From: Candidatus Hydrogenedentota bacterium
GTDB lineage: Bacteria; Hydrogenedentota; Hydrogenedentia; Hydrogenedentales; CAITNO01
Reading direction: 5' to 3'
NCBI GenBank assembly: GCA_012730045.1
Contig: JAAYBR010000108.1
Location: 1-64,000 of the forward strand
Length of the DNA: 64,000 nucleotides
The notes under the pieces are model-generated. The model was not told where the DNA came from. It saw nothing but the letters and a program-made list of their open reading frames with translations, and did not search any database. Shown piece by piece: positions 1-64,000 of the stretch (position 1 is the stretch's first letter; each line of letters starts with the position of its first letter). The translations under genes were made by a program, and so were the position numbers.

Positions 1-29
1 ATGGGGAGGGCTGGTGCCTACCTTGCCTT

Positions 30-98
30 TCCTTTGCGCCGTTGCGCCTTTGCGTTAAAGCCTCTTTAACGCCAAGACGCAAAGACGCCAAGGCGCGG
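30..98. repeat. Cargo-free palindrome of the AACGCAAAG type
   Basis: Two arms face each other around a loop of about 3 bp: the left arm reads TTTGCGTTAAAG at its inner end and the right arm begins CTTTAACGCC. Each arm is a run of about 8-bp units (ACGCCAAG, ACGCAAAG). The arms match imperfectly over about 30 bp. It lies downstream of efp, so it may also end that transcript. It resembles the ends of the GxxExxY unit at 9434-9900 but has no gene inside. Confidence 0.7.
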
Positions 99-103
99 GA
101 GGA

Positions 104-195
104 GGGCGCAGCAAGCGGCGCCCCTACGGCTCCACGCTCTGGACGCTTGCGGAAGCCCCGGCCATTCCCCTGTAGGGGCGCTGCTTGCCGCGCCC
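104..195. repeat. 26-bp imperfect inverted repeat downstream of efp
   Basis: Arms 104-129 and 170-195 are reverse complements with three mismatches (core GCAAGCGGCGCCCCTAC against its complement), separated by 40 bp. A degenerate single arm of similar sequence lies near 38018-38045. It fills most of the gap between the palindrome at 30-98 and the efp stop codon. Confidence 0.75.
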
Positions 196-235
196 TGAGC
201 GCACACGAAGGCCCCCGCTTGTCCGGCGGCCAGGC

Positions 236-793
236 TCAGACGCGCTCGACGTAGGCGCCGGTGCGGGTGTCCACCTTGATGGTGTCGCCCTCGTTGATGA
301 AGAGGGGCACTTGGACGACCGCGCCGGTCTCGAGGGTGGCGGGCTTGGTGGCGCCGGAGGACCGGTCGCCCTGGACCCCGGGGTCGGACTTGGTGATGGT
401 GAGCACCACGTGGGAGGGAACCTTCACCGAGATGACCTTCTCGCGGTGGAACATGAGCGTGGCGTTGGTGTTTTCCTTCATCCACTTCGCGATGTCGCCC
501 ACGACGCCCGGATTCACCGCGAGCTGCTCGAAGGTGTCGTTGTCCATGAAGTGGAACAGGTCGCCGTCGTTGTAGAGGAACTGCCAGGGCTGCTCCTCGA
601 GGCGGGCCTCGTCGAACTTCTCGCCGGAGCGGAAGGTGCGCTCGAGCACGCGCCCCGTCAGGACGTTCTTGAACCGGGTGCGGACGAAGGCCCCGCCCTT
701 GCCGGGCTTGACGTGCTGGAACTCGACGATTTCCATGAGGTCGTTGTCCATTTCGACGACCAGTCCGTTTCTGAAGTCGGCTGTTGAGATCAT
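236..793 (-). CDS. efp: Elongation factor P
   Basis: EF-P binds between the P and E sites of the ribosome and relieves stalling at proline runs. The protein is 185 aa, the usual family length, with the KOW-like N-terminal domain followed by two OB folds. The tip loop reads PGKGGAF, so residue 32 is lysine and could carry a post-translational modification. No EpmA/EpmB or EarP gene is visible in this window. The start was chosen at the ATG at 793, whose ATG overlaps the TGA of the upstream peptidase gene (ATGA, 4 bp). This implies translational coupling as the last gene of the 6900-236 operon. The Xaa-Pro peptidase next door fits a shared theme of proline handling. A deoxyhypusine-synthase-family gene lies at 25266; a link is speculative. 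Confidence 0.97.
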   Translation of the reverse strand: MISTADFRNGLVVEMDNDLMEIVEFQHVKPGKGGAFVRTRFKNVLTGRVLERTFRSGEKFDEARLEEQPWQFLYNDGDLFHFMDNDTFEQLAVNPGVVGDIAKWMKENTNATLMFHREKVISVKVPSHVVLTITKSDPGVQGDRSSGATKPATLETGAVVQVPLFINEGDTIKVDTRTGAYVERV

Positions 794-1866
794 GGGCGGA
801 TTACCTGTAGCTCCTTGGGCAGTTTGTTCAACACGTCGCACCCCTGCGGGGTGACGACCACGAGGTCTTCAATGCGCACGCCGCCCCGGCCGGGCAGATA
901 GATGCCGGGCTCCACCGTCACGGCCATGCCGGGGGCGAGCACAGTGGTCGAATGCTGGTTCAGCCGGGGAAATTCATGGATTTCGAGGCCGACGCCGTGC
1001 CCGGTGCCATGCCCGAACCGGGCACCGTACCCGGCCCGTTCGATGACGTCCCGGCAGGCCCGGTCCACCGCCGCGGCGCCCGCGCCGGGCCGCACCGCGG
1101 CCAGTCCGGCGAGCTGCGCCTCCAGCACGCGGGCGTAGATGTCCTCGAACCACGCGCCGGGAATATTACCGAAAACGGCGGTGCGAGTCAAGTCGGAGCA
1201 GTATCCGTCCACGATGCAGCCGCAGTCCACCAGCACGATGTCCCCCCGTTTCAGGGGGGTGTCGCCGGGCTTTCCGTGGGGCAGCGAGCTGCGCGCGCCG
1301 AAGAGGACCGTGGTGTCGAAGGAGGCCTTCTGCGCGCCCCGTTTGCGGAACTCATGCTCCAGCAGCGCGGCGACGGCCCCCTCGGTGACGCCCTCCCGCA
1401 GTCGGCGGAAGGCCGTGGCCAGCGCGGCCTCGGCGATGTCGGTGGCCCGGCGCATCCGGGCGACCTCGTCGGCGTCCTTGACGGCGCGCAGGGGGTCCAG
1501 AAGCCCGGGGGCGGCGCGGAGCCGCCCCCCGGCGAAGGCTTTCCGCAGGCGCCCGTGGGTGGAGACGCTGATCCGGTCCGGCTCGAAGAGGGCCGACGCG
1601 CAGCCCGCCTCCGCGAGCAGGGCGCCGGCGGCGGTTTCGAGGCCGCCGGTGACCTCGCGCACGCGGCACCCCTTCGCCTGCGTCTTTGCCTGCTCGGTGT
1701 AGCGGAAGTCGCAGAGGAGCACGGCCGCGCGCGGTGTCACCACGACGGCGGAGGCGCTCCCGTGGAAGCCCGTGAGGTATTCGTTCACCGGCGGGTCCAG
1801 GCTGACGAAACCGTCGGCGCGCCGCTGGGCGACGAGCCCGCGCAGGGCCGCGATGCGGTGTTTCAT
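790..1866 (-). CDS. Xaa-Pro peptidase (M24B, PepP/PepQ type)
   Basis: A 358-aa cytoplasmic metallopeptidase that removes residues before proline or splits Xaa-Pro dipeptides. The N-terminal creatinase-like domain covers about residues 1-125 and the 'pita-bread' catalytic domain about 130-350. All five dinuclear metal ligands are visible: Asp214, Asp225, His290 (in GHGTGHGVG), Glu319 (TVEPGIY) and Glu333 (RIEDLV). The conserved catalytic His197 (LPHGKP) is also present. The short N-terminal domain fits the PepQ/YpdF-like branch, and the exact substrate (aminopeptidase P or prolidase) cannot be decided. Its stop overlaps the efp start. The gap to the upstream O-antigen-ligase-like gene is only 26 bp. 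The pepP-efp pair is a familiar arrangement in many bacteria. Confidence 0.93.
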   Translation of the reverse strand: MKHRIAALRGLVAQRRADGFVSLDPPVNEYLTGFHGSASAVVVTPRAAVLLCDFRYTEQAKTQAKGCRVREVTGGLETAAGALLAEAGCASALFEPDRISVSTHGRLRKAFAGGRLRAAPGLLDPLRAVKDADEVARMRRATDIAEAALATAFRRLREGVTEGAVAALLEHEFRKRGAQKASFDTTVLFGARSSLPHGKPGDTPLKRGDIVLVDCGCIVDGYCSDLTRTAVFGNIPGAWFEDIYARVLEAQLAGLAAVRPGAGAAAVDRACRDVIERAGYGARFGHGTGHGVGLEIHEFPRLNQHSTTVLAPGMAVTVEPGIYLPGRGGVRIEDLVVVTPQGCDVLNKLPKELQVIRP

Positions 1867-1892
1867 GGCGTCTCCCGTTGTCTTGTTGGGGT

Positions 1893-4694
1893 TCAGGGCA
1901 GCCCCTGTCCCCACCGCCGCTGCTCCAGCTCCTTGGTTTCGCGTTGGACGGTCTCCGCCCGGGCCTCGTTCTCGGCGGCCTCGGCGTCGCGTCCGGCGGC
2001 GCGCAGAAGCGTTGCGGACTCGCGCAGGGCCCAGGCGAGTCCATGCCCGTACTGGGGGATGATCGGACTCAGGCGGCGGGCCCGCCCGTGTTCCGCGAGC
2101 ACCTCCAGCACCGTCTCCAGCCGCGGCGTGGCGTCGTCGTTCATGGCGAGGTGGAAGAGCGCCTCGGCGCGGGCGCGGGCCATTTCGGCGCTGTGGGGGG
2201 CCAGTTCCGTGACACGGTCCGCCCAGTGCCGGTAGCGCACCAGCCAGTCGGGGCGCTGGGGGAGCCAGTCCTTGCCCAGGTGCGGAGTCCGCACGACCAG
2301 GCCGTAGCACCGGAGCAGGTGGTAGGCCAGCTGCTGGTTGTGGGGCCAGCGCGCGGCCTCCGCCTCCAGCCAGGCGATCTGCGCCAGCATCCCCTTCAGC
2401 CCGCAGACCCTCGCCCTGAAATACCGGTCCATCAGCAGCACCGCGTCCAGGCCGGGCACCTCGTCCGGCGGCAGCCGCCGGTAGGACCCCTGCACCCCGG
2501 GCACGGGCCCGTAGAAGTCCCCCGTCTCCGCCCACGCGCGGATGTCGGGGTTCAGGGTCAGGGCGTCCACCAGCCGCATCTGCACCGGCTTCTTTTCGTA
2601 CGGCTTGTCCGTGATAATCGCGTCTATCACCCCCCCCACTTCCGCCAGGCAGCGCCCCGCCGTCTGGTACATCCGCATCAGCTCCTTGTCGTCGCCCACA
2701 TTCACGAAGCTCATGCGCCCGAGGCTCAGCTCCTGAAGGTAGACGCGCGACGCGACCCCCAGCGCCCCCGCCATGACCACCAGCAGCGCGACGGCCGCAG
2801 CCCGGCGGACCCCGGCCGGAAGGGACAGGGCGCCCGCCGCGCCGGGGCCGGCAAAGAGCATTCCCGCCACCACGAAAAAGGGCATGGCGAGGGAGGCGTT
2901 GGAGAAATGGATGTCAATGCCCGCGTGGAGGCAGAAGGCCGCCGCCGCCGCCAGGAGGCCCAGGGCCAGCCCCCGTTCCGCCGCGTCCGGCGCACGAACC
3001 ACCCGCCGCACGGCGAACACGGCCAGCACGGCCATAAAGGCGAGAAAGAGCAGCCCCCCCGCCACGCCCGTCTCGACAAAGGGCTGGAGGAAGGCGTTGT
3101 GCGCCTCGCGCACGTCTCCCGCCCCGAGATACTGGTACTGCGGGTAGGCGGCATGGAAGTTGCCCAGCCCCACGCCCAGGAGCGGGTTGGCCGCGAAGAT
3201 TTTCGCCGCCACATTCCAATACGTGAGCCGGATTTTGAAGGACGAGGTGTCCCGCAGGTCCTCCACCCCCAGGGAAACCCCCTCGTTCACGATGGAGGGA
3301 GACGCCGGCGCCGCCGTTTCCTGGGCCTGGATTCCCGGTCCCGCGAGCAGCCAGGCCGCCCCGCCCACCGCCACAATCCCCGCCGCCGCCCGCGCGGCCC
3401 GGCGCATCCCCGGGCGAAGCCCGCGGCGCTGCGCGAACATCAGCGCGGCGGTGGCCAGCCCCGCGGCGGCCAGGGCGACCATCGCCCCGCGGGTGTAGGT
3501 CATCCAGAGGGCGGTCAGCGAAACGGCCAGCAGCACGGGCAGCGCCCACAGGGCGGCCCGCCGCAGGGCGTGGAACAGGCCGCCGCGCAATGCCGCGCGG
3601 TGGACCAGCACCCCGGGCCCGGCCCCCGCCAGGGCGGCCATCACCGCGAAAACCGGCAGGGTCGCGTACCAGGCGGGGGAGGGAACGAAGACGGAGCGGA
3701 AGTGGAGCGTGAACAGGGCCTGGCCCGCCACGGCGGCCCAGACTGCCAGGGCCGCACCCAGAGCCATCCACCGCCCCGCGCCCGGCCCGGTGTCGCGCCG
3801 GCGGCGCCACGCGTCCGCCCACCCGGAAACCATCAGGGGAATGCCGAGGAGCAGGAAGCCCGCCAGGCTGTTGGGGAAGAGCAGGGTGCCGAAGGCGCGG
3901 CTCCGGTTGAGGCGGCGGGCGAGCTCCGGCGTGATGGTGTCGGTGTTGAAGTACTGCCGGAGCACCTCGGGGTTCAGCACGGCCTTGCGCGCCTCGGGCA
4001 GGAGATAGTGGAAATGCAGGATGGCGTACCACGCCTCCAGAAAGACCGCCGCCAGCAGCGCGCCGACCACCAGCCGCCGCGCGGCGGGGCTCCCCGCGCA
4101 GTTCGCCGACAGCAGGAAGAGCAGCAGGTAACTCAGCCAGAGCAGGAGCTGGCGCGCCGTGTTGTCCACCTGCCAGGTGGTCCACAGCCCCAGGGCCGCC
4201 ACGGCGACAAAGCCCGCCAGCGGCGCGGCGGCCGCCGCCCCCCGCCACGCCCCCCCGCGGAGGGCCGAGCGCACGAGCCAGAACGCGGCCACGGTGAAGA
4301 TGCCGGCGATGAAATACAGGTTGGCCACGGGGTAGGTGTAGCCGTCAATCCACGGGCGGAACAGGAGCAGCAGGGCGAGGCCCGCCGAGGGGTGGACGAT
4401 GCCCGCCATGACCACGGCGCCGAGCCCCCAGACCACCGCGGCGAGGCCGAAATCGCCGGGGGGAATCATCTGGGGATTGTAGACGCCGACCCATCCGGCC
4501 AGCATGGTCCTGACGGGGCCGAGCAGGTTGAAGGCGGCGGCCACGAAGAGCAGGAGGCCCAGGGAGACCACGCACCCCGCCATCACCGCCGCCGTGTGGG
4601 GGGAGGCGAAGTCCTCCGGCCATTCCGCCCGCCAGTTCCACACCGCGCCGGAGGTCTTTGCCGCGCCCGGCGCGGGGGCCGTCTTCTGGGTCAT
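1893..4694 (-). CDS. O-antigen ligase-like polytopic membrane protein with C-terminal helical domain
   Basis: This 933-aa protein has about a dozen hydrophobic segments between residues 35 and 650. A Wzy_C/O-antigen-ligase-type periplasmic loop lies at about residues 500-545, with GVGLGNFH, then EAHNAFLQ and ETGVAGG, the usual order in this superfamily. The last 270 residues or so are soluble, helical and alanine/arginine-rich, possibly TPR-like. Such proteins join or polymerise undecaprenyl-linked glycans at the outer face of the inner membrane. The N-terminus was placed at the ATG at 4694, which overlaps the stop of the upstream WecA-like gene by 4 bp. It could be a ligase (WaaL), a polymerase (Wzy) or a protein O-glycosylase (PglL); sequence alone does not decide. 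Confidence 0.85.
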   Translation of the reverse strand: MTQKTAPAPGAAKTSGAVWNWRAEWPEDFASPHTAAVMAGCVVSLGLLLFVAAAFNLLGPVRTMLAGWVGVYNPQMIPPGDFGLAAVVWGLGAVVMAGIVHPSAGLALLLLFRPWIDGYTYPVANLYFIAGIFTVAAFWLVRSALRGGAWRGAAAAAPLAGFVAVAALGLWTTWQVDNTARQLLLWLSYLLLFLLSANCAGSPAARRLVVGALLAAVFLEAWYAILHFHYLLPEARKAVLNPEVLRQYFNTDTITPELARRLNRSRAFGTLLFPNSLAGFLLLGIPLMVSGWADAWRRRRDTGPGAGRWMALGAALAVWAAVAGQALFTLHFRSVFVPSPAWYATLPVFAVMAALAGAGPGVLVHRAALRGGLFHALRRAALWALPVLLAVSLTALWMTYTRGAMVALAAAGLATAALMFAQRRGLRPGMRRAARAAAGIVAVGGAAWLLAGPGIQAQETAAPASPSIVNEGVSLGVEDLRDTSSFKIRLTYWNVAAKIFAANPLLGVGLGNFHAAYPQYQYLGAGDVREAHNAFLQPFVETGVAGGLLFLAFMAVLAVFAVRRVVRAPDAAERGLALGLLAAAAAFCLHAGIDIHFSNASLAMPFFVVAGMLFAGPGAAGALSLPAGVRRAAAVALLVVMAGALGVASRVYLQELSLGRMSFVNVGDDKELMRMYQTAGRCLAEVGGVIDAIITDKPYEKKPVQMRLVDALTLNPDIRAWAETGDFYGPVPGVQGSYRRLPPDEVPGLDAVLLMDRYFRARVCGLKGMLAQIAWLEAEAARWPHNQQLAYHLLRCYGLVVRTPHLGKDWLPQRPDWLVRYRHWADRVTELAPHSAEMARARAEALFHLAMNDDATPRLETVLEVLAEHGRARRLSPIIPQYGHGLAWALRESATLLRAAGRDAEAAENEARAETVQRETKELEQRRWGQGLP

Positions 4695-5794
4695 AGGTCC
4701 CCCCTCCCGTTGTCGCCCGCCTTCATCAGCAGCACGATGAGCATGAACACCCCCGCCGACTGGGCGAGGATGATGAAGGTGCCGTGGGTGTCCAGACGGG
4801 GCAGCAGCGCGCCGCCCAGCCCGACCACGGCGGCCACAAAATAGATGAACCACACGGCGGAGGACTTGCTCATGCCCGCCTTCACGAGACGGTGCGAGAA
4901 GTGCCGCTTGTCGCCCAGGAAAATCGAATCGCCGCAGCGCCAGCGGATCCAGATTACGCTGAAGGTGTCGAACAGCGGCACGCTGAGCGCCAGCAGCGGC
5001 GCGGCCACGGCCACCCGCGACCCGGCCCCCTCCACGTGGAAGGTGCCCACCACGGAGATGGTCGCCAGGAAGTAGCCGTTGAACATGGCGCCGCAGTCGC
5101 CCATGAAGATGCGGGCCGGCGGCAGGTTGTGCCACAGGAACCCGCCCACGGCGCCCATGAACACCACCAGGAGGATGCGCGCCATGCGCTCGTCCGCGAA
5201 GGGCTGGATGCACAGGTAGAAGGTGGCCGCGGAAATCACCGCCACCCCCCCGCTCAGGCCGTCCATGTTGTCCAGGAGGTTCATGCTGTTGATCACCAGC
5301 ACCACCCAGAACAGCGTGACCGCGGAGGAGGTGAAGGGGTCGGTGAAGAAGAACAGCTCGATCCGCATGCCCGACCCGACGAGGACCAGCCCCACCGCGA
5401 TCTGGCCCAGCAGCTTCATCTTCGGCGAGAGCACGTGCAGGTCGTCTATCACGCCCAGCACGAAGATCATCACCCCGCCCGTGAGAATCCCCGCCATCTT
5501 CCAGCCGCCGTCCTCGCCGAGGAAGCCAAACAGCTCGCGCTCCACATAGCCCCGCCCGAAGCGGTGCGACAAATACACCGCCGCCAGGTGCCCCAGCACG
5601 ACGAGGTAGAAGGTCAGCACGATGGCCGCGCCGCCCATCAGGGGCATCGGCTCCACGTGGATCTTGCGGCCCGCCGGGTGGTCCAGCAGGTCCCAGCGCA
5701 GGGCCAGCCGCCGCGCCACCGCCGTCAGCGCCAGCGACAGCGCCAGCGACAGCGCCAGGAAATAGCCGTGCAGCAGGTATTCGTTCACCGTCAC
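4691..5794 (-). CDS. Undecaprenyl-phosphate sugar-1-phosphate transferase (WecA/TagO/MraY-like)
   Basis: An integral membrane enzyme (367 aa, about 10-11 TM helices) that moves a sugar-1-phosphate from a UDP-sugar to undecaprenyl phosphate, the first step of a lipid-linked glycan. Family motifs appear in order: HVEPMPLMGG (46-55), the Mg-binding DD at 117-118 (VIDDLH), NSMNLLDNMDGLSGG (169-183) and MGDCGAMFNGY (231-241). The start is GTG at 5794, overlapping the TGA of the upstream glycosyltransferase gene. Together with the glycosyltransferase and the ligase-like protein it forms a compact surface-polysaccharide or glycosylation set. UDP-GlcNAc is the usual donor in this family, but the donor here is inferred only. 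Confidence 0.93.
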   Translation of the reverse strand: MTVNEYLLHGYFLALSLALSLALTAVARRLALRWDLLDHPAGRKIHVEPMPLMGGAAIVLTFYLVVLGHLAAVYLSHRFGRGYVERELFGFLGEDGGWKMAGILTGGVMIFVLGVIDDLHVLSPKMKLLGQIAVGLVLVGSGMRIELFFFTDPFTSSAVTLFWVVLVINSMNLLDNMDGLSGGVAVISAATFYLCIQPFADERMARILLVVFMGAVGGFLWHNLPPARIFMGDCGAMFNGYFLATISVVGTFHVEGAGSRVAVAAPLLALSVPLFDTFSVIWIRWRCGDSIFLGDKRHFSHRLVKAGMSKSSAVWFIYFVAAVVGLGGALLPRLDTHGTFIILAQSAGVFMLIVLLMKAGDNGRGDL

Positions 5795-6900
5795 GTCCGG
5801 GTGCTCTCCAGGGCGCGCAGGTACTCCTCGTACTCCGCGCGCGCCACGTTGCGCGCGTCAAACTCGCGGCGGACCCGCTCCCGCGCGAAGGCGCCCAGCG
5901 CCTCCCGCCGCGCGGGATCCGCCAGCAGGGCGTTCACCGCCTCCGCCAGCGCCGCCGGGTCGCGGGGGGGCACGTTCACGCCCGTTTCCCCGTCGAGGTT
6001 CGCATACTCTACACCCGTTCCGAGTTTTGTGGCCACCACGGGCCGCCCGCAGGCGTGCGCCTCCAGGATGGAAATGCCGAAGGCCTCGCTCCGCTCCACC
6101 GAGGGAAACGCGAACACGGCGCACGCGTGCAGGTGCGCCACGAGATCGTCGTGCCCCAGCGGCCCGGGAAACACGGCGTCCACGCCGAGCTGCGCCGCCT
6201 GCGCCCGCGCCGCCTCCCGCTCCGGCCCGTCCCCCGCGACCACCACCCGCGCGCGGATGGCCTTCGCCGCCTCCAGCAGCACGGGCAGGCCCTTGTAGTA
6301 CCGGTGCCTGCCCGAGAACAGCACAAAGTCGCCGCCGTGTTCCGCGCGCAGCGCCGCCACCCGCGCCGGGTCCGGCGCGTCAAACTCCTCCGGCAGGATG
6401 CCCAGCGGCACCACCCGGCACCGCTCCGGAATCTCCCGAAGGACCGGCGACGTCTCCAGATACCGCTGCGACGTCGGAAGCACCACCGCCGCCCGCCGCA
6501 GAAACCGCATCAGCGCGGGGCGGTAAAAGCGCATCGCCGACGCCTGCCGCACCACGTCGCTGTGGTACCGCGCCACGATGACCCCGCGCGGCGGCGCGAT
6601 GAGGCACGACAGCTCCGCCGTCGGGTTCGGCACATGCACCACCACCACGTCCGCGCCGCTTTGGCGGATGCGCCAGGGGAAACTGGGCGCCGCCGGCGCG
6701 CCCTGCACCCGGCCCCACTCCCCCGCCTCCGTCACCCGCGTGCCGTCGCGGTCCACCATCCGCGAGCGCGGCCCCCCGCTGCACGTCAGCGCCTCCACCT
6801 CCGCCCACGCGCGCTGAAAACGGCACATGAGCGCCATGTGCCGTTCAATGCCCCCGCGCACCGGCGGGTCGAAATCCTTGTAGACGTGGAGAATCTTCAC
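5791..6900 (-). CDS. GT4 family glycosyltransferase
   Basis: A 369-aa cytoplasmic GT-B fold glycosyltransferase. The N-terminus KILHVYKDFDPP with VRGGIERH is typical of GT4 enzymes. The C-terminal half has FVLFSGRHRYYKGL, VVAGDGPER and the catalytic E-x7-E region SEAFGISILEAHACGRPVV. A GTG start at 6900 was preferred because it begins directly at the conserved VKILHVYKDF strand. An ATG at 6963 would add 21 unconserved residues. It is the first gene of the five-gene minus-strand operon ending with efp. It probably extends the lipid-linked glycan made by the WecA-like enzyme. Donor and acceptor are not predictable. Confidence 0.9.
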   Translation of the reverse strand: MKILHVYKDFDPPVRGGIERHMALMCRFQRAWAEVEALTCSGGPRSRMVDRDGTRVTEAGEWGRVQGAPAAPSFPWRIRQSGADVVVVHVPNPTAELSCLIAPPRGVIVARYHSDVVRQASAMRFYRPALMRFLRRAAVVLPTSQRYLETSPVLREIPERCRVVPLGILPEEFDAPDPARVAALRAEHGGDFVLFSGRHRYYKGLPVLLEAAKAIRARVVVAGDGPEREAARAQAAQLGVDAVFPGPLGHDDLVAHLHACAVFAFPSVERSEAFGISILEAHACGRPVVATKLGTGVEYANLDGETGVNVPPRDPAALAEAVNALLADPARREALGAFARERVRREFDARNVARAEYEEYLRALESTRT

Positions 6901-6975
6901 CTGTTCCGTCCGGCCCGCAGCCCCGCGCGGGCCGGACCAGTGTCGCAGAACCGCCCCCGCCATGGCAAGACGCCC

Positions 6976-7011
6976 ATGGACCGCATGGACGAGATGGACG
7001 ATGTGGACAGA
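6976..7011. repeat. 9-bp-period tandem array (ATGGACNNN)
   Basis: Four consecutive 9-mers (ATGGACCGC, ATGGACGAG, ATGGACGAT, GTGGACAGA) lie in the divergent gap between the glycosyltransferase and FG-GAP genes. The other 9-bp arrays are at 17119-17172, 20068-20121 and in the arms at 34669-34730. Confidence 0.75.
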
Positions 7012-7044
7012 ACGGCCCGGAGCGCGCGTTCCTAGGGGAAACTG

Positions 7045-7072
7045 TTTACAATCTGGGAAATGGGGGTATAAT
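7045..7072 (+). promoter_or_regulatory. Sigma-70-type promoter of the FG-GAP lipoprotein gene
   Basis: A -35 box TTTACA (7045-7050), a 16-bp spacer and a perfect -10 box TATAAT (7067-7072). Transcription would start near 7079, about 60 nt before the ATG at 7140. Confidence 0.75.
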
Positions 7073-7139
7073 GGCGGGATGCAGGCCGGGCAGGGGACGC
7101 GGCGCGTCTCCAGCCGGGCAGAACATGGGAGAATGCCCG

Positions 7140-9410
7140 ATGAACCAGGAAACGCGTCTCCGCAGTTTCCGGGGACGGTTCTCCGTCCTCACGGCGGGGG
7201 CGGCCTGTCTGGCCGCCGCGCTGCTGACCGGGTGCCCGACGGGCACCGCCTACGGCCCCCTGAGCAACTCGGACCTCCGCCTGTTCCAGAGCCGCTATGT
7301 GTACGGCGTGTCCGGCGAGGCCACGGACGTGGCGGCGGCGGACTTCAACGGCGACAACATCCCGGACCTGGCGGCGATCAACAACGACCAGCAGAACGTG
7401 TCAGTGCTCCTGTCGGAGGGGGCAACGAAGTATGTGAAGGCCAAGGACTACGACCTGGGGGACACGCCGAGCGCCCTGGCCGTGGGCGACACCAACGGCG
7501 ACGGGCGCCCGGACATCCTGGTCTGCAACGAGACCTTTGGCCAGGTGACCGTGCTCACGTCGCGGGGCGACGGCGAGTTCAACGAGCCGGCGCTGTGGGA
7601 GCTGCCCGCGGGCGCGACGCCGCGCGGTCTGGCGGTGGCGGACGTCAACGGCGACGGGCTGCCGGACATTGTCACGGCGAACGCCGGCCTGAACTCAGTT
7701 TCGGTGCTGCTGGGGACGGCGGAGGGCGGGTTTGAGGCGGCGCGCTCCTTCCCCGCGGGAACCGGCCCCCGCTGGGTGATCGCCGCGGACCTGACCGGGG
7801 ACGGCCAGACGGACGTCCTCAGCGTCAACCGCGACTCCAACGACCTCTCGCTCTTTATGCGGTCGGGGGCCAACCTGAACAACGCGGTGTCCCTGCGGTG
7901 CGGCCTGGCGCCGCGCATGGCGGCGGCGGGCGACCTGAACGGCGACGGGCTGCCGGACCTGGTGGTGTCGAACACGGGCACCAACGACCTCTCGGTGCTG
8001 CTGGGACAGGGCGGGGGCGCCTTCGCGGCGGAACGCCGCGTGGCCCTTGGCAAGCCGCCGACGCGCCTTTCCCTGGGCGATTTCGACCGCGACGGCCGCC
8101 TGGACGCCGCCGCGCTGCTCTTCGACTCGGCCGACACCGGGTCGCTGGGCGTGGTGGCGGTGCTGTTGGGCGACGGCGCGGGCGGCTTCGCCGCGCCGCT
8201 CTTCTTCGGGTCGGGCTGGCAGTCCTTCGGCCTGTGCGCCGCCGACATGGACCTGGACGGCGCCCCGGACCTCGTCACGGCGGACACCTCCATGAAGGCC
8301 GTGGCGCTGCTTCGCGGGCGCGGCGACGGCACCTTCGAGAGCGACCGGCGCTTCGCCACGGGCGTGGTCCCCTCGGCGGGCGTGACGGGCGACTTCAACG
8401 GCGACGGCCACACCGACGTGCTGGTGGCGAACGCCGGCGGCGGGTCGCTGGTGTTCATGGCGGGCGACGGCGCGGGCCGTTTCACCGCGCAGCCCGCGCC
8501 CGTGCCCGTGGGCGGCATCCCCATCGCCCTGGCCGCCGCGGACCTCAACGACGACGACGCGCCCGACGTGGTGGTGTCCCTCAAGGGGCAGAAGACCGCC
8601 CTGCTCCTGCTCGGCTCCGAAACGGGGCAGTTTGTCGCGGGGCCCGCGGTCAACCTGCTGCCCGACGGGTCGGCGTACCTGCCCATCTCGTATTCGCTCA
8701 CCCTGGGCGACGTGAACAACGACGGGCGGCCGGACCTGCTCTCGGCGAACAGCGGGGCCGACAGTGTCAGCGTGGCCCTGGGCCGCGGCGACGGCACCTT
8801 CGCCGCCCCGGCGGAGATGCGCAACATCAGCTACCCCCTCCGCGCGGGTCTGGCCGACCTCGACCGCGACGGCACCCCCGACATCATCGCCACCAGCTCG
8901 CGCGACCCGGAGCAGTCGTCGGACCAGGCGGAGCCGCGCATTGTCCGGCTGCTGGGCATCGGCGACGGCACCTTCAACACGGAAAGCATGCTCCGCGTGG
9001 CCACGGGTTCCTATCCGGCGGACCTGGCCCTCGGCGACCCCAACGGCGACGGGCGGACCGACGCCGTGACCGCGCACCCCGGCAGCGACGGCGTCTACAT
9101 CGCCGCGGGCGCCCAGGGCGGCCGCCTGGCCAAGGGCGAGAAGCTCGGCGTCGGCGACCTCCCCGTCGCCGTGCTCCTGCCCGACGTGAACGCCGACGGC
9201 AAGGCGGACATCCTCACCACCCACGCCGCGGGCTACGCCGTGGTGCGGATCAGCCGCGGCGCAGGCCGCTACGACGCGTCCCGCCACTTCCTCACCGGCG
9301 ACACCGCGCTGGTGAGCTTCTACCAGGACGTGAACGGCGACCAGATCCCCGATTTCATCACCCTCAACCGCGGCACCTCGGACCTCTCCGTGCTCCTCGG
9401 CCAGCGGTAG
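7140..9410 (+). CDS. FG-GAP/VCBS-repeat lipoprotein
   Basis: A 756-aa secreted lipoprotein. The signal peptide is basic (residues 1-13), then hydrophobic, and ends in the lipobox LLTGC with the lipidated cysteine at position 32. The rest is a run of about 14 FG-GAP/VCBS units, each centred on a calcium-loop motif of the type D-x-NGDG-x-PD (for example DFNGDNIPDL, DVNGDGLPDI, DVNNDGRPDL). These form beta-propeller blades like those of integrin alpha chains. Family members act in adhesion, carbohydrate or protein binding, or surface display; the ligand is unknown. The start at 7140 was chosen because it gives a proper signal peptide. It has its own strong promoter and is monocistronic. Its 3' end converges on the GxxExxY unit. 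Confidence 0.9.
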   Translation: MNQETRLRSFRGRFSVLTAGAACLAAALLTGCPTGTAYGPLSNSDLRLFQSRYVYGVSGEATDVAAADFNGDNIPDLAAINNDQQNVSVLLSEGATKYVKAKDYDLGDTPSALAVGDTNGDGRPDILVCNETFGQVTVLTSRGDGEFNEPALWELPAGATPRGLAVADVNGDGLPDIVTANAGLNSVSVLLGTAEGGFEAARSFPAGTGPRWVIAADLTGDGQTDVLSVNRDSNDLSLFMRSGANLNNAVSLRCGLAPRMAAAGDLNGDGLPDLVVSNTGTNDLSVLLGQGGGAFAAERRVALGKPPTRLSLGDFDRDGRLDAAALLFDSADTGSLGVVAVLLGDGAGGFAAPLFFGSGWQSFGLCAADMDLDGAPDLVTADTSMKAVALLRGRGDGTFESDRRFATGVVPSAGVTGDFNGDGHTDVLVANAGGGSLVFMAGDGAGRFTAQPAPVPVGGIPIALAAADLNDDDAPDVVVSLKGQKTALLLLGSETGQFVAGPAVNLLPDGSAYLPISYSLTLGDVNNDGRPDLLSANSGADSVSVALGRGDGTFAAPAEMRNISYPLRAGLADLDRDGTPDIIATSSRDPEQSSDQAEPRIVRLLGIGDGTFNTESMLRVATGSYPADLALGDPNGDGRTDAVTAHPGSDGVYIAAGAQGGRLAKGEKLGVGDLPVAVLLPDVNADGKADILTTHAAGYAVVRISRGAGRYDASRHFLTGDTALVSFYQDVNGDQIPDFITLNRGTSDLSVLLGQR

Positions 9411-9433
9411 GTCCCGCATCCCTGCGGAAGATT

Positions 9434-9900
9434 TTCAACGCAGAGACGCGGAGAACGCGGAGGGCGCGGAGAGTCAGATCAGGCTGTTCACGATGCGCTT
9501 GACGCCGTCCACCAGCAGGGGTTCGTGGAAGTTGATATTCAGCCCCAGCCGGACTCCTGTGAGCCGCAGATACGTGAGCGTCTTGGCGTGGTCCTTCTTG
9601 GTCATCTCCTCCTTCGCCTTCACATCAACAATCACAAGACCTTCGACAATCAGGTCCAGCCTCAGATCGGTGGAGAGTTTCACGCCCTTGTAGGCAATGG
9701 GAACCGCTTTCTGGCGTTCAAATGCCATGCCGCGTAGGTGCAACTCATGGCACAGCGCCTCCTCATAAACCCCTTCAAGCAGTCCCGGCCCCAGCGCGCG
9801 ATGAACCTCAATCGCCGCACCAATGACGCGCTCGGAAACCTCATTCTCCCGCATGCCTTCCCCTCCGCGGTCTTTGCGCTCTCTGCGTCTCTGCGTTGAA
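9434..9900. mobile_element. 467-bp unit with inverted ends carrying a GxxExxY gene
   Basis: The left end (9434-9472) and the reverse complement of the right end (9861-9900) both begin TTCAACGCAGAGACGC. They continue as related 8-9-bp-period sequence. Between them lies a single gene (9474-9854) filling nearly the whole unit. The unit sits between two convergent gene ends: 23 bp after the FG-GAP stop and 2 bp before the stop of the WbsX-like gene. No transposase is present. Calling it mobile is inference from the inverted ends, the position, and similar but unrelated-ended units at 20961-21958. Confidence 0.5.
9474..9854 (-). CDS. GxxExxY protein (PD-(D/E)XK nuclease superfamily)
   Basis: A 126-aa protein with the diagnostic G24-x-x-E27-x-x-Y30 motif (GLLEGVY). 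A restriction-endonuclease-like core follows: Asp67 (RLDLIV), Asp77 and Lys79 (IVDVKA), matching the PD-(D/E)XK pattern of PDDEXK_3. Full family length is about 120-130 aa, so this copy looks intact. Its start lies just inside the right inverted end and its stop just inside the left end. The gene therefore appears to travel with, or be defined by, the flanking repeats. The biological role of GxxExxY proteins is not established. Their frequent multi-copy occurrence and nuclease fold suggest a mobile-element or DNA-processing role (inference). Confidence 0.88.
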   Translation of the reverse strand: MRENEVSERVIGAAIEVHRALGPGLLEGVYEEALCHELHLRGMAFERQKAVPIAYKGVKLSTDLRLDLIVEGLVIVDVKAKEEMTKKDHAKTLTYLRLTGVRLGLNINFHEPLLVDGVKRIVNSLI

Positions 9901-9902
9901 TC

Positions 9903-11090
9903 TTATTTCCCGCCGAAGACCTCGCGGAGGGCGTCGAGGTAGCCGGTGCCGTTCTTGGTGTCGGGCTCCAGGTAGCTGCCCTCGGTCCACTCGTTCCAGG
10001 CGTTGATGGTGAGGATGCGGCGGTCGGCGGGCTGGGTGTCGAGGAAGGCGCGGGCGCGGATGAGGGCCTCCTTGAACGCCGCCGGGGTGTTCCCCACAAC
10101 CACGGGGGTGTAGGGGTAGCCGCGGTTCTCGAAGACGTCGGACTGGGTGGTGCGCGGCGACGAGTCCCAGCCCATGCTCACGTTGGGGTAGTAGGGCACG
10201 GGCCACCGCTTGACGAAGTCGGGCCAGAGGGCGGCGGACTTCTCCATCCACGGCGCGTACTCCGCCGCCGGGAAGCCCTCGGGCACCACGTGGTGGATCC
10301 AGCAGTAGGAGGTGACGGAGTCCATGCCGAGTTTGCCGAGCAGCTCCTCGGGGTTCTTCACCGTCCGCTCGTTCGGCAGCACCTGCACCCCCCACATGAC
10401 GGCGTTCAGGTGGAGCTCGCCGACGCCGGCCTTCCGGGCGCGGTCGCGGAAGTCGTCGAGCGCGGCGCGGGTCGCCTCCACGCCGCCGAGCCCCTGGATG
10501 AGCGTCATCAGCTCGTAGACGGAGAAGTAGGGCTTGCCGTCAACGCGCCAGTAGTTGGGCTGGGAGAAGTAGGTCTGGATGATGTGATCCGTGGCCTTCA
10601 CGAAGGTCTCCCGCGTGACCGGGCCGGGGTGCAGGGTCTCGGGCTTCACGCCGGCCTTCGCGGGAAAAATCTCGATCCAGTCGTGGTTGGCCCACATGAG
10701 GGCGAACTTGATCCGGTCGCGGTTGGGCGCCTTGAGAAGCCCCTTCTCCAGCCCGTCGCCGATGAAGAGCCCGGTGTCGTGCCAGTACCAGTCGTAGAGG
10801 AACACGTCCACGCCGCTGTCGGCGGCGGCGTCTATCTTCCGCGCCATGACGGCGGGGTCCGACTCGTCCTCGTAGCCCCAGGCGGGCACCTTGGGCTGGT
10901 CGTGGCCGGGGAAGCGCGGCGTGGCCGCCTTCGCCAGGTTCCACTCGGTCCAGTCCCTCCCGTAGCGTTCGCTGTACACGGGGTTCGGATGGTAGCTGGG
11001 GAAGTAGTAGGCGGCGACCTCGTAGGCCTGGGCGGACAGGGCGCAGGCGCCCGCAAGCATCAGGACGGACCAGTTAATGGCGTTCTTCAT
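9903..11090 (-). CDS. WbsX-like / GH99-like secreted protein
   Basis: A 395-aa protein beginning with a signal peptide (basic start, hydrophobic core to about residue 22, ending ALSAQA). It then has a TIM-barrel domain of the WbsX (Glyco_tran_WbsX) type, related to GH99. Typical segments are YYFPSYHPNP, RDWTEWNL, YDWYWHD, and near the C-terminus INAWNEWTEGSYLEPD. Most WbsX proteins lie in O-antigen clusters; this exported version more likely acts on extracellular or periplasmic mannose-type glycans (inference). The ATG at 11090 overlaps the ispH stop (ATGA), so the two are translationally coupled although functionally unrelated. The right end of the GxxExxY unit is 2 bp past its stop codon. 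Confidence 0.85.
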   Translation of the reverse strand: MKNAINWSVLMLAGACALSAQAYEVAAYYFPSYHPNPVYSERYGRDWTEWNLAKAATPRFPGHDQPKVPAWGYEDESDPAVMARKIDAAADSGVDVFLYDWYWHDTGLFIGDGLEKGLLKAPNRDRIKFALMWANHDWIEIFPAKAGVKPETLHPGPVTRETFVKATDHIIQTYFSQPNYWRVDGKPYFSVYELMTLIQGLGGVEATRAALDDFRDRARKAGVGELHLNAVMWGVQVLPNERTVKNPEELLGKLGMDSVTSYCWIHHVVPEGFPAAEYAPWMEKSAALWPDFVKRWPVPYYPNVSMGWDSSPRTTQSDVFENRGYPYTPVVVGNTPAAFKEALIRARAFLDTQPADRRILTINAWNEWTEGSYLEPDTKNGTGYLDALREVFGGK

Positions 11091-12010
11091 TTGAGCAGCT
11101 CCTTGGGCAGTCGGAATTCAACGTCCTCCTCGACCAGCGTGCGCTCCTCGACCTCGCAGGGGCCCAGCGCGCGCGCATACTCGATGACCTCGGCGACCAG
11201 CCGCTCGGGCACGGACGCGCCCGAGGTCAGCAGCAGGCTCTCCACGCCGTCCAGCCACTCCGGCCGGATGGCGCCCGCGTCCGGGATGAGGTGGGCGGGC
11301 TTGCCCATGCCGCGGGCGATGTCGCGCAGGCGCTTGGAGTTGGCGCTTTCGGCGTCGCCGACGACCAGCACGAGGTCGGCCTCCGGCGAGAGGGCGACCA
11401 CGGCGGCCTGGCGGTTGGACGTGGCGTAGCAGATGTCCTCGCGCGGCGGGGCCTGGATCTCCGGGAAGCGGCGTTTGAGGACCTCCACGATGGCGCGGCA
11501 GTCCTCCACGCTGAGCGTGGTCTGGGTGATGTAGGCGGTGTTGGCGGGGTCGGGCACGGCGACGCGCCCGGCCTCCTCCAGCGTCTGCACGAGGAGGATG
11601 TGGCCCGGCGCCCAGCCCATGGTGCCCACGGTCTCGTCGTGGCCCGCCTCGCCCACGAGGATGACGGTGCGGCCCTTTTCCGAGAAGCGGCGCGCCTCGT
11701 TGTGGACCTTTTCCACGAGGGGGCAGGTGGCGTCAATGACGTTCAGGCCGCGGCGTTTCGCGTGGGCCCAGCGGTCGGGGCCGACGCCGTGGGCGCTGAA
11801 GAGCACCAGCCCGCCCTCGGGCACCTCGTCCAGGTCGCGCACGAAGACCGCGCCCTTGCCCCGCAGCTCCTCCACCACGTGCGCGTTGTGGACGATGTGG
11901 TTGAGCACGTGCACCGGCGCGCCGTGGCGCTCCAGGGCCTGCTCCACGCTGCGGATGGCGCGGTCCACGCCCGCGCAGAACCCGCGCGGCCTCGCAACGA
12001 CTATCTTCAT
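11087..12010 (-). CDS. ispH: 4-hydroxy-3-methylbut-2-enyl diphosphate reductase
   Basis: IspH is the [4Fe-4S] enzyme of the last MEP-pathway step, making IPP and DMAPP from HMBPP in the cytoplasm. The 307-aa protein carries the three cluster cysteines: Cys12 (RGFCAGVDRA), Cys96 (DATCPLV) and Cys194 (ICYATSNRQ). It also has substrate-site His41, His74 (SAHGVGP), His124 and the proton-relay Glu126 (EAGHDETVG). Length and motif order are standard. It starts with ATG at 12010, 39 bp downstream of the ribulokinase stop, so it may be the third gene of a mannosidase-ribulokinase-ispH-WbsX transcript. The isoprenoid product also feeds undecaprenyl phosphate for the glycan operon at 1893-6900. Confidence 0.97.
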   Translation of the reverse strand: MKIVVARPRGFCAGVDRAIRSVEQALERHGAPVHVLNHIVHNAHVVEELRGKGAVFVRDLDEVPEGGLVLFSAHGVGPDRWAHAKRRGLNVIDATCPLVEKVHNEARRFSEKGRTVILVGEAGHDETVGTMGWAPGHILLVQTLEEAGRVAVPDPANTAYITQTTLSVEDCRAIVEVLKRRFPEIQAPPREDICYATSNRQAAVVALSPEADLVLVVGDAESANSKRLRDIARGMGKPAHLIPDAGAIRPEWLDGVESLLLTSGASVPERLVAEVIEYARALGPCEVEERTLVEEDVEFRLPKELLK

Positions 12011-12049
12011 GCGCTTCTCCCGGGGTTTGCGGAATCCCGCTCCGGCCGG

Positions 12050-13720
12050 TCAGGCCCGCGCTTCGTCGCGCAGGGCCAGCAGCCCCTTCATGACGTCGAA
12101 GAGGCTGTCCTGGTGGCCGCGCACGCCGAAGCTGTCATGCAGGCGCCGGTACAGGCCGAAGAGCCGGTCGTAGACGGCGGCGTTCTCCGGGATGGGGGTG
12201 TAGACCTTGTCGTCCATCCGGACCATGGCGTCCGCCGCCGCCTCAAAGTCCGCGTGGCCGCCCGCAACCGGTCCGGCGACGACCGCGCCGGCCATGGCCG
12301 CGCCGAGGGCGCAGGTCTGGCTGCTGGCGGAGACCTCCAGGGGCCGGTTGAGGACGTCGGCGTAAATCTGCATGAGCAGGGCGTTCTTGCCCGAGATGCC
12401 GCCGCAGTTGACCACGCGGTCCACGGCGACGCCGTACTCGATGAAGCGCTCCATGATGACGCGCGCGCCGAAGGCGGTGGCCTCGATGAGCGCGCGGTAG
12501 ACCTCCTCGGGCTTCGTGTGAAGGGTCATGCCGACGAGGCCGCCCGTGAGCCGCTGGTCCACCAGCACGGTGCGGTTGCCGTTGTGCCAATCGAGGGCGA
12601 GCAGGCCCGACGCGCCGGGCTTCATGGCCCTCGCCTTCGCCGTGAGGGTCTCGTGGGAGTCGCCCTCCGGGCGCATGCCGCCGACAAACCAGTTGAAGAT
12701 GTCGCCCACGGCGGACTGGCCCGCCTCGAGGCCGAAGCATCCGGGCAGGATGGACCCGGGCACGATGCCGCAGAGGCCGGGGATGTCCTTCGTCATGGGG
12801 GCGACCATCATGTCGCAGCAGGAGGTGCCGATGATCTTCACCAGCACGCCGGGGCGGATGCCCGAGCCGACCGCGCCCAGGTGCGCGTCGAAGGCGCCCA
12901 TGGCCACCGGGATGTCCGCGTGCAGGCCGAGGCGCTGCGCCCAGCCCACCGTCAGCAGGCCCGCGCGGTCGCCCACGTCATACGCCGTGTCGGGCAGGGT
13001 CTTGCGGATGCGGGCCAGCGCGGGGTCCAGCGCCCCGACGAACTCCGCGTCCGGATAGCCGCCCCACGACGGGTTGAACATGGCCTTGTGCCCCGCCGCG
13101 CAGACGCAGCGCTTGAGCTGGGCCGGGTTGTCCGTCCCGGTGAGGAGGCCCGTCATCCAGTCGGCGTGCTCCACCCAGGAGTGCGCGGCCTGGAAGACCT
13201 CCGGGGCCGCCCGCTTCATCTTGAGCAGCTTGGACCAGAACCACTCGGAGGAGTAGGCCCCGCCGCACTTCAGCAGGTACTGCGGGCGCGTCTCCGCCGC
13301 CAGCGCCGTGATCTCCGCCGCCTCCGCGTGGCCCGTGTGGTCCTTCCAGAGCCAGGCCATCGCGGCGGGGTTGTCCTCAAACTCCGGCTGGAACGCCAGC
13401 GGCACGCCCTGCGCGTCCACGGGCAGGGGCGTCGAGCCCGTCGTGTCCACGCCGATGCCGATCACCTGCTCCGGGGAGAAGTCCCCGCGCTCCGCGGCCT
13501 GCGCGAGCACGTCGCGCACCACCGCCACCGTGCCGTCCAGATAGTCCTTCGGGTGCTGCCGCGCCAGGTCGGGGTTCCGGTCGTCCAGAATCACGCCCCG
13601 GTCCCCCGTGGGGTAGTCGAACACGCTGGTGGCGACCTCCTCGCCCGTGGCCGCGGCCACCAGCAGCGCCCGCACCGAGTTCGTCCCGAAATCCAGCCCG
13701 ATGGTGTACCGCTCGCTCAT
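12050..13720 (-). CDS. araB: Ribulokinase (FGGY kinase)
   Basis: A 556-aa FGGY-family carbohydrate kinase of the AraB type, phosphorylating L-ribulose with ATP. The N-terminal phosphate loop IGLDFGTNSVRALLV is present (residues 8-22). GVDTTGSTP follows near residue 90, then GAFDAHLGAVGSG and the AraB-specific GTSCCDMM, with a C-terminal ATP-binding segment NCGGISGKN. The length matches ribulokinase, about 60 aa more than xylulokinase or glycerol kinase. No araA or araD is adjacent. The upstream neighbour is an alpha-mannosidase, so the true sugar could be another ketopentose or polyol. It has its own perfect -10 box 57 bp upstream. Confidence 0.9.
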   Translation of the reverse strand: MSERYTIGLDFGTNSVRALLVAAATGEEVATSVFDYPTGDRGVILDDRNPDLARQHPKDYLDGTVAVVRDVLAQAAERGDFSPEQVIGIGVDTTGSTPLPVDAQGVPLAFQPEFEDNPAAMAWLWKDHTGHAEAAEITALAAETRPQYLLKCGGAYSSEWFWSKLLKMKRAAPEVFQAAHSWVEHADWMTGLLTGTDNPAQLKRCVCAAGHKAMFNPSWGGYPDAEFVGALDPALARIRKTLPDTAYDVGDRAGLLTVGWAQRLGLHADIPVAMGAFDAHLGAVGSGIRPGVLVKIIGTSCCDMMVAPMTKDIPGLCGIVPGSILPGCFGLEAGQSAVGDIFNWFVGGMRPEGDSHETLTAKARAMKPGASGLLALDWHNGNRTVLVDQRLTGGLVGMTLHTKPEEVYRALIEATAFGARVIMERFIEYGVAVDRVVNCGGISGKNALLMQIYADVLNRPLEVSASSQTCALGAAMAGAVVAGPVAGGHADFEAAADAMVRMDDKVYTPIPENAAVYDRLFGLYRRLHDSFGVRGHQDSLFDVMKGLLALRDEARA

Positions 13721-13776
13721 GGTGTCTCTTCCCTTCGGTTGCCGCCGCGCTCCGCCGCGCCGCGAAAAGCGCGCCC

Positions 13777-13782
13777 ATTATA
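13777..13782 (-). promoter_or_regulatory. -10 box upstream of araB
   Basis: A perfect TATAAT on the minus strand, 57 bp before the araB ATG, inside the 117-bp gap after the mannosidase gene. No convincing -35 box is seen, so activator dependence is possible. Confidence 0.45.
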
Positions 13783-13837
13783 CCCAAAACCGAAACGGCA
13801 CGCGTGCGGTGAACAACCGCAGCCCGTCCAGTGCCCC

Positions 13838-16800
13838 CTATTTGAACGTCACCTTGAGCGTCCGGATCTCGAAGGGGGTCACCTGCAGCCGGACGGTCCC
13901 GTCGGGGGCGACGGGCACGGGGGTGTCGTTCTCCTCCATGAGGTCGCATTCGTGGGCGGTCTTCGGCGTGCGGCAGAAGCGGAGGTCGGCGGGGCCGCGC
14001 GCGCCGTGGGCTTCGTGGAACCGCACGATGACCGCGTTGCCGTCCTCGGCCTTCTTCACCGTGTCCACGACGATGTTCGCCTGCGCGGCGGCGACGAAGG
14101 ACGCCGCGGCGGGCAGCGCGGGCTTGACAGCGCCGGACCGCGCCGGAAGGGGCAGTGCGAAGGCGGGCCGGTTGAGCAGCAGGCCCTCGGCCTGTGTCGC
14201 GCCGCGCCAGTCGCCCGTGTGGGGCAGCAGCGCGTAGGTGAACTCGTGGTAGCCCTCGTCGGCGTGGGGGTCGGGGTCCACGGGGGCGCGCAGGAGCGAC
14301 AGCCGCAGCACATTGCCGCGCACGTCGTGGCCGTACTTGCAGTCGTTGAGCAGGCTGACGCCGTAGCCCGCCTCGGACAGGTCGGCCCAGTGGTGGGCCG
14401 TCACCTCGAAGCGCGCGCGGTCGGCGTCGGTGTTCTCGTGCGTGGGCCGCTCGACGGCGGCAAACTGGATGTCGAACGTCGCGCGAGGGGTGAGGATGTC
14501 CACGGGGAACGCGGCCTTGAGCAGGGCGCGCTTCTCGTGCCAGTCCACGCGGTTGACCACGTCCACGCGCGCGGACCCCGCGCGCAGGCGGATCTCCTGC
14601 TCGAAGCGGCTGTGCGCCGTGCGCCGCACCACGCGCACCGCCGCGCGCAGCGGCCCGTTCTCCACCACCTCGACAGACTCCGCCGGGCCCGGCTCCCACA
14701 TGGTCCGCTCGAAGTTGTACTCGATATCCCACGCGTCGTTCGCGCCGGGGCGGTCGTCGAAAAGTTGGAGCACGTTGCCCTTCTGCCCGGGGGCCAGCGC
14801 CTCGCGCCCCGCCACCTTATCATAGACGCTGGTGAAACGCCCGCGGGCGTCCAGCCGCACGCGCACCAGGCCGTTCTCCAGCAGGCGCGGCGTGGCCTTC
14901 ACGCGGTCGGCGGGTTTCGCCTTCGACGCGCCCGGCGCGACATGGAACACCGCGTGGCCCAGGGGCGGCAGGCCGTCCGGAAGGAACACCGCCTCGTTCT
15001 CCCCCGTGCGCTGGACGGGCCCCAGGTCGCGGCCCGCCGCGTCCTCCAGATGGCACGGCCCCTCCGGCAGCAGCGCCCGCACCGTCACCAGGTCGCACCC
15101 GGGCACGGGCGCGGGGTTCCACACGGCCAGCGTCAGCGCGCCCGCGGGCGGCGTACCGGGATCCATGCGCGCGGCGAGGAAGGACGCGGCGCGCTGGAGC
15201 ACGCCCTCGGCCAGGCCGCGCAGCTCCTTGTAGTTCAGCCCGGCGTCGAAGTAGACCTCGCCGATGGACGACCCCGGCAGGATGTCGTGGAACTGGTGCG
15301 TCAGGAGGATGCGCCACGCGGCCAGCAGGGTCTCCTGCTCGTATTCGCCGCCGTGGAGCAGCGCCCACGCGGAGAGCAGCTCCGCGCGGTGCAGCAGCCC
15401 CTCGCATTTCCGGTTGTTCCGCTTCGTGCGGCCCTGGGTCGTCTGGCAGCCCCGGTGCAGCTCCAGGTACAGCTCGCCGTTCCACACGGGCAGCGCCGCG
15501 TCGGGCGCGGAGGCCCGCATCCGGTCGAAGCAGTCGTCGGTGCGCCCGAAATCGCAGCGCGGCACGCCGGTGATGTTCTTCAGCCGCCGCCCGTACTCCA
15601 GCATGCGCGGCGACGGCCCGCCGCCTCCGTCGCCCCAGCCGAAGGAGAACGGCGCCTCGTCCAACAGGTCCTTCTGCGGGAACTGCTCCCACTGGTCGCG
15701 GAGCTGCCCCGGCACGGGGTCGCCGTTGTAGTTCAGCGGCGGCACCACAGCGCGAATGCGCGACCCGTCGGGCCCCTGCCAGAGGAAGCAGCCGTGGGGG
15801 AAGCGCGTGTAGCGGTTCCAGCCGAGCTTGATGGTGTGGAAGGTGTCCATCTGCGCCTTGCAGAGGATCTGCGGCAGGGACCACGGAAACCCAAAGGCGT
15901 CGGGCAGCCACGCAATGTGCGTGCGCTTGCCGAACTCCCGCTCGAAGAAGCGGTTGCCGTAGACAAACTGGCGCACGAGCGCCTCGCCGCACGGCATCTG
16001 GCTGTCCTGCTCCACCCACGGCGCGCCGCACAGCTCCCAGCGCCCCTCCTTCACCCGCCGCTTGATCCCCCGCCAAAGGTCGGGGAAGTTTTCCTTCACG
16101 AACTGGTAGAGCGCGGGCTGGCTCGCCGAGAAATGGTATTCCGGATACTGCTCCATGAGCCGCAGCACCGTGGAGAAGGTGCGCCCCACCTTGCGCCGCG
16201 TCTCGCGCAGGGGCCACAGCCACGCCGTGTCAATGTGCGAGTGGCCGATGAGCGTCAGCCGGCCCGCGTGCGGCGCGGCGGGGAACTCCTTCAGCCCCTT
16301 TTGCAGCCGCGCGCGCGCCGCCGCCAGCGACGCCGCGAACTCCGGGCCGTCGCGGCGCTGGAGGTCCACCGCGTGCACCGTCTCCGTGAGGAGCCGCATC
16401 ATGCGCTTCCACACCGTCGAGTCCGCGGGCAGCTCCTCCAGCAGGTCCAGGCAGACCCGCGCGTCCCAGTGGAAATCCCACACCGCCCTGTCCATCACCG
16501 CGAGGTCCGCCTGCGCGAAGACATGCGTCGCGTCGAAGCGCGTGCTCGGGCACGCCTCCAGCAGAATCTCGTAGCGCGCCCCCGCCTGCGCCTTCTCCGC
16601 GAGGACCATGAACGGATGGTGCCGGTCAATGCCCTGGTGCGGTTTGCCGTTCACATACGCCAGCGCCTCGCCCGACTCCTCATGGCCCGGGAGGCCGGGG
16701 ATGTCCGTGTACGCGCACGGGTTCAGCAGCGCCACCACCCGCCGTCCCGCGAATTCCGGCGGCACCACCGCCGTCATGCGGAACCACGTCGTCTGGTCCA

Positions 16801-16999
16801 GCCCGCCCCAGCGCTCCATCACCTGGAACGCGCGCCAGCCCTTCTCCGGCACCCGGTCCGGACCCAGGTCCATCCCCGTCACACAGCACCACAGCTCGCC
16901 GACAGGCCGCCGGGCCGCGAACACGCCGCCCCACAACTCCTCCAGCCGCGCCCGCACCTGAAGCCGCTCCGTTTCCCAGTCGCCGTGAAACACCGCCAT
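13838..16999 (-). CDS. GH38 alpha-mannosidase
   Basis: A 1053-aa retaining alpha-mannosidase with no signal peptide, so probably cytoplasmic. The catalytic domain holds the zinc-binding GHSHIDTAWLWP (His and Asp ligands, near residue 250). The nucleophile Asp is in WLPDAFGFPWSLPQIL, and a third metal region lies further on. A long beta-sandwich C-terminal domain ends the protein. A GTG lies at 17008, but the ATG at 16999 was preferred because the AAAGG ribosome site is then about 10 nt upstream. It likely trims mannose from N-glycan-like or polymer fragments. Pairing with a kinase (araB) and a WbsX-like protein suggests a glycan-use transcript (inference). Confidence 0.93.
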   Translation of the reverse strand: MAVFHGDWETERLQVRARLEELWGGVFAARRPVGELWCCVTGMDLGPDRVPEKGWRAFQVMERWGGLDQTTWFRMTAVVPPEFAGRRVVALLNPCAYTDIPGLPGHEESGEALAYVNGKPHQGIDRHHPFMVLAEKAQAGARYEILLEACPSTRFDATHVFAQADLAVMDRAVWDFHWDARVCLDLLEELPADSTVWKRMMRLLTETVHAVDLQRRDGPEFAASLAAARARLQKGLKEFPAAPHAGRLTLIGHSHIDTAWLWPLRETRRKVGRTFSTVLRLMEQYPEYHFSASQPALYQFVKENFPDLWRGIKRRVKEGRWELCGAPWVEQDSQMPCGEALVRQFVYGNRFFEREFGKRTHIAWLPDAFGFPWSLPQILCKAQMDTFHTIKLGWNRYTRFPHGCFLWQGPDGSRIRAVVPPLNYNGDPVPGQLRDQWEQFPQKDLLDEAPFSFGWGDGGGGPSPRMLEYGRRLKNITGVPRCDFGRTDDCFDRMRASAPDAALPVWNGELYLELHRGCQTTQGRTKRNNRKCEGLLHRAELLSAWALLHGGEYEQETLLAAWRILLTHQFHDILPGSSIGEVYFDAGLNYKELRGLAEGVLQRAASFLAARMDPGTPPAGALTLAVWNPAPVPGCDLVTVRALLPEGPCHLEDAAGRDLGPVQRTGENEAVFLPDGLPPLGHAVFHVAPGASKAKPADRVKATPRLLENGLVRVRLDARGRFTSVYDKVAGREALAPGQKGNVLQLFDDRPGANDAWDIEYNFERTMWEPGPAESVEVVENGPLRAAVRVVRRTAHSRFEQEIRLRAGSARVDVVNRVDWHEKRALLKAAFPVDILTPRATFDIQFAAVERPTHENTDADRARFEVTAHHWADLSEAGYGVSLLNDCKYGHDVRGNVLRLSLLRAPVDPDPHADEGYHEFTYALLPHTGDWRGATQAEGLLLNRPAFALPLPARSGAVKPALPAAASFVAAAQANIVVDTVKKAEDGNAVIVRFHEAHGARGPADLRFCRTPKTAHECDLMEENDTPVPVAPDGTVRLQVTPFEIRTLKVTFK

Positions 17000-17055
17000 G
17001 AGCCGCACGCCTTTCGTGTTAAGGAAGGAAACGCCCCGGAACCGGGGCCGCGCAG

Positions 17056-17085
17056 ATTATAAGAAACCCCCGCGCGGGAAACCAA
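17056..17085 (-). promoter_or_regulatory. Promoter of the mannosidase gene
   Basis: On the minus strand: -35 TTGGTT (17085-17080), 18-bp spacer, perfect -10 TATAAT (17061-17056). The start codon is about 57 bp downstream. Confidence 0.6.
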
Positions 17086-17118
17086 CGCGGGGGAAAAGCG
17101 CACGGCAAGCCAGCCCAA

Positions 17119-17219
17119 GTCCGACCTGTCCGACCTGTCCGACCCGTCAGACCTGTCCGACCCGTCAGACCGGCGCGGCCCATCGGACCGATCCGACGGA
17201 TCCGACCGATCGGTCCGAT
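17119..17219. repeat. 9-bp-period array GTCCGACCT followed by a GATC-rich palindrome
   Basis: Six tandem 9-mers (GTCCGACCT, GTCCGACCC or GTCAGACCT) run from 17119 to about 17172. They are followed by a palindrome with arms CATCGGACCGATC and GATCGGTCCGATG (about 17180-17219). The same 9-mer family recurs in opposite orientation at 20068-20121, on the other side of the VIT/MerR operon. Confidence 0.8.
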
Positions 17220-17240
17220 GGAAGCCCGGCGCCCGGGCGG

Positions 17241-19592
17241 TCAGCCCGTGGCCGGCCTGGGGTCCGCCGCCGCCGCGGCGGTGAAAAAATCCACCAGCGC
17301 GGCGAGGAGCGCATCGTCCGACATTCCCGCACGGGGCTCTTCGCCGTCCATCAGGGCGGCCAGCGGGGTTGTGTCCACCCGGGCAAAGGGGGCGTCCAGC
17401 TCGCACCGGCCCACGCTCCCAAGGAACCGTTCGACGGCGTCCGCCGGAATCCCGGCGGGCCAGAGGGCCTCATGCTCCTTCAGGAACGCAAGGAGCGGCA
17501 GCAGACGCGGGAACCGGGGGTGCCGCGCCCCGTCCTCCCCGATCTCGGCGAACAGGACCACCAGCTCGGCCAGGCCCAGGAGCACCTGGCGGGCGGTGGG
17601 CGCTTCGGGCGCCGCTTCCGGCGGCGCGGCCTTCCTGCGGCGGAGGAACGTGGGCACGCTCCCGAATATCCCGTTTGCGTCCGGCATGGGCAGCCTCTCC
17701 ATGAAAATGCGGGGCGGGGCAAAGGACTCCATCATCATCGGCGCGGGGATGCAGCGGTCCACGGAGAAGTAGGCGCCGGGGTCGCTGTCCTCGGGCATGC
17801 CGGTGACGACGGCGCGGGTCTCGGGTAGGACCCCCGGCCGGTCGTCCGCGCGCTTCACGACGGACACGAGAGACAGGGCGCGGCTGGCGAGGCCGTATTC
17901 CCCACCGAGCGCCTCCAGCCGCCGCGTGAGGCGCTGGGACTTCCGCGAATCCGTGTCCGCGTCCCCGAAGAGGGCGTCCGTGTCCGTCACCAGCCGCGCG
18001 CCCTGCACCAGCTTGAGGGCCTCGCCCAGGGGGGACTCCCCCACCTGGACGGGGAGGTCGAAACCGCCGCCGTCCCAGGTGACGGACAGCGTTCCGTCCC
18101 CCGGCCCGTCGCACGCGCCGAACAGCACCCACGGCTGGCCCTCGCGGGCCGCGTCGGCGGGCTCGGGGAGCCATTCGGCCTTCTTCAGCCCCTTTGCCGC
18201 GCACCGGACGTTGGCCGCGAGCACCGCGCCAACGCCCCGGAACAGGGACAGCACGCCCGCCGCCACGTCCTCGCGGGGGCCGAGGAAACGCCCCACTCCG
18301 CCGCTCTCGCGGGCCAGCAGCGCCAGCATGCGGTCCTGGCTGGCGCTGCCGATGCCGAGACAGTGGACCCGCGCGCCGCACGCGCGGACCCGCGCCAGCA
18401 GGTCGTCGCCGCCGAAGACCTCGCCGTCCGTGACCAGCAGCAGGTCGCCGTCCTTTCCGATCATCTTCGCGGCGGCCCCCACGCCCGCGGCCAGCTCGGT
18501 GCCCCCCGCCGCCTCCACGGCCCCCACAAAGGCCCGCGCCGCCGACAGGTTCTTCGGCGTGGCCGGAAGCAGCTCCGGGCGGAACGGCCTCACCCGGCTC
18601 TCGAACAGCACAATGCCGAACCGGTCTTCCGGACGCAGGGTCTCAAGACACGCGCAGACCGCCGCCTTGGCCTGCTCCAGCCGGACCCCCTCCATGGACC
18701 CCGAGTGGTCCAGCAGAAAGACCACCCGCTTCTCCGTCCGCTCCGGGCGGCCGAAACAGGCCGAGGGCACGACCGCGGCAATGCGGCCCCGCCCCGCACC
18801 GTCCACCCCCGCGAAGACCGACGGCCGGTCGGCGGCCGCCCCCCGCGTCTCCAGCACCACGTCGCGGTTGGGCAGGTCGCCCGCCGTCGCCAGACGCACC
18901 CGCAGCCCGCCGTCCGCGCCCGCCCCCACCGACACGGGGTGCGAGGGGCAGACCAGCTCCGCGCCGTCGGGCGCGGCCACGTTCAGGTCGAAGGCCACAC
19001 GGTGCAGGCCCTTGGCGTCGGCCTTCCAGCGGGGCAGCACCACGTCGCCGAACAGCTCCTCCGGCAGGGACATCTCCCCCGTGCCGTCGTCGGCGATGCC
19101 GCAGACGGCCTTCGCGTGGTAGCCCGGCGCCAGGGTGAAGGGGAAGCGGAACCGAAACCCGTCGTCGTGGAACTCGACCCCCGCCGCGATCTCCAGGAAC
19201 ACCGTCACCGTCTCGCCCGGGCGGATGTTCCCCACGTTCAGGTTGGTCACGCCGTCCTGGTAGGTCTGCGCCAGGGCCGACAGGCTGCCCCGCTCGATCC
19301 CGCGCTCGTAGGTCTCCCGCGCCTTCGCCGTCGGCCGCAGCTCCGACTCCGCCTCAAACCCGTCCCCCGTGATGCGGAACCGCCGCAGCGCCGCGTCGCG
19401 CGGCAGCGCGAAGGCGTAAATCATCTCCAGCGGCTTCTTCTCCTCCGACCGGAACACATGGCGCACCACCAGCCGCGCCCCCACCGGCAGCACCGTCCCC
19501 GTCAGCAGCAGGTCCTGCATGCCCAGTTTCACCGCGCCGCCCTTCGCGTACACCCCGAACCCGCTGATTTCACCCCCGTCATGCCTGGTCAT
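17241..19592 (-). CDS. VIT and VWA domain protein
   Basis: A 783-aa protein with an N-terminal VIT (vault/inter-alpha-trypsin) domain, about residues 15-145, including the conserved KARETYERGI helix and the NLNVGNIRPGETV strand. A VWA domain follows at about 288-470 with a complete MIDAS: DHSGSM (Asp295, Ser297, Ser299), Thr365 and Asp389 (VTDGE). The C-terminal 300 residues are beta/alpha and poorly recognisable. There is no signal peptide or TM segment, so it is probably cytoplasmic. The start at 19592 overlaps the end of the MerR gene by 14 bp, showing co-expression. The role is unknown; bacterial VIT/VWA proteins are thought to be metal-dependent protein-interaction modules. Confidence 0.9.
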   Translation of the reverse strand: MTRHDGGEISGFGVYAKGGAVKLGMQDLLLTGTVLPVGARLVVRHVFRSEEKKPLEMIYAFALPRDAALRRFRITGDGFEAESELRPTAKARETYERGIERGSLSALAQTYQDGVTNLNVGNIRPGETVTVFLEIAAGVEFHDDGFRFRFPFTLAPGYHAKAVCGIADDGTGEMSLPEELFGDVVLPRWKADAKGLHRVAFDLNVAAPDGAELVCPSHPVSVGAGADGGLRVRLATAGDLPNRDVVLETRGAAADRPSVFAGVDGAGRGRIAAVVPSACFGRPERTEKRVVFLLDHSGSMEGVRLEQAKAAVCACLETLRPEDRFGIVLFESRVRPFRPELLPATPKNLSAARAFVGAVEAAGGTELAAGVGAAAKMIGKDGDLLLVTDGEVFGGDDLLARVRACGARVHCLGIGSASQDRMLALLARESGGVGRFLGPREDVAAGVLSLFRGVGAVLAANVRCAAKGLKKAEWLPEPADAAREGQPWVLFGACDGPGDGTLSVTWDGGGFDLPVQVGESPLGEALKLVQGARLVTDTDALFGDADTDSRKSQRLTRRLEALGGEYGLASRALSLVSVVKRADDRPGVLPETRAVVTGMPEDSDPGAYFSVDRCIPAPMMMESFAPPRIFMERLPMPDANGIFGSVPTFLRRRKAAPPEAAPEAPTARQVLLGLAELVVLFAEIGEDGARHPRFPRLLPLLAFLKEHEALWPAGIPADAVERFLGSVGRCELDAPFARVDTTPLAALMDGEEPRAGMSDDALLAALVDFFTAAAAADPRPATG

Positions 19593-19992
19593 CGTCTGAA
19601 TCCTCCTGTGCGCCGGCGTTCACCTGCCGGCTGAACTCCTCTATCGCACGCCGCAGCGCGCGCAGGCGCCGCGGACCAAAACCCTCTTTCACCGACACCC
19701 GCACCCCCGGCGCGATGTCCAGCTCGCGCCACACCGCCCCCTCCGGGGCCGGGGATGGCTCCGCCCCCGCGCCCTCCAGCACGCGCCGGGCCTGCGAAAG
19801 CGTCAGCCCCCGCCGCTGCAGCGCCCGGATCTCCCCCAGACGCCGCAGATGCTCCGGACCATACGCCGCGTTGCGGCCCGCCCGCAGCGGCCCCGGCAGC
19901 AGCCCCTCGCTGATGTACAGCCGGATCGTCCGCGCCGGAACCCCCGAACGCTCCGCCAGTTCCGCCAGCCGCATTTCCTGTTGCTTCGCCAT
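19579..19992 (-). CDS. MerR-family transcriptional regulator
   Basis: A 137-aa regulator. The N-terminal MerR winged helix is clear: LAELAERSGVPARTIRLYIS, then EGLLPGP and the wing AYGPEHLRRL. A short C-terminal part (residues 80-137) has no obvious metal-binding cysteines, so it is not a classical metal sensor. The ATG at 19992 was chosen because the HTH begins a few residues later and a GGAG-type site (AAGGAG) lies upstream. It overlaps the VIT/VWA gene by 14 bp and probably regulates the pair. Its promoter has a 17-bp rather than a 19-bp spacer, so classical MerR untwisting activation at this site is unlikely and repression is more plausible (inference). Confidence 0.9.
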   Translation of the reverse strand: MAKQQEMRLAELAERSGVPARTIRLYISEGLLPGPLRAGRNAAYGPEHLRRLGEIRALQRRGLTLSQARRVLEGAGAEPSPAPEGAVWRELDIAPGVRVSVKEGFGPRRLRALRRAIEEFSRQVNAGAQEDSDDDQA

Positions 19993-20016
19993 GGGTCGGC
20001 TCCTTGTGCCGGAGGG

Positions 20017-20045
20017 ATTATACCGCCAAAATGCGACAGTGTCAA
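20017..20045 (-). promoter_or_regulatory. Perfect consensus sigma-70 promoter of the MerR-VIT/VWA operon
   Basis: On the minus strand: TTGACA (20045-20040), 17-bp spacer, TATAAT (20022-20017). Both hexamers match the consensus fully. The -35 box overlaps a small palindrome GACA-CT-GTC-like segment that could be an operator half. Confidence 0.85.
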
Positions 20046-20067
20046 GTTTAGGCGCGGCCCGGTTTCG

Positions 20068-20121
20068 GTCGGACGTGTCGGACAGGTCGGACCTGTCAGA
20101 CTTGTCGGACTTGTCGGACGG
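20068..20121. repeat. 9-bp-period array GTCGGACNN
   Basis: Six tandem 9-mers of the form GTCGGACNN (one reads GTCAGAC). It is the reverse complement of the family at 17119-17172. It lies in the divergent region between the MerR operon and the DUF1080 gene, directly upstream of both promoters. Confidence 0.8.
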
Positions 20122-20151
20122 GGGGTGTTCTCCGGCGGCGGCGGCCGCTTC

Positions 20152-20182
20152 TTGACATTCCGGGGGGGGGCGGGGCCATGAT
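20152..20182 (+). promoter_or_regulatory. Possible promoter of the DUF1080 gene
   Basis: A perfect -35 TTGACA (20152-20157) with a 19-bp G-rich spacer and CATGAT (20177-20182) as a weak -10. The start codon is 45 bp downstream. Confidence 0.4.
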
Positions 20183-20227
20183 GGGGGGGAACCGCCGAAG
20201 AGGCACAACACCAGGGAGACCCGGACG

Positions 20228-20896
20228 ATGACAGACCGTGAGATGACCCGCAGGATGTTTCTGGGCGGCTTGGCGGCGGTGACGCCGGCGGCCATGATGG
20301 CGGCCCACGCCCAGGACGAGAAGAAGCCGAAGGACAAGCCGAAGGGCAAGGACGGCAAGAAGAAGGACTGGAAGGAGCTGTTCAACGGGAAGGACCTGAC
20401 GGGCTGGACGCCCGAGGGCAAGGCCGCGTGGAAGGTGGAGGACGGCGTGCTGATCGGCACCCAGGGTCCGGGCAACGCCCCGGGCGACCTCTTCACCGTC
20501 GAGGAGTTCGCGGACTTCCGGCTGGTGGTGGAGTACAAACTGCAGTGGCCCGCCAACAGCGGGGTGTGGTTCCGCTACCAGAACCCGGAGACGTCCTACC
20601 AGGCGGACATGCTGGAGTACAAGGACCCCGAGGCGTATTCGGGCACCATCTACTGCCCCGGCCGCCTGTTCTTGTCGCGCAACCTGGACCCGAAGCTGGA
20701 GAAGAAGGACGACTGGAACACGATGAAGATCACGGCCAAGGGCGGCCACCTCGAAGTGGAGCTGAACGGCGTGAAGGTCGGCGACGTGGAGGACACCGCC
20801 ATCGCCAAGGGCCGGATCGGCTTCCAGATCCACCCCGGCGACGAGTTCAAGGACATGAAACTCAGCGTCCGCAAGATGCGCCTGCTGGTCCTCTGA
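20228..20896 (+). CDS. DUF1080 (3-keto-disaccharide hydrolase domain) exported protein
   Basis: A 222-aa protein with a twin-arginine-like leader (MTRRMFLGGLAAV, cleavage after AHA, about residue 28). A lysine-rich linker is followed by one DUF1080 domain. The domain starts with the family's EELFNGKDL-type motif (here KELFNGKDLTGW) and includes NSGVWFRYQNPE and an end segment IGFQIHPGDEFKDMKLS. DUF1080 is a concanavalin-like fold common in Planctomycetes-type genomes and includes 3-keto-glycoside hydrolases. It probably acts on or binds a glycoside outside the cytoplasm. An AGGGAGA ribosome site precedes the ATG. A strong intrinsic terminator follows directly. Confidence 0.92.
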   Translation: MTDREMTRRMFLGGLAAVTPAAMMAAHAQDEKKPKDKPKGKDGKKKDWKELFNGKDLTGWTPEGKAAWKVEDGVLIGTQGPGNAPGDLFTVEEFADFRLVVEYKLQWPANSGVWFRYQNPETSYQADMLEYKDPEAYSGTIYCPGRLFLSRNLDPKLEKKDDWNTMKITAKGGHLEVELNGVKVGDVEDTAIAKGRIGFQIHPGDEFKDMKLSVRKMRLLVL

Positions 20897-20917
20897 TCCG
20901 CAGACGAAAGCAATTCA

Positions 20918-20959
20918 GGGCGCGGCTCCGATACCGGGGCCGCGCCCTTTCCTTTTTTT
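20918..20959 (+). terminator. Intrinsic terminator after the DUF1080 gene
   Basis: The stem GGGCGCGGC / GCCGCGCCC (20918-20926 with 20939-20947) and a 12-bp loop are followed at once by a T-rich tract (20948-20959). The T tract abuts the left end of the first GxxExxY-remnant element. Confidence 0.9.
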
Positions 20960-20960
20960 G

Positions 20961-21436
20961 TCCGCAGAGGACGCAGATTTGCGCAGAGGGGGGGAGTGGA
21001 TCGCTCCGCGCGCGAAGGGGCCGAGAGGTGTCTCCCCCATTGCCGGAGAAACCGCCGCTGTTGCCGGTTTCCAAAGCGCCGAAGGCGCGGCACAAGATAG
21101 CCCGGGGCGTGAGCCCCGGGAAGGGGGAAACGATCATCTCCCACAGAGCGCCGAAGGCGCGGCACATGCGCGGAAGGCCTTTGTGCCGCCCCTTCGGGGC
21201 TCCGGGGAGGGGGGGGGCGGTTTCCCGGGGCTCACGCCCCGGGCTATTTTGTGGCGCGCTTTCAGCGCTTGGGAATGCCGCGCGCCGCGAACTCCCGTTG
21301 GAGTGCCTCCTGGCACACCGCCTCCAGAAACCCGCAGCCCAGCTCCGAATGGACCGCCATCGCCACGCCAATAATGGCATAGGTTTCCGGATCCCGCTGC
21401 TCTTTCCCATCTGCGCAAATCTGCGTCATCTGCGGA
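20961..21436. mobile_element. Inverted-end element R1 with truncated GxxExxY gene
   Basis: A 476-bp unit with 26-bp terminal inverted repeats that match at 24 of 26 positions. The left end starts TCCGCAGAGGACGCAG and the right end is its near complement at 21411-21436. CGCAG recurs every 9 bp inside the ends. The interior holds G-rich filler, nested hairpins of the CCCGGGGCTCACGCCCCGGG type, and a truncated GxxExxY reading frame. It is repeated almost identically as R2 at 21482. Confidence 0.6.
21262..21429 (-). pseudogene. Truncated GxxExxY protein remnant in R1
   Basis: A 55-codon frame that begins with an ATG inside the terminal inverted repeat and keeps only the N-terminal third of the family. 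Landmarks are [20 protein letters not shown]. The motif tyrosine is changed to cysteine in this copy (GFLEAVC). The frame stops where a nested hairpin repeat begins, so the nuclease core is lost. Confidence 0.7.
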
Positions 21437-21462
21437 TCACTCTTCCTCCAGGCCCTCCGCCG
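21437..21462 (-). pseudogene. Duplicated 3' end of the GH78 gene
   Basis: This 26-bp segment encodes AEGLEEE-stop on the minus strand, matching the real GH78 gene end at 21994-22018 in about 23 of 25 positions. It shows that the R unit and the adjoining gene end were duplicated together. Confidence 0.65.
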
Positions 21463-21481
21463 CCGCCCTTTCTTTTTTATG

Positions 21482-21958
21482 TCCGCAGCGGACGCAGATT
21501 TGCGCAGAGTGGGGGGGAGTGGATCGCTCCGCGCGCGAAGGGGCCGAGAGGTGTCTCCCCCATTGCCGGAGAAACCGCCGCTGTTGCCGGCTTCCAAAGC
21601 GCCGAAGGCGCGGCACAAGATAGCCCGGGGCGTGAGCCCCGGGAAGGGGGAAACGATCATCTCCCACAGAGCGCCGAAGGCGCGGCATATGCGCGGAAGG
21701 CCTTTGTGCCGCCCCTTCGGGGCTCCGGGGAGGGGGGGGCGGTTTCCCGGGGCTCACGCCCCGGGCTATTCTGTGGCGCGCTTTCAGCGCTTGGGAATGC
21801 CGCGCGCCGCGAACTCCCGTTGGAGCGCCTCCTGGTACACCGCCTCCAGAAACCCGCACCCCAGCTCGGAATGGACCGCCATCGCCGCGCCAATAATGGC
21901 ATAGGTCTCCGGATCCCGCTGCTCGTTCCCATCTGCGCAAATCTGCGTCATCTGCGGA
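21482..21958. mobile_element. Inverted-end element R2 with truncated GxxExxY gene
   Basis: A second copy of R1, about 521 bp downstream and about 97% identical by eye, with the same 26-bp inverted ends (21482-21507 and 21933-21958). A partial extra end-like sequence (about 21976-21994) lies between it and the GH78 stop codon. R1 and R2 form a tandem duplication, not two separate insertions. Confidence 0.6.
21784..21951 (-). pseudogene. Truncated GxxExxY protein remnant in R2
   Basis: The same 55-codon remnant as in R1, but with the family motif intact (GFLEAVY). It again begins inside the inverted end and stops at the nested hairpin repeat, so it cannot encode the PD-(D/E)XK core. Confidence 0.7.
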
Positions 21959-21993
21959 TCCCTTTTGCCTTTCCCATCCGCGCGATCTGCGGA

Positions 21994-24402
21994 TCACTCC
22001 TCCTCCAGTCCCTCCGCCAGCACCAGGTTCACGGTCCACCCGGCGGGCGCATTGACGGTGTGATGGATCTTCTTCCCGTTCCGGACCCAGGCGAGCTGGA
22101 CGATGTCCGGGCCCACGGGCACCGCGCCCGCGCAGTGCTCCAGGGGCACGTCGGGGATGAGGATGTCCACGGTCTTGTTCACGGCGTCCACGCGGCGCAG
22201 GCCGAGGACGTCGCGGTAGAAGGTGACGGCCGCGTGGGACGCGAAGCCGTGGTTGAGGCTGGCGCTGTCCTGCACGTTCTCCCAGAGGGTCCCCGTGCGG
22301 TCGGCCATGTACTTGAGGTAGCCGATGGACTCGTCCATGATCTGCCGCGGGCGCCCGGCGCGGGACAGCAGCTCCATGCGGAGCATGTTGCCGATGAAGG
22401 AGTTGGCCGGGGGCACGGACGGATGCCCGCCCTGCTTCACGCGGTCGGGGCCGAATTCGTCGAGCAGCGCGCGCCACAGCTCCGCGTCGCGCTCCGGCGT
22501 GGCCACGCCGAAGTAGAAGGCGAAGTACTGGCAGACCTCCGTCGTGTTGTCCGTCACCGTGAGCGCGCCGTCCTTGCGGAGGGCGTTGTCGGAGTAGAAC
22601 AGCCCGCCCTTGCAGGACTGTTTTCGGATGGTCTCGCGGAGGGCGGCGGCCTTGTCCCGCAGGTCGTCGCGGCCGTAGAGCCGCGCCGCCGTGTCCAGCA
22701 TCCCCGCGTAGAGCATGTTGCTCGGGTAGTTGACGTCCTGCACAAAGTTGTTCGCCGCGGACCATTCGACAAAGACCCAGCTTTCCAGCTTCTCCAGCAG
22801 GCCGTCGGTGTTCTCAAAGGGCTTGAAGTAGTCCAGCAGCGCCATCACGCGCGGCTGGAGGGCGTCCACCAGCGCGCGGTCGCCGCTGCGGTCGAGGTAT
22901 TCCCCGAGCTCCATGACGAACCACATGGCCCAGTTGGGGATGAACACGCCGTCGTTGTGGTCGGCGGGGTAGCACATGGGCAGCATGCCCTGGGGCAGGT
23001 GGGGGAAGGAGTCGGCGAGCAGGTAGTTCTCCAGGAAGACCCTCTCCACCCGCGTGTCACCGCTGAGCATCAGGGCCGTCCGCGACGTGAAGAAGGAGTC
23101 GCACAGCCACCCGGCGCGCTCGCGGTGGGGGCAGTCCATGAACACGTCCACGGCGTTCTGGGCGAAAGTTGTGCGGGCCGCCGCGAACAGCTCGTTGAGC
23201 CGCGGGTCGGAGGCCAGGAAGGAGGCGCGGGCCGTGTCGTCGTTCTGGTAGAGCCGCAGGCCGTAGTCGCCGATCTCCATGCCGCCGTCGGGAGAGTAGA
23301 ACTTCATATAGCGCATGGTGTGCGCCTCGAAGCCCTCCAGCGCGTGGTCGCCCGGCTGCAGGTCAAAGGTCAGGGCGTTCACGCAGCCCAGCCGCTTCCA
23401 GTCCACATCGCCGTTGGTCAGGGCCTCGTCGAACAGCACATACAGCCGCGCCGGCCGGGCGCAGCGCACCTTCATGCGGGGGAACCCGCTCAGGTTGACG
23501 CCCAGGTCGGCGATGGCGAAGCTCCCGGCGTCCAGCCGGATCACCGCGCCCGCCTCGTCCTTCGGCTCGATCTTGCCCGTCTTCAGCCGCTGGAGGTCCA
23601 TGGAGGGGACGGTTTCCAGCTCCTTCTCCGGGTATCCCCTGAGCTCCGGGCCGATGTTCACCAGGCTCCGGTCCTTCCAGTACTGCTTCGGCTCGTCGGG
23701 CCCCATGACGCCCCGCGCGCAGACCTTCCCCGCCGGGTGGACGGCGAACTGGGGATAGGGCACGCCCCGGGGCAGCAGGGGCCGCGGGGCCAGGGCGGCG
23801 CATTTCGCCGGGGCGAAGGCCGCGTCCGGGTCGGCGCGCCAGGCGAAGGTTTCGGGGGCCAGGCGCCACACCTCGATCTGGGGCCGCTGGAAACTGTACC
23901 GCTGGACCTTCTGCGCGCGCTCCTTGATGACCGTGCCGGGGAATCCGCCCGCGCCGTCGGCGCCGGTCCACGCGAGCGCCTTCTCCCCGGCCACCACCTC
24001 GGCCTGGAGGAACGACGGCTGGTCGAGGACGTAATAGCTGTTGGTGTTGTACCCGGCGACCTCCACGGCCACCACGTTGCGGCCCGCGCGCACGCGGCCC
24101 GCCAGGGGCCACGCGTCCACGCGGTACTGGCCGCGTCCCGCCCGCGCGGGGCCATAGCCCAGAAACTCGCCGTTGACGAAGCAGCGGTACAGCGTGCTGC
24201 CTGTGGCGCGCAGGGAGAGGTCCGCCGCCTGCGCCTGTTCGGCGGACAGGTCCAGCACGGCCCGGAAGCCCATTTGCAGGTTGATCTCCGTTTCGCGGCC
24301 CTCGGCCCAGACGGGAACGGCGGCGAGGAAGGCGGCGGGCTCCGCCGGGGCGGCGAGGGAAAGGCCTCCCAGCAGGACAACGAGCAGGGCGGACGGGGTC
24401 AT
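21994..24402 (-). CDS. GH78-like alpha-L-rhamnosidase
   Basis: An 802-aa secreted glycoside hydrolase. A signal peptide covers about residues 1-20 (hydrophobic run LLVVLLGGLSLAAPA). A beta-sandwich N-terminal domain with a Bac_rhamnosid_N-type segment (GYGPARAGRGQYRV) comes next, then an (alpha/alpha)6 barrel. The barrel carries the GH78 acidic signature DCPHRERAGWLCDS near residue 425. The family usually shows DCPxRDER-GW-GD, so the acid pattern is slightly altered. A C-terminal beta domain ends the protein. The start at 24402 has a strong AGGAGG ribosome site 7 nt upstream. Its 3' end is copied inside the R1-R2 repeat block. Substrate rhamnose is a family inference; related enzymes cut other deoxy-sugars. 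Confidence 0.87.
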   Translation of the reverse strand: MTPSALLVVLLGGLSLAAPAEPAAFLAAVPVWAEGRETEINLQMGFRAVLDLSAEQAQAADLSLRATGSTLYRCFVNGEFLGYGPARAGRGQYRVDAWPLAGRVRAGRNVVAVEVAGYNTNSYYVLDQPSFLQAEVVAGEKALAWTGADGAGGFPGTVIKERAQKVQRYSFQRPQIEVWRLAPETFAWRADPDAAFAPAKCAALAPRPLLPRGVPYPQFAVHPAGKVCARGVMGPDEPKQYWKDRSLVNIGPELRGYPEKELETVPSMDLQRLKTGKIEPKDEAGAVIRLDAGSFAIADLGVNLSGFPRMKVRCARPARLYVLFDEALTNGDVDWKRLGCVNALTFDLQPGDHALEGFEAHTMRYMKFYSPDGGMEIGDYGLRLYQNDDTARASFLASDPRLNELFAAARTTFAQNAVDVFMDCPHRERAGWLCDSFFTSRTALMLSGDTRVERVFLENYLLADSFPHLPQGMLPMCYPADHNDGVFIPNWAMWFVMELGEYLDRSGDRALVDALQPRVMALLDYFKPFENTDGLLEKLESWVFVEWSAANNFVQDVNYPSNMLYAGMLDTAARLYGRDDLRDKAAALRETIRKQSCKGGLFYSDNALRKDGALTVTDNTTEVCQYFAFYFGVATPERDAELWRALLDEFGPDRVKQGGHPSVPPANSFIGNMLRMELLSRAGRPRQIMDESIGYLKYMADRTGTLWENVQDSASLNHGFASHAAVTFYRDVLGLRRVDAVNKTVDILIPDVPLEHCAGAVPVGPDIVQLAWVRNGKKIHHTVNAPAGWTVNLVLAEGLEEE

Positions 24403-24667
24403 GGGGATTCCTCCTGTGCGGAACGCGGGTTCCTGGTAACCGGGGCCTGTCGGGCCGTGCGGGATGGGCGCGGCGCGGGCGCAGTATACCCGAAACCCGA
24501 AATGCGGGGGAATGGCGAAAGTTGAAAAACCTGCGCGCGCATGCGGCCCCGGGGGGCACGGGGGATATATTCTTGACCTCCGGACGGGTGTTTGCGCCCG
24601 AAAAACCGCATATAAGTCCTGATTTCCCAGCGGGTTATGCAAAAGAGAAAAAAGTGCGGGCAAATGC
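24403..24667. other. Divergent intergenic region
   Basis: The gap between the GH78 and speD genes has no gene. A TATACT hexamer on the minus strand near 24490 may be the GH78 -10 box, without a clear -35. A locally A+T-richer stretch (about 24565-24700) precedes the speD promoter. Confidence 0.5.
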
Positions 24668-24696
24668 TTGATTTCCGGGCGTAATTACTTTATCAT
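24668..24696 (+). promoter_or_regulatory. Promoter of the speD operon
   Basis: A -35 TTGATT (24668-24673), a 17-bp spacer and a -10 TATCAT (24691-24696). The start would be near 24703, giving a leader of about 130 nt. Confidence 0.7.
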
Positions 24697-24702
24697 TCGC
24701 CC

Positions 24703-24834
24703 TCCCAAACCGGAGGTGTGTCCAAAGGAGCGGGTGGGTAAACCCCCGCCGTGCGGGGTCATCCGTCGTCTGCGGCTCAGGCGGCGTACCTGCGCGGTTA
24801 GTCTGCGGCAACAAATCATAGGAGGGTTTATGAG
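24703..24834 (+). promoter_or_regulatory. Structured 5' leader of speD (candidate cis-regulatory RNA)
   Basis: The leader can fold several GC-rich hairpins, for example CTCC...GGAG (about 24704-24717) and GCGGGTGGG...CCCCCGC (about 24733-24752). Then AGGAGG follows at 24820-24825. An ATG at 24830 opens a 9-codon frame ending at 24859 that overlaps the speD start in another frame. No known riboswitch class was recognised. Confidence 0.35.
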
Positions 24835-25236
24835 TTGCAGAAGGGTAAACATCTACTGATCGACTGTCGTAACGTGGCCCGCGCCGTTTGTCTCGATGAC
24901 AAAGGCATGATGAACGCGATGGCGCGTGCGGCCGAGCGGGCCGGGGCCACCGTGGTCTCCCAGATCCGGTACAAATTCGGCCAAGACTCCCCCCCTGGTT
25001 TCACCGCCGTCGTCATGCTCGACGAGAGCCATGTCTCCGCGCACACCTACGCGGACCTCGGGCTGATCGCGCTGGACGTCTTCACCTGCGGCTCCACCGA
25101 GCCCAGGGATGTCCTGCGCTACATCCGCGAGGAGCTCAATCTCGGCGATGTCACCATCAAGGAGTGTGGCCGGTTCCTGACGCACGAGGCGGAAACCGCC
25201 CCGGCGTACGAGCCCGAAGCCGTCCTGGTTTCGTGA
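24835..25236 (+). CDS. speD: S-adenosylmethionine decarboxylase proenzyme (class 1b type)
   Basis: A 133-aa pyruvoyl-dependent enzyme that makes decarboxylated AdoMet, the aminopropyl donor for polyamines. Self-cleavage occurs at the Glu64-Ser65 bond (DESHVSAHTY), with Ser65 giving the pyruvoyl group. The helper residues His70 and Cys86 (FTCGS) are also present. Length and sites match the short SpeH/Thermotoga form. The start is TTG at 24835, 9 nt after AGGAGG, because the nearby ATG at 24830 is out of frame and stops after nine codons. It is 29 bp upstream of a deoxyhypusine-synthase-family gene, with which it is surely co-transcribed. No spermidine synthase (speE) is adjacent. Confidence 0.95.
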   Translation: MQKGKHLLIDCRNVARAVCLDDKGMMNAMARAAERAGATVVSQIRYKFGQDSPPGFTAVVMLDESHVSAHTYADLGLIALDVFTCGSTEPRDVLRYIREELNLGDVTIKECGRFLTHEAETAPAYEPEAVLVS

Positions 25237-25265
25237 GCCGCCGCCCCAACCGGAGCACCCTCTGA

Positions 25266-26357
25266 ATGTCCACCCGCAACCTCCATGACGGGCGCGAAGA
25301 CGGCCTCATGCCGTTGGAGAGCCTCGATTTGGCCCGCGTGAATTCCTTCGCCGGGCTGGTGCGCGCCATGGCCAAGACGGCCTTTGGCGGGCGCCAGCTC
25401 GGCGATGCCCTTGACGTGTTTCTCGCCATGGCCCGCGACCCCGGGTGCCGCGTCGTGCTCACCCTGTCCGGCGCCATGACCGTGGCCAAGCAGGGCCGCA
25501 TCATCTGCGAGCTCATTGACCGCGGGCTGGTGCACGCCGTCGTGGCCACGGGCGCCCTCATGGCCCACGGCCTCACGGAGTCCATCGGCCTCACCCACTA
25601 CGCCGTCAGCCCGGACGCCGACGACGCGGAGCTCTTCGAGAAGGGCTACAACCGCATCTACGACACCCTGGAGATGGAGTCGAACCTCAACGGCGTGTGC
25701 GAGCTCGTCGCCGGGGTGCTCGCCACCTACCAGCCCGAGGACGGCGTGTGGTCCTCCGGCCGCTTCTGCCGCGCCGTCGGCGAGGAGCTGGACCGGCTCG
25801 ACCAGGGCCCCGGCATTCTCCGCAGCGCGTACCGCGCCGGGGTGCCCGTGTTCATCCCCGCCTTCACGGACAGCGAGATGGGGCTGGACTTCTCCACCTG
25901 GGCCATGTCCGCCGCCCTGCGGGCGAAGGGGCTGCTGGACTCCGGCAAGGCCCTCGACCCCGACGAGGTCTTCGTGGCCATCCCGCCCTACAACCCCTTC
26001 CTCGACCTCCAGGAGTACGCCCGGTTCATCGGCAGGGCCGAAACCCTGGGCATCTTCACCATCGGCGGCGGCGTCCCCCGCAACTGGGCCCAGCAGGTGG
26101 CCCCCTACTTCGACATCACCGCCGACCGCCTCGGCATCGGGCTGCCCGAGCCGCGCTTCAAGTACGGCCTGCGCATCTGCCCCGAGCCCGTGCAGTGGGG
26201 CGGCCTCTCCGGCTGCACCTACAGCGAGGGCGTGAGCTGGGGCAAGTTCATCGCCCCCGCCCAGGGCGGCCGCCACGCCGAGGTCCTCAGCGACGCCACC
26301 GTCGTCTGGCCCCTCCTCATGAAGGCCGCCTTCGAAGTCCTCGACGGGGAGAAGTAG
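25266..26357 (+). CDS. Deoxyhypusine synthase family protein
   Basis: A 363-aa NAD-dependent enzyme of the deoxyhypusine/homospermidine synthase family. Landmarks include TLSGAMTVAKQGRI, VVATGALMAHGL, FIPAFTDSEMG and the catalytic lysine Lys327 in EGVSWGKF, equivalent to Lys329 of the human enzyme. In eukaryotes and archaea DHS transfers aminobutyl from spermidine to a lysine of eIF5A. Bacteria have no eIF5A, and bacterial homologues are thought to work in polyamine synthesis, for example sym-homospermidine formation. The tight pairing with speD supports a polyamine role. Modification of EF-P (Lys32, encoded at 236-793) is possible but unsupported. The start is the ATG at 25266. Confidence 0.92.
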   Translation: MSTRNLHDGREDGLMPLESLDLARVNSFAGLVRAMAKTAFGGRQLGDALDVFLAMARDPGCRVVLTLSGAMTVAKQGRIICELIDRGLVHAVVATGALMAHGLTESIGLTHYAVSPDADDAELFEKGYNRIYDTLEMESNLNGVCELVAGVLATYQPEDGVWSSGRFCRAVGEELDRLDQGPGILRSAYRAGVPVFIPAFTDSEMGLDFSTWAMSAALRAKGLLDSGKALDPDEVFVAIPPYNPFLDLQEYARFIGRAETLGIFTIGGGVPRNWAQQVAPYFDITADRLGIGLPEPRFKYGLRICPEPVQWGGLSGCTYSEGVSWGKFIAPAQGGRHAEVLSDATVVWPLLMKAAFEVLDGEK

Positions 26358-26660
26358 CCCCGGTCGGGCGTCGGAGAGGCCCCACGTTCATGTCTTCGGC
26401 GGCGGAACTGTCTCTTGAGGGGGCAAGGGTTCGACGTCCGTCCGCAGGGCGCTTTTGGGGGTAATGTCCCTGAAGGGGACAAATGTGGGAAGCCGGAGGT
26501 GACCGAAGGGAACCTCCGGTGCGCGGGTCCGCGCGCTTCTGTCCGGAGGTTCCCTTCGGCCACCTCCGCCTGTTCCTATTCTTCCCCTCCGGGGAGGGAA
26601 GATGTGCACACACAGGAAAAGCCGTGTCTTCTTCTTCTTGCGCCCGGGCGAACCACACGC
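26358..26660. repeat. Intergenic region with a 27-bp inverted repeat
   Basis: Arms 26493-26519 and 26543-26569 are reverse complements (CCGGAGGTGACCGAAGGGAA against its complement) around a 23-bp loop. There is no T tract. The pair lies between two convergent gene ends (DHS family, URO-D-like) and could end both transcripts. The rest of the gap holds no gene. Confidence 0.75.
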
Positions 26661-27935
26661 TCAGTCCGCATGCGAATACTCCCGGCACTCCGCCAGGGTC
26701 TCGTACATGGCGGCGAGGTTTTCGACGGGGATCTGGGCCTGGACGTTGTGGGTGGGGTTGAAGATGAAGCCGCCGCCGGGGCCGAAGATGCGGATGCGCT
26801 CGCGGACCTGGCGGCGCACGTCGTCGGGGGTGCCGAAGGGGAGCGCGCCCTGGGTGTCCACACCGCCGCCCCAAAAAGTGATGCGGTCGCCGTAGGTCGC
26901 CTTGAGGGTTTCGGGGTCCATGCCGGCGGCGGAGCACTGGACGGGGTTGAGGATGTCGAAGCCCGCGTCCACGAAGTCGTCGAGGAAGGCGGACACGGCC
27001 CCGCAGGAGTGGATGAAGGTCTTCCAGTTGGTGCGGGTGTGGACCCAGTCGTTGACCCGCCTGTGGAAGGGCTTGAAGAGGTCGCGGTAGGCCTGGGGGG
27101 AGATGAAGGGGCCGTGCTGGGTGCCGAAGTCGGTGCCCGTGACGAAGACCGCCGTGACCCTGTCGCCGACGGCCCGGTGGAGCTTCTCCCAGTTGGCCAG
27201 GGCAATGCCGCACTGGCGGTCGAAGATTTCCTGGACCAGATCAAAGCGCGCGGTGGTGCTCATGTACCACTCGGCGATGTCGCGGATGCCGCGCGGGTGC
27301 TTGAGCCAGGGCGCGGGCACGAGGGCGATGTCGCCGAAGGCGGTGCCGCCGAAGTTCGCCAGGATGGCGCGGCCCGTGGCGGCGAGGCGCTCGGCCCCGG
27401 CGCGGAAATGCTCCACGACCTCGTCGGACACGGGCTCGAACTCCTGGAGGTTGTCCTCCGCGCGCAGCGCGTCGTCGTCCAGCGGGTCCTGGCGCACGAT
27501 GGTGTCGAAGTAGAAGCCGCCCTTGGGCAGGCGGCCGCTGGGGGGCGCGGAGGTGTCGCCCTCGGGGTACATGAGGATGTCGCCGTTGGGCTCGGGGTCC
27601 GTGGTGAACGCCTCCGGCACGAGGACGGGCGTGCCGTCGAAGAAGGTCCAGGCCTTCCACCCCTCGTTGCGGAAGCCGAACATGTTCGTGGGCGCGCCGA
27701 GGCCGACCACGTCCACGCCGAGGGCGTCCATGAGGTCCGGGGCGATCTCGCCGAGCATCTGGTACGGCTCGACGACCCTGACCGGCGTGCCGGGCGGGTC
27801 GAGGCCGAGGCGCTGGCGCAGGGCGTACACGGAGGAGACGTGCATCCCCGTGACGGAGCTCGCGCCGAGGTCCAGCGGCACGCGGTCCGCCTCGCGGTGG
27901 TTCAGGGCCAGCTCCACGCGCTCGCGTGATGTCAT
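26661..27935 (-). CDS. Uroporphyrinogen decarboxylase (URO-D) family protein
   Basis: A 424-aa cytoplasmic TIM-barrel protein of the URO-D superfamily. The start TSRERVELALNHREADRVPLD is typical of the non-haem branch common in Planctomycetes-type genomes. Other marks are the FIHSCGAVSAFLDD segment, DILNPVQ and TFWGGGVDTQ. The Cys in HSCG matches zinc-binding methyltransferase (MtaA/CmuA-like) relatives more than true HemE. Haem genes are absent nearby. The start at 27935 has a GGGAGGA ribosome site. It lies 19 bp downstream of a sugar transporter gene in the same transcript, suggesting a catabolic or methyl-transfer role. The exact substrate is unknown. Confidence 0.87.
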   Translation of the reverse strand: MTSRERVELALNHREADRVPLDLGASSVTGMHVSSVYALRQRLGLDPPGTPVRVVEPYQMLGEIAPDLMDALGVDVVGLGAPTNMFGFRNEGWKAWTFFDGTPVLVPEAFTTDPEPNGDILMYPEGDTSAPPSGRLPKGGFYFDTIVRQDPLDDDALRAEDNLQEFEPVSDEVVEHFRAGAERLAATGRAILANFGGTAFGDIALVPAPWLKHPRGIRDIAEWYMSTTARFDLVQEIFDRQCGIALANWEKLHRAVGDRVTAVFVTGTDFGTQHGPFISPQAYRDLFKPFHRRVNDWVHTRTNWKTFIHSCGAVSAFLDDFVDAGFDILNPVQCSAAGMDPETLKATYGDRITFWGGGVDTQGALPFGTPDDVRRQVRERIRIFGPGGGFIFNPTHNVQAQIPVENLAAMYETLAECREYSHAD

Positions 27936-27954
27936 GTCGTGTCCTCCCGCGGCG

Positions 27955-29355
27955 TCAAGGCCGCCGTGCTGTCCACAGTTCCTCGACCTCCTCCAGGGGC
28001 CTCCCCTTGGTCTCGGGGACGAAGCGCGCGATGAACACCAGCGCCACGACGCACAGGACCCCGTAGACAAAGAACGACCTGCCGGCGAACAGCTCCAGCA
28101 GTTTCGGGAAGGTCTGGGTCACCACAAAGTTCGCGCACCACAGGCACAGCGTGGCCACGGACATGGCCGTGCCGCGCAGGCGGGTGGGGTAGATCTCCGA
28201 GAGGACCACCCACACCACGGGGCCCATGGCGACGGCGAAAAAGGCCACATAGGCCAGCACGCACAGGAGCACCAGCGGCCCGCCGAGGGACCCGGTGACG
28301 AAGGCGGTGCCCAGGGCGAAGAGCGACAGCCCCATGCCCGCCGCCGCCGCCAACAGGAGCGGTTTCCGCCCGACGCGGTCCACCACATAGATCGCCACGA
28401 GCGTGAACCCGAGGTTCACCGCGCCCACGCCGACGGTCTGCACGATGGCGGCCGTCGCGCCGAAGCCCGCGCTCTCGAATATCTTCGGCGCGTAGTACAG
28501 CACCACGTTGATGCCCGTCACCTGCTGGAGGACCGCCAGCACGACGCCCACGGCCAGCGCCATGCGCATCCCCGGCGCGAAGAGCGCGCCGACGGAGGGC
28601 TTCTCCTCCCGCGCGAGGGCCTCCGTGATGGCGTCCACCTCGGCCCGGGCGGCGGCCGCGCCCACGGTGCGCGTCAGCACGCGCAGGGCCTCGGCGGCGC
28701 GCCCGCGCTTGACCAGCCAGCGGGGGCTCTCGGGCACCAGCAGCAGCATGCCCAGGAACAGGGCGCAGGGGACCACCTCCGAGCCCATCATGGCGCGCCA
28801 GCCCCACTGCACGTTCCATGCGCGGCCCGCGCCCGACTCGCCCAGCCACGCGATGAGGGCGTTCACAAAATACACCACCAGGAAGCCGGAGATGATGGCA
28901 AACTGGTTGAGGGAGACCATGCGCCCGCGCACGGGGGCCGGCGAGATTTCGGCGATGTACAGCGGCGACAGCATGGACGCCATGCCCACGCCCACCCCGC
29001 CGATGATCCGGGCCACGGCGAACTCCGCCAGGTTGCGCGGGACGGCCGACCCGACGGCGGACACGGTGAACAGCACGGCGGCCAGCAGCAGGATGTTGCG
29101 GCGGCCGAAGGCGTCGCTGAGCACCCCCGCGCACAACGCGCCCGCCACGCACCCGACGAGGGCGCTCGACACCGCCCACCCCTCCATGACGGCGTCCAGC
29201 GCGAAGCGCTCCTTCAGAAAACCGATGGCCCCCGAGATCACCCCCGTGTCATAGCCGAACAGCAGTCCGCCCAGCGCGGCAACCCCCGAAAGGAGATACA
29301 CATACGCCAGACTTCCGCCGTCCGCGCGCGGCGCCGCCGCTCCGGGATGTGCCAT
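27955..29355 (-). CDS. MFS sugar porter (XylE/GalP type)
   Basis: A 466-aa inner-membrane transporter with 12 TM helices. Sugar porter signatures are present: GGLLFGYDTGVISGA in TM1, the D-x-x-GRR loop (SDAFGRRN), RIIGGVGVGM with PLYIAEISP, and PESPRWLVKRGR after TM6. QQVTGINVVLYYAPKIF in TM7 and the C-terminal VPETKGRPLEEVEELW complete the set. It probably imports a hexose or pentose with protons. The start at 29355 has an AAGGAGG ribosome site. It is followed 19 bp later by the URO-D-like gene. Confidence 0.95.
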   Translation of the reverse strand: MAHPGAAAPRADGGSLAYVYLLSGVAALGGLLFGYDTGVISGAIGFLKERFALDAVMEGWAVSSALVGCVAGALCAGVLSDAFGRRNILLLAAVLFTVSAVGSAVPRNLAEFAVARIIGGVGVGMASMLSPLYIAEISPAPVRGRMVSLNQFAIISGFLVVYFVNALIAWLGESGAGRAWNVQWGWRAMMGSEVVPCALFLGMLLLVPESPRWLVKRGRAAEALRVLTRTVGAAAARAEVDAITEALAREEKPSVGALFAPGMRMALAVGVVLAVLQQVTGINVVLYYAPKIFESAGFGATAAIVQTVGVGAVNLGFTLVAIYVVDRVGRKPLLLAAAAGMGLSLFALGTAFVTGSLGGPLVLLCVLAYVAFFAVAMGPVVWVVLSEIYPTRLRGTAMSVATLCLWCANFVVTQTFPKLLELFAGRSFFVYGVLCVVALVFIARFVPETKGRPLEEVEELWTARRP

Positions 29356-29488
29356 GACCGCCTCCTTGTGCGCGCCCGTCCGGGGCGCAAAGACCGTCAA
29401 GACTCTGCCCAACGACGGCCCACGCCTGCAACTTTGTCGCCGACCGAGGGTTCGCAGAAAAGATGTCCGGTCCCGCCCCCTGGGAGCG

Positions 29489-29504
29489 CCAGGCTCCAGC
29501 CTGG
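29489..29504. repeat. Short palindrome CCAGGCTCCAGCCTGG
   Basis: A 16-bp palindrome within the sequence GGGAGCGCCAGGCTCC in the gap upstream of the sugar porter. It is the only copy in the window. It lies past the 3' end of the small membrane protein gene. Confidence 0.5.
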
Positions 29505-29565
29505 CCTCTTTCTGCTGGACGGGAAACGCGGCGGCGCGGGCGAATTCCCAGACGGTAACAGGCCC

Positions 29566-30036
29566 TTATTTCAGCCCCTCCGGATTCCGCAGACTTCTGG
29601 ATTTCATCAGCACCAGCGAGACTTGCACCGCCAGGGCGAGCGGCATGAGATAGCGTCTCACGGGGGACAGGAGGCCCAACAGAATGTCTCCCCTCCCGCC
29701 AATGCAGCATGACTCGACAAGCAACAGCCCAACAGGGGCGCACACCGCCCAGGTCAGCATCACACCCCCGGCCAGAAACAGCCGTTCCTTCCCCCTCAAC
29801 GGGGCCAGCGCCCCACCCCGGCTGTGGAGGCAAATGCCTGTCATGCAAACAGGAAACGCGGCAAATGCCAGCGCATCCATGACCGCCACAACCCAGAAGA
29901 TCAACCACACCCCGGTGGTGAGCCTGGGTACCGCCATGGAAAACAGGATCTGGCCTGACAGGGCGCAGCTAACCAGCGCGTAGAAGGCGATACTTGGAAG
30001 GACTACGCGAAATAGTGCCTGTCCCGCCAGTTTCAT
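29566..30036 (-). CDS. Hypothetical four-helix membrane protein
   Basis: A 156-aa protein with four hydrophobic segments (about residues 10-32, 42-68, 86-108 and 122-145) and short charged loops. No family was recognised. Its codons are less G/C-biased than the neighbours, which may mean recent acquisition or weak selection. The ATG at 30036 has a GGGAGCAGGA ribosome site. It stands alone next to the DnaA-box cluster. Confidence 0.65.
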   Translation of the reverse strand: MKLAGQALFRVVLPSIAFYALVSCALSGQILFSMAVPRLTTGVWLIFWVVAVMDALAFAAFPVCMTGICLHSRGGALAPLRGKERLFLAGGVMLTWAVCAPVGLLLVESCCIGGRGDILLGLLSPVRRYLMPLALAVQVSLVLMKSRSLRNPEGLK

Positions 30037-30480
30037 TCCTGCTCCCGAAAGAATCAGGCACCGCAGAAGGAGGGGGCGCCGACAGGACGCCAGCCCGTCT
30101 CCATGCCTTTTGTACGTTGTCAGTCCGGAACGGGGTGTTTTGGTCTCCGCTGGCGGGCATGGGAATGGCCACCAGGCGCGGGGGTTCCCATATCTTGTGG
30201 GGGGGTGATTTTGGGGGTTATCCCCAAGTTATCCACAGGCCGCCGGGCGGTTATGCCCCGGTTTTCCCCGAAACCCCGTTTTGGAACACATCCCCCCAGC
30301 ACCGGCGCATCTCCCTGCAAATGTTCGGGTTGCATGGGTGGTCTTGGGCGGATGTCAGGAGTCTGACAGAGTTATCCACCGGTTATGCACGGTCTCTACC
30401 TGTGTTTTCCCCGGAGTTATCCCCAAGGAGGGCGAGTTTTCCACAGGGGAGGTTGCACAAGATATGGACGGACCGGCAGG
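30037..30480. other. DnaA-box-like cluster, candidate replication origin or DnaA-binding region
   Basis: A 444-bp gap without a gene. It holds one perfect E. coli-type DnaA box, TTATCCACA (30229-30237), and six or more close variants in the same orientation. These are TTATCCCCA (30218, 30417), TTATGCCCC (30251), TTATCCACC (30372), TTATGCACG (30383) and TTTTCCACA (30437). Such density in about 230 bp of GC-rich DNA is unlikely by chance. There is no dnaA, dnaN or gidA beside it and no obvious A+T-rich unwinding element, so the origin assignment is tentative. Confidence 0.5.
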
Positions 30481-31668
30481 TCAGTCCTGCCGGGGGGCGG
30501 CCCAGGCGGCGGGGGCGGGCACCCAGCGGGAGACCGCCGCGATGACGAGGCCGAGGCCGGCGGCGGCGAGGAAGAGGCGCTCATAGCCCAGCAGCGCCCA
30601 GATGGTCCCCGCGAGGATGGGGATGGTCATGGAGGCAAGGTGGTTCACGGAGACGCCCATGGAGAGGGTGCCGGTGATCTCGGAGGGGGAGTCCGCGAGG
30701 CGGGACATGTAGACGACCCGGCTGGTGCCCATGGTGAAGAGGAGGTTGTCGAGGATGTAGCAGGCGCAGGCCACGTTCAGGGCGCGGGCGGGGTCGCCCC
30801 CGGCGATGGGCAGAGCGTAGCCGTAGCCGATGCAGACCAGCGCGATGGAAATCCCCTCGGCCGTCATAACGGCTCGCTCGCCGAAGCGGTCTATGGCGCG
30901 GCCGACGGCGGGCTTGAACGCCAGCCCGAGCACGGAGGCGATGACGAGCAGCCCGGCGATGGTGTTGGCCGGGCGGCCGTAGACCTGGATGAGGACCCAC
31001 GGCCCGAAGGTGAGGAATATCTGCTTGCGCGCGCCGTTGAGCAGCTCCAGCAGGTAGTACAGGCGGAACTTGCGGCGGAAGACCAGGCGCTCGCGGCGCT
31101 GGTGCACGTGGGGCATGCGCATGAAGACATAGAGCCCGGCGGCGGCGGCGGCCACGACGGCCATGGCCTGGAAGACCGCCTGAAACTGCGGGTTCTCCCG
31201 GTCCAGCAGCCAGTAGATGGCCCCGGCCCCGGCTATGCTCCCCGCGGTGGCCACGGCGCCCACGCGCCCCAGCAGCCTGCCGAGCTGGCCCGGTTTGGCG
31301 AGCGCCACGGTCAGCGAGTCGGCCATGGGCATCATGAGGTGCTGCCCCGCGCTGGCGAGGACCATCATGGCGACGGTCGCGCCGAAGTGGCCGCTGAAGA
31401 CGGCCATGCCGACGAGGCCCGCGCAGAAGACGGCGGCGGCCAGCGCGCCCACGTGGGTGAGGGGCAGCATGCACAGGAGCCCGGTCATGGCCACGACCAG
31501 GAGACCGGGCAGCTCGCGCGGGAACTCCAGCCGCCCGCGCACGACCTCGGAGATCCCGTAGGCCGAGGAGAGGTAGTTGTTCATCACGGAGTCATAGCCG
31601 CCCGCCGCCGCCGCCATGCAGGCCACGGCCAGACAATAGAAGGCAAGCTGTCGCGCGCGTGCGCTCAT
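30481..31668 (-). CDS. MFS family permease
   Basis: A 395-aa inner-membrane protein with 11-12 hydrophobic segments and the usual MFS halves separated by a basic loop (RRERLVFRRKFR, about residue 200). There is no sugar porter signature. The first helix region (GGYDSVMNNYLSSAYGI) and the RAIDRFGERAVM loop between TM8 and TM9 are MFS-like. Substrate unknown. Its start lies 39 bp after the trpS stop, so it may be read from the trpS promoter. Confidence 0.85.
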   Translation of the reverse strand: MSARARQLAFYCLAVACMAAAAGGYDSVMNNYLSSAYGISEVVRGRLEFPRELPGLLVVAMTGLLCMLPLTHVGALAAAVFCAGLVGMAVFSGHFGATVAMMVLASAGQHLMMPMADSLTVALAKPGQLGRLLGRVGAVATAGSIAGAGAIYWLLDRENPQFQAVFQAMAVVAAAAAGLYVFMRMPHVHQRRERLVFRRKFRLYYLLELLNGARKQIFLTFGPWVLIQVYGRPANTIAGLLVIASVLGLAFKPAVGRAIDRFGERAVMTAEGISIALVCIGYGYALPIAGGDPARALNVACACYILDNLLFTMGTSRVVYMSRLADSPSEITGTLSMGVSVNHLASMTIPILAGTIWALLGYERLFLAAAGLGLVIAAVSRWVPAPAAWAAPRQD

Positions 31669-31707
31669 GGCGCCGGACGCCTCCGGGGATGTGCGGGCGG
31701 GCCGGGC

Positions 31708-32769
31708 TCAGGCCCGGTAGAGGGAATGGCCGATGCCCATGGCCGCGCGGACCGCCTCGACGGTCTCCAGGGCCACGGGGGTCACGCGCCGGGCGTTCTC
31801 GCGGAGGAACTCCTCCACGGCCGCGGCGCTGTTCGCCGGGTCGTTGTACCGCGCGATGATGGGGTCGTTGAACTTGGAGCAGTGCTCCGCCGCGGCCTTC
31901 TTGAGGTTTCCGTAAAACTTGCCGCCCTTCCGGTACTCCTCCAGGAACTCCAGGAAGACCTCGCGCGGGGCGAGCAGGTCGAGAAGCCGGTAGAGCACGC
32001 CCACGCCGGCGGGCATCTTCGGGATCACGGTGTCCGCGTCGGTGCTGTCCGTGTCCAGCGGCGCGGGCTCGGTGGTGGTGGGCACCGCCTTGATCTTCTT
32101 CAGCACCGTGGCCGGGTCGTCCAGCAGGTCGAGGGTGTTGTGGTCGCTCTTGCCCATCTTCGCCGCGCCGTCGAGGCCGGGCAGGCGCAGGGCGTCGCGG
32201 CTGATGGGCCGGGGCACGTGGAAGGTCTCGCCGAAGCGGCTGTTGAAGCGCGTGGCCAGGTCAATGGCCATCTCCAGGTGCTGCCGCTGGTCCTCGCCCA
32301 CGGGCACGATGTCCGCCTTCACGATGAGGATGTCGGCCGCCATGAGCACGGGATAGCCGAGCAGCCCGTAGGAGAGGGGGTTGCCCTCGGCCTTCGGGTC
32401 CTCGCGCAGTTTCGACAGCTTGTCCTTGTACGTCGTGCCGCGCTCCAACAGGCCGATGTTCGTGATCATGCCCAGCAGCAGGCTCAGCTCGGCGGTGCAG
32501 GGCAGGTCGCTCTGGCGGTAGATCACCGACTTGCGCGGGTCCAGGCCGCAGGCCACATAGGTCCGCAGCATCTCCAGCGTGTTGCCGTAGAGGTCCTGGC
32601 GGTCCGTCACCGTCGTGAGGGCGTGGTAGTCCGCGATGAAGTAGTAGCAGGTCGCCCTGTCCTCCTCCTGCAGCCGGAGGAAGTGGCGCACCGCGCCGAA
32701 ATAGTTCCCGTAATGCAGCCGGCCCGTCGGGCGGATGCCGGAGAGTATGGTCTCACGCTTGGCGGACAT
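31708..32769 (-). CDS. trpS: Tryptophan-tRNA ligase
   Basis: A 353-aa class Ic aminoacyl-tRNA synthetase charging tRNA-Trp. The ATP site HIGH-like motif is TGRLHYGNYFGA (residues 15-26) and the KMSKS-like motif is AAKMGKSDHN. The length is standard. The start at 32769 was preferred over in-frame codons further upstream because the conserved ETILSGIRPTGRLH begins six residues later. A sigma-70 promoter lies about 45 bp upstream. No T-box or trp leader was seen. Confidence 0.97.
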   Translation of the reverse strand: MSAKRETILSGIRPTGRLHYGNYFGAVRHFLRLQEEDRATCYYFIADYHALTTVTDRQDLYGNTLEMLRTYVACGLDPRKSVIYRQSDLPCTAELSLLLGMITNIGLLERGTTYKDKLSKLREDPKAEGNPLSYGLLGYPVLMAADILIVKADIVPVGEDQRQHLEMAIDLATRFNSRFGETFHVPRPISRDALRLPGLDGAAKMGKSDHNTLDLLDDPATVLKKIKAVPTTTEPAPLDTDSTDADTVIPKMPAGVGVLYRLLDLLAPREVFLEFLEEYRKGGKFYGNLKKAAAEHCSKFNDPIIARYNDPANSAAAVEEFLRENARRVTPVALETVEAVRAAMGIGHSLYRA

Positions 32770-32814
32770 GGGGGAGGGTTCCTGTGGGTTGGCCCCGGAG
32801 GGGGCGGTGCCCAA

Positions 32815-32844
32815 AGCATACCCCCAACCCACCGGGGCGGTCAA
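32815..32844 (-). promoter_or_regulatory. Promoter of trpS
   Basis: On the minus strand: -35 TTGACC (32844-32839), 18-bp spacer, -10 TATGCT (32820-32815). The leader would be about 40 nt. Confidence 0.6.
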
Positions 32845-32886
32845 ATGGGGGGAGAGGGCCGGGACGTTTGCGGGACGGCTGGAAAC

Positions 32887-32958
32887 GTAGACGCGGCATC
32901 TTGCCGCGTTCTTTGGGCCAACGAAGACCCCAAGAACGCGGCAAGATGCCGCGTCTAC
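32887..32958. repeat. GTAGACGCGG palindrome, copy 1
   Basis: 31-bp arms, GTAGACGCGGCATCTTGCCG onwards at 32887-32917 and the complement at 32928-32958, face each other around a 10-bp loop with almost perfect pairing. Two further copies lie at 38066-38150 and 40923-41003. It is 40 bp past the stop of the 32999-34279 gene. Confidence 0.9.
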
Positions 32959-32998
32959 CGTGCGGGGAGACGGGGCGGCAAAAGGCTTCCGAAACGGG

Positions 32999-34279
32999 TC
33001 ACTCCACGGCTTTAGTGGTCCACCGGAACACGGGGGAGACGTTGCCCGCGCGGTCCAGATATTGCACGCGCACCGTGCGGTAGCCCCAGCCGGGCAGGGT
33101 CCACGCCTTGGAGGACACAGCGGCCTCCCACGGCGTCCAGGTGTACCCGTTGCCGCTGAGGCGCATCCGGGACACGCCGGAACCGTGGTCCACCCAGAAC
33201 AGATTCAGAACGACGTCCAGCGTGTCCGTGGTGGGTGCCCCGTTGTTGATCACGATGGCGCCGTCGGGCGGCGTCTGGTCGAGCAGGATGGTGTCGGTGT
33301 ACCGGACGGACACGTTGCCCGCCTTGTCGCGGAACTGCGCCCGCACGGTCTTCACGCCGTCGCCGGGGTCCAGCGCCCACGCTTTGGTGGGGGCGGGTTT
33401 CTGCCACGCGGACCACGTCGCGCCGTTGTTGCTGAAGCGCATGCCGCCGACCCCGGCCCCGTCACCGTCGTCCCACGTCAGGTCAAGCAGGACGTTCGGG
33501 TTGTTCGTGCGGGCCGCGCCGCCCTCCACCAGGACGGAACCCGTGGGCGGAACGCTCTCCTGCACGACGAACTGGTCCAGCCAGCCGCAGTTTGCACCGG
33601 CGCCGGGATCCCCCGGTCCGCGGGAGAAGAACCAGGCAATCTGGTGCCCCCCCGGCCCCAGGGGCACCGTTTCCAGAATCCAGTCTGTTTCCCCGGTAAG
33701 CGTAATATTGCGGAGGCCGTCCACTTCATAGTAATACTGCCCCCCTCCGGGGGTGCAGGAGGCTCTCCACCAGAAACTGACAACGCATGGGCCCGTGACG
33801 AATGTCGCCATGTTCGACGCCTCGTCGGCGGCCACCGCACCGCTTTGCAGGGCGTTGTGGCCGTCATGGCTCACCGCCTCCTGGACAAACCAGGGCGAGA
33901 GGGCCGGGGGAAGAGCGGGGGTTATCCAGAACCGGTTGCACGCGCCGGCGCCGTCGCACAGCGCGTAGGGGCTGTAGGTGCCGGTGACGGTGATGGTGTC
34001 CATATTGGGCACGCCGACGGACTGGGCGGGCGGGGTGCGCCAATTGGGCGCCGGGCTGAAGGACACGGTGTGTGTTGCTGAGGAAACCTCCACCGTGGCG
34101 CCGGAATCCTGCCAGGCACCGTCGTCCACCCGCCATTGGGCCCCCGCCGCCGCGGCCTCAGGGGGCTGAATGGTTGTCCGCACATAGCCGAAGGCGGTGG
34201 CGTGCGCCGCGCCGCATCCCCCCAGGCAGGCCAGCACCACCAGGAAAACAAACAGATGTGACGAACTCTTGCGAAACAT
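32999..34279 (-). CDS. Lipoprotein with beta-sandwich repeats
   Basis: A 426-aa exported protein. The signal peptide ends in a lipobox LGGC with Cys22. A PEGA/Ig-like N-terminal segment follows, then a MAM/concanavalin-like middle part (WFFSRG, WLDQFVVQE). Two similar C-terminal repeats (about 250-335 and 340-420) each carry MR(F/L)S-N-x-TW-W, a KAW segment and YxDxAGNVS. These C-terminal repeats resemble bacterial Ig-like modules of large surface proteins. The function is unknown; adhesion or carbohydrate binding is plausible. It is monocistronic and its upstream gap holds two palindromes. Confidence 0.8.
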   Translation of the reverse strand: MFRKSSSHLFVFLVVLACLGGCGAAHATAFGYVRTTIQPPEAAAAGAQWRVDDGAWQDSGATVEVSSATHTVSFSPAPNWRTPPAQSVGVPNMDTITVTGTYSPYALCDGAGACNRFWITPALPPALSPWFVQEAVSHDGHNALQSGAVAADEASNMATFVTGPCVVSFWWRASCTPGGGQYYYEVDGLRNITLTGETDWILETVPLGPGGHQIAWFFSRGPGDPGAGANCGWLDQFVVQESVPPTGSVLVEGGAARTNNPNVLLDLTWDDGDGAGVGGMRFSNNGATWSAWQKPAPTKAWALDPGDGVKTVRAQFRDKAGNVSVRYTDTILLDQTPPDGAIVINNGAPTTDTLDVVLNLFWVDHGSGVSRMRLSGNGYTWTPWEAAVSSKAWTLPGWGYRTVRVQYLDRAGNVSPVFRWTTKAVE

Positions 34280-34525
34280 GCGGACCCTCCTTTCTCCGGG
34301 GCGCGCCGGAACGCGCTGCCCCTCGCAGAAAACCCCGACATTGCGGCGCGCGCCGCAACACTCCCAATAATAGCACGGCCACCCGGAATTGACAAGGCCT
34401 TTTTCCGCCGGGCAACGGCAAAAAGTGTCCCGCAGGAAGCTCCGAAGAGCGGCATGACCGCCCCCCGGAAGGGCTGGCGCATTTCAAGGTTGAATGCTGT
34501 ATCTGAAGAAAGACGCCGGAAACGC
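34280..34525. other. Upstream region of the lipoprotein gene
   Basis: No gene was found here. A ribosome site (GGAGGG) lies directly upstream of the ATG at 34279. An A+T-richer patch near 34365-34385 may hold the promoter, but no clear hexamer pair is seen. Confidence 0.4.
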
Positions 34526-34616
34526 GCACCGAGGCGGCACGGGCTTCCAGTCCGTGGTTCTTGGGCCGCATCCATGACTCAAAACCACGGGCTGGAAACC
34601 CGTGCCACCTCGGTGC
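34526..34616. repeat. Imperfect palindrome GCACCGAGG...CCTCGGTGC
   Basis: Arms of about 36 bp (34526-34562 and 34581-34616) pair with a few mismatches around an 18-bp loop. Inner parts read CCACGGGCTGGAAACCCGTG. It is the only copy in this window and is followed at once by a second, unrelated palindrome at 34669-34730. Confidence 0.8.
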
Positions 34617-34668
34617 CCGTGCACGACATCCTCTTGAAAACGCCTCCTCTCAACCCCAAGATGCCCTG

Positions 34669-34730
34669 ACATGGATGGGCAGGATATGCAGGATTTCTTG
34701 CCTCATCCTGTCCATCCTGCCCATCCATGT
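34669..34730. repeat. ACATGGATGGGCA palindrome with 9-bp-period arms
   Basis: The ends ACATGGATGGGCAGGAT and the complement pair imperfectly around a small loop. Both arms are made of 9-bp units (GGATGGGCA, GGATATGCA; ATCCTGTCC, ATCCTGCCC). The right end touches the stop codon of the DUF3592 gene. Confidence 0.8.
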
Positions 34731-36556
34731 TAACAACCCCTGGCGCGAACACCCTCGAGAGAAGGCGGCGGTCCGCCGTATTCCCGGACGGCCGTCTCGA
34801 GGGCGTGGACGACCGCGCGGGCGGCGTCCTGCCGCAGGCGGCTGGCGACGTGGATTTTGCCGCCGCCGTGTTTCAGGACGGCCACGGAGTAGTAGAGCGT
34901 GTTTCCCGCCTGCATGGTCTTCCTGGCGTCCAGTCCGGCGATGTCGCTGAAGGCGACCCGCCGCTCGCGGCCGAGGCCGAAGAGGCCGCCGCGCGCGCGG
35001 AGCCCGTCGCGGTTCACCTCCACCCGGCTGCTGCCGAAGTAGAGGTCCAGCGAGGCCCACACCAGGATCAGCAGGAAAAGGCCGAAGACCGCCGGAAAGA
35101 GGAACGGGGCGTGCAGTTTGAACAGCAGCGCGACCACGCCGCCCCAGATGCCCGTGAACACGAGGGAGCCCAGCGCCATGCCCGGCTGGCGGAACATGGG
35201 AAACGCGAGCGCCATGCCGCCGCCGGGGGCGGGCACCGTCAGCACGCCTGCGCGCCGCAGGGTTTCCCCCGTCTTCGCCGGGTCCGGCGCGGCGGGGTCG
35301 GGGATCGCGTTGCCCGCCTCGTCCAGCGCCATGACCACCGTGCCGTCGTCCGCCGCCGCCGCCGCGCCCGGGGCGGGGCTGTCGGCCGTGCGGAACACGG
35401 GCACCTGGAACGCGGCCGAGAAATCCACCCCCGGCACGGCCATCCGCGCGCGCAGCCGCCAGAGGAGCTGGTTGTCCGGGTCCTCCTCGTCCGTGGGGGG
35501 CTGCTCCGGCGGGATGAGGAAGCGCACCGGGATGAGGGTGGCGCGGCTCTCCTGCACCAGGGCGCGGCGCGGCACGGAGCTTTCCTCCTGCCAGAGGATG
35601 TCCTCCGAGGTGTGGCGGTTCTTCCCCGAGCCCGTGGTGACGCGGCGGACGCATTCCAGCACCGTCACCGCGTCCTTCTCCGGCAGCACCACCGTGGGGA
35701 TGCGCACCCGCCCGGAGAGCATCCCGCCCACCACGCCGGGCACGGCGTCCATCTCAAACACCGTGTTGCCGTAGCGCCGCCACTGCAGGGCGAAGTAGAC
35801 CGCCACGGCGATGGCCCCCAGCCCCACCAGCGGGAAGAGCAGCCCGATCAGCGCCGCCGTGTTGCCCCCCTGCACCTCGCCGGGCACGAAAAAAAGCACG
35901 GGCGACGAGACCAGATTCCACAGCGCGGCGAAGGCAAACGCGCCGAACATCTTTCCCTTGCTGTGGGCCGAGATCACCCCCGCGTCCCACTCCTTCTTCC
36001 AGCGCCAGGGGGCGTCGGGATGCCGCTCCCGCAGCGCCGCCGTCTCGCGGGCTGCCCGCCCGCCGAAGAACGCCGCCCCCAGGATGCCAAAGCCCGCCCC
36101 GCCGAACACGAGCCCGAAAATCAGCATGAACCCCAGCATCTCGATGCGCGGGTTCCGGTAGAGCACCGCCTGCGACGGGTCGTCGGGGTTCACAAAGCAG
36201 GGAAACGGGCGGCCGCTGTCCCGGTGCTCCTCCAGTTCCGCCGCCGCGCGCCGGTGGAACGACCCGACGTTGTCGCTCCCCGTGTGGACGGAGACCCGGT
36301 CGCCCCGGTACTCCCGCCCCTCCCACTCGTAGGCGTACTCCGCCTCCACGCGGTAGGTGGTGCTGTCGTCGGAACGGCTCTCCACCAGCCCCACGCAGTC
36401 AATCCGCGCGGGCACCTCCCGCCACGACTGCATGGACACCCACGAAGAGACGGTCCACGCGAACATCCCCAGCGCCCCCACGCCCACCGCCGCAAACGGC
36501 AGCGCAAACAGCACCAGGCACCCCGCTCCGCCCGAAGCCTTCTTGCTCACACCCAT
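34730..36556 (-). CDS. DUF3592 domain membrane protein
   Basis: A 608-aa protein with a TM segment at residues 12-36. A DUF3592-type domain follows (VPARIDCVGLVESRSDDSTT, YAYEWEGREYRGDRVSVH, FVNPDDPSQAVL), then TM pairs near 140-165 and 208-260. A soluble beta-rich section and a further TM pair near 460-500 come before a PH-like C-terminal end. The role is unknown. Proteins with DUF3592 often have this 'PDDPSQAVLYR' loop between two membrane halves. The protein is monocistronic and has palindromes on both sides. Confidence 0.8.
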   Translation of the reverse strand: MGVSKKASGGAGCLVLFALPFAAVGVGALGMFAWTVSSWVSMQSWREVPARIDCVGLVESRSDDSTTYRVEAEYAYEWEGREYRGDRVSVHTGSDNVGSFHRRAAAELEEHRDSGRPFPCFVNPDDPSQAVLYRNPRIEMLGFMLIFGLVFGGAGFGILGAAFFGGRAARETAALRERHPDAPWRWKKEWDAGVISAHSKGKMFGAFAFAALWNLVSSPVLFFVPGEVQGGNTAALIGLLFPLVGLGAIAVAVYFALQWRRYGNTVFEMDAVPGVVGGMLSGRVRIPTVVLPEKDAVTVLECVRRVTTGSGKNRHTSEDILWQEESSVPRRALVQESRATLIPVRFLIPPEQPPTDEEDPDNQLLWRLRARMAVPGVDFSAAFQVPVFRTADSPAPGAAAAADDGTVVMALDEAGNAIPDPAAPDPAKTGETLRRAGVLTVPAPGGGMALAFPMFRQPGMALGSLVFTGIWGGVVALLFKLHAPFLFPAVFGLFLLILVWASLDLYFGSSRVEVNRDGLRARGGLFGLGRERRVAFSDIAGLDARKTMQAGNTLYYSVAVLKHGGGKIHVASRLRQDAARAVVHALETAVREYGGPPPSLEGVRARGC

Positions 36557-36637
36557 GCGCGCAACTCCCCGCGGGCCCGCCCCGCCAGCCGGGAAATCTT
36601 ACCAGAACGCGCGGAGGGGCGTCGTGGTTTCATGTCT

Positions 36638-36765
36638 GAAGACAAGGCAGGCGGGACGCCTGCGCTACGGAAGAGAGCAAGACACGGCAGGCGGGACGCC
36701 TGCGCTACGGGGATTCCCGGCGGCGCGCCCTTCCGTAGCGCAGGCGTCCCGCCTGCCTTGTCTTC
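36638..36765. repeat. Perfect 36-bp inverted repeat with a third internal copy
   Basis: Arms 36638-36673 and 36730-36765 are exact reverse complements (core GGCAGGCGGGACGCCTGCGC). A third direct copy of the core sits between them at 36683-36711. Each core is itself a small palindrome (GCAGGCGGGACGCCTGC). It fills the gap between the DUF3592 start and the 3' end of the sialidase-like gene. Confidence 0.9.
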
Positions 36766-36795
36766 GGTCCTTGCGGGAGACTCGCGTTCGCCGCG

Positions 36796-37971
36796 TCAGC
36801 GCGGGGGCAGGGCGACCTCGACGAAGCGGGTCTCGCGGCGGTCGCGGTCGTAGGCGAAGACGAGGCGGCCGTCCACGATCAGCGGGCAGGGGTAGGCGAG
36901 CTGGCCGCCGGTGATCACATCGGCCCGGACGGACCAGGTCTCCATCTCGTCATTGCTGAGCCAGATCGAGAGCGGGTCGCGGACGGCGCCCCGGCCCACG
37001 ACGCCGCCGGTGGCGTTGTGGATGAGGGCGATGCGCCCGTCGGGCAGGCGCAGAAGCGCGGGGAGCGACGTGGGATTGGGGATGTCGGTCTGCCGGGCAC
37101 CGGTCCAGGTGCGGCCGTTGTCGCGGCTGTCGGCGCGCCAGAGGAACCCGCCGTATTCGGCGCGCATGAGCATCACGACGCGCCCGTCGCGGAGCTGGAC
37201 CGCGGTGCCCTCAAGCAGGCCGAGGGGGCGGTTGCGGATGCCCGCGTGCTCCGTCAGGCCGCGCAGCTCGGAGTCGGCGGTGGTGACGGCCGAGGCCCCG
37301 TGGAGGTGGGTGCAGAACTTGTCCGGGCGGGCGTCGGGCGCGGGGGGCAGGGCGAGGGCCTCCGCCTCGCTTTGCGCGCGCGCGAGCGCCTCAATGGGCG
37401 CGGTCAGCGGGACGGGCCGCCGCTCGAAGAAGGACGCGGGGAAGAGCCATTCGCCGTTGGCCAGCCGCACGGGGCGGCCGAGCATGACGTTCTCCTCCGG
37501 GCGAAGCCGGAAAGGCTCCCGCGCGGACCACGTTGCGCCGTGGTCCTTCGACTCCATGCGGAAGTAGTGCCACACGGTGTACTGGAGTTCCGAGGGCCAG
37601 CCCGCGCCCAGGGCGACCAGCCGCCCGTCGGGCAGGGCCTGCATGGACGTCACAGCGGCGGCCTCCGCGCCCGCCTCCACAAGGATCCACGGCGCGCCCC
37701 AGGTTTGGCCTCGGTCCGTCGAGCGCGCCGCCAGCACATTGTTGTCCCGCGACGGCTCGTTGTCAGTCCCCGAAAGCCACCAGCAGAGCAGGTCGCCGTT
37801 GGCCGCCTCGCAGAGGCTCGCGCCGCAGGCCAGCCGGTAGGTGACCCCGCCATGCGTCCAGCCCGCGCGGCCGTCAAAAACGACCGTTTCCCGCACCGTG
37901 ACCCCCTGCGCCGCCGCGCACGCCGCCCCCGCAAGCACCGCACCCGCAACCAGCATCCAGCTCCGCATCAT
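36796..37971 (-). CDS. Sialidase-like (BNR-repeat) secreted protein
   Basis: A 391-aa exported protein. The signal peptide is MMRSWMLVAGAVLAGAACAA with cleavage near residue 23. The rest is a six-bladed propeller with Asp-box (S-x-D-x-G-x-TW) motifs: STDRGQTW, SKDHGATW and SRDNGRTW, plus a degenerate one (SNDEMETW). A start at 37995 is also possible, but 37971 gives a clean signal peptide with a CGGAGAA ribosome site. Asp-box propellers include sialidases and many other glycan-acting or glycan-binding proteins. An arginine triad was not confirmed, so sialic acid specificity is not claimed. Confidence 0.85.
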   Translation of the reverse strand: MMRSWMLVAGAVLAGAACAAAQGVTVRETVVFDGRAGWTHGGVTYRLACGASLCEAANGDLLCWWLSGTDNEPSRDNNVLAARSTDRGQTWGAPWILVEAGAEAAAVTSMQALPDGRLVALGAGWPSELQYTVWHYFRMESKDHGATWSAREPFRLRPEENVMLGRPVRLANGEWLFPASFFERRPVPLTAPIEALARAQSEAEALALPPAPDARPDKFCTHLHGASAVTTADSELRGLTEHAGIRNRPLGLLEGTAVQLRDGRVVMLMRAEYGGFLWRADSRDNGRTWTGARQTDIPNPTSLPALLRLPDGRIALIHNATGGVVGRGAVRDPLSIWLSNDEMETWSVRADVITGGQLAYPCPLIVDGRLVFAYDRDRRETRFVEVALPPR

Positions 37972-38065
37972 GGCCGTTCTCCGCGTTTCCCCCATTGTGT
38001 CCCCCCGCATGGGCGCGCGGCAAGCGGCGGTAGGGGCGGATTGCCGCGTTGGCCGGAGCTCTGGC

Positions 38066-38150
38066 GGGCACGTAGACGCGGCATCTTGCCGCGTTCTTGG
38101 GACCTTCCGTTGACCCAAAGAACGCGGCAAGATGCCGCGTCTACGTGCCC
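38066..38150. repeat. GTAGACGCGG palindrome, copy 2
   Basis: The same core as at 32887, here extended by six more paired bases at each end (GGGCAC / GTGCCC), giving 85 bp. The core is 38072-38144. It sits in the divergent region between the sialidase-like and phosphoesterase genes. Confidence 0.9.
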
Positions 38151-38210
38151 GGCCCTCCCGCAGCGCTCACTTCATTGGCAGAGTTCCCGACTCCGGACGG
38201 TCAGGGGCTC

Positions 38211-38325
38211 GCAATGACCGCGAAAATGCTCGTCATGGCAATGACCGCGAAAATGCTCGTCATGGCAATGACTGCGGAAATGCGCGTCATTGCGAAGGCG
38301 CGCAGCGCCTGAAGCAACCTCGTTC
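38211..38325. repeat. 27-bp tandem repeat (3 units) plus GCAATGA-type repeat
   Basis: Units 38211-38237, 38238-38264 and 38265-38291 each begin GCAATGACCGCGAAAATG; the first two are identical. From 38265 to 38325 the sequence matches the reverse complement of 44432-44492 with one mismatch in 61 bp. This is the 'CATTGCGA...AAGCAA' type of dispersed bacterial repeat. The rest of the gap 37972-38464 holds no gene. Confidence 0.85.
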
Positions 38326-38464
38326 CCGGTATCGCCTCGTTTCTCGCCATGTCTTTTCCGGCGGGGTTGCATCGGTGGGGGGGAGGGGTTCAAAGTAGAG
38401 GGGCAAGGGTCGGCAGGCGCCGCCGCCGGGAAGGACGCGGCGAACACAAAATGAGGAAGATGCC

Positions 38465-39640
38465 ATGCGCATGACACGACACTCCCTGGGCGCGGGACTC
38501 CTTCTTTCGGTTCTGGCGGCGGCCGCGCTGTGCGCGCCGACGGCTGCGGCGCTGGAGATCATCGTCCAGCCGTACCTCCAGTACCCCACGCAGACGGCCA
38601 TCACGGTCTGCTGGGAGACGGACCAGCCGGCGGCGTCGGAGGCCGCGTGCGGCGCCTCCGCGGCGAAGCTGGAGTGGGCGCCCGCCACGGGCGACGCCAC
38701 GGTGCACCAGGCCACGTTCAAGGGCCTGGAGACCGACCAGTGCTATTTCTACCAGGTGCGCTCGACGGCGGCGGACGGCACGGTGGTCAAGAGCGAGGTG
38801 CTGACCTTCCAGACCGCCGTGGGCGACGAGTCGCCCTTCTCCTTCATCGTGATGTGCGACACGCAGTCAAACCCGAACGAGCTGTCCACGCTGGCGAACC
38901 TGGCGTGGGCGCAGCGGCCGCATTTCGTGCTGCTTGGCGGCGACCATGTGAGCGACGGCACGGTGAAGGAGCAGTGGACCGGCCACTTTTTCGCGAACAT
39001 GCACCCGCTCATCAGCCGGGCGGCCCTCATCCCCACCTTCGGCAACCATGACAAGGACTCGCCGTACTACTACGAGTATTTCGCCCTGCCGGACCCGGAG
39101 TACTGCTACAGCTTCCGCTACGGGAACCTGGAACTGTTCCTGCTTGACTCGCAGCGGCCCATGCGGGCGGACTCCGAGCAGTATGCGTGGGTGGAGGGCG
39201 CGCTGAAGGCGTCCAGGGCCGACTGGAAGATCGTGTGCTTCCACAAGGTGCCCTACTCCTCCGACTTCAACGACTACGGCGCCACGGACAAGGTGCGCAC
39301 TCCGGGCGGCGACCTGGGCCTGCGCCGCATCCTGCCGCTCTTCGAGAAGCACGGCGTGGACATCGTCTGGGGCGGCCACATCCACTCCTACGAGCGCACC
39401 CACCCGCTGAAGGGGGGAAAGCCGGTCCTCGAGGGCGGCATCCTCTACATGATCACCGGCGGCGGCGGCGGCGGGCTGGAGCAGTTCGCCCCGTGGCGGC
39501 TTCCCTTCTCCGCCAAGGTCTACAGTGGCCACCACTACTGCCTCGTGTCGGTCCACGGCCCCACGCTGCGCATTGAGGCCCGCGACCTCCAGGACCGCAT
39601 CTTCGACCAGGTGGAGCTCAGCAAGAACAAACGGCGGTAG
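38465..39640 (+). CDS. Purple acid phosphatase-like metallophosphoesterase
   Basis: A 391-aa exported protein with a signal peptide (residues 1-29, ending PTAAA). An N-terminal fibronectin-III-like domain (VQPYLQYPTQTAITVCWETD) is followed by a calcineurin-type catalytic domain. Metal ligands are seen in order: CDTQ, GGDHVSD, GNHD, FHKVPYSS and GGHIHSYERT. This is the arrangement of bacterial purple-acid-phosphatase-like enzymes acting on phosphomonoesters outside the cytoplasm. An AGGAAG ribosome site precedes the ATG. It is 64 bp upstream of an oxidoreductase gene that is likely co-transcribed. Confidence 0.92.
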   Translation: MRMTRHSLGAGLLLSVLAAAALCAPTAAALEIIVQPYLQYPTQTAITVCWETDQPAASEAACGASAAKLEWAPATGDATVHQATFKGLETDQCYFYQVRSTAADGTVVKSEVLTFQTAVGDESPFSFIVMCDTQSNPNELSTLANLAWAQRPHFVLLGGDHVSDGTVKEQWTGHFFANMHPLISRAALIPTFGNHDKDSPYYYEYFALPDPEYCYSFRYGNLELFLLDSQRPMRADSEQYAWVEGALKASRADWKIVCFHKVPYSSDFNDYGATDKVRTPGGDLGLRRILPLFEKHGVDIVWGGHIHSYERTHPLKGGKPVLEGGILYMITGGGGGGLEQFAPWRLPFSAKVYSGHHYCLVSVHGPTLRIEARDLQDRIFDQVELSKNKRR

Positions 39641-39704
39641 TCCGGGCGCCCGTGCGCGCCCGGATGCGCCCGCAATCGGATTCTTTAAACCAAGGAGCAG
39701 TGCC

Positions 39705-40904
39705 ATGAGCGCAGGGTTTTCCCGCAGATCGTTTCTGAAGATGTCCGCCTGGGCGGCCGGCGCGGCCATGGCGCGCGGCGCGTTCGCCGCGGACGGCGCG
39801 CCCATCCAGGGCTTTGAGGACACCGGCGGCGCCCGCGCCGACAGCGCGGTGTGGACGCCCGTGTCCGACCGCAAACTGCGCGTCGGCATCGCGGGCTACG
39901 GCGTGTGCCAGTTCGGCGCCGCCTTCGGGTTCCAGGACCACCCCAACGTGGAGGTGGCCGCCGTCACCGACCTCATCCCCGAGCGCTGCGGCGAGCTGGC
40001 GAAGATCTGCCGCTGCCCCGTCACCTACCCCTCCCTGGAGGAGATGGTGAAGGACCCGAAACTGGAGGCCGTCTTCATCGCCACGGACGCGCCGAGCCAC
40101 GCGCGCCACTGCATCGAGGCCATGAAGCACGGCAAGCACGCCGCCACCGCCGTCCCCGCCTGTTTCGGCTCCATTGAGGAGGGCGAGGCCGTGCTGGAGA
40201 CCGTGAAGTCCACCGGCCTCAAGTACATGATGTTCGAGACCACCGCCTACCGCGACGAGTGCCACGCCATGCGCGCGCTTTACGCCGCGGGCGCCCTGGG
40301 CGACATCCTCTACACCGAGGGCGAGTACTACCACTACATGGACACGCCCATTGACTCCTACAAGGGCTGGCGGATCGGCCTGCCGCCCCAGTGGTACCCC
40401 ACCCACTCCAACGGCTTCTACTCCTGCATCGCCGGCGGCCGGTTCACCGGGGTCTCCTGCGTCGGCACAAAAAGCGCCATCAAGGACTTCCAGCCGGAGA
40501 ACAACCGCTACCAGAACCCCTTCGGCACCGAGATCGCCCTCTTCAAGACCAGCGACGGCGGCACCGCCCGCATGGCCGTCAGCTGGGACACCCCCGGCCA
40601 CCACGGCGAGATGGGCCGCGTCCGCGGCAGCAAGGGGTCCGTCAGCGGCGTGGTCTACGACGGCGTCGCCGACGTCTCCAAGATAGACATCAAAAAGCCC
40701 GCCCTGCCCCCCGGCATGGACGGCGGCGGCCACGGCGGCTCCCACGGCAACCTCTGCAACGAGTTCGTCACGGCCATCCTCCAGGACCGCAAGCCGCTGG
40801 TGGACATCGCCCTCGCCCTCAACATGACCGTCGCCGGCATCATCGCCCACAGCTCCGCCCTCAAGGACGGCGAGTGGATGAAAATCCCGCAGTACAGCCT
40901 GTAG
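39705..40904 (+). CDS. Gfo/Idh/MocA family oxidoreductase (Tat-exported)
   Basis: A 399-aa NAD(P)-dependent oxidoreductase. A twin-arginine leader (SRRSFLKMSAWAAGAAMARG) covers residues 6-25. A Rossmann fold follows with VGIAGYGVCQFG, then ATDAPSHARHCIEAMKHGKH with the position of the EKP motif replaced (AVPACFGS). A GFO_IDH_MocA_C-like domain containing GGFTG-type segments (AGGRFTGV) ends the protein. Export with a bound cofactor is common for this group in Planctomycetes-like bacteria. The substrate is probably a sugar or polyol. The missing EKP lysine makes dehydrogenase activity uncertain. An AAGGAG site precedes the ATG. Confidence 0.9.
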   Translation: MSAGFSRRSFLKMSAWAAGAAMARGAFAADGAPIQGFEDTGGARADSAVWTPVSDRKLRVGIAGYGVCQFGAAFGFQDHPNVEVAAVTDLIPERCGELAKICRCPVTYPSLEEMVKDPKLEAVFIATDAPSHARHCIEAMKHGKHAATAVPACFGSIEEGEAVLETVKSTGLKYMMFETTAYRDECHAMRALYAAGALGDILYTEGEYYHYMDTPIDSYKGWRIGLPPQWYPTHSNGFYSCIAGGRFTGVSCVGTKSAIKDFQPENNRYQNPFGTEIALFKTSDGGTARMAVSWDTPGHHGEMGRVRGSKGSVSGVVYDGVADVSKIDIKKPALPPGMDGGGHGGSHGNLCNEFVTAILQDRKPLVDIALALNMTVAGIIAHSSALKDGEWMKIPQYSL

Positions 40905-40922
40905 CCGGCCCGAAGCGCGAAT

Positions 40923-41003
40923 ACCGTAGACGCGGCATCTTGCCGCGTTCTTTGGGGTGAACGAAAGGCCCGAAAGAACGCGGCAAGATGCCGCGTCTAC
41001 GGT
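40923..41003. repeat. GTAGACGCGG palindrome, copy 3
   Basis: A core at 40926-41000 matching copies 1 and 2 in both arms, extended by paired ACC/GGT. It lies between two convergent genes (oxidoreductase and restriction-modification enzyme), where it could end both transcripts. Confidence 0.9.
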
Positions 41004-41042
41004 TACGGTGGGGGGGGCGCCCGTTCTCTTCTCCGTGCGCCG

Positions 41043-44000
41043 TCAGCCCAGGGGCCAGCCGCCGTGGGCGGCGATGACGGTGTCAATCTGGCTTGTCAGC
41101 GCCAGCGTGGCGCCCAGGGCCGCCACGATCTGAAGGTACCGCGTGATCTCATCGTAGTCCAGCGCGCGCCGCCGCCGGTCCTTCAGCCATTTCTCGCACA
41201 CCTGGTAGCCCCCGACGTGGAAGTTCCACACCGCCGGGGAAACGCCCTCGAAATACTGCGCGTCGTTGATGTGGACCCGCCCCAGCGCCTCCGTGTAGCG
41301 CACCGCCGCCACCGTGTTGTCCCCCGCCACGGGGAACGACGCCCCGCCCTCCGCCGCCGTCTCCAGCAGGTGCAGGCCCCGCAGCCGCCGCCCCAGCCCC
41401 ACCAGCGCCGCAAAGAGTTTCCGGTCCGACGTCACCGGCACCCGGGGGAAATCCATCCGCAAAAACGGCGCATACCGCGCCCGGTACGCCGGCGAATGCA
41501 GCACCGCGTACAGGTAGTCAAACACATCCTCCGGCCCGAAGGTCTTCTTCAGGTCCCCGGTCCCGTCCCCCACAAACGCCAGCTTCACCCGCCCCGCCAC
41601 CTCCTCCACAAACCCCGCCGACAGGTTCGCCCGCCGCCGGATGCCGTAGGCCCGCGCCTCCTCCCGCGCCGCCATCTCCTCCAGGTCCTCCGCCGCGTCC
41701 CCGTGGTCCACATACAGGTACAGGGGGAAAAGGTAATTGACCTCCTTGATCGAAACCGTGTGGTGCTGGATCAGGTAACGCGTGCAAAAAACATGCTCCC
41801 ACCCCCGGCCAATCTCCACCGAACGCGTGGTGCCAAGACCAAGATTCTCCCCCGCAAGCATGTGGCGAGACACGCGCACGCGCCGGTGAACGGCCACATT
41901 CGGGTCGTACACTGTCCACCGCACATCAAACGGTCGGTACAGAACAGGCGTAACCTTTTCCTTCCATGCGCCGTCTTTCAATTCGTTCTTTGCCCGGGCG
42001 TAATCCCACTGACTCTGTGAACAAAGCCGAAAAATCGCGCGGGCATCTTCCTCTGACGTGGTCTTGAGAAACCGGCGGATCTTCTCCGCGGATTCCTCGG
42101 CAGTCCACGAAATGGCGAACTCATCGTGGGTGGTGACCATGCCGGGGGCTGGATCACCGGATGGACTGAAGATGTCTGCCAGAGACCATCCCGACTCGTA
42201 TTCCGCAAGAACGCTCGCATTCTGCGGTACGAAGAGCTGGAAGGGGTCCCTGGGTTTTACCCTTGTCCATTTGGTTGTGCGGACATCGTGGTCGTAAAGG
42301 TAGCGGTACTTGCCCCCAATGAGATTCCGGTTGCCCTTCGCGTCGGTTTCCCAAATTTCGCGCGGCCCCCACACCTCGGCATGATGAATCTTCGCGGGTT
42401 TGGAATCCGTGCCGTTCTTCCGCTTCACGAAGAGGCCGATGGAAACGCCCTGCTGGATGTCGAAGACATTCTCGTCCTTTGATCCGTCCGGCGCCTTTTC
42501 CTTCTTCTTGACGCTTCCATGCAGGTCCAGGACGAAGATGTCATCGAAGGTCTTCATGAGGCTGCGGCGCATGCCGTGGAAGGTGGGGTTATCCAGATAG
42601 CCGTGGTTGCTGATGAAGGCCAGCACGCCGTATCCGGTCTGTTCGATGCGCGATTGGGCAAAGCGGAAAAACTTCACGTAGTCATCGCTGAGCCATTTCG
42701 CCTGGCCGGGCTTCTTCAGGTCCGGATACCCGTCCTTGTATTCCCCCATAAGCCGTGTGATCCATTCGCCCTTGTTGACCGAATGCCCGGAATACGGGGG
42801 GTTTCCGAGGACGACCATGACGGGGTGGCGGGTTTTGACCTGTCCGGCGGCGTTGGCCTCCTCGGCGATGAGGTTGGCGAAGAGGGGGAGGTCGCCGAGG
42901 GAGAAGGCCTCCTCGAGGGTGTTGGTGAGGTAGACGCGGAGGCGCTCGCCGGACTGGAAGGTGTAGCCGGACTCGGCGAGCTGGAGGCCGAGCTTCATGT
43001 GGGCGACGGCGTAGGGGGCCATGAGCAGCTCGAAGCCGAAGAGGCGGGGGAGGAGGTGGTCCTTGACGTAGCCGTTCCAGAGGCCGTCGCCGCCCTTGCG
43101 GCAGACGGCGCCGTGGATGAGGTCCACCACGCCGTGGAGAAAGGTGCCGGTGCCCGCGGCGGGGTCGAGAATGAGGACGCGGTGGATGTCGCCCACCTTT
43201 TTGCGCTGGACCTGGGCGCCCCCGTTGGGGATGTGGTGCTCGTGGACGGGAACCTTGTCGGTGGAGGCGAGGCCGTCGGCGACGCCGAAGTCGCGGCGGA
43301 GGATGGCGTCCACGGAGCGGACGATGTAGGAGACGACGGGCTCGGGCGTGTAGTAGACGCCGCGGGCCTCGCGCAGGGCCGCGTCGTAGGCGGCGAGGAA
43401 GGTCTCGTAGAAGTGGACGACCGGGTCCTCCTGCCGGGTGCGCCGCCCGAAATCCTTGAGCACGGCGCCCATGTCGGCGCGGTCGAGGAGCTGGGCCAGG
43501 TGGTCCACGGCCCAGGCGAGGCGGACGTCGAGCCCCGGCCCGGCGATGTGGCCGAACATCTGGCGGAGGAAGGGGTTGGTCTCGGGCAGCTCGAAGGCGG
43601 CGGCCTCGCGGGTGAAGGCGCCCCGCTCCGCCCTGTGGTTGCAGCGGGCGGCGAAGAGGCCGTAGCAGATGGTCTGGGCGTACATGTCGGCGAACTGCGC
43701 GGGCTCCAGGTCGTGCAGCAGCACCTGGCGGAAGGCCTCCAACTGGCCGTGCAGCGTGTCGCTGCGGCCCTCCTGCGTGAACGCCGCCCCGATCACCTGT
43801 CGCAGAATCCGCGCCGTCGCCGCCATCCGCCGCGCCAGATCGTCCGGCGTCGCCACACCGGGAAACGACGCCGTCAGGAAGGCGTCCATAAGGTTGGCGA
43901 GAAGCGATTCTCCGGCTTGGTTAACCCGCAGCTTTCCGTTATCGCCCGGACGGGCCAGCCTCGCGTCCATCACATACTCCCCGGCCTGGTAGAGGCGGAA

Positions 44001-44309
44001 CTCAAGGTAGTCGGTGAGGATGAGGTTGGGGAGGCCCTCAAGGTAGCGCTTGAGCTGTTCGGAGCGCTCGACCTCGTCGAGGTTTTTGCCGATGTCCTTG
44101 GCCTCGATGTAGCCGACGGCGCCGTGCCCCTCGGTGACAATGTAGTCGGGGGCGCCGCAGGCGGCGCGGGTGGGCTCGTTGGTGGCGGTGAGGCCCTTCT
44201 TGAACGACTCGACGAGGGCCTGGAGGGCGGCGCGGTGGGTGTGCTCGGTGGCCATGCCGGTGGCGAGCTGCCGCTCAATTTCGCGCAGATACGCCCTGAC
44301 CGGGTTCAT
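41043..44309 (-). CDS. Single-chain restriction-modification enzyme (type IIG / ISP-like, without helicase)
   Basis: A 1088-aa fusion. The N-terminal nuclease domain has P54-D55 ... E69-A-K71 (PDYIV, GYIEAK), the PD-(D/E)XK pattern. A helical region is followed by a gamma-class N6-adenine methyltransferase with motif I LDPAAGTGTF (near 381), the YYTPEPVVSYIV helix (near 320) and catalytic motif IV NPPY (near 500). The target-recognition C-terminal part resembles the LlaBIII type. It lacks the SF2 helicase of true type ISP enzymes, so it acts like a type IIG enzyme. It is probably phage defence. Codons in about 41,760-42,700 look less GC-rich than the rest, suggesting a mosaic target-recognition region. 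Confidence 0.9.
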   Translation of the reverse strand: MNPVRAYLREIERQLATGMATEHTHRAALQALVESFKKGLTATNEPTRAACGAPDYIVTEGHGAVGYIEAKDIGKNLDEVERSEQLKRYLEGLPNLILTDYLEFRLYQAGEYVMDARLARPGDNGKLRVNQAGESLLANLMDAFLTASFPGVATPDDLARRMAATARILRQVIGAAFTQEGRSDTLHGQLEAFRQVLLHDLEPAQFADMYAQTICYGLFAARCNHRAERGAFTREAAAFELPETNPFLRQMFGHIAGPGLDVRLAWAVDHLAQLLDRADMGAVLKDFGRRTRQEDPVVHFYETFLAAYDAALREARGVYYTPEPVVSYIVRSVDAILRRDFGVADGLASTDKVPVHEHHIPNGGAQVQRKKVGDIHRVLILDPAAGTGTFLHGVVDLIHGAVCRKGGDGLWNGYVKDHLLPRLFGFELLMAPYAVAHMKLGLQLAESGYTFQSGERLRVYLTNTLEEAFSLGDLPLFANLIAEEANAAGQVKTRHPVMVVLGNPPYSGHSVNKGEWITRLMGEYKDGYPDLKKPGQAKWLSDDYVKFFRFAQSRIEQTGYGVLAFISNHGYLDNPTFHGMRRSLMKTFDDIFVLDLHGSVKKKEKAPDGSKDENVFDIQQGVSIGLFVKRKNGTDSKPAKIHHAEVWGPREIWETDAKGNRNLIGGKYRYLYDHDVRTTKWTRVKPRDPFQLFVPQNASVLAEYESGWSLADIFSPSGDPAPGMVTTHDEFAISWTAEESAEKIRRFLKTTSEEDARAIFRLCSQSQWDYARAKNELKDGAWKEKVTPVLYRPFDVRWTVYDPNVAVHRRVRVSRHMLAGENLGLGTTRSVEIGRGWEHVFCTRYLIQHHTVSIKEVNYLFPLYLYVDHGDAAEDLEEMAAREEARAYGIRRRANLSAGFVEEVAGRVKLAFVGDGTGDLKKTFGPEDVFDYLYAVLHSPAYRARYAPFLRMDFPRVPVTSDRKLFAALVGLGRRLRGLHLLETAAEGGASFPVAGDNTVAAVRYTEALGRVHINDAQYFEGVSPAVWNFHVGGYQVCEKWLKDRRRRALDYDEITRYLQIVAALGATLALTSQIDTVIAAHGGWPLG

Positions 44310-44751
44310 GGGATGCCTCCTCCTGGGAACGGGAACCGGCCCCCAGTATGAAGCATCCGCGCCCCGTTTTCAATCGCGCCAAATGGCCCTAATCGCCGGA
44401 TCAGATGTTGTGAAAACCGAAGCCGAGGCGAGAACGAGGTTGCTTCAGGCGCTGCGCGCCTTCGCAATGACGCGCATTTCCGCGGTCATTGCGAGGAGGC
44501 CGCCCCGGCCGACGCGGCAACCTCTTGTCGGAAAGCCCCAAAGCTCTCCGCATCTCATGGGCGAGTGAGCGCCTTTGACGGCGCCGATGCTGTCAGCGCG
44601 AACCCACAAGGCGCGCCCCACCTCGAACACATCCGCGATCGTTTCTTGTCCGGCGATCAGGGAATGGGGTGTCTTGGGAGAACGCCGGGCCCGTGCCACC
44701 TCGTCGCGGCATCCCGGCATCTTTCCACCAGCCTTGGAACGCCCAAAGCAA
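44310..44751. repeat. Repeat-rich gap between the restriction-modification and HU genes
   Basis: From 44432 to 44524 lies an imperfect palindrome (GAGGTTGC...GCAACCTC with CGCAATGA/TCATTGCG inside). Its left arm matches 38265-38325 in reverse. Between 44530 and 44720 the minus strand holds a damaged frame that resembles a helix-turn-helix protein (IADVFEVGR-type segment). No intact gene is present. Confidence 0.7.
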
Positions 44752-44791
44752 GCAGGGCCCGGAACGCCGTTGCGGCGGTTCCGGGCCCTGC
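44752..44791 (-). terminator. Terminator hairpin after the HU gene
   Basis: A 14-bp stem, GCAGGGCCCGGAAC paired with its complement, around a GC-rich loop. In the direction of HU transcription it is followed by TTGCTTTGG, a weak T tract. Confidence 0.7.
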
Positions 44792-44806
44792 GTTTCCGCT
44801 CGGGGG

Positions 44807-45124
44807 TTACTTCTTCTTCGGCGGGACGATGGCGTCCTTGGCGGCCTTGGCGAAGCTGAACTTCAGCACGGTCTTCTTCGGGATCTTGACCGGCTCGCCG
44901 GTGCGCGGGTTGCGGCCCATGCGCTCGGGACGCTCGACCAGCTTCACCTTGCCCAGCCCGGGGACCGTGAAGCCCGCGGGAGCCTGCGCATAGATGAGCG
45001 CGGTGAGGGTGTCGAGAACCTTCGTCACGTCCTTCTTGGTCAGGCCGGTCTCCTCGGCCATGCAGCCGATGATCGCGGTCTTGGTCAGCGCCTTGTCGCC
45101 CTTCTTCGCTTTCTTGATGGCCAT
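44807..45124 (-). CDS. HU/IHF-family DNA-binding protein
   Basis: A 105-aa histone-like protein with the usual two N-terminal helices (ALTKTAIIGCMAEETGLTKKDV). The beta-arm signature is RMGRNPRTGEPVKIP. The extra N-terminal lysine-rich start (AIKKAKKGDK) and C-terminal PPKKK make it longer than the 90-aa HU of E. coli. It bends and compacts DNA as a dimer. It is monocistronic, with a promoter about 170 bp upstream and a terminator 15 bp past the stop codon. Confidence 0.95.
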   Translation of the reverse strand: MAIKKAKKGDKALTKTAIIGCMAEETGLTKKDVTKVLDTLTALIYAQAPAGFTVPGLGKVKLVERPERMGRNPRTGEPVKIPKKTVLKFSFAKAAKDAIVPPKKK

Positions 45125-45281
45125 CCTACGTTTCTCCTTGTCTTGTTGAACACAGCCCCAAACTTAGCCGTTCGCCCGCGCGCGCCACACACGCGCGCGT
45201 CGTTTCCTGTTCCGCGAAGACGCCGCGCAAACCCCTGGTTGCCCATGCGCGCCGCGCCGCCGCCTCCAAGAACAGCTTCAT

Positions 45282-45310
45282 TTATTACCCAACGCGCGGG
45301 CATTTGTCAA
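45282..45310 (-). promoter_or_regulatory. Promoter of the HU gene
   Basis: On the minus strand: perfect -35 TTGACA (45310-45305), 17-bp spacer, -10 TAATAA (45287-45282). The leader would be about 150 nt, long for an HU gene. Confidence 0.6.
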
Positions 45311-45479
45311 GCCTTATTTTTCAACGGTTTTTTTTGCATTGGCGGGCCGTCATGCCGCGTCCGGCCGCGCCGGACAAGGGTATTGCGCGCGCGCGCCGCC
45401 TATCCCCTGTTTTTTCAGCCAGTTATGCGCGCGCGGCGGCCCGCCCCGGCGCGGTTCGTCCCCGGCGGCGGCCAGCGGC
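45311..45479. other. Divergent HU / membrane protein gap
   Basis: No gene was found. It has a T/A run (45318-45340) just upstream of the HU -35 box, which could act as an UP-element, and runs of alternating GCGC. Confidence 0.4.
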
Positions 45480-45485
45480 TATAAT
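45480..45485 (+). promoter_or_regulatory. -10 box of the CPBP-like gene
   Basis: A perfect TATAAT, 27 bp before the ATG, followed by AAGGAGG. The best -35 is TTCGTC (45455-45460) with a 19-bp spacer. Confidence 0.5.
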
Positions 45486-45511
45486 CGTTCCTCCCAAGGA
45501 GGCCCCGACCC

Positions 45512-46684
45512 ATGACGTCATTTCCCCCGGAGAAAATCCTGTCCTGGAACCTGTTCAGGCGCTGTTTCACCCGCGTGGAGCTGCCGCGCGACTGCGGGCT
45601 CATCGCCCGCACGGATGCGGTGAGCCCGGCGTATCTGCGCAAGATCCGCCGGTGGAATTTCCTGGAGGCGTGGGGCGTCTTCGCGCTGGTCATGGCGGTG
45701 GTCTGGTGCGCGTACTGGCTGGACAAGGACGCCACGAAGACCGCGCGCACACTCATCGCCCTGCCGACGATGCTGTGGATGTTCGTCCTGTCGCCGCTGG
45801 TCCATTACCGCTTCGAGAAGGACATCTTCCTCCTGCCGCACCAGCAGCGGCGCGGGATGGGGCTCTACTTCTGGGAGTTCCGCGGCCTGGGCAACCCGCT
45901 GCGGTACTACGTCGGGAAGGACGGCGAGCCGCCGCTGGTGGTGAAACACTGGCGCTGCGTCGCCGCGGTGATGGCGGCCATGACGGTGCTGTACCTCTCC
46001 GCCGCGTGGACTTTCTCGGCGGAGATTGACGCCCGGTACGCGGCGAAGATCACCGCCTGCGGCGGCAAGCCGCAGTTCATCGCCCTGCTGCTGGCCGGCC
46101 TCCTCGCGGGGTGGTTCTTCGTGCTCATCCCCTTCATGGTGCGGCTGGACAACTTCGCCCGGAGCCTGCGCTTCATCCTCGCCTTCCTCACGGCGTCCCT
46201 GGTCTTTGTGGTCCTGTTCAACCTGTTCTTCCAGTTCGTGCTGGACCCCCTGCGCGGCGTGCTGGAGCCCAACCACTTCCTGCGCCTGCGCGGCGCGCTC
46301 GCGCGCGACCGCATCGGCGCGCTCGCCGACCTGCCCGCCATCGGCGGCCAGTGGTCCGGCTACGTCACCTGGGGCTGGGTGCAGCAGCTCATCTTCGCCA
46401 GCTACTTCGGCGTGCTCTTCGGGCGCGCCTTCCCCGTCGAGCGGTCGCGCCGCGACCTGGCCAAGGCGTGCCTCTGCTCCGCGACGGCGTTCAGCCTGGT
46501 GCACCTGCCCAACGTCTGGCTCATGGTGTTCACCTTCTCCGGCGGCATCTTCGGCACCCTGTTCTTCTACCAGATGTTCAACCTCTTCGCCCTCGGCTTC
46601 TCCCACGGCTTCGCGGGGTCCCTGCTGAACAAGCTGACGCCCATCAACTTCAGCGTCGGCCCCGACCAGATGCCCGGGCGCTAG
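45512..46684 (+). CDS. CPBP (Rce1/Abi)-like membrane protein
   Basis: A 390-aa protein with about eight hydrophobic segments. The C-terminal half resembles the CPBP intramembrane protease fold: first motif WVQQLIFASYFG, second motif FSLVHLPN, third motif LGFSHGFAGSLL. The EE of the usual EExxxR motif is replaced by QQ. The two later histidines remain, so catalysis is doubtful or altered. The N-terminal half is soluble and membrane-associated and has no clear relative. The start at 45512 has AAGGAGG 12 nt upstream. Function unknown; family members process prenylated proteins or confer peptide immunity. Confidence 0.7.
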   Translation: MTSFPPEKILSWNLFRRCFTRVELPRDCGLIARTDAVSPAYLRKIRRWNFLEAWGVFALVMAVVWCAYWLDKDATKTARTLIALPTMLWMFVLSPLVHYRFEKDIFLLPHQQRRGMGLYFWEFRGLGNPLRYYVGKDGEPPLVVKHWRCVAAVMAAMTVLYLSAAWTFSAEIDARYAAKITACGGKPQFIALLLAGLLAGWFFVLIPFMVRLDNFARSLRFILAFLTASLVFVVLFNLFFQFVLDPLRGVLEPNHFLRLRGALARDRIGALADLPAIGGQWSGYVTWGWVQQLIFASYFGVLFGRAFPVERSRRDLAKACLCSATAFSLVHLPNVWLMVFTFSGGIFGTLFFYQMFNLFALGFSHGFAGSLLNKLTPINFSVGPDQMPGR

Positions 46685-46696
46685 GAAACGACACGC

Positions 46697-46860
46697 GGCG
46701 GAAAACGGGGACTTGCACAAGCGCGGCGAAGCGAAGACGTGCCTGTCCCCGCTTTCCGCCCGCTCCGTCCGTCACCCCCGCGAAAGCGGGGGCCCATGCC
46801 TTCAGCGTGCGTCGTGACACGCTGACCCAAGATGGGTTCCCGCTTTCGCGGGAATGACAG
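46697..46860. repeat. Two adjacent palindromes
   Basis: The first has 22-bp arms (46697-46718, 46739-46760; GGCGGAAAACGGGGAC type) with three mismatches. The second has arms 46771-46800 and 46831-46859 (CCCGCGAAAGCGGG type), the widespread 'CCCGCGAAAGCGGG' REP-like repeat of many bacteria. A third small hairpin, GTCCCC/GGGGAC, is at 46887-46906. Confidence 0.8.
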
Positions 46861-46932
46861 CCGGAGGGGCCGTTTGTGGGAAAATGGTCCCCTTGACGGA
46901 GGGGACAGACACGCGGCATGGAGGCTCTTGCC

Positions 46933-47910
46933 ATGAACATACAGGTGGTCGGCGCGGGCGGCTGGGGTTTGGCCCTGGCGCGGCGGCTGGCATTGAACGG
47001 CCACGCGGTGCGCCTGTGGTGCCGCGGGGAGGACGACCCGGACCGGCTGCGCGCCACCCGGGAGGACCCCCGGCTGCTCCCCGGCGTGCTCCTGCCGGAA
47101 AGCGTCGAGGTGGCGCGGGACACGGACCCCGAAGCCGAGATGGCCGTGCTCGCCGTGCCGTCGCACGTCATGCGCGCCGTGGCCGCCGCCATGCCCTTCT
47201 CCCCGGAAACGGTCCGCGTCAGCGTGGCCAAGGGCATCGAGAACGAAACGCTCCTGCGGATGAACGAGGTGATCGAACAGGCCGCGCCGGGCGGGCCCGT
47301 GGCCGCGCTCAGCGGGCCGAGCCACGCCGAGGAGGTGGGCCGCGACCTGCCCGCGTCACTGGTGGCGGCGAGCGCCGACCCGGCGGCGGCGGAGAAGGTG
47401 CAGGCGGCCTTCTTCGCGCCGGTGTTCCGCGTGTACACCAGCGACGACGTCGCGGGCGTGGAGCTGGGCGGCGCGCTGAAGAACGTCATCGCCCTCGCCG
47501 CCGGGGTGTGCGACGGGCTGGCCCTGGGCGACAACGCGAAGGCCGCGCTCATGACGCGCGGGCTCGCCGAGATCACGCGGCTGGGCACGGCCTGCGGCGC
47601 GCAGGCGGCCACCTTCGCGGGGCTCAGCGGCATGGGCGACCTCATCGTCACCTGCGCCAGCCGCCACTCGCGCAACCGCCGCGTGGGCGAGGAGCTGGCC
47701 AAAGGCCGCCGCCTCGACGACATCCTCGGCGGGTCGCCCATGGTCGCCGAGGGCGTCCGCACCACGAAGTCCGCCCGCGCCCTCGCCCGGCGCCTCGGCG
47801 TGGACACCCCCATCACCGCCGCCGTCCACGACCTGCTCTTCGGGGGGGCCGAGGTCGGCGCGGTCATCCTCGACCTGCTCACGCGCGGCCCCAAGCCCGA
47901 GATCCGGTAG
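46933..47910 (+). CDS. gpsA: NAD(P)-dependent glycerol-3-phosphate dehydrogenase
   Basis: A 325-aa cytoplasmic enzyme reducing dihydroxyacetone phosphate to sn-glycerol-3-phosphate for phospholipid synthesis. The Rossmann motif GAGGWG is at residues 7-12. VAKGIEN (Lys100), SGPSHAEEV and the catalytic Lys183 (GALKNVIALAAG) are also present. An ATG at 46918 exists, but GGAGG at 46920 lies 8 nt before the ATG at 46933, which also starts the conserved MNIQVVGAGGWG. It is 35 bp upstream of uvrC. Confidence 0.97.
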   Translation: MNIQVVGAGGWGLALARRLALNGHAVRLWCRGEDDPDRLRATREDPRLLPGVLLPESVEVARDTDPEAEMAVLAVPSHVMRAVAAAMPFSPETVRVSVAKGIENETLLRMNEVIEQAAPGGPVAALSGPSHAEEVGRDLPASLVAASADPAAAEKVQAAFFAPVFRVYTSDDVAGVELGGALKNVIALAAGVCDGLALGDNAKAALMTRGLAEITRLGTACGAQAATFAGLSGMGDLIVTCASRHSRNRRVGEELAKGRRLDDILGGSPMVAEGVRTTKSARALARRLGVDTPITAAVHDLLFGGAEVGAVILDLLTRGPKPEIR

Positions 47911-47945
47911 GCGCGGGCCGCCGGGGCCTGTGTTATCCTCTGGCC

Positions 47946-49832
47946 ATGACCCGGGAACAGGACAAAGAGGCCGGCGGCTTTGTGTATGACGCCGCCGCCG
48001 TGCCCGCGCAGCCGGGCTGCTACCTGATGAAGGACGCGGCGGGCCGCGTGATCTACGTGGGCAAGGCAAAGAGCCTGCGCGCGCGCCTGCGCGGCTATTT
48101 CAACGAGACGGACGGGCGGCCCACCGTGCGCTTTCTCCTGCGCCGCCTCGCGGCGGTGGAGTTCATGGTGACCGCGTCGGAGAAGGAGGCGCTGCTGCTG
48201 GAGGACAGCCTGGTCAAGGCGCACAGGCCGAAGTACAACATCCGGCTGAAGGACGACAAGACCTTCCTGAGCCTGCGCCTGGACCCGCGCGAGAGGTTCC
48301 CCCGCATCACCGTGGTGAGAAAGGTGCGCCGCGACGGCGCCCGGTATTTCGGCCCCTACCACGACTCAAAGGCGGCGCGGCAGATGCTCCGCCAGCTCGG
48401 GCGCATCTTCCCCCTGCGCACCTGCTCGGACCATGTGCTGGAGAACCGGGCGCGGCCCTGCATCTACCACGACATGGGCCGCTGCGCCGCCCCCTGCACG
48501 GGCCTCATCGCCCCGGAGGCCTACGCGGAACTCGCGGCCCAGGCCGTCCTCGCGCTGGAGGGGCGCGGCGCGGAGCTGGAGCGCCGCCTGCTGGCCGACA
48601 TCCGCCGCCTCGCGGCGGAGCTCCGCTTCGAGGAGGCCGCCGCGCTGCGCGACCGCCTCGCCGGACTGCGCGGGACGCTGGAGAAGCAGCGCGCCGTCGG
48701 CGGCGACGACGACCGCGACGTGTTCGGCGTGCACGCGCGCGACCGCTTCGCGGAAGTCTACGCCCTGTTCTACCGCGGGGGGCGGCTGCTGGGCGGGAAG
48801 GCGTGGTCCTTCGAGCGGCACGACCTGCCCCTGGACGGGCTGCTCGGGTCCTTTCTCTGGCAGTATTACGCCACCGCGCCGGTGATCCCCCGCGAGGTGC
48901 TGGTGCCGCTGCCGCTGGAGGGGGCGGGCGCGCTGGCGGAGCTGCTGGCGGAGCGCCGCGGCGGCGCCGTGCGCGTGCTGAGGCCGCAGCGGGGCGACAA
49001 GGCGGCGCTGGTGGACCTGGCGTCGCGCAACGCGCGCCAGAGCTTCGAGGAGAAGCGGCTGGCCGAGAGCGCCGCCCGGGACACGCTGGAGCTCATCCGC
49101 GACACCCTCCATCTCCCCCGCGCCCCGCGCCGCATCGAGTGCTTCGACATCTCGACGCACCAGGGCGACAAGACCGTGGGGTCCATGGCGGTGTTTGAGG
49201 ACGCCGCGCCCGCGCCCGCGCGCCGCAGGCGCTTCATCGTGCGCACCGTGGAGGGGCAGGACGATTTCGGCGCCCTGCGCGAGGTGCTCACGCGGCGCTA
49301 CACGCGCGCCCTCGCGGAGGACGACCTGCCGGACCTCGTGCTCATTGACGGCGGGCGCGGCCAGCTCGCCGTGGCCAAGACCGTCCTCGACGACCTCGGC
49401 CTGCCCGACCTGCCCTGCGCCTCCATCGCCAAGTCGCGCCCGGAGGACGGCGCGCGGTCGCCCGAGCGCTTCTTCCTGCCCAACCGGAGCAACCCCGTCG
49501 TGCCGCCGCAAAACGGCCCCGTGGTGCGCACCCTGGCCCGCCTGCGCGACGAGGCCCACCGCATCGCCATCACCCACCACCGCGCGCGGCGGAAGAAGGA
49601 GGCCCTCACCGGGGAGCTGCTGCGGATTCCCGGCATCGGCCCCAAACGCCTGCGGGCGCTGCTGGCCGCGCTCGGATCCCTCTCCGGCGTGCGCGCAGCC
49701 TCGCCCGAACAGCTCGCCGCCGTGCCCGGCCTCAACGAGAAACTTGCGCGGCAGGTCTGGGAATGGCTACAACAAACGGGTGTCGGCGGCGTCCCCCGCG
49801 CGGACGCCCCGGAAAAGGGAGACCCGTCATGA
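47946..49832 (+). CDS. uvrC: Excinuclease ABC subunit C
   Basis: A 628-aa nucleotide-excision-repair nuclease making both cuts beside a lesion bound by UvrB. It has an N-terminal GIY-YIG domain (GCYLMKDAAGRVIYVGKA, about 24-41) and a Cys-containing segment (ARPCIYHDMGRCAAPCTG) that in homologues binds an Fe-S cluster. A UVR helix pair, an RNase-H-like nuclease (ECFDISTHQGDKTVGSMAV, LVLIDGGRGQL) and C-terminal HhH motifs (IPGIGPKRLRALL, VPGLNEKLA) follow. The start at 47946 is the first ATG that fits. Its stop overlaps the next gene (ATGA). Confidence 0.96.
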   Translation: MTREQDKEAGGFVYDAAAVPAQPGCYLMKDAAGRVIYVGKAKSLRARLRGYFNETDGRPTVRFLLRRLAAVEFMVTASEKEALLLEDSLVKAHRPKYNIRLKDDKTFLSLRLDPRERFPRITVVRKVRRDGARYFGPYHDSKAARQMLRQLGRIFPLRTCSDHVLENRARPCIYHDMGRCAAPCTGLIAPEAYAELAAQAVLALEGRGAELERRLLADIRRLAAELRFEEAAALRDRLAGLRGTLEKQRAVGGDDDRDVFGVHARDRFAEVYALFYRGGRLLGGKAWSFERHDLPLDGLLGSFLWQYYATAPVIPREVLVPLPLEGAGALAELLAERRGGAVRVLRPQRGDKAALVDLASRNARQSFEEKRLAESAARDTLELIRDTLHLPRAPRRIECFDISTHQGDKTVGSMAVFEDAAPAPARRRRFIVRTVEGQDDFGALREVLTRRYTRALAEDDLPDLVLIDGGRGQLAVAKTVLDDLGLPDLPCASIAKSRPEDGARSPERFFLPNRSNPVVPPQNGPVVRTLARLRDEAHRIAITHHRARRKKEALTGELLRIPGIGPKRLRALLAALGSLSGVRAASPEQLAAVPGLNEKLARQVWEWLQQTGVGGVPRADAPEKGDPS

Positions 49833-51208
49833 TCCTTTCCGCGTTCGTGTGGCTGCTGGCGGCGGCGCTCCTGCTGCTGCTGGCCGGGGCTGCCTACTCC
49901 GTCCTCCTCGCGGGCGCGTGCCCGGAGGTCGTCCGGTCGAACGAAATATGCCACGTCACCACGCCGGACCTGTGGAAGCTGCGCGTGTGCCGGTTCCGGA
50001 AGCCCGGCAGCCGCGGCGAGCCCGTCCTCTTCGTCCACGGGCTCAACGCGAACCAGAACAACTTCCTGAACCCCGCGGGGGCCAACGGCAACCTCGTGGA
50101 TTTCCTCGCCGCGCGCGGCTACGACTGCTGGACCGTGGACCTGCGCACGACGCACACGGCCCAGCCCGCGCCGGGCAGGTCGGTCCACGACGCCACGGTG
50201 GACGACTACGCCGCCTACGACATCCCGGCGGTGCTGGAGCACATCTGCCGCGTGACGGGGTGGGACAGGGTCCACTATGTGGGCCACTCCCTCGGCGGGT
50301 TCCTCCTCTACGCCTACGACCTGCACACCGGCGGCAGGCGCCTCGCCTCGGCCGTCACCCTGGGCTCCCCCGTGGACTTCGCCAAGGCGAACGACCTGGT
50401 GCCGCCGCCCCTCAAACGGCTGGTGGAGGTCGCGCCGTGGACCTCCGGCGAGCTGCTCCGGCTGGCCCTTCCCTTCGCCCGCAGGTTCAGCCGCTTCGTC
50501 CAGTTTCTGCCCGTCAACCCGGCCAACCTCCCCAAGGACATGGACCTCCGGGACTTCTACACCATGCTCGACGACCCCTCGCGCGGCGTCCACCGCCAGG
50601 TCTTCAGCTGGGCCGAGGCGGGCGAGGTGGTGATGCACAAGGGGAAGCTGCGGCTCTCGGAGCGGCTGCCGAAACTGAACACCCCGCTGCTGGCGGCCTT
50701 CGCCCCCCTCGACCCCTTCATCAACGGCGAGGAGGGGCGCGCCCTCTTTGACCGCATTGAAATGGAGGACAAGAAGCTGCTGCTCTGCGGCCGCGACGCC
50801 GGGTGCCTCATTGACTACAGCCACTGCGACCTCGCCTTCGGCGTGAACGCCGCCGCGGAGGTCTTCGGCCCCGTCGCCGAGTGGATCGCCGCGCACCCCA
50901 TCACGCCGCGTCCGGCCTTCGCCGACCTCCCGGAGGAAGAGCCCGCCCCCGAACCGGAGGCGGCGCCGGAGCCGGCCCCCGAAGACGAACTCCCCGAGGC
51001 GGCGCCGGCCCCCGAGGCGGCCCCGGCGTCCGACGCGGCACCTGCCGCAAAACCGGAAGCGTCCGCCGCCCCGGAAGAGGAAGATGCCGGGGAGCCGGTG
51101 AAGAAGGCCCCCGCAAAACGAAAGGCCGCCCCGCGCCGCAAGGCCGCCCCGGCACAGAACCCAACGGACGGCGAAGCCGAAAAGACCGAAGAAGGAGAGC
51201 AGGAATGA
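49829..51208 (+). CDS. Membrane-anchored alpha/beta hydrolase (lipase/esterase-like)
   Basis: A 459-aa protein with an N-terminal TM anchor (residues 3-28). An alpha/beta hydrolase domain follows with oxyanion segment FVHGLNANQNN, nucleophile Ser154 in GHSLGG, an acid in FAPLDPF and the probable His in DYSHCDL. From about residue 358 a low-complexity tail rich in Ala, Pro and Glu changes to Lys/Arg-rich. This tail may hold the cell wall or nucleic acid. It overlaps uvrC and the next gene by 4 bp on each side (ATGA), so all three are translationally coupled. It resembles bacterial lipases and PHB-synthase-like hydrolases; the substrate is unknown. Confidence 0.85.
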   Translation: MILSAFVWLLAAALLLLLAGAAYSVLLAGACPEVVRSNEICHVTTPDLWKLRVCRFRKPGSRGEPVLFVHGLNANQNNFLNPAGANGNLVDFLAARGYDCWTVDLRTTHTAQPAPGRSVHDATVDDYAAYDIPAVLEHICRVTGWDRVHYVGHSLGGFLLYAYDLHTGGRRLASAVTLGSPVDFAKANDLVPPPLKRLVEVAPWTSGELLRLALPFARRFSRFVQFLPVNPANLPKDMDLRDFYTMLDDPSRGVHRQVFSWAEAGEVVMHKGKLRLSERLPKLNTPLLAAFAPLDPFINGEEGRALFDRIEMEDKKLLLCGRDAGCLIDYSHCDLAFGVNAAAEVFGPVAEWIAAHPITPRPAFADLPEEEPAPEPEAAPEPAPEDELPEAAPAPEAAPASDAAPAAKPEASAAPEEEDAGEPVKKAPAKRKAAPRRKAAPAQNPTDGEAEKTEEGEQE

Positions 51209-52128
51209 GCCCGATGAACCGCAGAGCGTTTCTCGCGCGCGGCGGCGCCGCGGCCGCCGTGGGGATGCTGGCCGGACGCATGGCGGTGGCGCAGGACGCG
51301 CCCGCAACCCCGCAGGTGGTGATCTTCTCGAAATACCTCCAGTTCATGGACTACAAGACCCTCGCGCGCACCTGCCGCGAGATCGGGCTGGACGGCGTGG
51401 ACCTCACCGTGCGCCCGGGCGGCCATGTGCTGCCGGAAAACGTGGACCGCGACCTGACCGCCGCCGTGGAGGCGATCCGCGCCGAGGGCCTGTCGGTGCC
51501 CATGATCAGCACCAACTATTACGACCTGGAGGGGCCGAACGTGACCGGCGTGTTCGCGCGCGCCGCCGCCCTCGGCATCCCCTTCGTGCGCGTCGGCGTC
51601 CGCCGCTACGATGACGACGGCCCCATCGCGCCGCAGGCCGCGAAGTTCACGGAGGACCTCGCCGCCCTCGCGAAGCTGGCCGCGGAGTCCGGCCTCACCC
51701 TGGGCTACCACAACCATTCGGGATGGAACAATTTCGGCGGCCCGCTGTGGGACCTGCACCAGGCCTGCGCGGCCGTCAACAGCCCGCATTTCGGGTCGAA
51801 CTTCGACACGGCCCACACCGCCGCCGAGGGCGCCTTCGGCGTGTGGCAGGTGAACACGCGGCTCCTGGCCCCCTATGTGAAGATGTCCTCCGCGAAGGAC
51901 TTCGTGTGGAAGGGCGCCGAGCCCGAATGGGTGCGCCTGGGGCAGGGCGTGGTCAAGAACGTTGACATGTACCGCATCCTGCGGACCCTGGGCGGGTTTT
52001 CCGGCCCCGTCTCCATCCACATCGAGTACAGGCCCAAGGGCGGCGGCAAGGACGGCATGGTGGAGGAAATCCGCGCCACCGTGCCCATCCTGCGCGGCAT
52101 CCTGAAGGAGGCCGGCTACCCGGCGTGA
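51205..52128 (+). CDS. Sugar phosphate isomerase/epimerase-like TIM-barrel protein (AP endonuclease 2 family)
   Basis: A 307-aa TIM-barrel protein with a twin-arginine-like leader (NRRAFLARGGAAAAVGM, residues 5-21). Zinc-site residues of the xylose isomerase-like fold appear in GYHNHSGWNNF, NFDTAHT and IHIEYR. The family is common in Planctomycetes-like genomes as exported catabolic epimerases or isomerases. The ATG at 51205 overlaps the hydrolase stop. It is the last gene of the gpsA-uvrC-hydrolase-TIM transcript. Confidence 0.87.
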   Translation: MSPMNRRAFLARGGAAAAVGMLAGRMAVAQDAPATPQVVIFSKYLQFMDYKTLARTCREIGLDGVDLTVRPGGHVLPENVDRDLTAAVEAIRAEGLSVPMISTNYYDLEGPNVTGVFARAAALGIPFVRVGVRRYDDDGPIAPQAAKFTEDLAALAKLAAESGLTLGYHNHSGWNNFGGPLWDLHQACAAVNSPHFGSNFDTAHTAAEGAFGVWQVNTRLLAPYVKMSSAKDFVWKGAEPEWVRLGQGVVKNVDMYRILRTLGGFSGPVSIHIEYRPKGGGKDGMVEEIRATVPILRGILKEAGYPA

Positions 52129-52273
52129 CGGAGTCCTTTCCGCTCCATGCGCGGCCCCGGTTCCCGCCGCGTCGTCGTCGGCGATTCGGGAGACCGGCGT
52201 TGTGGAATGCGCTCCGGAGCGGACACAAAGGCCGTTGCTTGTCCGGCGGTTCACGGGGAAAAGGAGACCGCCC

Positions 52274-53203
52274 ATGACATCCCCCTCCCCGCGGCATTCC
52301 CACGATTTCGGCCAGGACCGCCGGCTTCCCGGCGAGCGCCGGACCGTGGTGGTGGCGGCGATCACGACGCTGACGATGGCCGTCGAGATCGCCGCCGGGC
52401 TGGCCTTCGGGTCCATGGCCCTGCTGGCCGACGGGCTCCACATGGGGTCCCACGCGGCGGCCCTGGGCATCGCCGTCTTTGCCTACGTCTACGCGCGGCG
52501 GCACGCCCGCGACCCCCGGTTCAATTTCGGCACGGGCAAGGTGAACGCCCTGGGCGGCTTCACCGGCGCCGTGCTGCTCGCGCTCTTCGCCCTGCTCATG
52601 GCCTGGGAAAGCGCCAAGCGCCTGCTGTTCCCCGTTTCCATCGCCTTCGACAAGGCCATCCTGGTGGCGGTCGTCGGGCTCCTGGTCAACGGCGTGTCCG
52701 TGGTCATTCTGGGCCGCGGCGACGGGCACTCCCACGGCCACCCCCATGAACATGAACATGACCATCACCACCATCATCACGACCACAACCTCCGCTCCGC
52801 CTACCTGCACGTGCTGGCGGACGCCCTAACCTCGGTCTTCGCCATTCTGGCGCTGCTGTCGGGAAAGTATCTGGGATGGAGCTGGATGGACCCTGTCATG
52901 GGGGTCATCGGGGCGGTCATGGTGGCCGTGTGGTCCCGGGGGCTGCTCCTGGCGACCGCGCGGGTGCTGCTTGACATGCGCGTCTCCGACGAACTGCTGG
53001 ACCGGCTGCGGGAACATCTGGAGGCGGACCCGGACACCCGGGTCACCGACCTGCATGTGTGGGAGGTCGGCCCGGGCAGGCATGCCGCCATGGCATCCCT
53101 TGCCGCCGCCGTTCCCCGGGCGGCGTCGCATTACCACGCGCTCATTCCGCCGGGACTGGGCATCGTCCATGCGACCATCGAGGTGGATGCCGCAGGGGGG
53201 TAA
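52274..53203 (+). CDS. Cation diffusion facilitator (CDF) metal exporter
   Basis: A 309-aa inner-membrane antiporter for Zn, Co, Ni or Cd with six TM helices. The CDF sites are MALLADGLHMGSHAAA (TM2) and HVLADALTSVFAI (TM5). The cytoplasmic loop between TM4 and TM5 is very His-rich (GHSHGHPHEHEHDHHHHHHD), a metal-sensing arm. The C-terminal domain ends at LHVWEVGPGRHAAM. The sequence pattern is close to the DmeF type (Co/Ni). The start at 52274 has an AAAAGGAGA ribosome site. It is monocistronic, and no regulator gene is adjacent. Confidence 0.93.
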   Translation: MTSPSPRHSHDFGQDRRLPGERRTVVVAAITTLTMAVEIAAGLAFGSMALLADGLHMGSHAAALGIAVFAYVYARRHARDPRFNFGTGKVNALGGFTGAVLLALFALLMAWESAKRLLFPVSIAFDKAILVAVVGLLVNGVSVVILGRGDGHSHGHPHEHEHDHHHHHHDHNLRSAYLHVLADALTSVFAILALLSGKYLGWSWMDPVMGVIGAVMVAVWSRGLLLATARVLLDMRVSDELLDRLREHLEADPDTRVTDLHVWEVGPGRHAAMASLAAAVPRAASHYHALIPPGLGIVHATIEVDAAGG

Positions 53204-53524
53204 CCCCCTCTTCATGGTTCGGACGTGGGCGCGCCATTCCGGCCCGGGGCGGCGAAGAGCCTTGACAATACGGTGCGAAAATGCAAAAATGGGGTACTGG
53301 GTCCGGCGGTGGAGGATGGAGTCCGGCGGGGTCCGCAGGCACGGGGGTGACGCGGGCAGCGCGGCGGTCTCGGGCGTCTTCCCCCTTTCCGGACACAGGG
53401 CGCGGGAAGTGAACCCTTTGGAAACAGCGGCTGTTCAGAGGAGCATGCGGCCTGTTTGATGTCCCGTCGGGAGAGGTTTCCGGCGGGGCGCAGCCCATGA
53501 GACTGACAGCAGGGGGGTGCGGAC
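53204..53524. promoter_or_regulatory. Promoter and long leader of the HD-GYP regulator gene
   Basis: A perfect -35 TTGACA (53262-53267), a 17-bp spacer and AAAAAT (53285-53290) make the promoter. The leader is about 230 nt, GC-rich and probably structured. No known riboswitch was recognised. Nothing else is seen in the gap. Confidence 0.55.
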
Positions 53525-54655
53525 ATGTCTGCCCGGAGCGACAGGCCCTTGGTCATGGTCGTGGATGACACGGCGGAGAACCTGAAGCTTCTTGACGGCA
53601 TTCTGGAGGGCGGGCACCATGAGGTGCGCCTGTTCTCCTCCGGGGCCATGATGCTCAGGGCCGCCGAAAAGGATCCGCCCGACCTGGTGCTGCTGGACAT
53701 CCTCATGCCGGAAATGGACGGGTATGAGGTGTGCCGCAGGATGCGGGCGGAGGAGGCGCTGCACGACGTGCCGGTGCTTTTCCTCAGCGCCCTCTCCGAT
53801 GTGAAGAGCAAGGTCAGGGCCTTCGAGGCGGGCGGCGTGGACTATGTGACGAAGCCGTTCCAGATGGAGGAGGTGACCGCCCGGGTGAAAACGCACCTGC
53901 TGCTCCGCAGGACCATCCGGGAGCTGGACGAGCACCGCCGGGACCTGGAGCGGATCGTGCGGGAGAAGGTGCGCGAGCTGTCCGACTCGCAACTTGGCAC
54001 GATCACCGCCCTCTCCAAACTGGCGGAGTCGCGGGACGACGAGTCGGGCTACCATGTGGAACGGACGCAGGCCTTCTGCAGAATCCTCTGCGAACACCTG
54101 ATCCGGTCGTCCCGCCACCGCGACGGCATGACCGAGGACTTCGTCCGGAACGTGTGCGGCGCGTCGGTCCTGCACGACGTGGGCAAGGTGGCCATTCCGG
54201 ACAAGATTCTCATGAAGCCGGGCCGCCTCACGCCGCATGAGTACGAGGCGGTCAAGAACCACGCCCACATCGGCGCGCAGACGCTGGAGGCCGCCCGCCG
54301 CCAGGACCCCCGCAACGCCTTCCTCAGCGTGGGGGCCGCCATCGCGCGGTCGCACCACGAGCGCTGGAACGGCGGCGGCTACCCCGACGGGCTCAAGGGG
54401 GAACGCATCCCCCTGAGCGCGCGGATCATGGCCGTTTCGGACGTGTACGACGCTCTGCGCAGCCGCCGCCCCTACAAGCAGGCCATGCCCCATGATGAGG
54501 TGGCCGGCATGATCCGCGCGGGCGCGGGCACCGACTTTGACCCCGCGGTGGTGGCCGCCTTCCTGGATGCGGAGGGGGAGTTCGAGATGACCTACGAGGA
54601 ATACTCCCGCCGGACGGGCCCAGGCTCCACCACGCGCCGCGAGAGGATCTTCTAG
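53525..54655 (+). CDS. Response regulator with HD-GYP c-di-GMP phosphodiesterase domain
   Basis: A 376-aa cytoplasmic signalling protein. A receiver domain covers residues 8-125 with phospho-acceptor Asp58 (LLDILMP), the acidic pair Asp14/Asp15 and a KPF lysine near residue 116. A coiled linker (RELDEHRRDLERIVREK) leads to an HD-GYP domain with LHDVGKVAIPD (His and Asp near residues 217-221). The rest of the motif set follows: HHERWNGGGYPDGLKGERIP and AVSDVYDALRSRRPY. All HD-GYP catalytic motifs are complete, so it probably breaks down c-di-GMP on phosphorylation. Its kinase partner is not in the window. Confidence 0.95.
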   Translation: MSARSDRPLVMVVDDTAENLKLLDGILEGGHHEVRLFSSGAMMLRAAEKDPPDLVLLDILMPEMDGYEVCRRMRAEEALHDVPVLFLSALSDVKSKVRAFEAGGVDYVTKPFQMEEVTARVKTHLLLRRTIRELDEHRRDLERIVREKVRELSDSQLGTITALSKLAESRDDESGYHVERTQAFCRILCEHLIRSSRHRDGMTEDFVRNVCGASVLHDVGKVAIPDKILMKPGRLTPHEYEAVKNHAHIGAQTLEAARRQDPRNAFLSVGAAIARSHHERWNGGGYPDGLKGERIPLSARIMAVSDVYDALRSRRPYKQAMPHDEVAGMIRAGAGTDFDPAVVAAFLDAEGEFEMTYEEYSRRTGPGSTTRRERIF

Positions 54656-54700
54656 GCCCCGCGCTCCGCCTCCGGGAAGACACAGGCCGCCGGCCCCCCC

Positions 54701-55657
54701 TCAGGGATGCGGCAGGTCGAAGACGCGCATGACGGCGGACATCTTGGCGTTCACCGGGGGCTTTCCAGGGTAGCGGACGTACTCAACGTGGCCGTCCATG
54801 TACAGGACGTTGCACCCGCCGGGAACGTGGTTGAACTGGGCCGCCGCGATGCCGATGTTGTCGAAGAGGACAAAGACTTCGCTGGCCGCGCCCGCGGCGG
54901 CGTGGGGGTCGTTGATGTCCGTGATGAGGAAGCGCTCAATCCCCTGGCGGAGGCGGCGCACCGTGTCGCCGCCGCCGTTGCCGTTGCCGGGGGACACGGA
55001 CCGGTCGGCGTCCACCTCCTTCAGGAGCCCCTCCGGGTCGTCGCGCAGGGGCATGGCGGAGAAGAACAGGTCGCGCATGGTCTCCATGATCTGCTGGGGC
55101 GCCTCGGAAAGGTTCACCACGTCCTCGTCGGAGATGCCGATGACCTCGGCGACCTCCAGCAGGCGCGTCATCAGGTGCATGTCAAGGTCGAGGGGGTCCG
55201 TGTCCGCCACGCGGTCGAGCACCCAGGGGACATAGGTGTAGCTGGCGTCGGCCGCCTCCACGCCCTCCTGCCGCCCGCCGGGCACCTTGTTCACCAGCGT
55301 GAGCCGGCCGTCGGCGGTGACGTGGTCCTCCAGCCGGTCCTCGGCATCGGAGGGGCAGAAGAGAATCGCCGGATCGGTCAGGTACTCGGGGTAAACCGCG
55401 CTCATCCGCGCGGCCCAGGCGAAGCAGGGCCGGTGCCCGCAGCCGGGCTCCAGCTGGAGCGGGGGAAACGCTCCCCCGGGCGCCTCGTTGGTGTACATGG
55501 CGAAGATCAGGCCCATTTGCTTGAGGTTGTTCTGGCAGGACGCGCGGCGGGCCGCCTCGCGCGCCCGCGCCAGCGCGGGCAGCAGGATGGACGCCAGAAT
55601 GCCGATGATGGCGATGACGACCAGCAGCTCGATCAGGGTGAATCCTCGGGATTTCAT
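54701..55657 (-). CDS. DUF1559 / H-X9-DG prepilin-like protein
   Basis: A 318-aa protein with a type IV prepilin N-terminus ([20 protein letters not shown]; cleavage after the Gly, then Phe at +1 and Glu at +5). A DUF1559-like pseudopilin domain follows, and the C-terminal processing-associated motif ([18 protein letters not shown]) is near residue 280. This architecture is almost restricted to Planctomycetes, Lentisphaerae and related lineages. The type II secretion genes at 60244 onward probably process such proteins. It is 33 bp downstream of the Spy-like gene and may share its transcript. Confidence 0.93.
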
Positions 55658-55690
55658 CTCAGCCTCTCCTTGGAAAGCGTCTTTTTCCAG

Positions 55691-56320
55691 TCAGGGCATG
55701 GGCGGCGGGGGCGGGCCCTCGCCGGGCGGCGGGCCGGGCGGCATCCCGCCGGGAGGAGGGCCGGGAGGAGGGCCGGGCGGCATCCCGCCGGGACCGCCGC
55801 CAAATCGGCCGCGCATGGCGCCGCGCCGCTCCTGCATCCGTTTCATCCCCGCGTCAAACTTCTGCCGCTGTTCGGGCGTCATGTGCTCCTTCAGCGCCTC
55901 CATCCGCTCCGGGGTGACGCGCTGGCCGGGGCCGCCCCGCATGCCCGGGGGCGGGCCGAGGGCGCCGGGGCCCCCGCCCATCTTCTCGCGCTGTTCGGGG
56001 GTAAGCACTTCCCGGATTTTTTCCATCACGGCGCGCATGCTCGCCGGCCCCGGAGGGCCGTCCGCGTCGGCCTTCAGCAGTTCGGCGATCTTCGCCGTCT
56101 GTTCGTCGCTGAGGCCCAGGCGCTGCTTCATTTCCTCCGCGCGCTCGCGCGCCATAATCTCCCCCGCCCGCTCCGGGTGCGCGGCGATCTCCGACGGCCC
56201 CCGCGGCCCCGCCGGACGCTTCGCCAAGGCATGCACCCCCCACGCCGCCCCGGCCACGAGGTATCCCGCGCCCACTACGGCCAGCAGGTACTGCCACCAC
56301 GGGCGTTTCTTCTCGGACAT
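55691..56320 (-). CDS. Spy/CpxP-like periplasmic protein with Pro-rich tail
   Basis: A 209-aa protein with one TM/signal segment (residues 9-28). A helical domain follows with LTxxQ-type motifs (LSDEQTAKIAELLK, LTPEQREKM, MTPEQRQKF), as in Spy, CpxP and ZraP-like chaperones. The C-terminal 45 residues are Gly/Pro/Met-rich (GGMPPGPPPG repeats). In its family such proteins sense or buffer envelope or metal stress. The start at 56320 has an AGGAGAG ribosome site. It sits between the DUF4405 gene and the DUF1559 gene. Confidence 0.8.
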   Translation of the reverse strand: MSEKKRPWWQYLLAVVGAGYLVAGAAWGVHALAKRPAGPRGPSEIAAHPERAGEIMARERAEEMKQRLGLSDEQTAKIAELLKADADGPPGPASMRAVMEKIREVLTPEQREKMGGGPGALGPPPGMRGGPGQRVTPERMEALKEHMTPEQRQKFDAGMKRMQERRGAMRGRFGGGPGGMPPGPPPGPPPGGMPPGPPPGEGPPPPPMP

Positions 56321-56389
56321 GTCCGTCTCTCCTGTCAGTTGCGGCGGAAAGCGCGCGTCGCCCCCCGGAAAGGGCATGCGTCTTCCGGC

Positions 56390-56767
56390 CTACTCGGCGG
56401 GGGGTGCCTGGTGCCGGGGCGGCGGGCCGTCCGGGAATCCGGGGCCGTGCGGCCGGGTGCCGCCGTGCAGCGCGCCCATCACGGCCAGGACAACGGCCAC
56501 CACACAGGCGATTCCCAGGGCCACCCACGCCTCGCGCCGCTCCTGGAAATACCGGAGCAGCAGACGCCAGTTCACCAGCACATGCAGGAGTCCGGCGACC
56601 AGAAAGAGGATGCTGATCCCCTCGTGCAGCGGCTTGACCACCGGCATCAGCCCCCGGACATGCAGCAGCATGAGAACCCCCGTGCCCGCCGTGGCGACAA
56701 AACAGCCCGTCAGCAGGGGGCTGATCCAGGATTTCCGCAGCCATCCGGTGTTCGTTTCGTTGTTCAT
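56390..56767 (-). CDS. DUF4405 small membrane protein
   Basis: A 125-aa protein with three or four TM segments. The segment VRGLMPVVKPLHEGISILFL with the following LLHVLVNW gives the two His positions that in DUF4405 proteins resemble haem b ligands of cytochrome-b-like bundles. A short Pro/His-rich tail follows. The ATG at 56767 has AAGGAG upstream. It is the first of three close minus-strand genes with Spy-like and DUF1559 genes. It may be an electron-transfer or assembly helper (inference). Confidence 0.75.
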   Translation of the reverse strand: MNNETNTGWLRKSWISPLLTGCFVATAGTGVLMLLHVRGLMPVVKPLHEGISILFLVAGLLHVLVNWRLLLRYFQERREAWVALGIACVVAVVLAVMGALHGGTRPHGPGFPDGPPPRHQAPPAE

Positions 56768-57094
56768 GGCGTGTACTCCTTGGTGCGCGCCGGTCTTGCG
56801 CGGCGCTCCTGATGCGGACATTGTAGCAAGCCCCGCGCCAATGCGCCGACCCGCGCCCCCCCGTCACGGCGATGCCGGGGACACGGGCTTTCCCTCTGCG
56901 CCCTGGCGTCTCCGCGCCTTTGCGTTAAAAAGTCTTCAAAACAAAGACGCGGGGCCGCAAACAGGAACCCGTCCCAGTATCCCCCGTCCGTTTTGGGAAA
57001 TTCTTGCGCACCCCCCAGGGCCCCCTTGCAGGATTTTCACACCGCCCGCCCCCCTGCCCTATACTGTCCCCCACACCCATGGGAGGTTCCCCAC
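56768..57094. repeat. Divergent gap with half-palindrome of the TTTGCGTTAAA type
   Basis: 56892-56957 holds CTCTGCGCCCTGGCGTCTCC and TTTGCGTTAAAA, the left arm of the 30-98 repeat family. A degenerate right arm (AAAACAAAGACGCGG) follows it. A TATACT near 57060 with TTCACA 18 bp upstream may be the promoter of the sialidase-like gene. Confidence 0.65.
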
Positions 57095-58174
57095 ATGCCC
57101 CGCTCCGTGCTCTTTCCGCTTGCCGCCGCACTCTTTCTGGCGTGCGGGACCATTTCCGCCGCGCCGGTGTCCGTGATCGTCGCCCGCGAGCCGGGCCGCT
57201 TCTGCGGCTGGCCGAGCATCGCCCAGGCGCCGAACGGCGACCTGCTGGTGGTCTACTCCGGCGACCGGAGCGGCCACCTGTCGAACGACGGCAAGGTGCG
57301 GATGGTCCGCAGCGCGGACGGCGGGAAGACCTGGGAGCCGCCGGTGACGGTGTTCGACACGCCCATAGACGACCGCGACTCCGGCATCCTGCGCACGAAG
57401 ACCGGCGCGATGGTCGTGAGCTGGTTCACGGGCCCCTACGGCGGCGAGTGGCAGGGCCACTGGGTCATCCGGTCGGAGGACAGCGGCCGCACCTGGAACG
57501 CGCCCGTCCGCACCGCCGTCACCACGCCCCACGGCCCCGTCCAGCTGGACGACGGCCGCCTCCTTTACCTCGGCCAGCGCCCGCACTGCTCCCACGGCGA
57601 GCCGAAGGACTGGAACGGCCCCCCGGCAGAATCGCCCTATGCGGTCGCCCTGCAGGAGTCAAAGGACGACGGCCGCACCTGGGCCGACCTCGCCGTCTTC
57701 CCCGTGCCCGCGGACGCCCAGATGCTCAGCTATGACGAGCCCCATCTCGCGGACACGGGGGACGGGCGGCTGGTCGCCCTCTTCCGCGACTGCAACGGGG
57801 AGCACTTCCTGCGGCAGTCGGAGAGCGCGGACGGCGGGCGCACGTGGGGCGCGCCGCATGCAACCCCCGTGTGCGGCCTGCCGCCGCACGTCCTGCGCCT
57901 GCGCGGCGGCGCGCTGCTGCTGTCCTACGCGAAGCGCTGGGGCGAGATGGGCGTCTACGCCTGCCTCAGCCGAGACGGCGGCCGCACCTGGGACGCGGCG
58001 CAGGAGACCCGCCTCAGCACGGCCCCCGACGGGGACATGGGCTACCCCGCCTCCGTGGAACTGGACGACGGCTCCGTGTGGACCGTCTACTACCAGTCCG
58101 AGAAAGCAGGCGAGCCCCCCTGCATCCAGGGCACGCACTGGCGGCCCGTCGCCGAGGCGGCCCCCCAGCCCTAA
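57095..58174 (+). CDS. Sialidase-like (BNR-repeat) secreted protein
   Basis: A 359-aa exported protein with a signal peptide (residues 1-22, cleaved after ISAA). It has a six-bladed Asp-box propeller with SADGGKTW, SEDSGRTW, SKDDGRTW, SADGGRTW and SRDGGRTW. Most Asp-boxes are near-perfect, unlike the relative at 36796. The first blade has a catalytic-looking arginine region (VIVAREPGRFCGWPS). It is a probable sialidase or other glycan hydrolase outside the cytoplasm. GGAGG precedes the ATG at 57095. No transporter or epimerase gene is adjacent. Confidence 0.88.
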   Translation: MPRSVLFPLAAALFLACGTISAAPVSVIVAREPGRFCGWPSIAQAPNGDLLVVYSGDRSGHLSNDGKVRMVRSADGGKTWEPPVTVFDTPIDDRDSGILRTKTGAMVVSWFTGPYGGEWQGHWVIRSEDSGRTWNAPVRTAVTTPHGPVQLDDGRLLYLGQRPHCSHGEPKDWNGPPAESPYAVALQESKDDGRTWADLAVFPVPADAQMLSYDEPHLADTGDGRLVALFRDCNGEHFLRQSESADGGRTWGAPHATPVCGLPPHVLRLRGGALLLSYAKRWGEMGVYACLSRDGGRTWDAAQETRLSTAPDGDMGYPASVELDDGSVWTVYYQSEKAGEPPCIQGTHWRPVAEAAPQP

Positions 58175-58199
58175 GCGGCCCCAACCGCCCTCCCCAACG

Positions 58200-59063
58200 T
58201 CACACGAGCACGATTCTCCCGGCGGTCTCCAGGAAGAACTCCCGGGACCACAGGGCCAGGGCGTCCGGGTCGCGGACGAAGGGCCGGACCTCGTCCCGGG
58301 CCTGTTTCACGTTGAGGGCGCCCACGGCGCCGCGGAACAGGCCGTGAAAGGCGTCCGGGGTGAGGGCATCGCCGGTCCAGTGGCCGGAAGAGCGCATGCG
58401 GGCCTCCAAGTGGGAAAGACGCAGGCCCGGGTGCCGCGCGGCGCACCACACGAAATCGTACCAGTCCCTGCCCTTGACGCGCCCGCCCCACTTCCGGCAC
58501 AGCAGGGCGTGCATCTTGCCCGCAAAGAGGTCGGGGAGGGTGTAGACGCGCACGGCGAAGGGCACCGGCAGCAGCACGGTCCGGCTCTCGGTGGCGAAGC
58601 CCGGGGGCGGGTCCGTGTCCACCTCCAGCGTGATCTTCAGGAGTTCCCGCGCGTGGATCCCGCCCACGGCCCCCTCCCCCGGACGGATGACGATCATCTG
58701 GCGGAGGGTGTTGGCCCGCAGGAAGGCGGAGGCGATGGCGGAGTCCTCCCGCCGCGGCCGCGCCTCGAAGTCCACCTCAAACCCGAACGAGGCCAGCTCG
58801 CGGCGGAGGGCGTCGCCGTAACCGCCGAGGGGGAATGCCGGATCGGGCGCAAGGAGCGAAAAGTCCAGGTCCTCGGAGTAGCGGTCGAGCCCGTGCAGCA
58901 CGCGGAGCGCCGTGTCGCCGTAGAAGGCGGCGTGCTCGAAGAACTTCGCGCGCCACAGGCCCAGCAGGGCGATCTGCTGGAGCACCTCCCGGAGGGCGTT
59001 CGCATGGTCCTCCGCCGTCTCCCGGGGAAACCGCGCCAGCATCTGCTCCACGGCCTCGTTCAT
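58200..59063 (-). CDS. abiEii: AbiEii-type nucleotidyltransferase toxin
   Basis: A 287-aa nucleotidyltransferase toxin of a type IV toxin-antitoxin system, which in homologues blocks tRNA or other targets and gives phage abortive infection. The NTase motif G49-D-TALR...R-x-S63-x-D65-L-D67 (FYGDTALRVLHG, RYSEDLDFSL) is complete. The usual GG is GD here. The C-terminal KGRDWYDFVW-type region is typical. Its ATG at 59063 overlaps the antitoxin stop (ATGA), giving close coupling. The gene ends 25 bp from the convergent sialidase-like gene. Confidence 0.92.
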   Translation of the reverse strand: MNEAVEQMLARFPRETAEDHANALREVLQQIALLGLWRAKFFEHAAFYGDTALRVLHGLDRYSEDLDFSLLAPDPAFPLGGYGDALRRELASFGFEVDFEARPRREDSAIASAFLRANTLRQMIVIRPGEGAVGGIHARELLKITLEVDTDPPPGFATESRTVLLPVPFAVRVYTLPDLFAGKMHALLCRKWGGRVKGRDWYDFVWCAARHPGLRLSHLEARMRSSGHWTGDALTPDAFHGLFRGAVGALNVKQARDEVRPFVRDPDALALWSREFFLETAGRIVLV

Positions 59064-59710
59064 GCGCCCCCCTCCGCGCGGCGCGCCAGCCACCGCGCCA
59101 GCAGCGTGACCTTCTTGGACCCGTAGGCCCGCGCAATCGCGTTCAGCCGTTCCAAGTCCAGCGCGCCGAGGCGCTCCGGGTCCACCCGCAGGTCATCGAA
59201 CAGATAGGCGTCGAAGTCCCCCAGCCGTCCCGGATAGAAGCGCTTGTCCGTCCACACCTTGTCGGCCAACGCCTTCTCCGGGGTGGCCGCCAGAACCGGG
59301 CCGCCTTCCCCGTCCCGCCAGGCCATGCCGGGGGTGTAGCGGTGCGGCGGCAGGGGGGTGTAGGAAAACACCCCGAACGGGGTGTCGAAACGCCGCCGGA
59401 CACCGGTGGTCACGGAGGTGACCTCCTCGACCCGCTCCGGGATCAGGCCGTGCAGGGCGAGGGCCGAATCCAGACTCACATACGACGGCCCGTAGACCAG
59501 ATTGGCCAACTGGAGGCGGTCCACGGCCCGCCGCCGCCAGGGTTCGCCGAATACATAGAGCCCCTTGCGCACCCGGACCAGGTCGCCCCGTGCGGTCAGC
59601 GCCCCGATGCGGTCCCTCGGCTTGACATAGTCCTCCAGCAGACCGGTCAGTTGCTGGTAATCCATCAGGTCCGAGCGGGCACCCCGCCGTATGTCCATCA
59701 TGGTCCTCAT
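59060..59710 (-). CDS. abiEi: AbiEi-type antitoxin / transcriptional autoregulator
   Basis: A 216-aa antitoxin with an N-terminal winged helix (residues 20-55, IGALTARGDLVRVRKGLYVFG) and a larger C-terminal domain. AbiEi proteins repress their own operon by binding inverted repeats and neutralise AbiEii without direct contact. The start at 59710 lies about 12 nt after the -10 box, so the transcript may be nearly leaderless. Codons at 59701 or 59698 are alternatives. The palindromic operator just upstream supports autoregulation. Confidence 0.9.
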   Translation of the reverse strand: MRTMMDIRRGARSDLMDYQQLTGLLEDYVKPRDRIGALTARGDLVRVRKGLYVFGEPWRRRAVDRLQLANLVYGPSYVSLDSALALHGLIPERVEEVTSVTTGVRRRFDTPFGVFSYTPLPPHRYTPGMAWRDGEGGPVLAATPEKALADKVWTDKRFYPGRLGDFDAYLFDDLRVDPERLGALDLERLNAIARAYGSKKVTLLARWLARRAEGGA

Positions 59711-59721
59711 GCCCCCATTCT

Positions 59722-59764
59722 ACCATAAATCCGCCAGTATGTCCAGACAAATTGGACATACTGG
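59722..59764 (-). promoter_or_regulatory. AbiE promoter with palindromic operator
   Basis: Two perfect 12-bp arms, CCAGTATGTCCA (59734-59745) and TGGACATACTGG (59753-59764), flank a 7-bp spacer. The -35 box TTGTCT (59750-59745) lies inside the operator. The -10 box TATGGT (59727-59722) is 17 bp on. Bound AbiEi would block RNA polymerase. Confidence 0.8.
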
Positions 59765-59767
59765 ACG

Positions 59768-60243
59768 ATTTCCGGAAATAGCTGCGGATAAGGTTGCCTG
59801 CGGGCCCCTGACCACCAACGGGGATTTTGTGCATGAAGTGATGGACGCGGGGCAGACCATGGCGGACGTTAGTTCTTCGCCCCGGAGGGATCCTCTCCGC
59901 CCGTCCTGGTGTCCTGCGTGGGCAGGCGGCTCATGGCGACCCGGTGAAACGCAACCAGCCTCCAAAGAAGGCGCCCCTCTCGAAGAAGTCCGAGAACGGT
60001 CTTCCATATGAAGGGCGCGGATCATTGCGCGGCGAAGGGGGAATGGCATACACTATATATTGTGGCGCTGTGGACATCCGGAGAATTGTCAACCATTTAC
60101 GTCCACAGCGGCGTTATCCCTCCGGACCGGGGGAGCGGTGTGTGCCGTCCCGGGGTCCGGCGGGTTCCGCAGCATGCCTTGTGCGGGGAGCGTGAAACGT
60201 ACGAAAGGCCTGCCGTCCTGCGCGGCGGGCCGTTGAGGAATGC
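59768..60243. other. Gap upstream of the gspC operon
   Basis: 476 bp with no gene. A TACACT/TATATT region at about 60045-60058 with TTGCGC about 18 bp upstream may be the gspC promoter. That gives a leader of about 185 nt with several short hairpins. Confidence 0.45.
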
Positions 60244-61179
60244 ATGGTTCGAGGACTGCGCATCAGGCAGATATTCATCTGCGTGGACCTGCTGTTGACG
60301 GCCCTGTTTCTCGGGGTCGCGGCTTTGGTCGCCCATGAGATGAGCCGCCCCCCGCAGTCCGTCGAGGCGTTGCTGCCCCCGGACGAGGGCGGCGCCGCCC
60401 CCGTCGCGCCCCTGGCCCATGTGTCAGACCGGGAGTTTTACGACGGGGTGGCGGGCGGGGGGCTGTTTGGTGAGGCGGGCCGCTGGGATCCGGGGGCGGT
60501 TCCCGAGGAGGCGCCGGTGGTGGAGGAGGTGGCGCCGGCGGACGACATTTCGGAGACAACGCTGAGCCTGCGGCTCATCGGCACGGTGGCCCTGTCCCCC
60601 AAGAGCCCCTTCGCCGTGGCCTTCATCGGCGAGAAGGAGGGGAACGACCCCGGCAAGAGCTATTTCATCGGAGAAGAGGTGGCGGATTCGGTGGCGCTGG
60701 ACGAGGTGTTTCCCCGCGAGGTGATCCTGCTGAACCGGGCGACGACGCCGCCCCAGCGGGAGCGGCTGCGGATGGACGAGGAGGAGGAGGAGTCCGGGGC
60801 GGGGCCTTCGGCGCCCCCGGCGGCGGCCCCCGCGCCGGAGACGGTGGCGGAGCCGTCGGAGCGGATCACGCTGAAGCGGGACGAGATGATCGCGGAGGTG
60901 GCGGAGAACTACGCGTCCCTGGTGAACATCCGCCCGGAGCTGGCGACGGACGAGAACGGGAACGTGCTGGGGATCACGGCGGCGGGGATCGGCGAGTTTC
61001 CCCTCGCCCAGCGGCTCGGCGTGCAGGAGAACGACATCCTGCAGACGGTGAACAACGAGAAGCTGGACAGCGAGGACAAGATCATGGAGATGGTGCAGAA
61101 GTACCAGACGGCCACCTCCCTCCGGATCGGCATTCTGCGCGACGGCAAACCGAAGGTCATCACCTACCGACTGGAATAG
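60244..61179 (+). CDS. gspC: Type II secretion protein GspC-like (HR plus PDZ)
   Basis: A 311-aa inner-membrane protein linking the T2SS platform to the secretin. It has one TM helix (residues 8-32). A homology-region domain follows (TLSLRLIGTVALSPKSPFAVAF, about 103-170), then an acidic/Pro linker. The C-terminal PDZ-like domain (about 225-311; GITAAGIGEFPLAQRLGVQENDIL) ends in a typical GKPKVITYRLE strand. Its stop is 42 bp upstream of gspD, which is transcribed with it. DUF1559 prepilin-like proteins encoded nearby are possible pseudopilins. Confidence 0.88.
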   Translation: MVRGLRIRQIFICVDLLLTALFLGVAALVAHEMSRPPQSVEALLPPDEGGAAPVAPLAHVSDREFYDGVAGGGLFGEAGRWDPGAVPEEAPVVEEVAPADDISETTLSLRLIGTVALSPKSPFAVAFIGEKEGNDPGKSYFIGEEVADSVALDEVFPREVILLNRATTPPQRERLRMDEEEEESGAGPSAPPAAAPAPETVAEPSERITLKRDEMIAEVAENYASLVNIRPELATDENGNVLGITAAGIGEFPLAQRLGVQENDILQTVNNEKLDSEDKIMEMVQKYQTATSLRIGILRDGKPKVITYRLE

Positions 61180-61221
61180 GCAACCCGGCCCGGCGGGCGC
61201 CGTTCCGGGCGGAAGCGAGGC

Positions 61222-63924
61222 ATGATGAGAAAAGCACTTTTCGCCGGCATCAGGGGACGGCTGGCCGCGGGGCTGCTGGCGGCGGCGCTTGCGCTGGCGG
61301 TGGCGCCCTTCGCCGCGGCCCAGGACGAGGAGTTCCCCGAGGAGATCGAGGCGCAGCCCGCGGAGGAAATGGCCCCGCCCGCCGGGCAGGAGATGCCCGT
61401 GGCCCCGCCCGCCGTGGAGGAGGTTCCGGCGGCCGGGGAAATGCCCGCGCCCCCGCCGCCGGCGGTGGCCGATGAACTGCCCCCCGCGGCGCCCGTTGAC
61501 CCGGCGTCGCGCCTGCGCCCCATGCCTGAAATGCCCCCCGCGCGCGTCGGCGCGCCCGCGCCGCGGTCCATGTCCCGGCCCAGCGTCCAGCCGCCGCCGT
61601 CCCGGGCCTCCTCGCGCTTCTCCAACCTGCGCCCGCCGACGGTCGCGCCGGGCGAGGCCCCCACGACGGGGCCGGCGGCGGAGCGCGCCGCCACACCCAA
61701 CGAGGAAAAGACCGGGGAGACGGCGGCGGAGCCGGTGAATTTCGACTTCCGCGACGCCGCCCTGGCCGAGGTGATCGAGACGATCGCCAAGCTGACGGGG
61801 CGCAACTTCGACGTGGACCCCAACATCGGGGCCACCACCGTCACGCTGATCACCCATGACAAGATTCCGCCCGAACTGGCCTACGAGGTGCTCGAGTCCA
61901 TCCTGAACACCCGCGGCTTCTCCCTGGTGGAGAGCCTCGACGGGCACCTGGTCAAGATCGTCGCCACGCAGGACGCGCCGACCTCGGGCAAGACGCCGCT
62001 CTTCCTGAAGGACGGCGAGAAGCTGCCGGAGGGCTTCGACGCCTTCTCGACGCATGTCGTCACGCTCAAGTACTCCGACGGCGCGGAAATCCAGCAGGTG
62101 CTGAAAATCCTGGGCACCCGCAACGCCCTGGTGGACACCTACGCCCCGACGAACACCCTGATCATCACGGACACGGCGGAGGGCGTCCGCCGCATGATGG
62201 CCTTCCTGGAGGAGGTGGACGTGCCGGGGCTCGAGACCCAGATGGAGCTGTTCACCCTGGAGTACACCCGCGCCGAGGTGCTCATGAACCAGCTCAACCA
62301 GGTGCTCCTGGAGGAGGGCGGCTCCCCCTCCGGGCGCCCCGGAATGCCCCAGCCCATGGCCCCGACCCCCGTGCGGCCCGTCCGCGCCGCGCGCCCCGGC
62401 GTCCCCGCGGGCGGCGGCGCCTCCCAGGTCATCGGCTCCAACGCCGAAACCCTGCGCATGGTGCCCGACGAGCGGCTCAACACGCTGATCGTGGTGGCGT
62501 CCGAGGGCATGATGGCCAAGGTGCGCGATTTGGTGAAGCGCCTGGACACGCCGACGCCCTACGAGGCGAACAACCTGCACATCTACCAGCTTTTGAACGC
62601 GGACGCGGAGGCCGTGGAGCAGGCGCTGCAGCCGCTGGTCGGCTCGTCGCCGCGCAAGACCTCCACCTCCCGCTCGACGGGCGGCGGCGCGGCGGGCGGC
62701 GCGCCCGCGCCCTCGGCCCCGGCCATGTCCTCCGGCGGCGGCGGCGCGGCGGGCGACGTGCAGCCCTTCGAGCAGAAGGTGCAGATCACGCGCTACGACC
62801 AGACAAACTCCCTGCTCATCGTGGCCGCGCCCCAGGACTACAAGATCCTGGAGGCCTTCATCGCGCGGCTCGACGTGCCCCAGCGCCAGGTCTGCGTGGA
62901 GGCGGTGGTCATGGACGTGACCATCAGCAACGACTTCGGGCTGACCGTGGACGCCGCGTCGGTGACGGGCAACGACGGGTTCGGCCTGACGAACACGGCG
63001 AACCTGGACGAGCTGAACAAGGCGGCGGCGACGGCCACGGAGATCGTGGGCGGGCGCAGGATGGCCCTGGCAAGCGCCCTGTACGGCATGGGCACCGAGG
63101 GCGGGCTCACCACGGGCATCTACGACGACGTGATCGTGAACTACAACGGGCAGCGGGTCCGCATCCCCTTCGTGCCCCTGCTGCTCCAGGCCATCGAGAA
63201 GATCTCCGACGTGGAGGTGCTCTCGCAGCCCAGCCTGGTCACGCTGGACAACGAGGAGGCCACCATCGTGGTCGGCCAGGAGGTGCCCTTCATCACCAGC
63301 ACCAGCAGCTCGCGCCGCACGGACGGGACGGCCGACGTCGGCATGTACGGCGGCTACACCCGCGTCGAGCGCCAGGAGGTCGGCATCAAGCTCAAGGTCA
63401 CCCCGCAGATTTCCGAGGGCGACAACGTGCTCGTGCAGACGGAGATCGAGATTTCCGACACGGACGCCAAGCAGATCGGCACCGTGGACATCGTCGGCCC
63501 GACGACCAACAAGTCGGTGGTCACCAACAAGGCGCTCGTGAAGGACGGGGCCACGGCGGTGATGGCGGGGCTCATCCGCGACAACTCCAAGCGCGACCGG
63601 ACCCAGCCGCCGATCCTGGGCGACATCCCCGTGATCGGGTGGCTCTTCTCCTCCAAGGCGGACCGCAGGGAAAAGCGCAACATGGTCGTCCTTTTGACGC
63701 CCCACATCGTTAAGGAGGGCATGGACCTCGACCGGCTGACAAAACGGAAGGTGAACGACTACTACGACGCGAACGTCGAGGAGCTGTTCAAGGCCGGGTT
63801 CTTCAAGAAGATCAGCCGGAAGAAGGACCTGCGGGAGAACTACCGGCCCACGCTGAACCGCTCCGAGGAGCTCACCGGCCGGGCGTCCAGCGACCCCTTC
63901 AAGCGCGGCGACATACCGAGGTAA
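61222..63924 (+). CDS. gspD: Type II secretion secretin GspD
   Basis: A 900-aa outer-membrane secretin. The signal peptide is residues 1-33. A long Pro/Ala/Glu-rich linker (35-165) follows, longer than usual. The N0 domain (FDFRDAALAEVIETIAKLTG) and the N1-N3 repeats (VVTLKYSDGAEIQQVLKIL, LEYTRAEVLMNQLNQVL, YQLLNADAEAVEQAL) come next. Gly-rich inserts break N2-N3. The secretin core has QRQVCVEAVVMDVTIS, LSQPSLVTLDNEEATIVVG and PILGDIPVIGWLFSS. A second ATG at 61225 is equally possible. The gspE start follows after 3 bp. Confidence 0.95.
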   Translation: MMRKALFAGIRGRLAAGLLAAALALAVAPFAAAQDEEFPEEIEAQPAEEMAPPAGQEMPVAPPAVEEVPAAGEMPAPPPPAVADELPPAAPVDPASRLRPMPEMPPARVGAPAPRSMSRPSVQPPPSRASSRFSNLRPPTVAPGEAPTTGPAAERAATPNEEKTGETAAEPVNFDFRDAALAEVIETIAKLTGRNFDVDPNIGATTVTLITHDKIPPELAYEVLESILNTRGFSLVESLDGHLVKIVATQDAPTSGKTPLFLKDGEKLPEGFDAFSTHVVTLKYSDGAEIQQVLKILGTRNALVDTYAPTNTLIITDTAEGVRRMMAFLEEVDVPGLETQMELFTLEYTRAEVLMNQLNQVLLEEGGSPSGRPGMPQPMAPTPVRPVRAARPGVPAGGGASQVIGSNAETLRMVPDERLNTLIVVASEGMMAKVRDLVKRLDTPTPYEANNLHIYQLLNADAEAVEQALQPLVGSSPRKTSTSRSTGGGAAGGAPAPSAPAMSSGGGGAAGDVQPFEQKVQITRYDQTNSLLIVAAPQDYKILEAFIARLDVPQRQVCVEAVVMDVTISNDFGLTVDAASVTGNDGFGLTNTANLDELNKAAATATEIVGGRRMALASALYGMGTEGGLTTGIYDDVIVNYNGQRVRIPFVPLLLQAIEKISDVEVLSQPSLVTLDNEEATIVVGQEVPFITSTSSSRRTDGTADVGMYGGYTRVERQEVGIKLKVTPQISEGDNVLVQTEIEISDTDAKQIGTVDIVGPTTNKSVVTNKALVKDGATAVMAGLIRDNSKRDRTQPPILGDIPVIGWLFSSKADRREKRNMVVLLTPHIVKEGMDLDRLTKRKVNDYYDANVEELFKAGFFKKISRKKDLRENYRPTLNRSEELTGRASSDPFKRGDIPR

Positions 63925-63927
63925 GTG

Positions 63928-64000
63928 ATGGAACCCCTCCGAAGCCTGAGACTTGGCGAGATCCTGGTGGCGCGGGGCGCCGTCCACCAGGAGCAGGTGG
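63928..64000 (+). CDS. gspE: Start of GspE-type secretion ATPase (cut by window end)
   Basis: The first 24 codons read MEPLRSLRLGEILVARGAVH then QEQV. LGEIL-x-x-G-x-x-x-x-x-Q-V is the N-terminal MshEN/T2SSE signature of GspE and PilB ATPases. The start lies 3 bp after the gspD stop, so it continues the operon. The rest is outside the window. Confidence 0.85.
   Translation, partial: MEPLRSLRLGEILVARGAVHQEQV

Follow-up and report, generated by a model that had tools for sequence, protein, structure and literature searches.

In insertion sequences with terminal inverted repeats, a small gene fills the space between the ends, and MITEs are their gene-less derivatives. In REPIN-RAYT systems, the RAYT enzyme is specific for its own repeat (PMC8266576), and genomes that carry the enzyme gene have more of the repeats (PMC8049555). 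The intervening sequences of 23S rRNA, in turn, are removed by RNase III (PMC4990558). Here, these systems are compared with a unit built around a GxxExxY gene, located in a 64,000-nucleotide stretch of a Candidatus Hydrogenedentota genome (hereafter the window).

As in insertion sequences and MITEs, the GxxExxY gene fills the space between inverted ends, and gene-less derivatives exist. The unit differs in having no transposase domain, no near-identical copies and no observed target duplication, and its ends vary from copy to copy, tracking the protein clade. Likewise, the 23S rRNA intervening sequences carrying S23/IVP (TIGR02436, PF05635) are units of about 400 bp with one small gene and inverted ends, but their protein is unrelated, GxxExxY is not found in rRNA here, and its repeat unit measures 8–9 bp as compared to 7 bp. 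With REPIN-RAYT, the unit shares the combination of one enzyme gene and inverted repeat pairs, the dispersed, intergenic, gene-less hairpins, the chromosomal location, and array counts that are higher with the matching GxxExxY clade (uncorrected for ancestry). In contrast, REPIN-RAYT employs an HUH tyrosine transposase and GTAG-tagged palindromes, whereas the present unit combines a PD-(D/E)XK nuclease with arrays of 8–9-bp direct repeats headed TTCAAC or TCACC. Moreover, GxxExxY occurs with zero to ten genes per genome (40 relatives from the order of the window), and repeats of different types coexist there. As neither the enzyme class nor the GTAG-tagged palindrome was found, the GxxExxY unit is not a REPtron. 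By analogy, the GxxExxY–array pair looks like a partnership of the REPIN-RAYT type in which neither the enzyme nor the repeats are related to those of REPIN-RAYT.

The unit in the window and its nuclease

The unit is composed of one gene and two arms, and lies between two convergent neighbours:

7071–9410, plus strand: neighbouring FG-GAP repeat protein, its stop codon 23 bp from the left arm
9434–9471, plus strand: left inverted arm, TTCAA followed by an array of four CGC(A/G)GAG units with start-to-start distances of 8, 9 and 9
9474–9854, minus strand: GxxExxY PD-(D/E)XK nuclease gene (profile match), 126 aa, with D67, D77, K79 and Y95
9863–9900, minus strand: right inverted arm, unit type as in the left arm, read on the minus strand
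9903–11090, minus strand: neighbouring Glyco_tran_WbsX protein, its stop codon 2 bp from the right arm

The gene product matches TIGR04256 with 134.2 bits (cut-off 35) and PF13366 with 127.6 bits (cut-off 22). The arms are 38 nt each and 84% complementary; as a pair they score 23.0, while the best of 200 shuffles reaches 13.5. Profile scores and arm score thus confirm the GxxExxY gene between inverted ends proposed in the initial annotation, and the three residues named there as nuclease core (Asp67, Asp77 and Lys79) are all present in the protein. Read from the outside inwards, both arms give TTCAACGCAGAGACGC, with four 7-mers (CGCAGAG and the variants CGCGGAG and CGCAAAG) at offsets 0, 8, 17 and 26. 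The inverted ends had been described as touching the stop codons of both neighbours. This holds on the right, 2 bp from the WbsX stop, but not on the left, where 23 bp follow the FG-GAP stop, and the arms are inverted arrays of 8–9-bp direct repeats rather than plain terminal repeats. The general build of an arm is three or four 7-bp cores at a spacing of 8–9 bp, and two inverted arms are able to form a hairpin.

The AlphaFold2 model of the protein, calculated from an alignment of 90 sequences, shows a PD-(D/E)XK fold with a pLDDT of 95.6. The best solved relatives found with Foldseek are Cas4 SSO0001, the Argonaute-associated Cas4 (ACE1), LHK-Exo, RecE and lambda exonuclease (E 2e-3 to 2e-2, prob up to 0.99). 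Across the family, G24, E27, D67 and Y95 never vary, and Y30, (D/E)77, K79, Q91, N108 and F109 are nearly invariant. Most members share with Cas4, RecB, RecE and lambda exonuclease not only the order of the fold but also D67, (D/E)77-x-K79 and Q91-x3-Y95. Within this QxxxY motif, Q91 is conserved to at least 90%, whereas the clade of the window carries K91; a further difference is the minimal size, a single domain of 126 residues. As far as the model goes, GxxExxY is a small putative nuclease of the Cas4/RecB/lambda-exonuclease type with the PD-(D/E)XK core fold in place. A sequence search of the PDB gave no clear relative. Only PF13366 and TIGR04256 were matched, and no domain of a transposase or HUH tyrosine transposase was detected; the next, weak Pfam hit (E 0.038) is UPF0102, which we take to be Holliday-junction-resolvase-like and treat as a lead only. 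Among the PADLOC anti-phage defence profiles, no family was matched at E up to 1. Open-access full texts contain only two mentions of GxxExxY, both incidental, and a search of the open-access literature for PDDEXK_3 found nothing.

A similar unit with broken genes had been noted at 20961–21958. Arrays and gene remnants are indeed present, albeit in two near-identical tandem units (about 20961–21436 and 21483–21958, each with CGCAGAT-type arrays) and not in a single one:

20961–20988, plus strand: left array of the first remnant unit, CGCAGAT/CGCAGAG type
21259–21387, minus strand: first GxxExxY remnant, profile positions 2–44, one TGA
21409–21436, minus strand: right array of the first remnant unit
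21483–21510, plus strand: left array of the second remnant unit
21781–21909, minus strand: second GxxExxY remnant, profile positions 2–44, one TGA
21931–21958, minus strand: right array of the second remnant unit

A different dispersed repeat (GCGCCGAAGGCGCGGCAC ... TAGCCCGGGGCGTGAGCCCCGGG) occupies 21000–21290 and 21530–21810, in place of most of the remnant gene.

Inverted arrays and nuclease clades in other genomes

The genome of the window holds five GxxExxY loci and two remnants, all with tight inverted arrays. The kind of array differs from locus to locus: the units are CACGGAG, GGACAGGAT, CACGGAA and CGCAGAG, plus another CACGGAG form with TCA at its head, while the remnants carry CGCAGAT. 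Within the order of the window, matched inverted arrays, nearly always of short units, were found in 66 of 74 loci (72 distinct places), where an inverted pair was accepted if it scored above all 100 shuffles. In 28 genomes of the order that had not been used before, 43 of 52 loci carried them. The loci from other phyla (Chloroflexota, Planctomycetota, Verrucomicrobia, Acidobacteria, Bacteroidota, Geobacteraceae, Cyanobacteria, Pseudomonadota and others) gave 52/78 among those testable, with 26/78 below the strict threshold, as compared to 2/139 for control intervals shifted by 900 bp at the same loci. For WbsX control genes, the inverted pair passed in 1/15. It should be noted that nested and decayed arms are undercounted, a consequence of calling the arms by local alignment. 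Judged from these alignments, GxxExxY genes are demonstrably accompanied by inverted arrays as a rule, in the order and in other phyla, and the opposite case considered in the initial annotation, that most GxxExxY genes in relatives lack flanking inverted repeats, does not apply to the loci examined.

GxxExxY genes are widespread among environmental bacteria, with at least 583 confirmed stretches in a scan of 84,980 species; Flavobacterium, Niveibacterium and Cnuella takakiae are among the carriers. Conversely, none was found in 50,697 phage records and eight in 72,556 plasmids, so the family is not common on phages or plasmids. A search of viral contigs yielded no relative of the CACGGAA clade and one of the CRCAGAT clade. 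This near absence from phages and plasmids fits a chromosomal element.

The unit varies between loci (CACGGAG, CRCAGAT, CACGGAA, ACAGGAT and others), whereas both arms of one locus agree. Units were compared by arm alignment, as a strict regular expression overlooks many unit types. Protein identity and arm similarity are correlated with a Mantel r of 0.37 (0/500 permutations as high), and the same value was obtained with the comparison limited to pairs of one locus from the order and one from another phylum (0/1000 permutations as high). Cross-phylum pairs with a protein identity of 0.25–0.3 have a mean arm similarity of 5.9, and this increases to 12.0 for pairs at 0.6–0.8. On the nuclease tree, the unit's final base (G, A or T) requires 5 changes, compared to a minimum of 19 and a mean of 22 in shuffled data, and the full unit type 44 changes (shuffled minimum 63, mean 71). 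For the other phyla alone, the second base, which is the only varying two-state trait, requires 13 changes and is not clearly better than the shuffled data (minimum 11, mean 16).

For an out-of-sample prediction, the unit of the nearest labelled protein was assigned to later loci, 33 of which had a readable unit. As the phylum-wide search gave 68 genomes, all from the order of the window, the blind test was performed on the 28 unused ones. The prediction was exact in 22/33 cases, as compared to 2.8 by chance, and the last base was correct in 33/33 (12.9 by chance), including 19/19 where a base other than G was predicted; since all of these loci belong to the order, the figures are not independent of ancestry, although the protein identity to the neighbour was often only 0.48–0.7. 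At the level of sequence, the nuclease clade is thus predictive of the repeat unit, and the correlation could in part mirror co-inheritance of clade and array. That each GxxExxY branch has its own repeat across many phyla suggests a little-noticed genome-spreading repeat with a dedicated enzyme.

Gene-less hairpins, interior turnover and competing explanations

Arrays are also found apart from the gene. In 1.10 Mb of the genome of the window, there are 37 arrays with three or more units, as compared to none in each of three shuffles; the commonest start-to-start spacing is 8,9 (22 cases), followed by 9,9 (9 cases). The CRCRRAGNCRCRRAGNNCRCRRAG pattern reaches as many as 44 occurrences in a single relative genome, while its reversed control is absent from all 40 genomes. 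CRCRRAG arrays reach a median of 13 in genomes with the matching-clade nuclease (GPG motif) and a median of 0, with a maximum of 7, in genomes without it (Mann–Whitney p 2e-5, ancestry of the genomes uncorrected and two arrays contributed by the gene's own arms). Their counts correlate weakly with genes of other clades.

The gene-less units are intergenic and occur on either strand. Minimal hairpins consist of two arrays and a short loop (L357 and L358), and others of head-to-head array pairs about 20 bp apart. At one locus (L354), an ACAGGAT-type hairpin is nested in a CACGAAG-type hairpin, and in another genome (G012) one gene-less element, an array with about 110 bp, is present at three loci with 85–87% identity and unrelated flanks. 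As single strands, such hairpins fold much better than shuffles, as illustrated by L358 (–40.2 kcal/mol, compared to a shuffle mean of –11.5 kcal/mol). The repeats CACGGAGACACGGAG and CGCAGATGACGCAGAT are scattered through these genomes, and six such repeat sequences, searched as strings, had no match in open-access full texts. As a separate observation, tandem 135-bp repeats with a CACGGAG-type array in each point to local amplification of an array unit at L366 (G003:C138:11930-12430).

The sister species G001 allows for a comparison of orthologous sites. At L002, where the flanking probes are 93% identical, G001 has both hairpin arms but is without about 400 bp including the whole gene. At the window junction, the outer 14 bp of the right arm are kept in G001; CTCTGCGTTGAATCTT is retained beside WbsX, and the remainder consists of other repeats and a CACAAAG array. 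The FG-GAP side of G001 lies on a separate contig (L114, G001:C541), where a group II intron-like sequence that includes a reading frame for a reverse transcriptase is located downstream of the FG-GAP gene. The gene-bearing locus L003 is common to both sister species, and some solo arrays hold the same place in both. Most of the compared sites are conserved or rearranged, and L002 differs by its interior only. The gene is thus not always present at the orthologous junctions examined (window junction and L002), at odds with the stable inheritance that the initial annotation had considered as the opposing case. The outgroups of L002 are uninformative as to gain or loss because the neighbours are not adjacent there. 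The differences in gene and interior between retained ends, together with the conserved arrays, indicate that interiors are gained or lost and that arrays are long-lived. Such turnover could reflect homing or gene conversion, transposition of the hairpin, or recombinational loss.

Neither a target duplication nor a clean empty site was observed in comparison with the sister species at L002, C2, C62, C111, C143, C29 and C59, and recent identical copies that bear the gene were likewise not found. A simple insertion sequence with duplications was rejected on account of the missing duplications and empty sites. The earlier suggestion of a self-mobilising or repeat-spreading element is accordingly split: repeat-spreading is well supported, while self-mobilisation stays at the level of a suggestion, as neither target duplications, fully empty sites nor recent identical copies were found.

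In combination, the matched arrays, the link between clade and unit, the blind prediction, the clade-linked counts, the gene-less copies, L002, the conserved active site and the folding argue for the explanation we favour overall, with moderate confidence: a nuclease gene with its own recognition repeats that spread in a REPIN-RAYT-like manner. Nuclease and arrays are very probably paired as a functional unit. The nuclease would recognise its array, either folded into a hairpin in single-stranded DNA or as neighbouring direct repeats in the duplex, and cut within it or next to it. With another copy as the repair template, the array hairpins would then spread genome-wide, and the gene could move between, or vanish from, resident hairpins. 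That the spread is driven by the nuclease appears slightly likelier than the contrary.

Alternatively, another system may make and spread the hairpins, with GxxExxY genes as cargo lodging or homing in them. A passenger of this kind would suit the presence or absence of the gene between kept hairpins at L002, the replaced interior next to the retained outer end at the window junction in G001, and the excess of hairpins over genes, which is most apparent in G002 with 44 arrays and one GxxExxY gene. We consider it unlikely, as the protein clade predicts the repeat sequence, across phyla too, array counts track the matching clade, and no other gene was seen to be common to the hairpins. Less probable still is a role at the RNA level, in which the arms form the stem of a processed transcript, the protein acts on RNA or its own message, and spread in DNA is incidental. 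The arms are clade-specific direct-repeat arrays, which is more than pairing alone requires, the gene-less units are intergenic on either strand, and the fold relatives are DNA nucleases; this outweighs the potential for long stems and the identical layout of the 23S intervening-sequence protein family, the rRNA elements of which are excised by RNase III (PMC4990558). A stable host gene, its arms acting as terminators or as sites of autoregulation, would be in line with the convergent junction, with L003 being common to two sister species, and with arrays conserved in place. Copy numbers of zero to ten per genome, the missing gene at orthologous junctions and the existence of gene-less, nested and copied units disfavour this reading to the point that it is highly improbable. 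Finally, an artefact of chance or composition, conceivable for short, purine-rich units, has a negligible probability, being refuted by the shuffles, the shifted intervals, the control genes and the reversed pattern (0 in 40 genomes).

The pairing of nuclease and array provides one explanation for two observations, the GxxExxY genes without an assigned role and the unexplained dispersed repeats, and makes the prediction from protein to repeat testable. If true, it would add a second, independent enzyme lineage to the question, raised by REPIN-RAYT, of what allows hairpin repeats to persist in the chromosomes of bacteria, and would offer a naturally occurring set of small nucleases whose partner sequences are known.

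A second protein family with the same layout

Genes for the four-helix-bundle protein TIGR02436 are flanked by inverted arrays in 19 of 22 testable loci from the order of the window (L048, L049 and L292–L313). The array units, among them GGGTCTA, GTCTGGA and GGCTTTA, are 7 bp long in 17/18 cases by self-match (0.81 at lag 7), compared to 8–9 bp for GxxExxY. The occurrence of one layout with two unrelated proteins and different unit lengths argues that the layout is a real class. Tentatively, and with somewhat less than even confidence, the two families may represent chromosomal elements of a new class, either selfish or domesticated, in which small proteins are locked to short-unit inverted arrays by a readable code (PD-(D/E)XK with 8–9 bp, four-helix bundle with 7 bp) and the hairpins would be maintained and spread unlike with any known transposase.

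A figure legend in a large CRISPR discovery screen names "23S rRNA IVP" among its domain abbreviations (PMC10910872). Inverted short-unit arrays around 23S rRNA IVP genes could be mistaken for CRISPR-like arrays. Some of the TIGR02436 units look like telomere repeats. In addition, GTCCGAC-type repeats of 7–10 bp were observed near weak TIGR02436 hits in long open frames, at L053 (contig C29 of the genome of the window, about 30757) and at L051; these are possibly coding repeats or related arrays.
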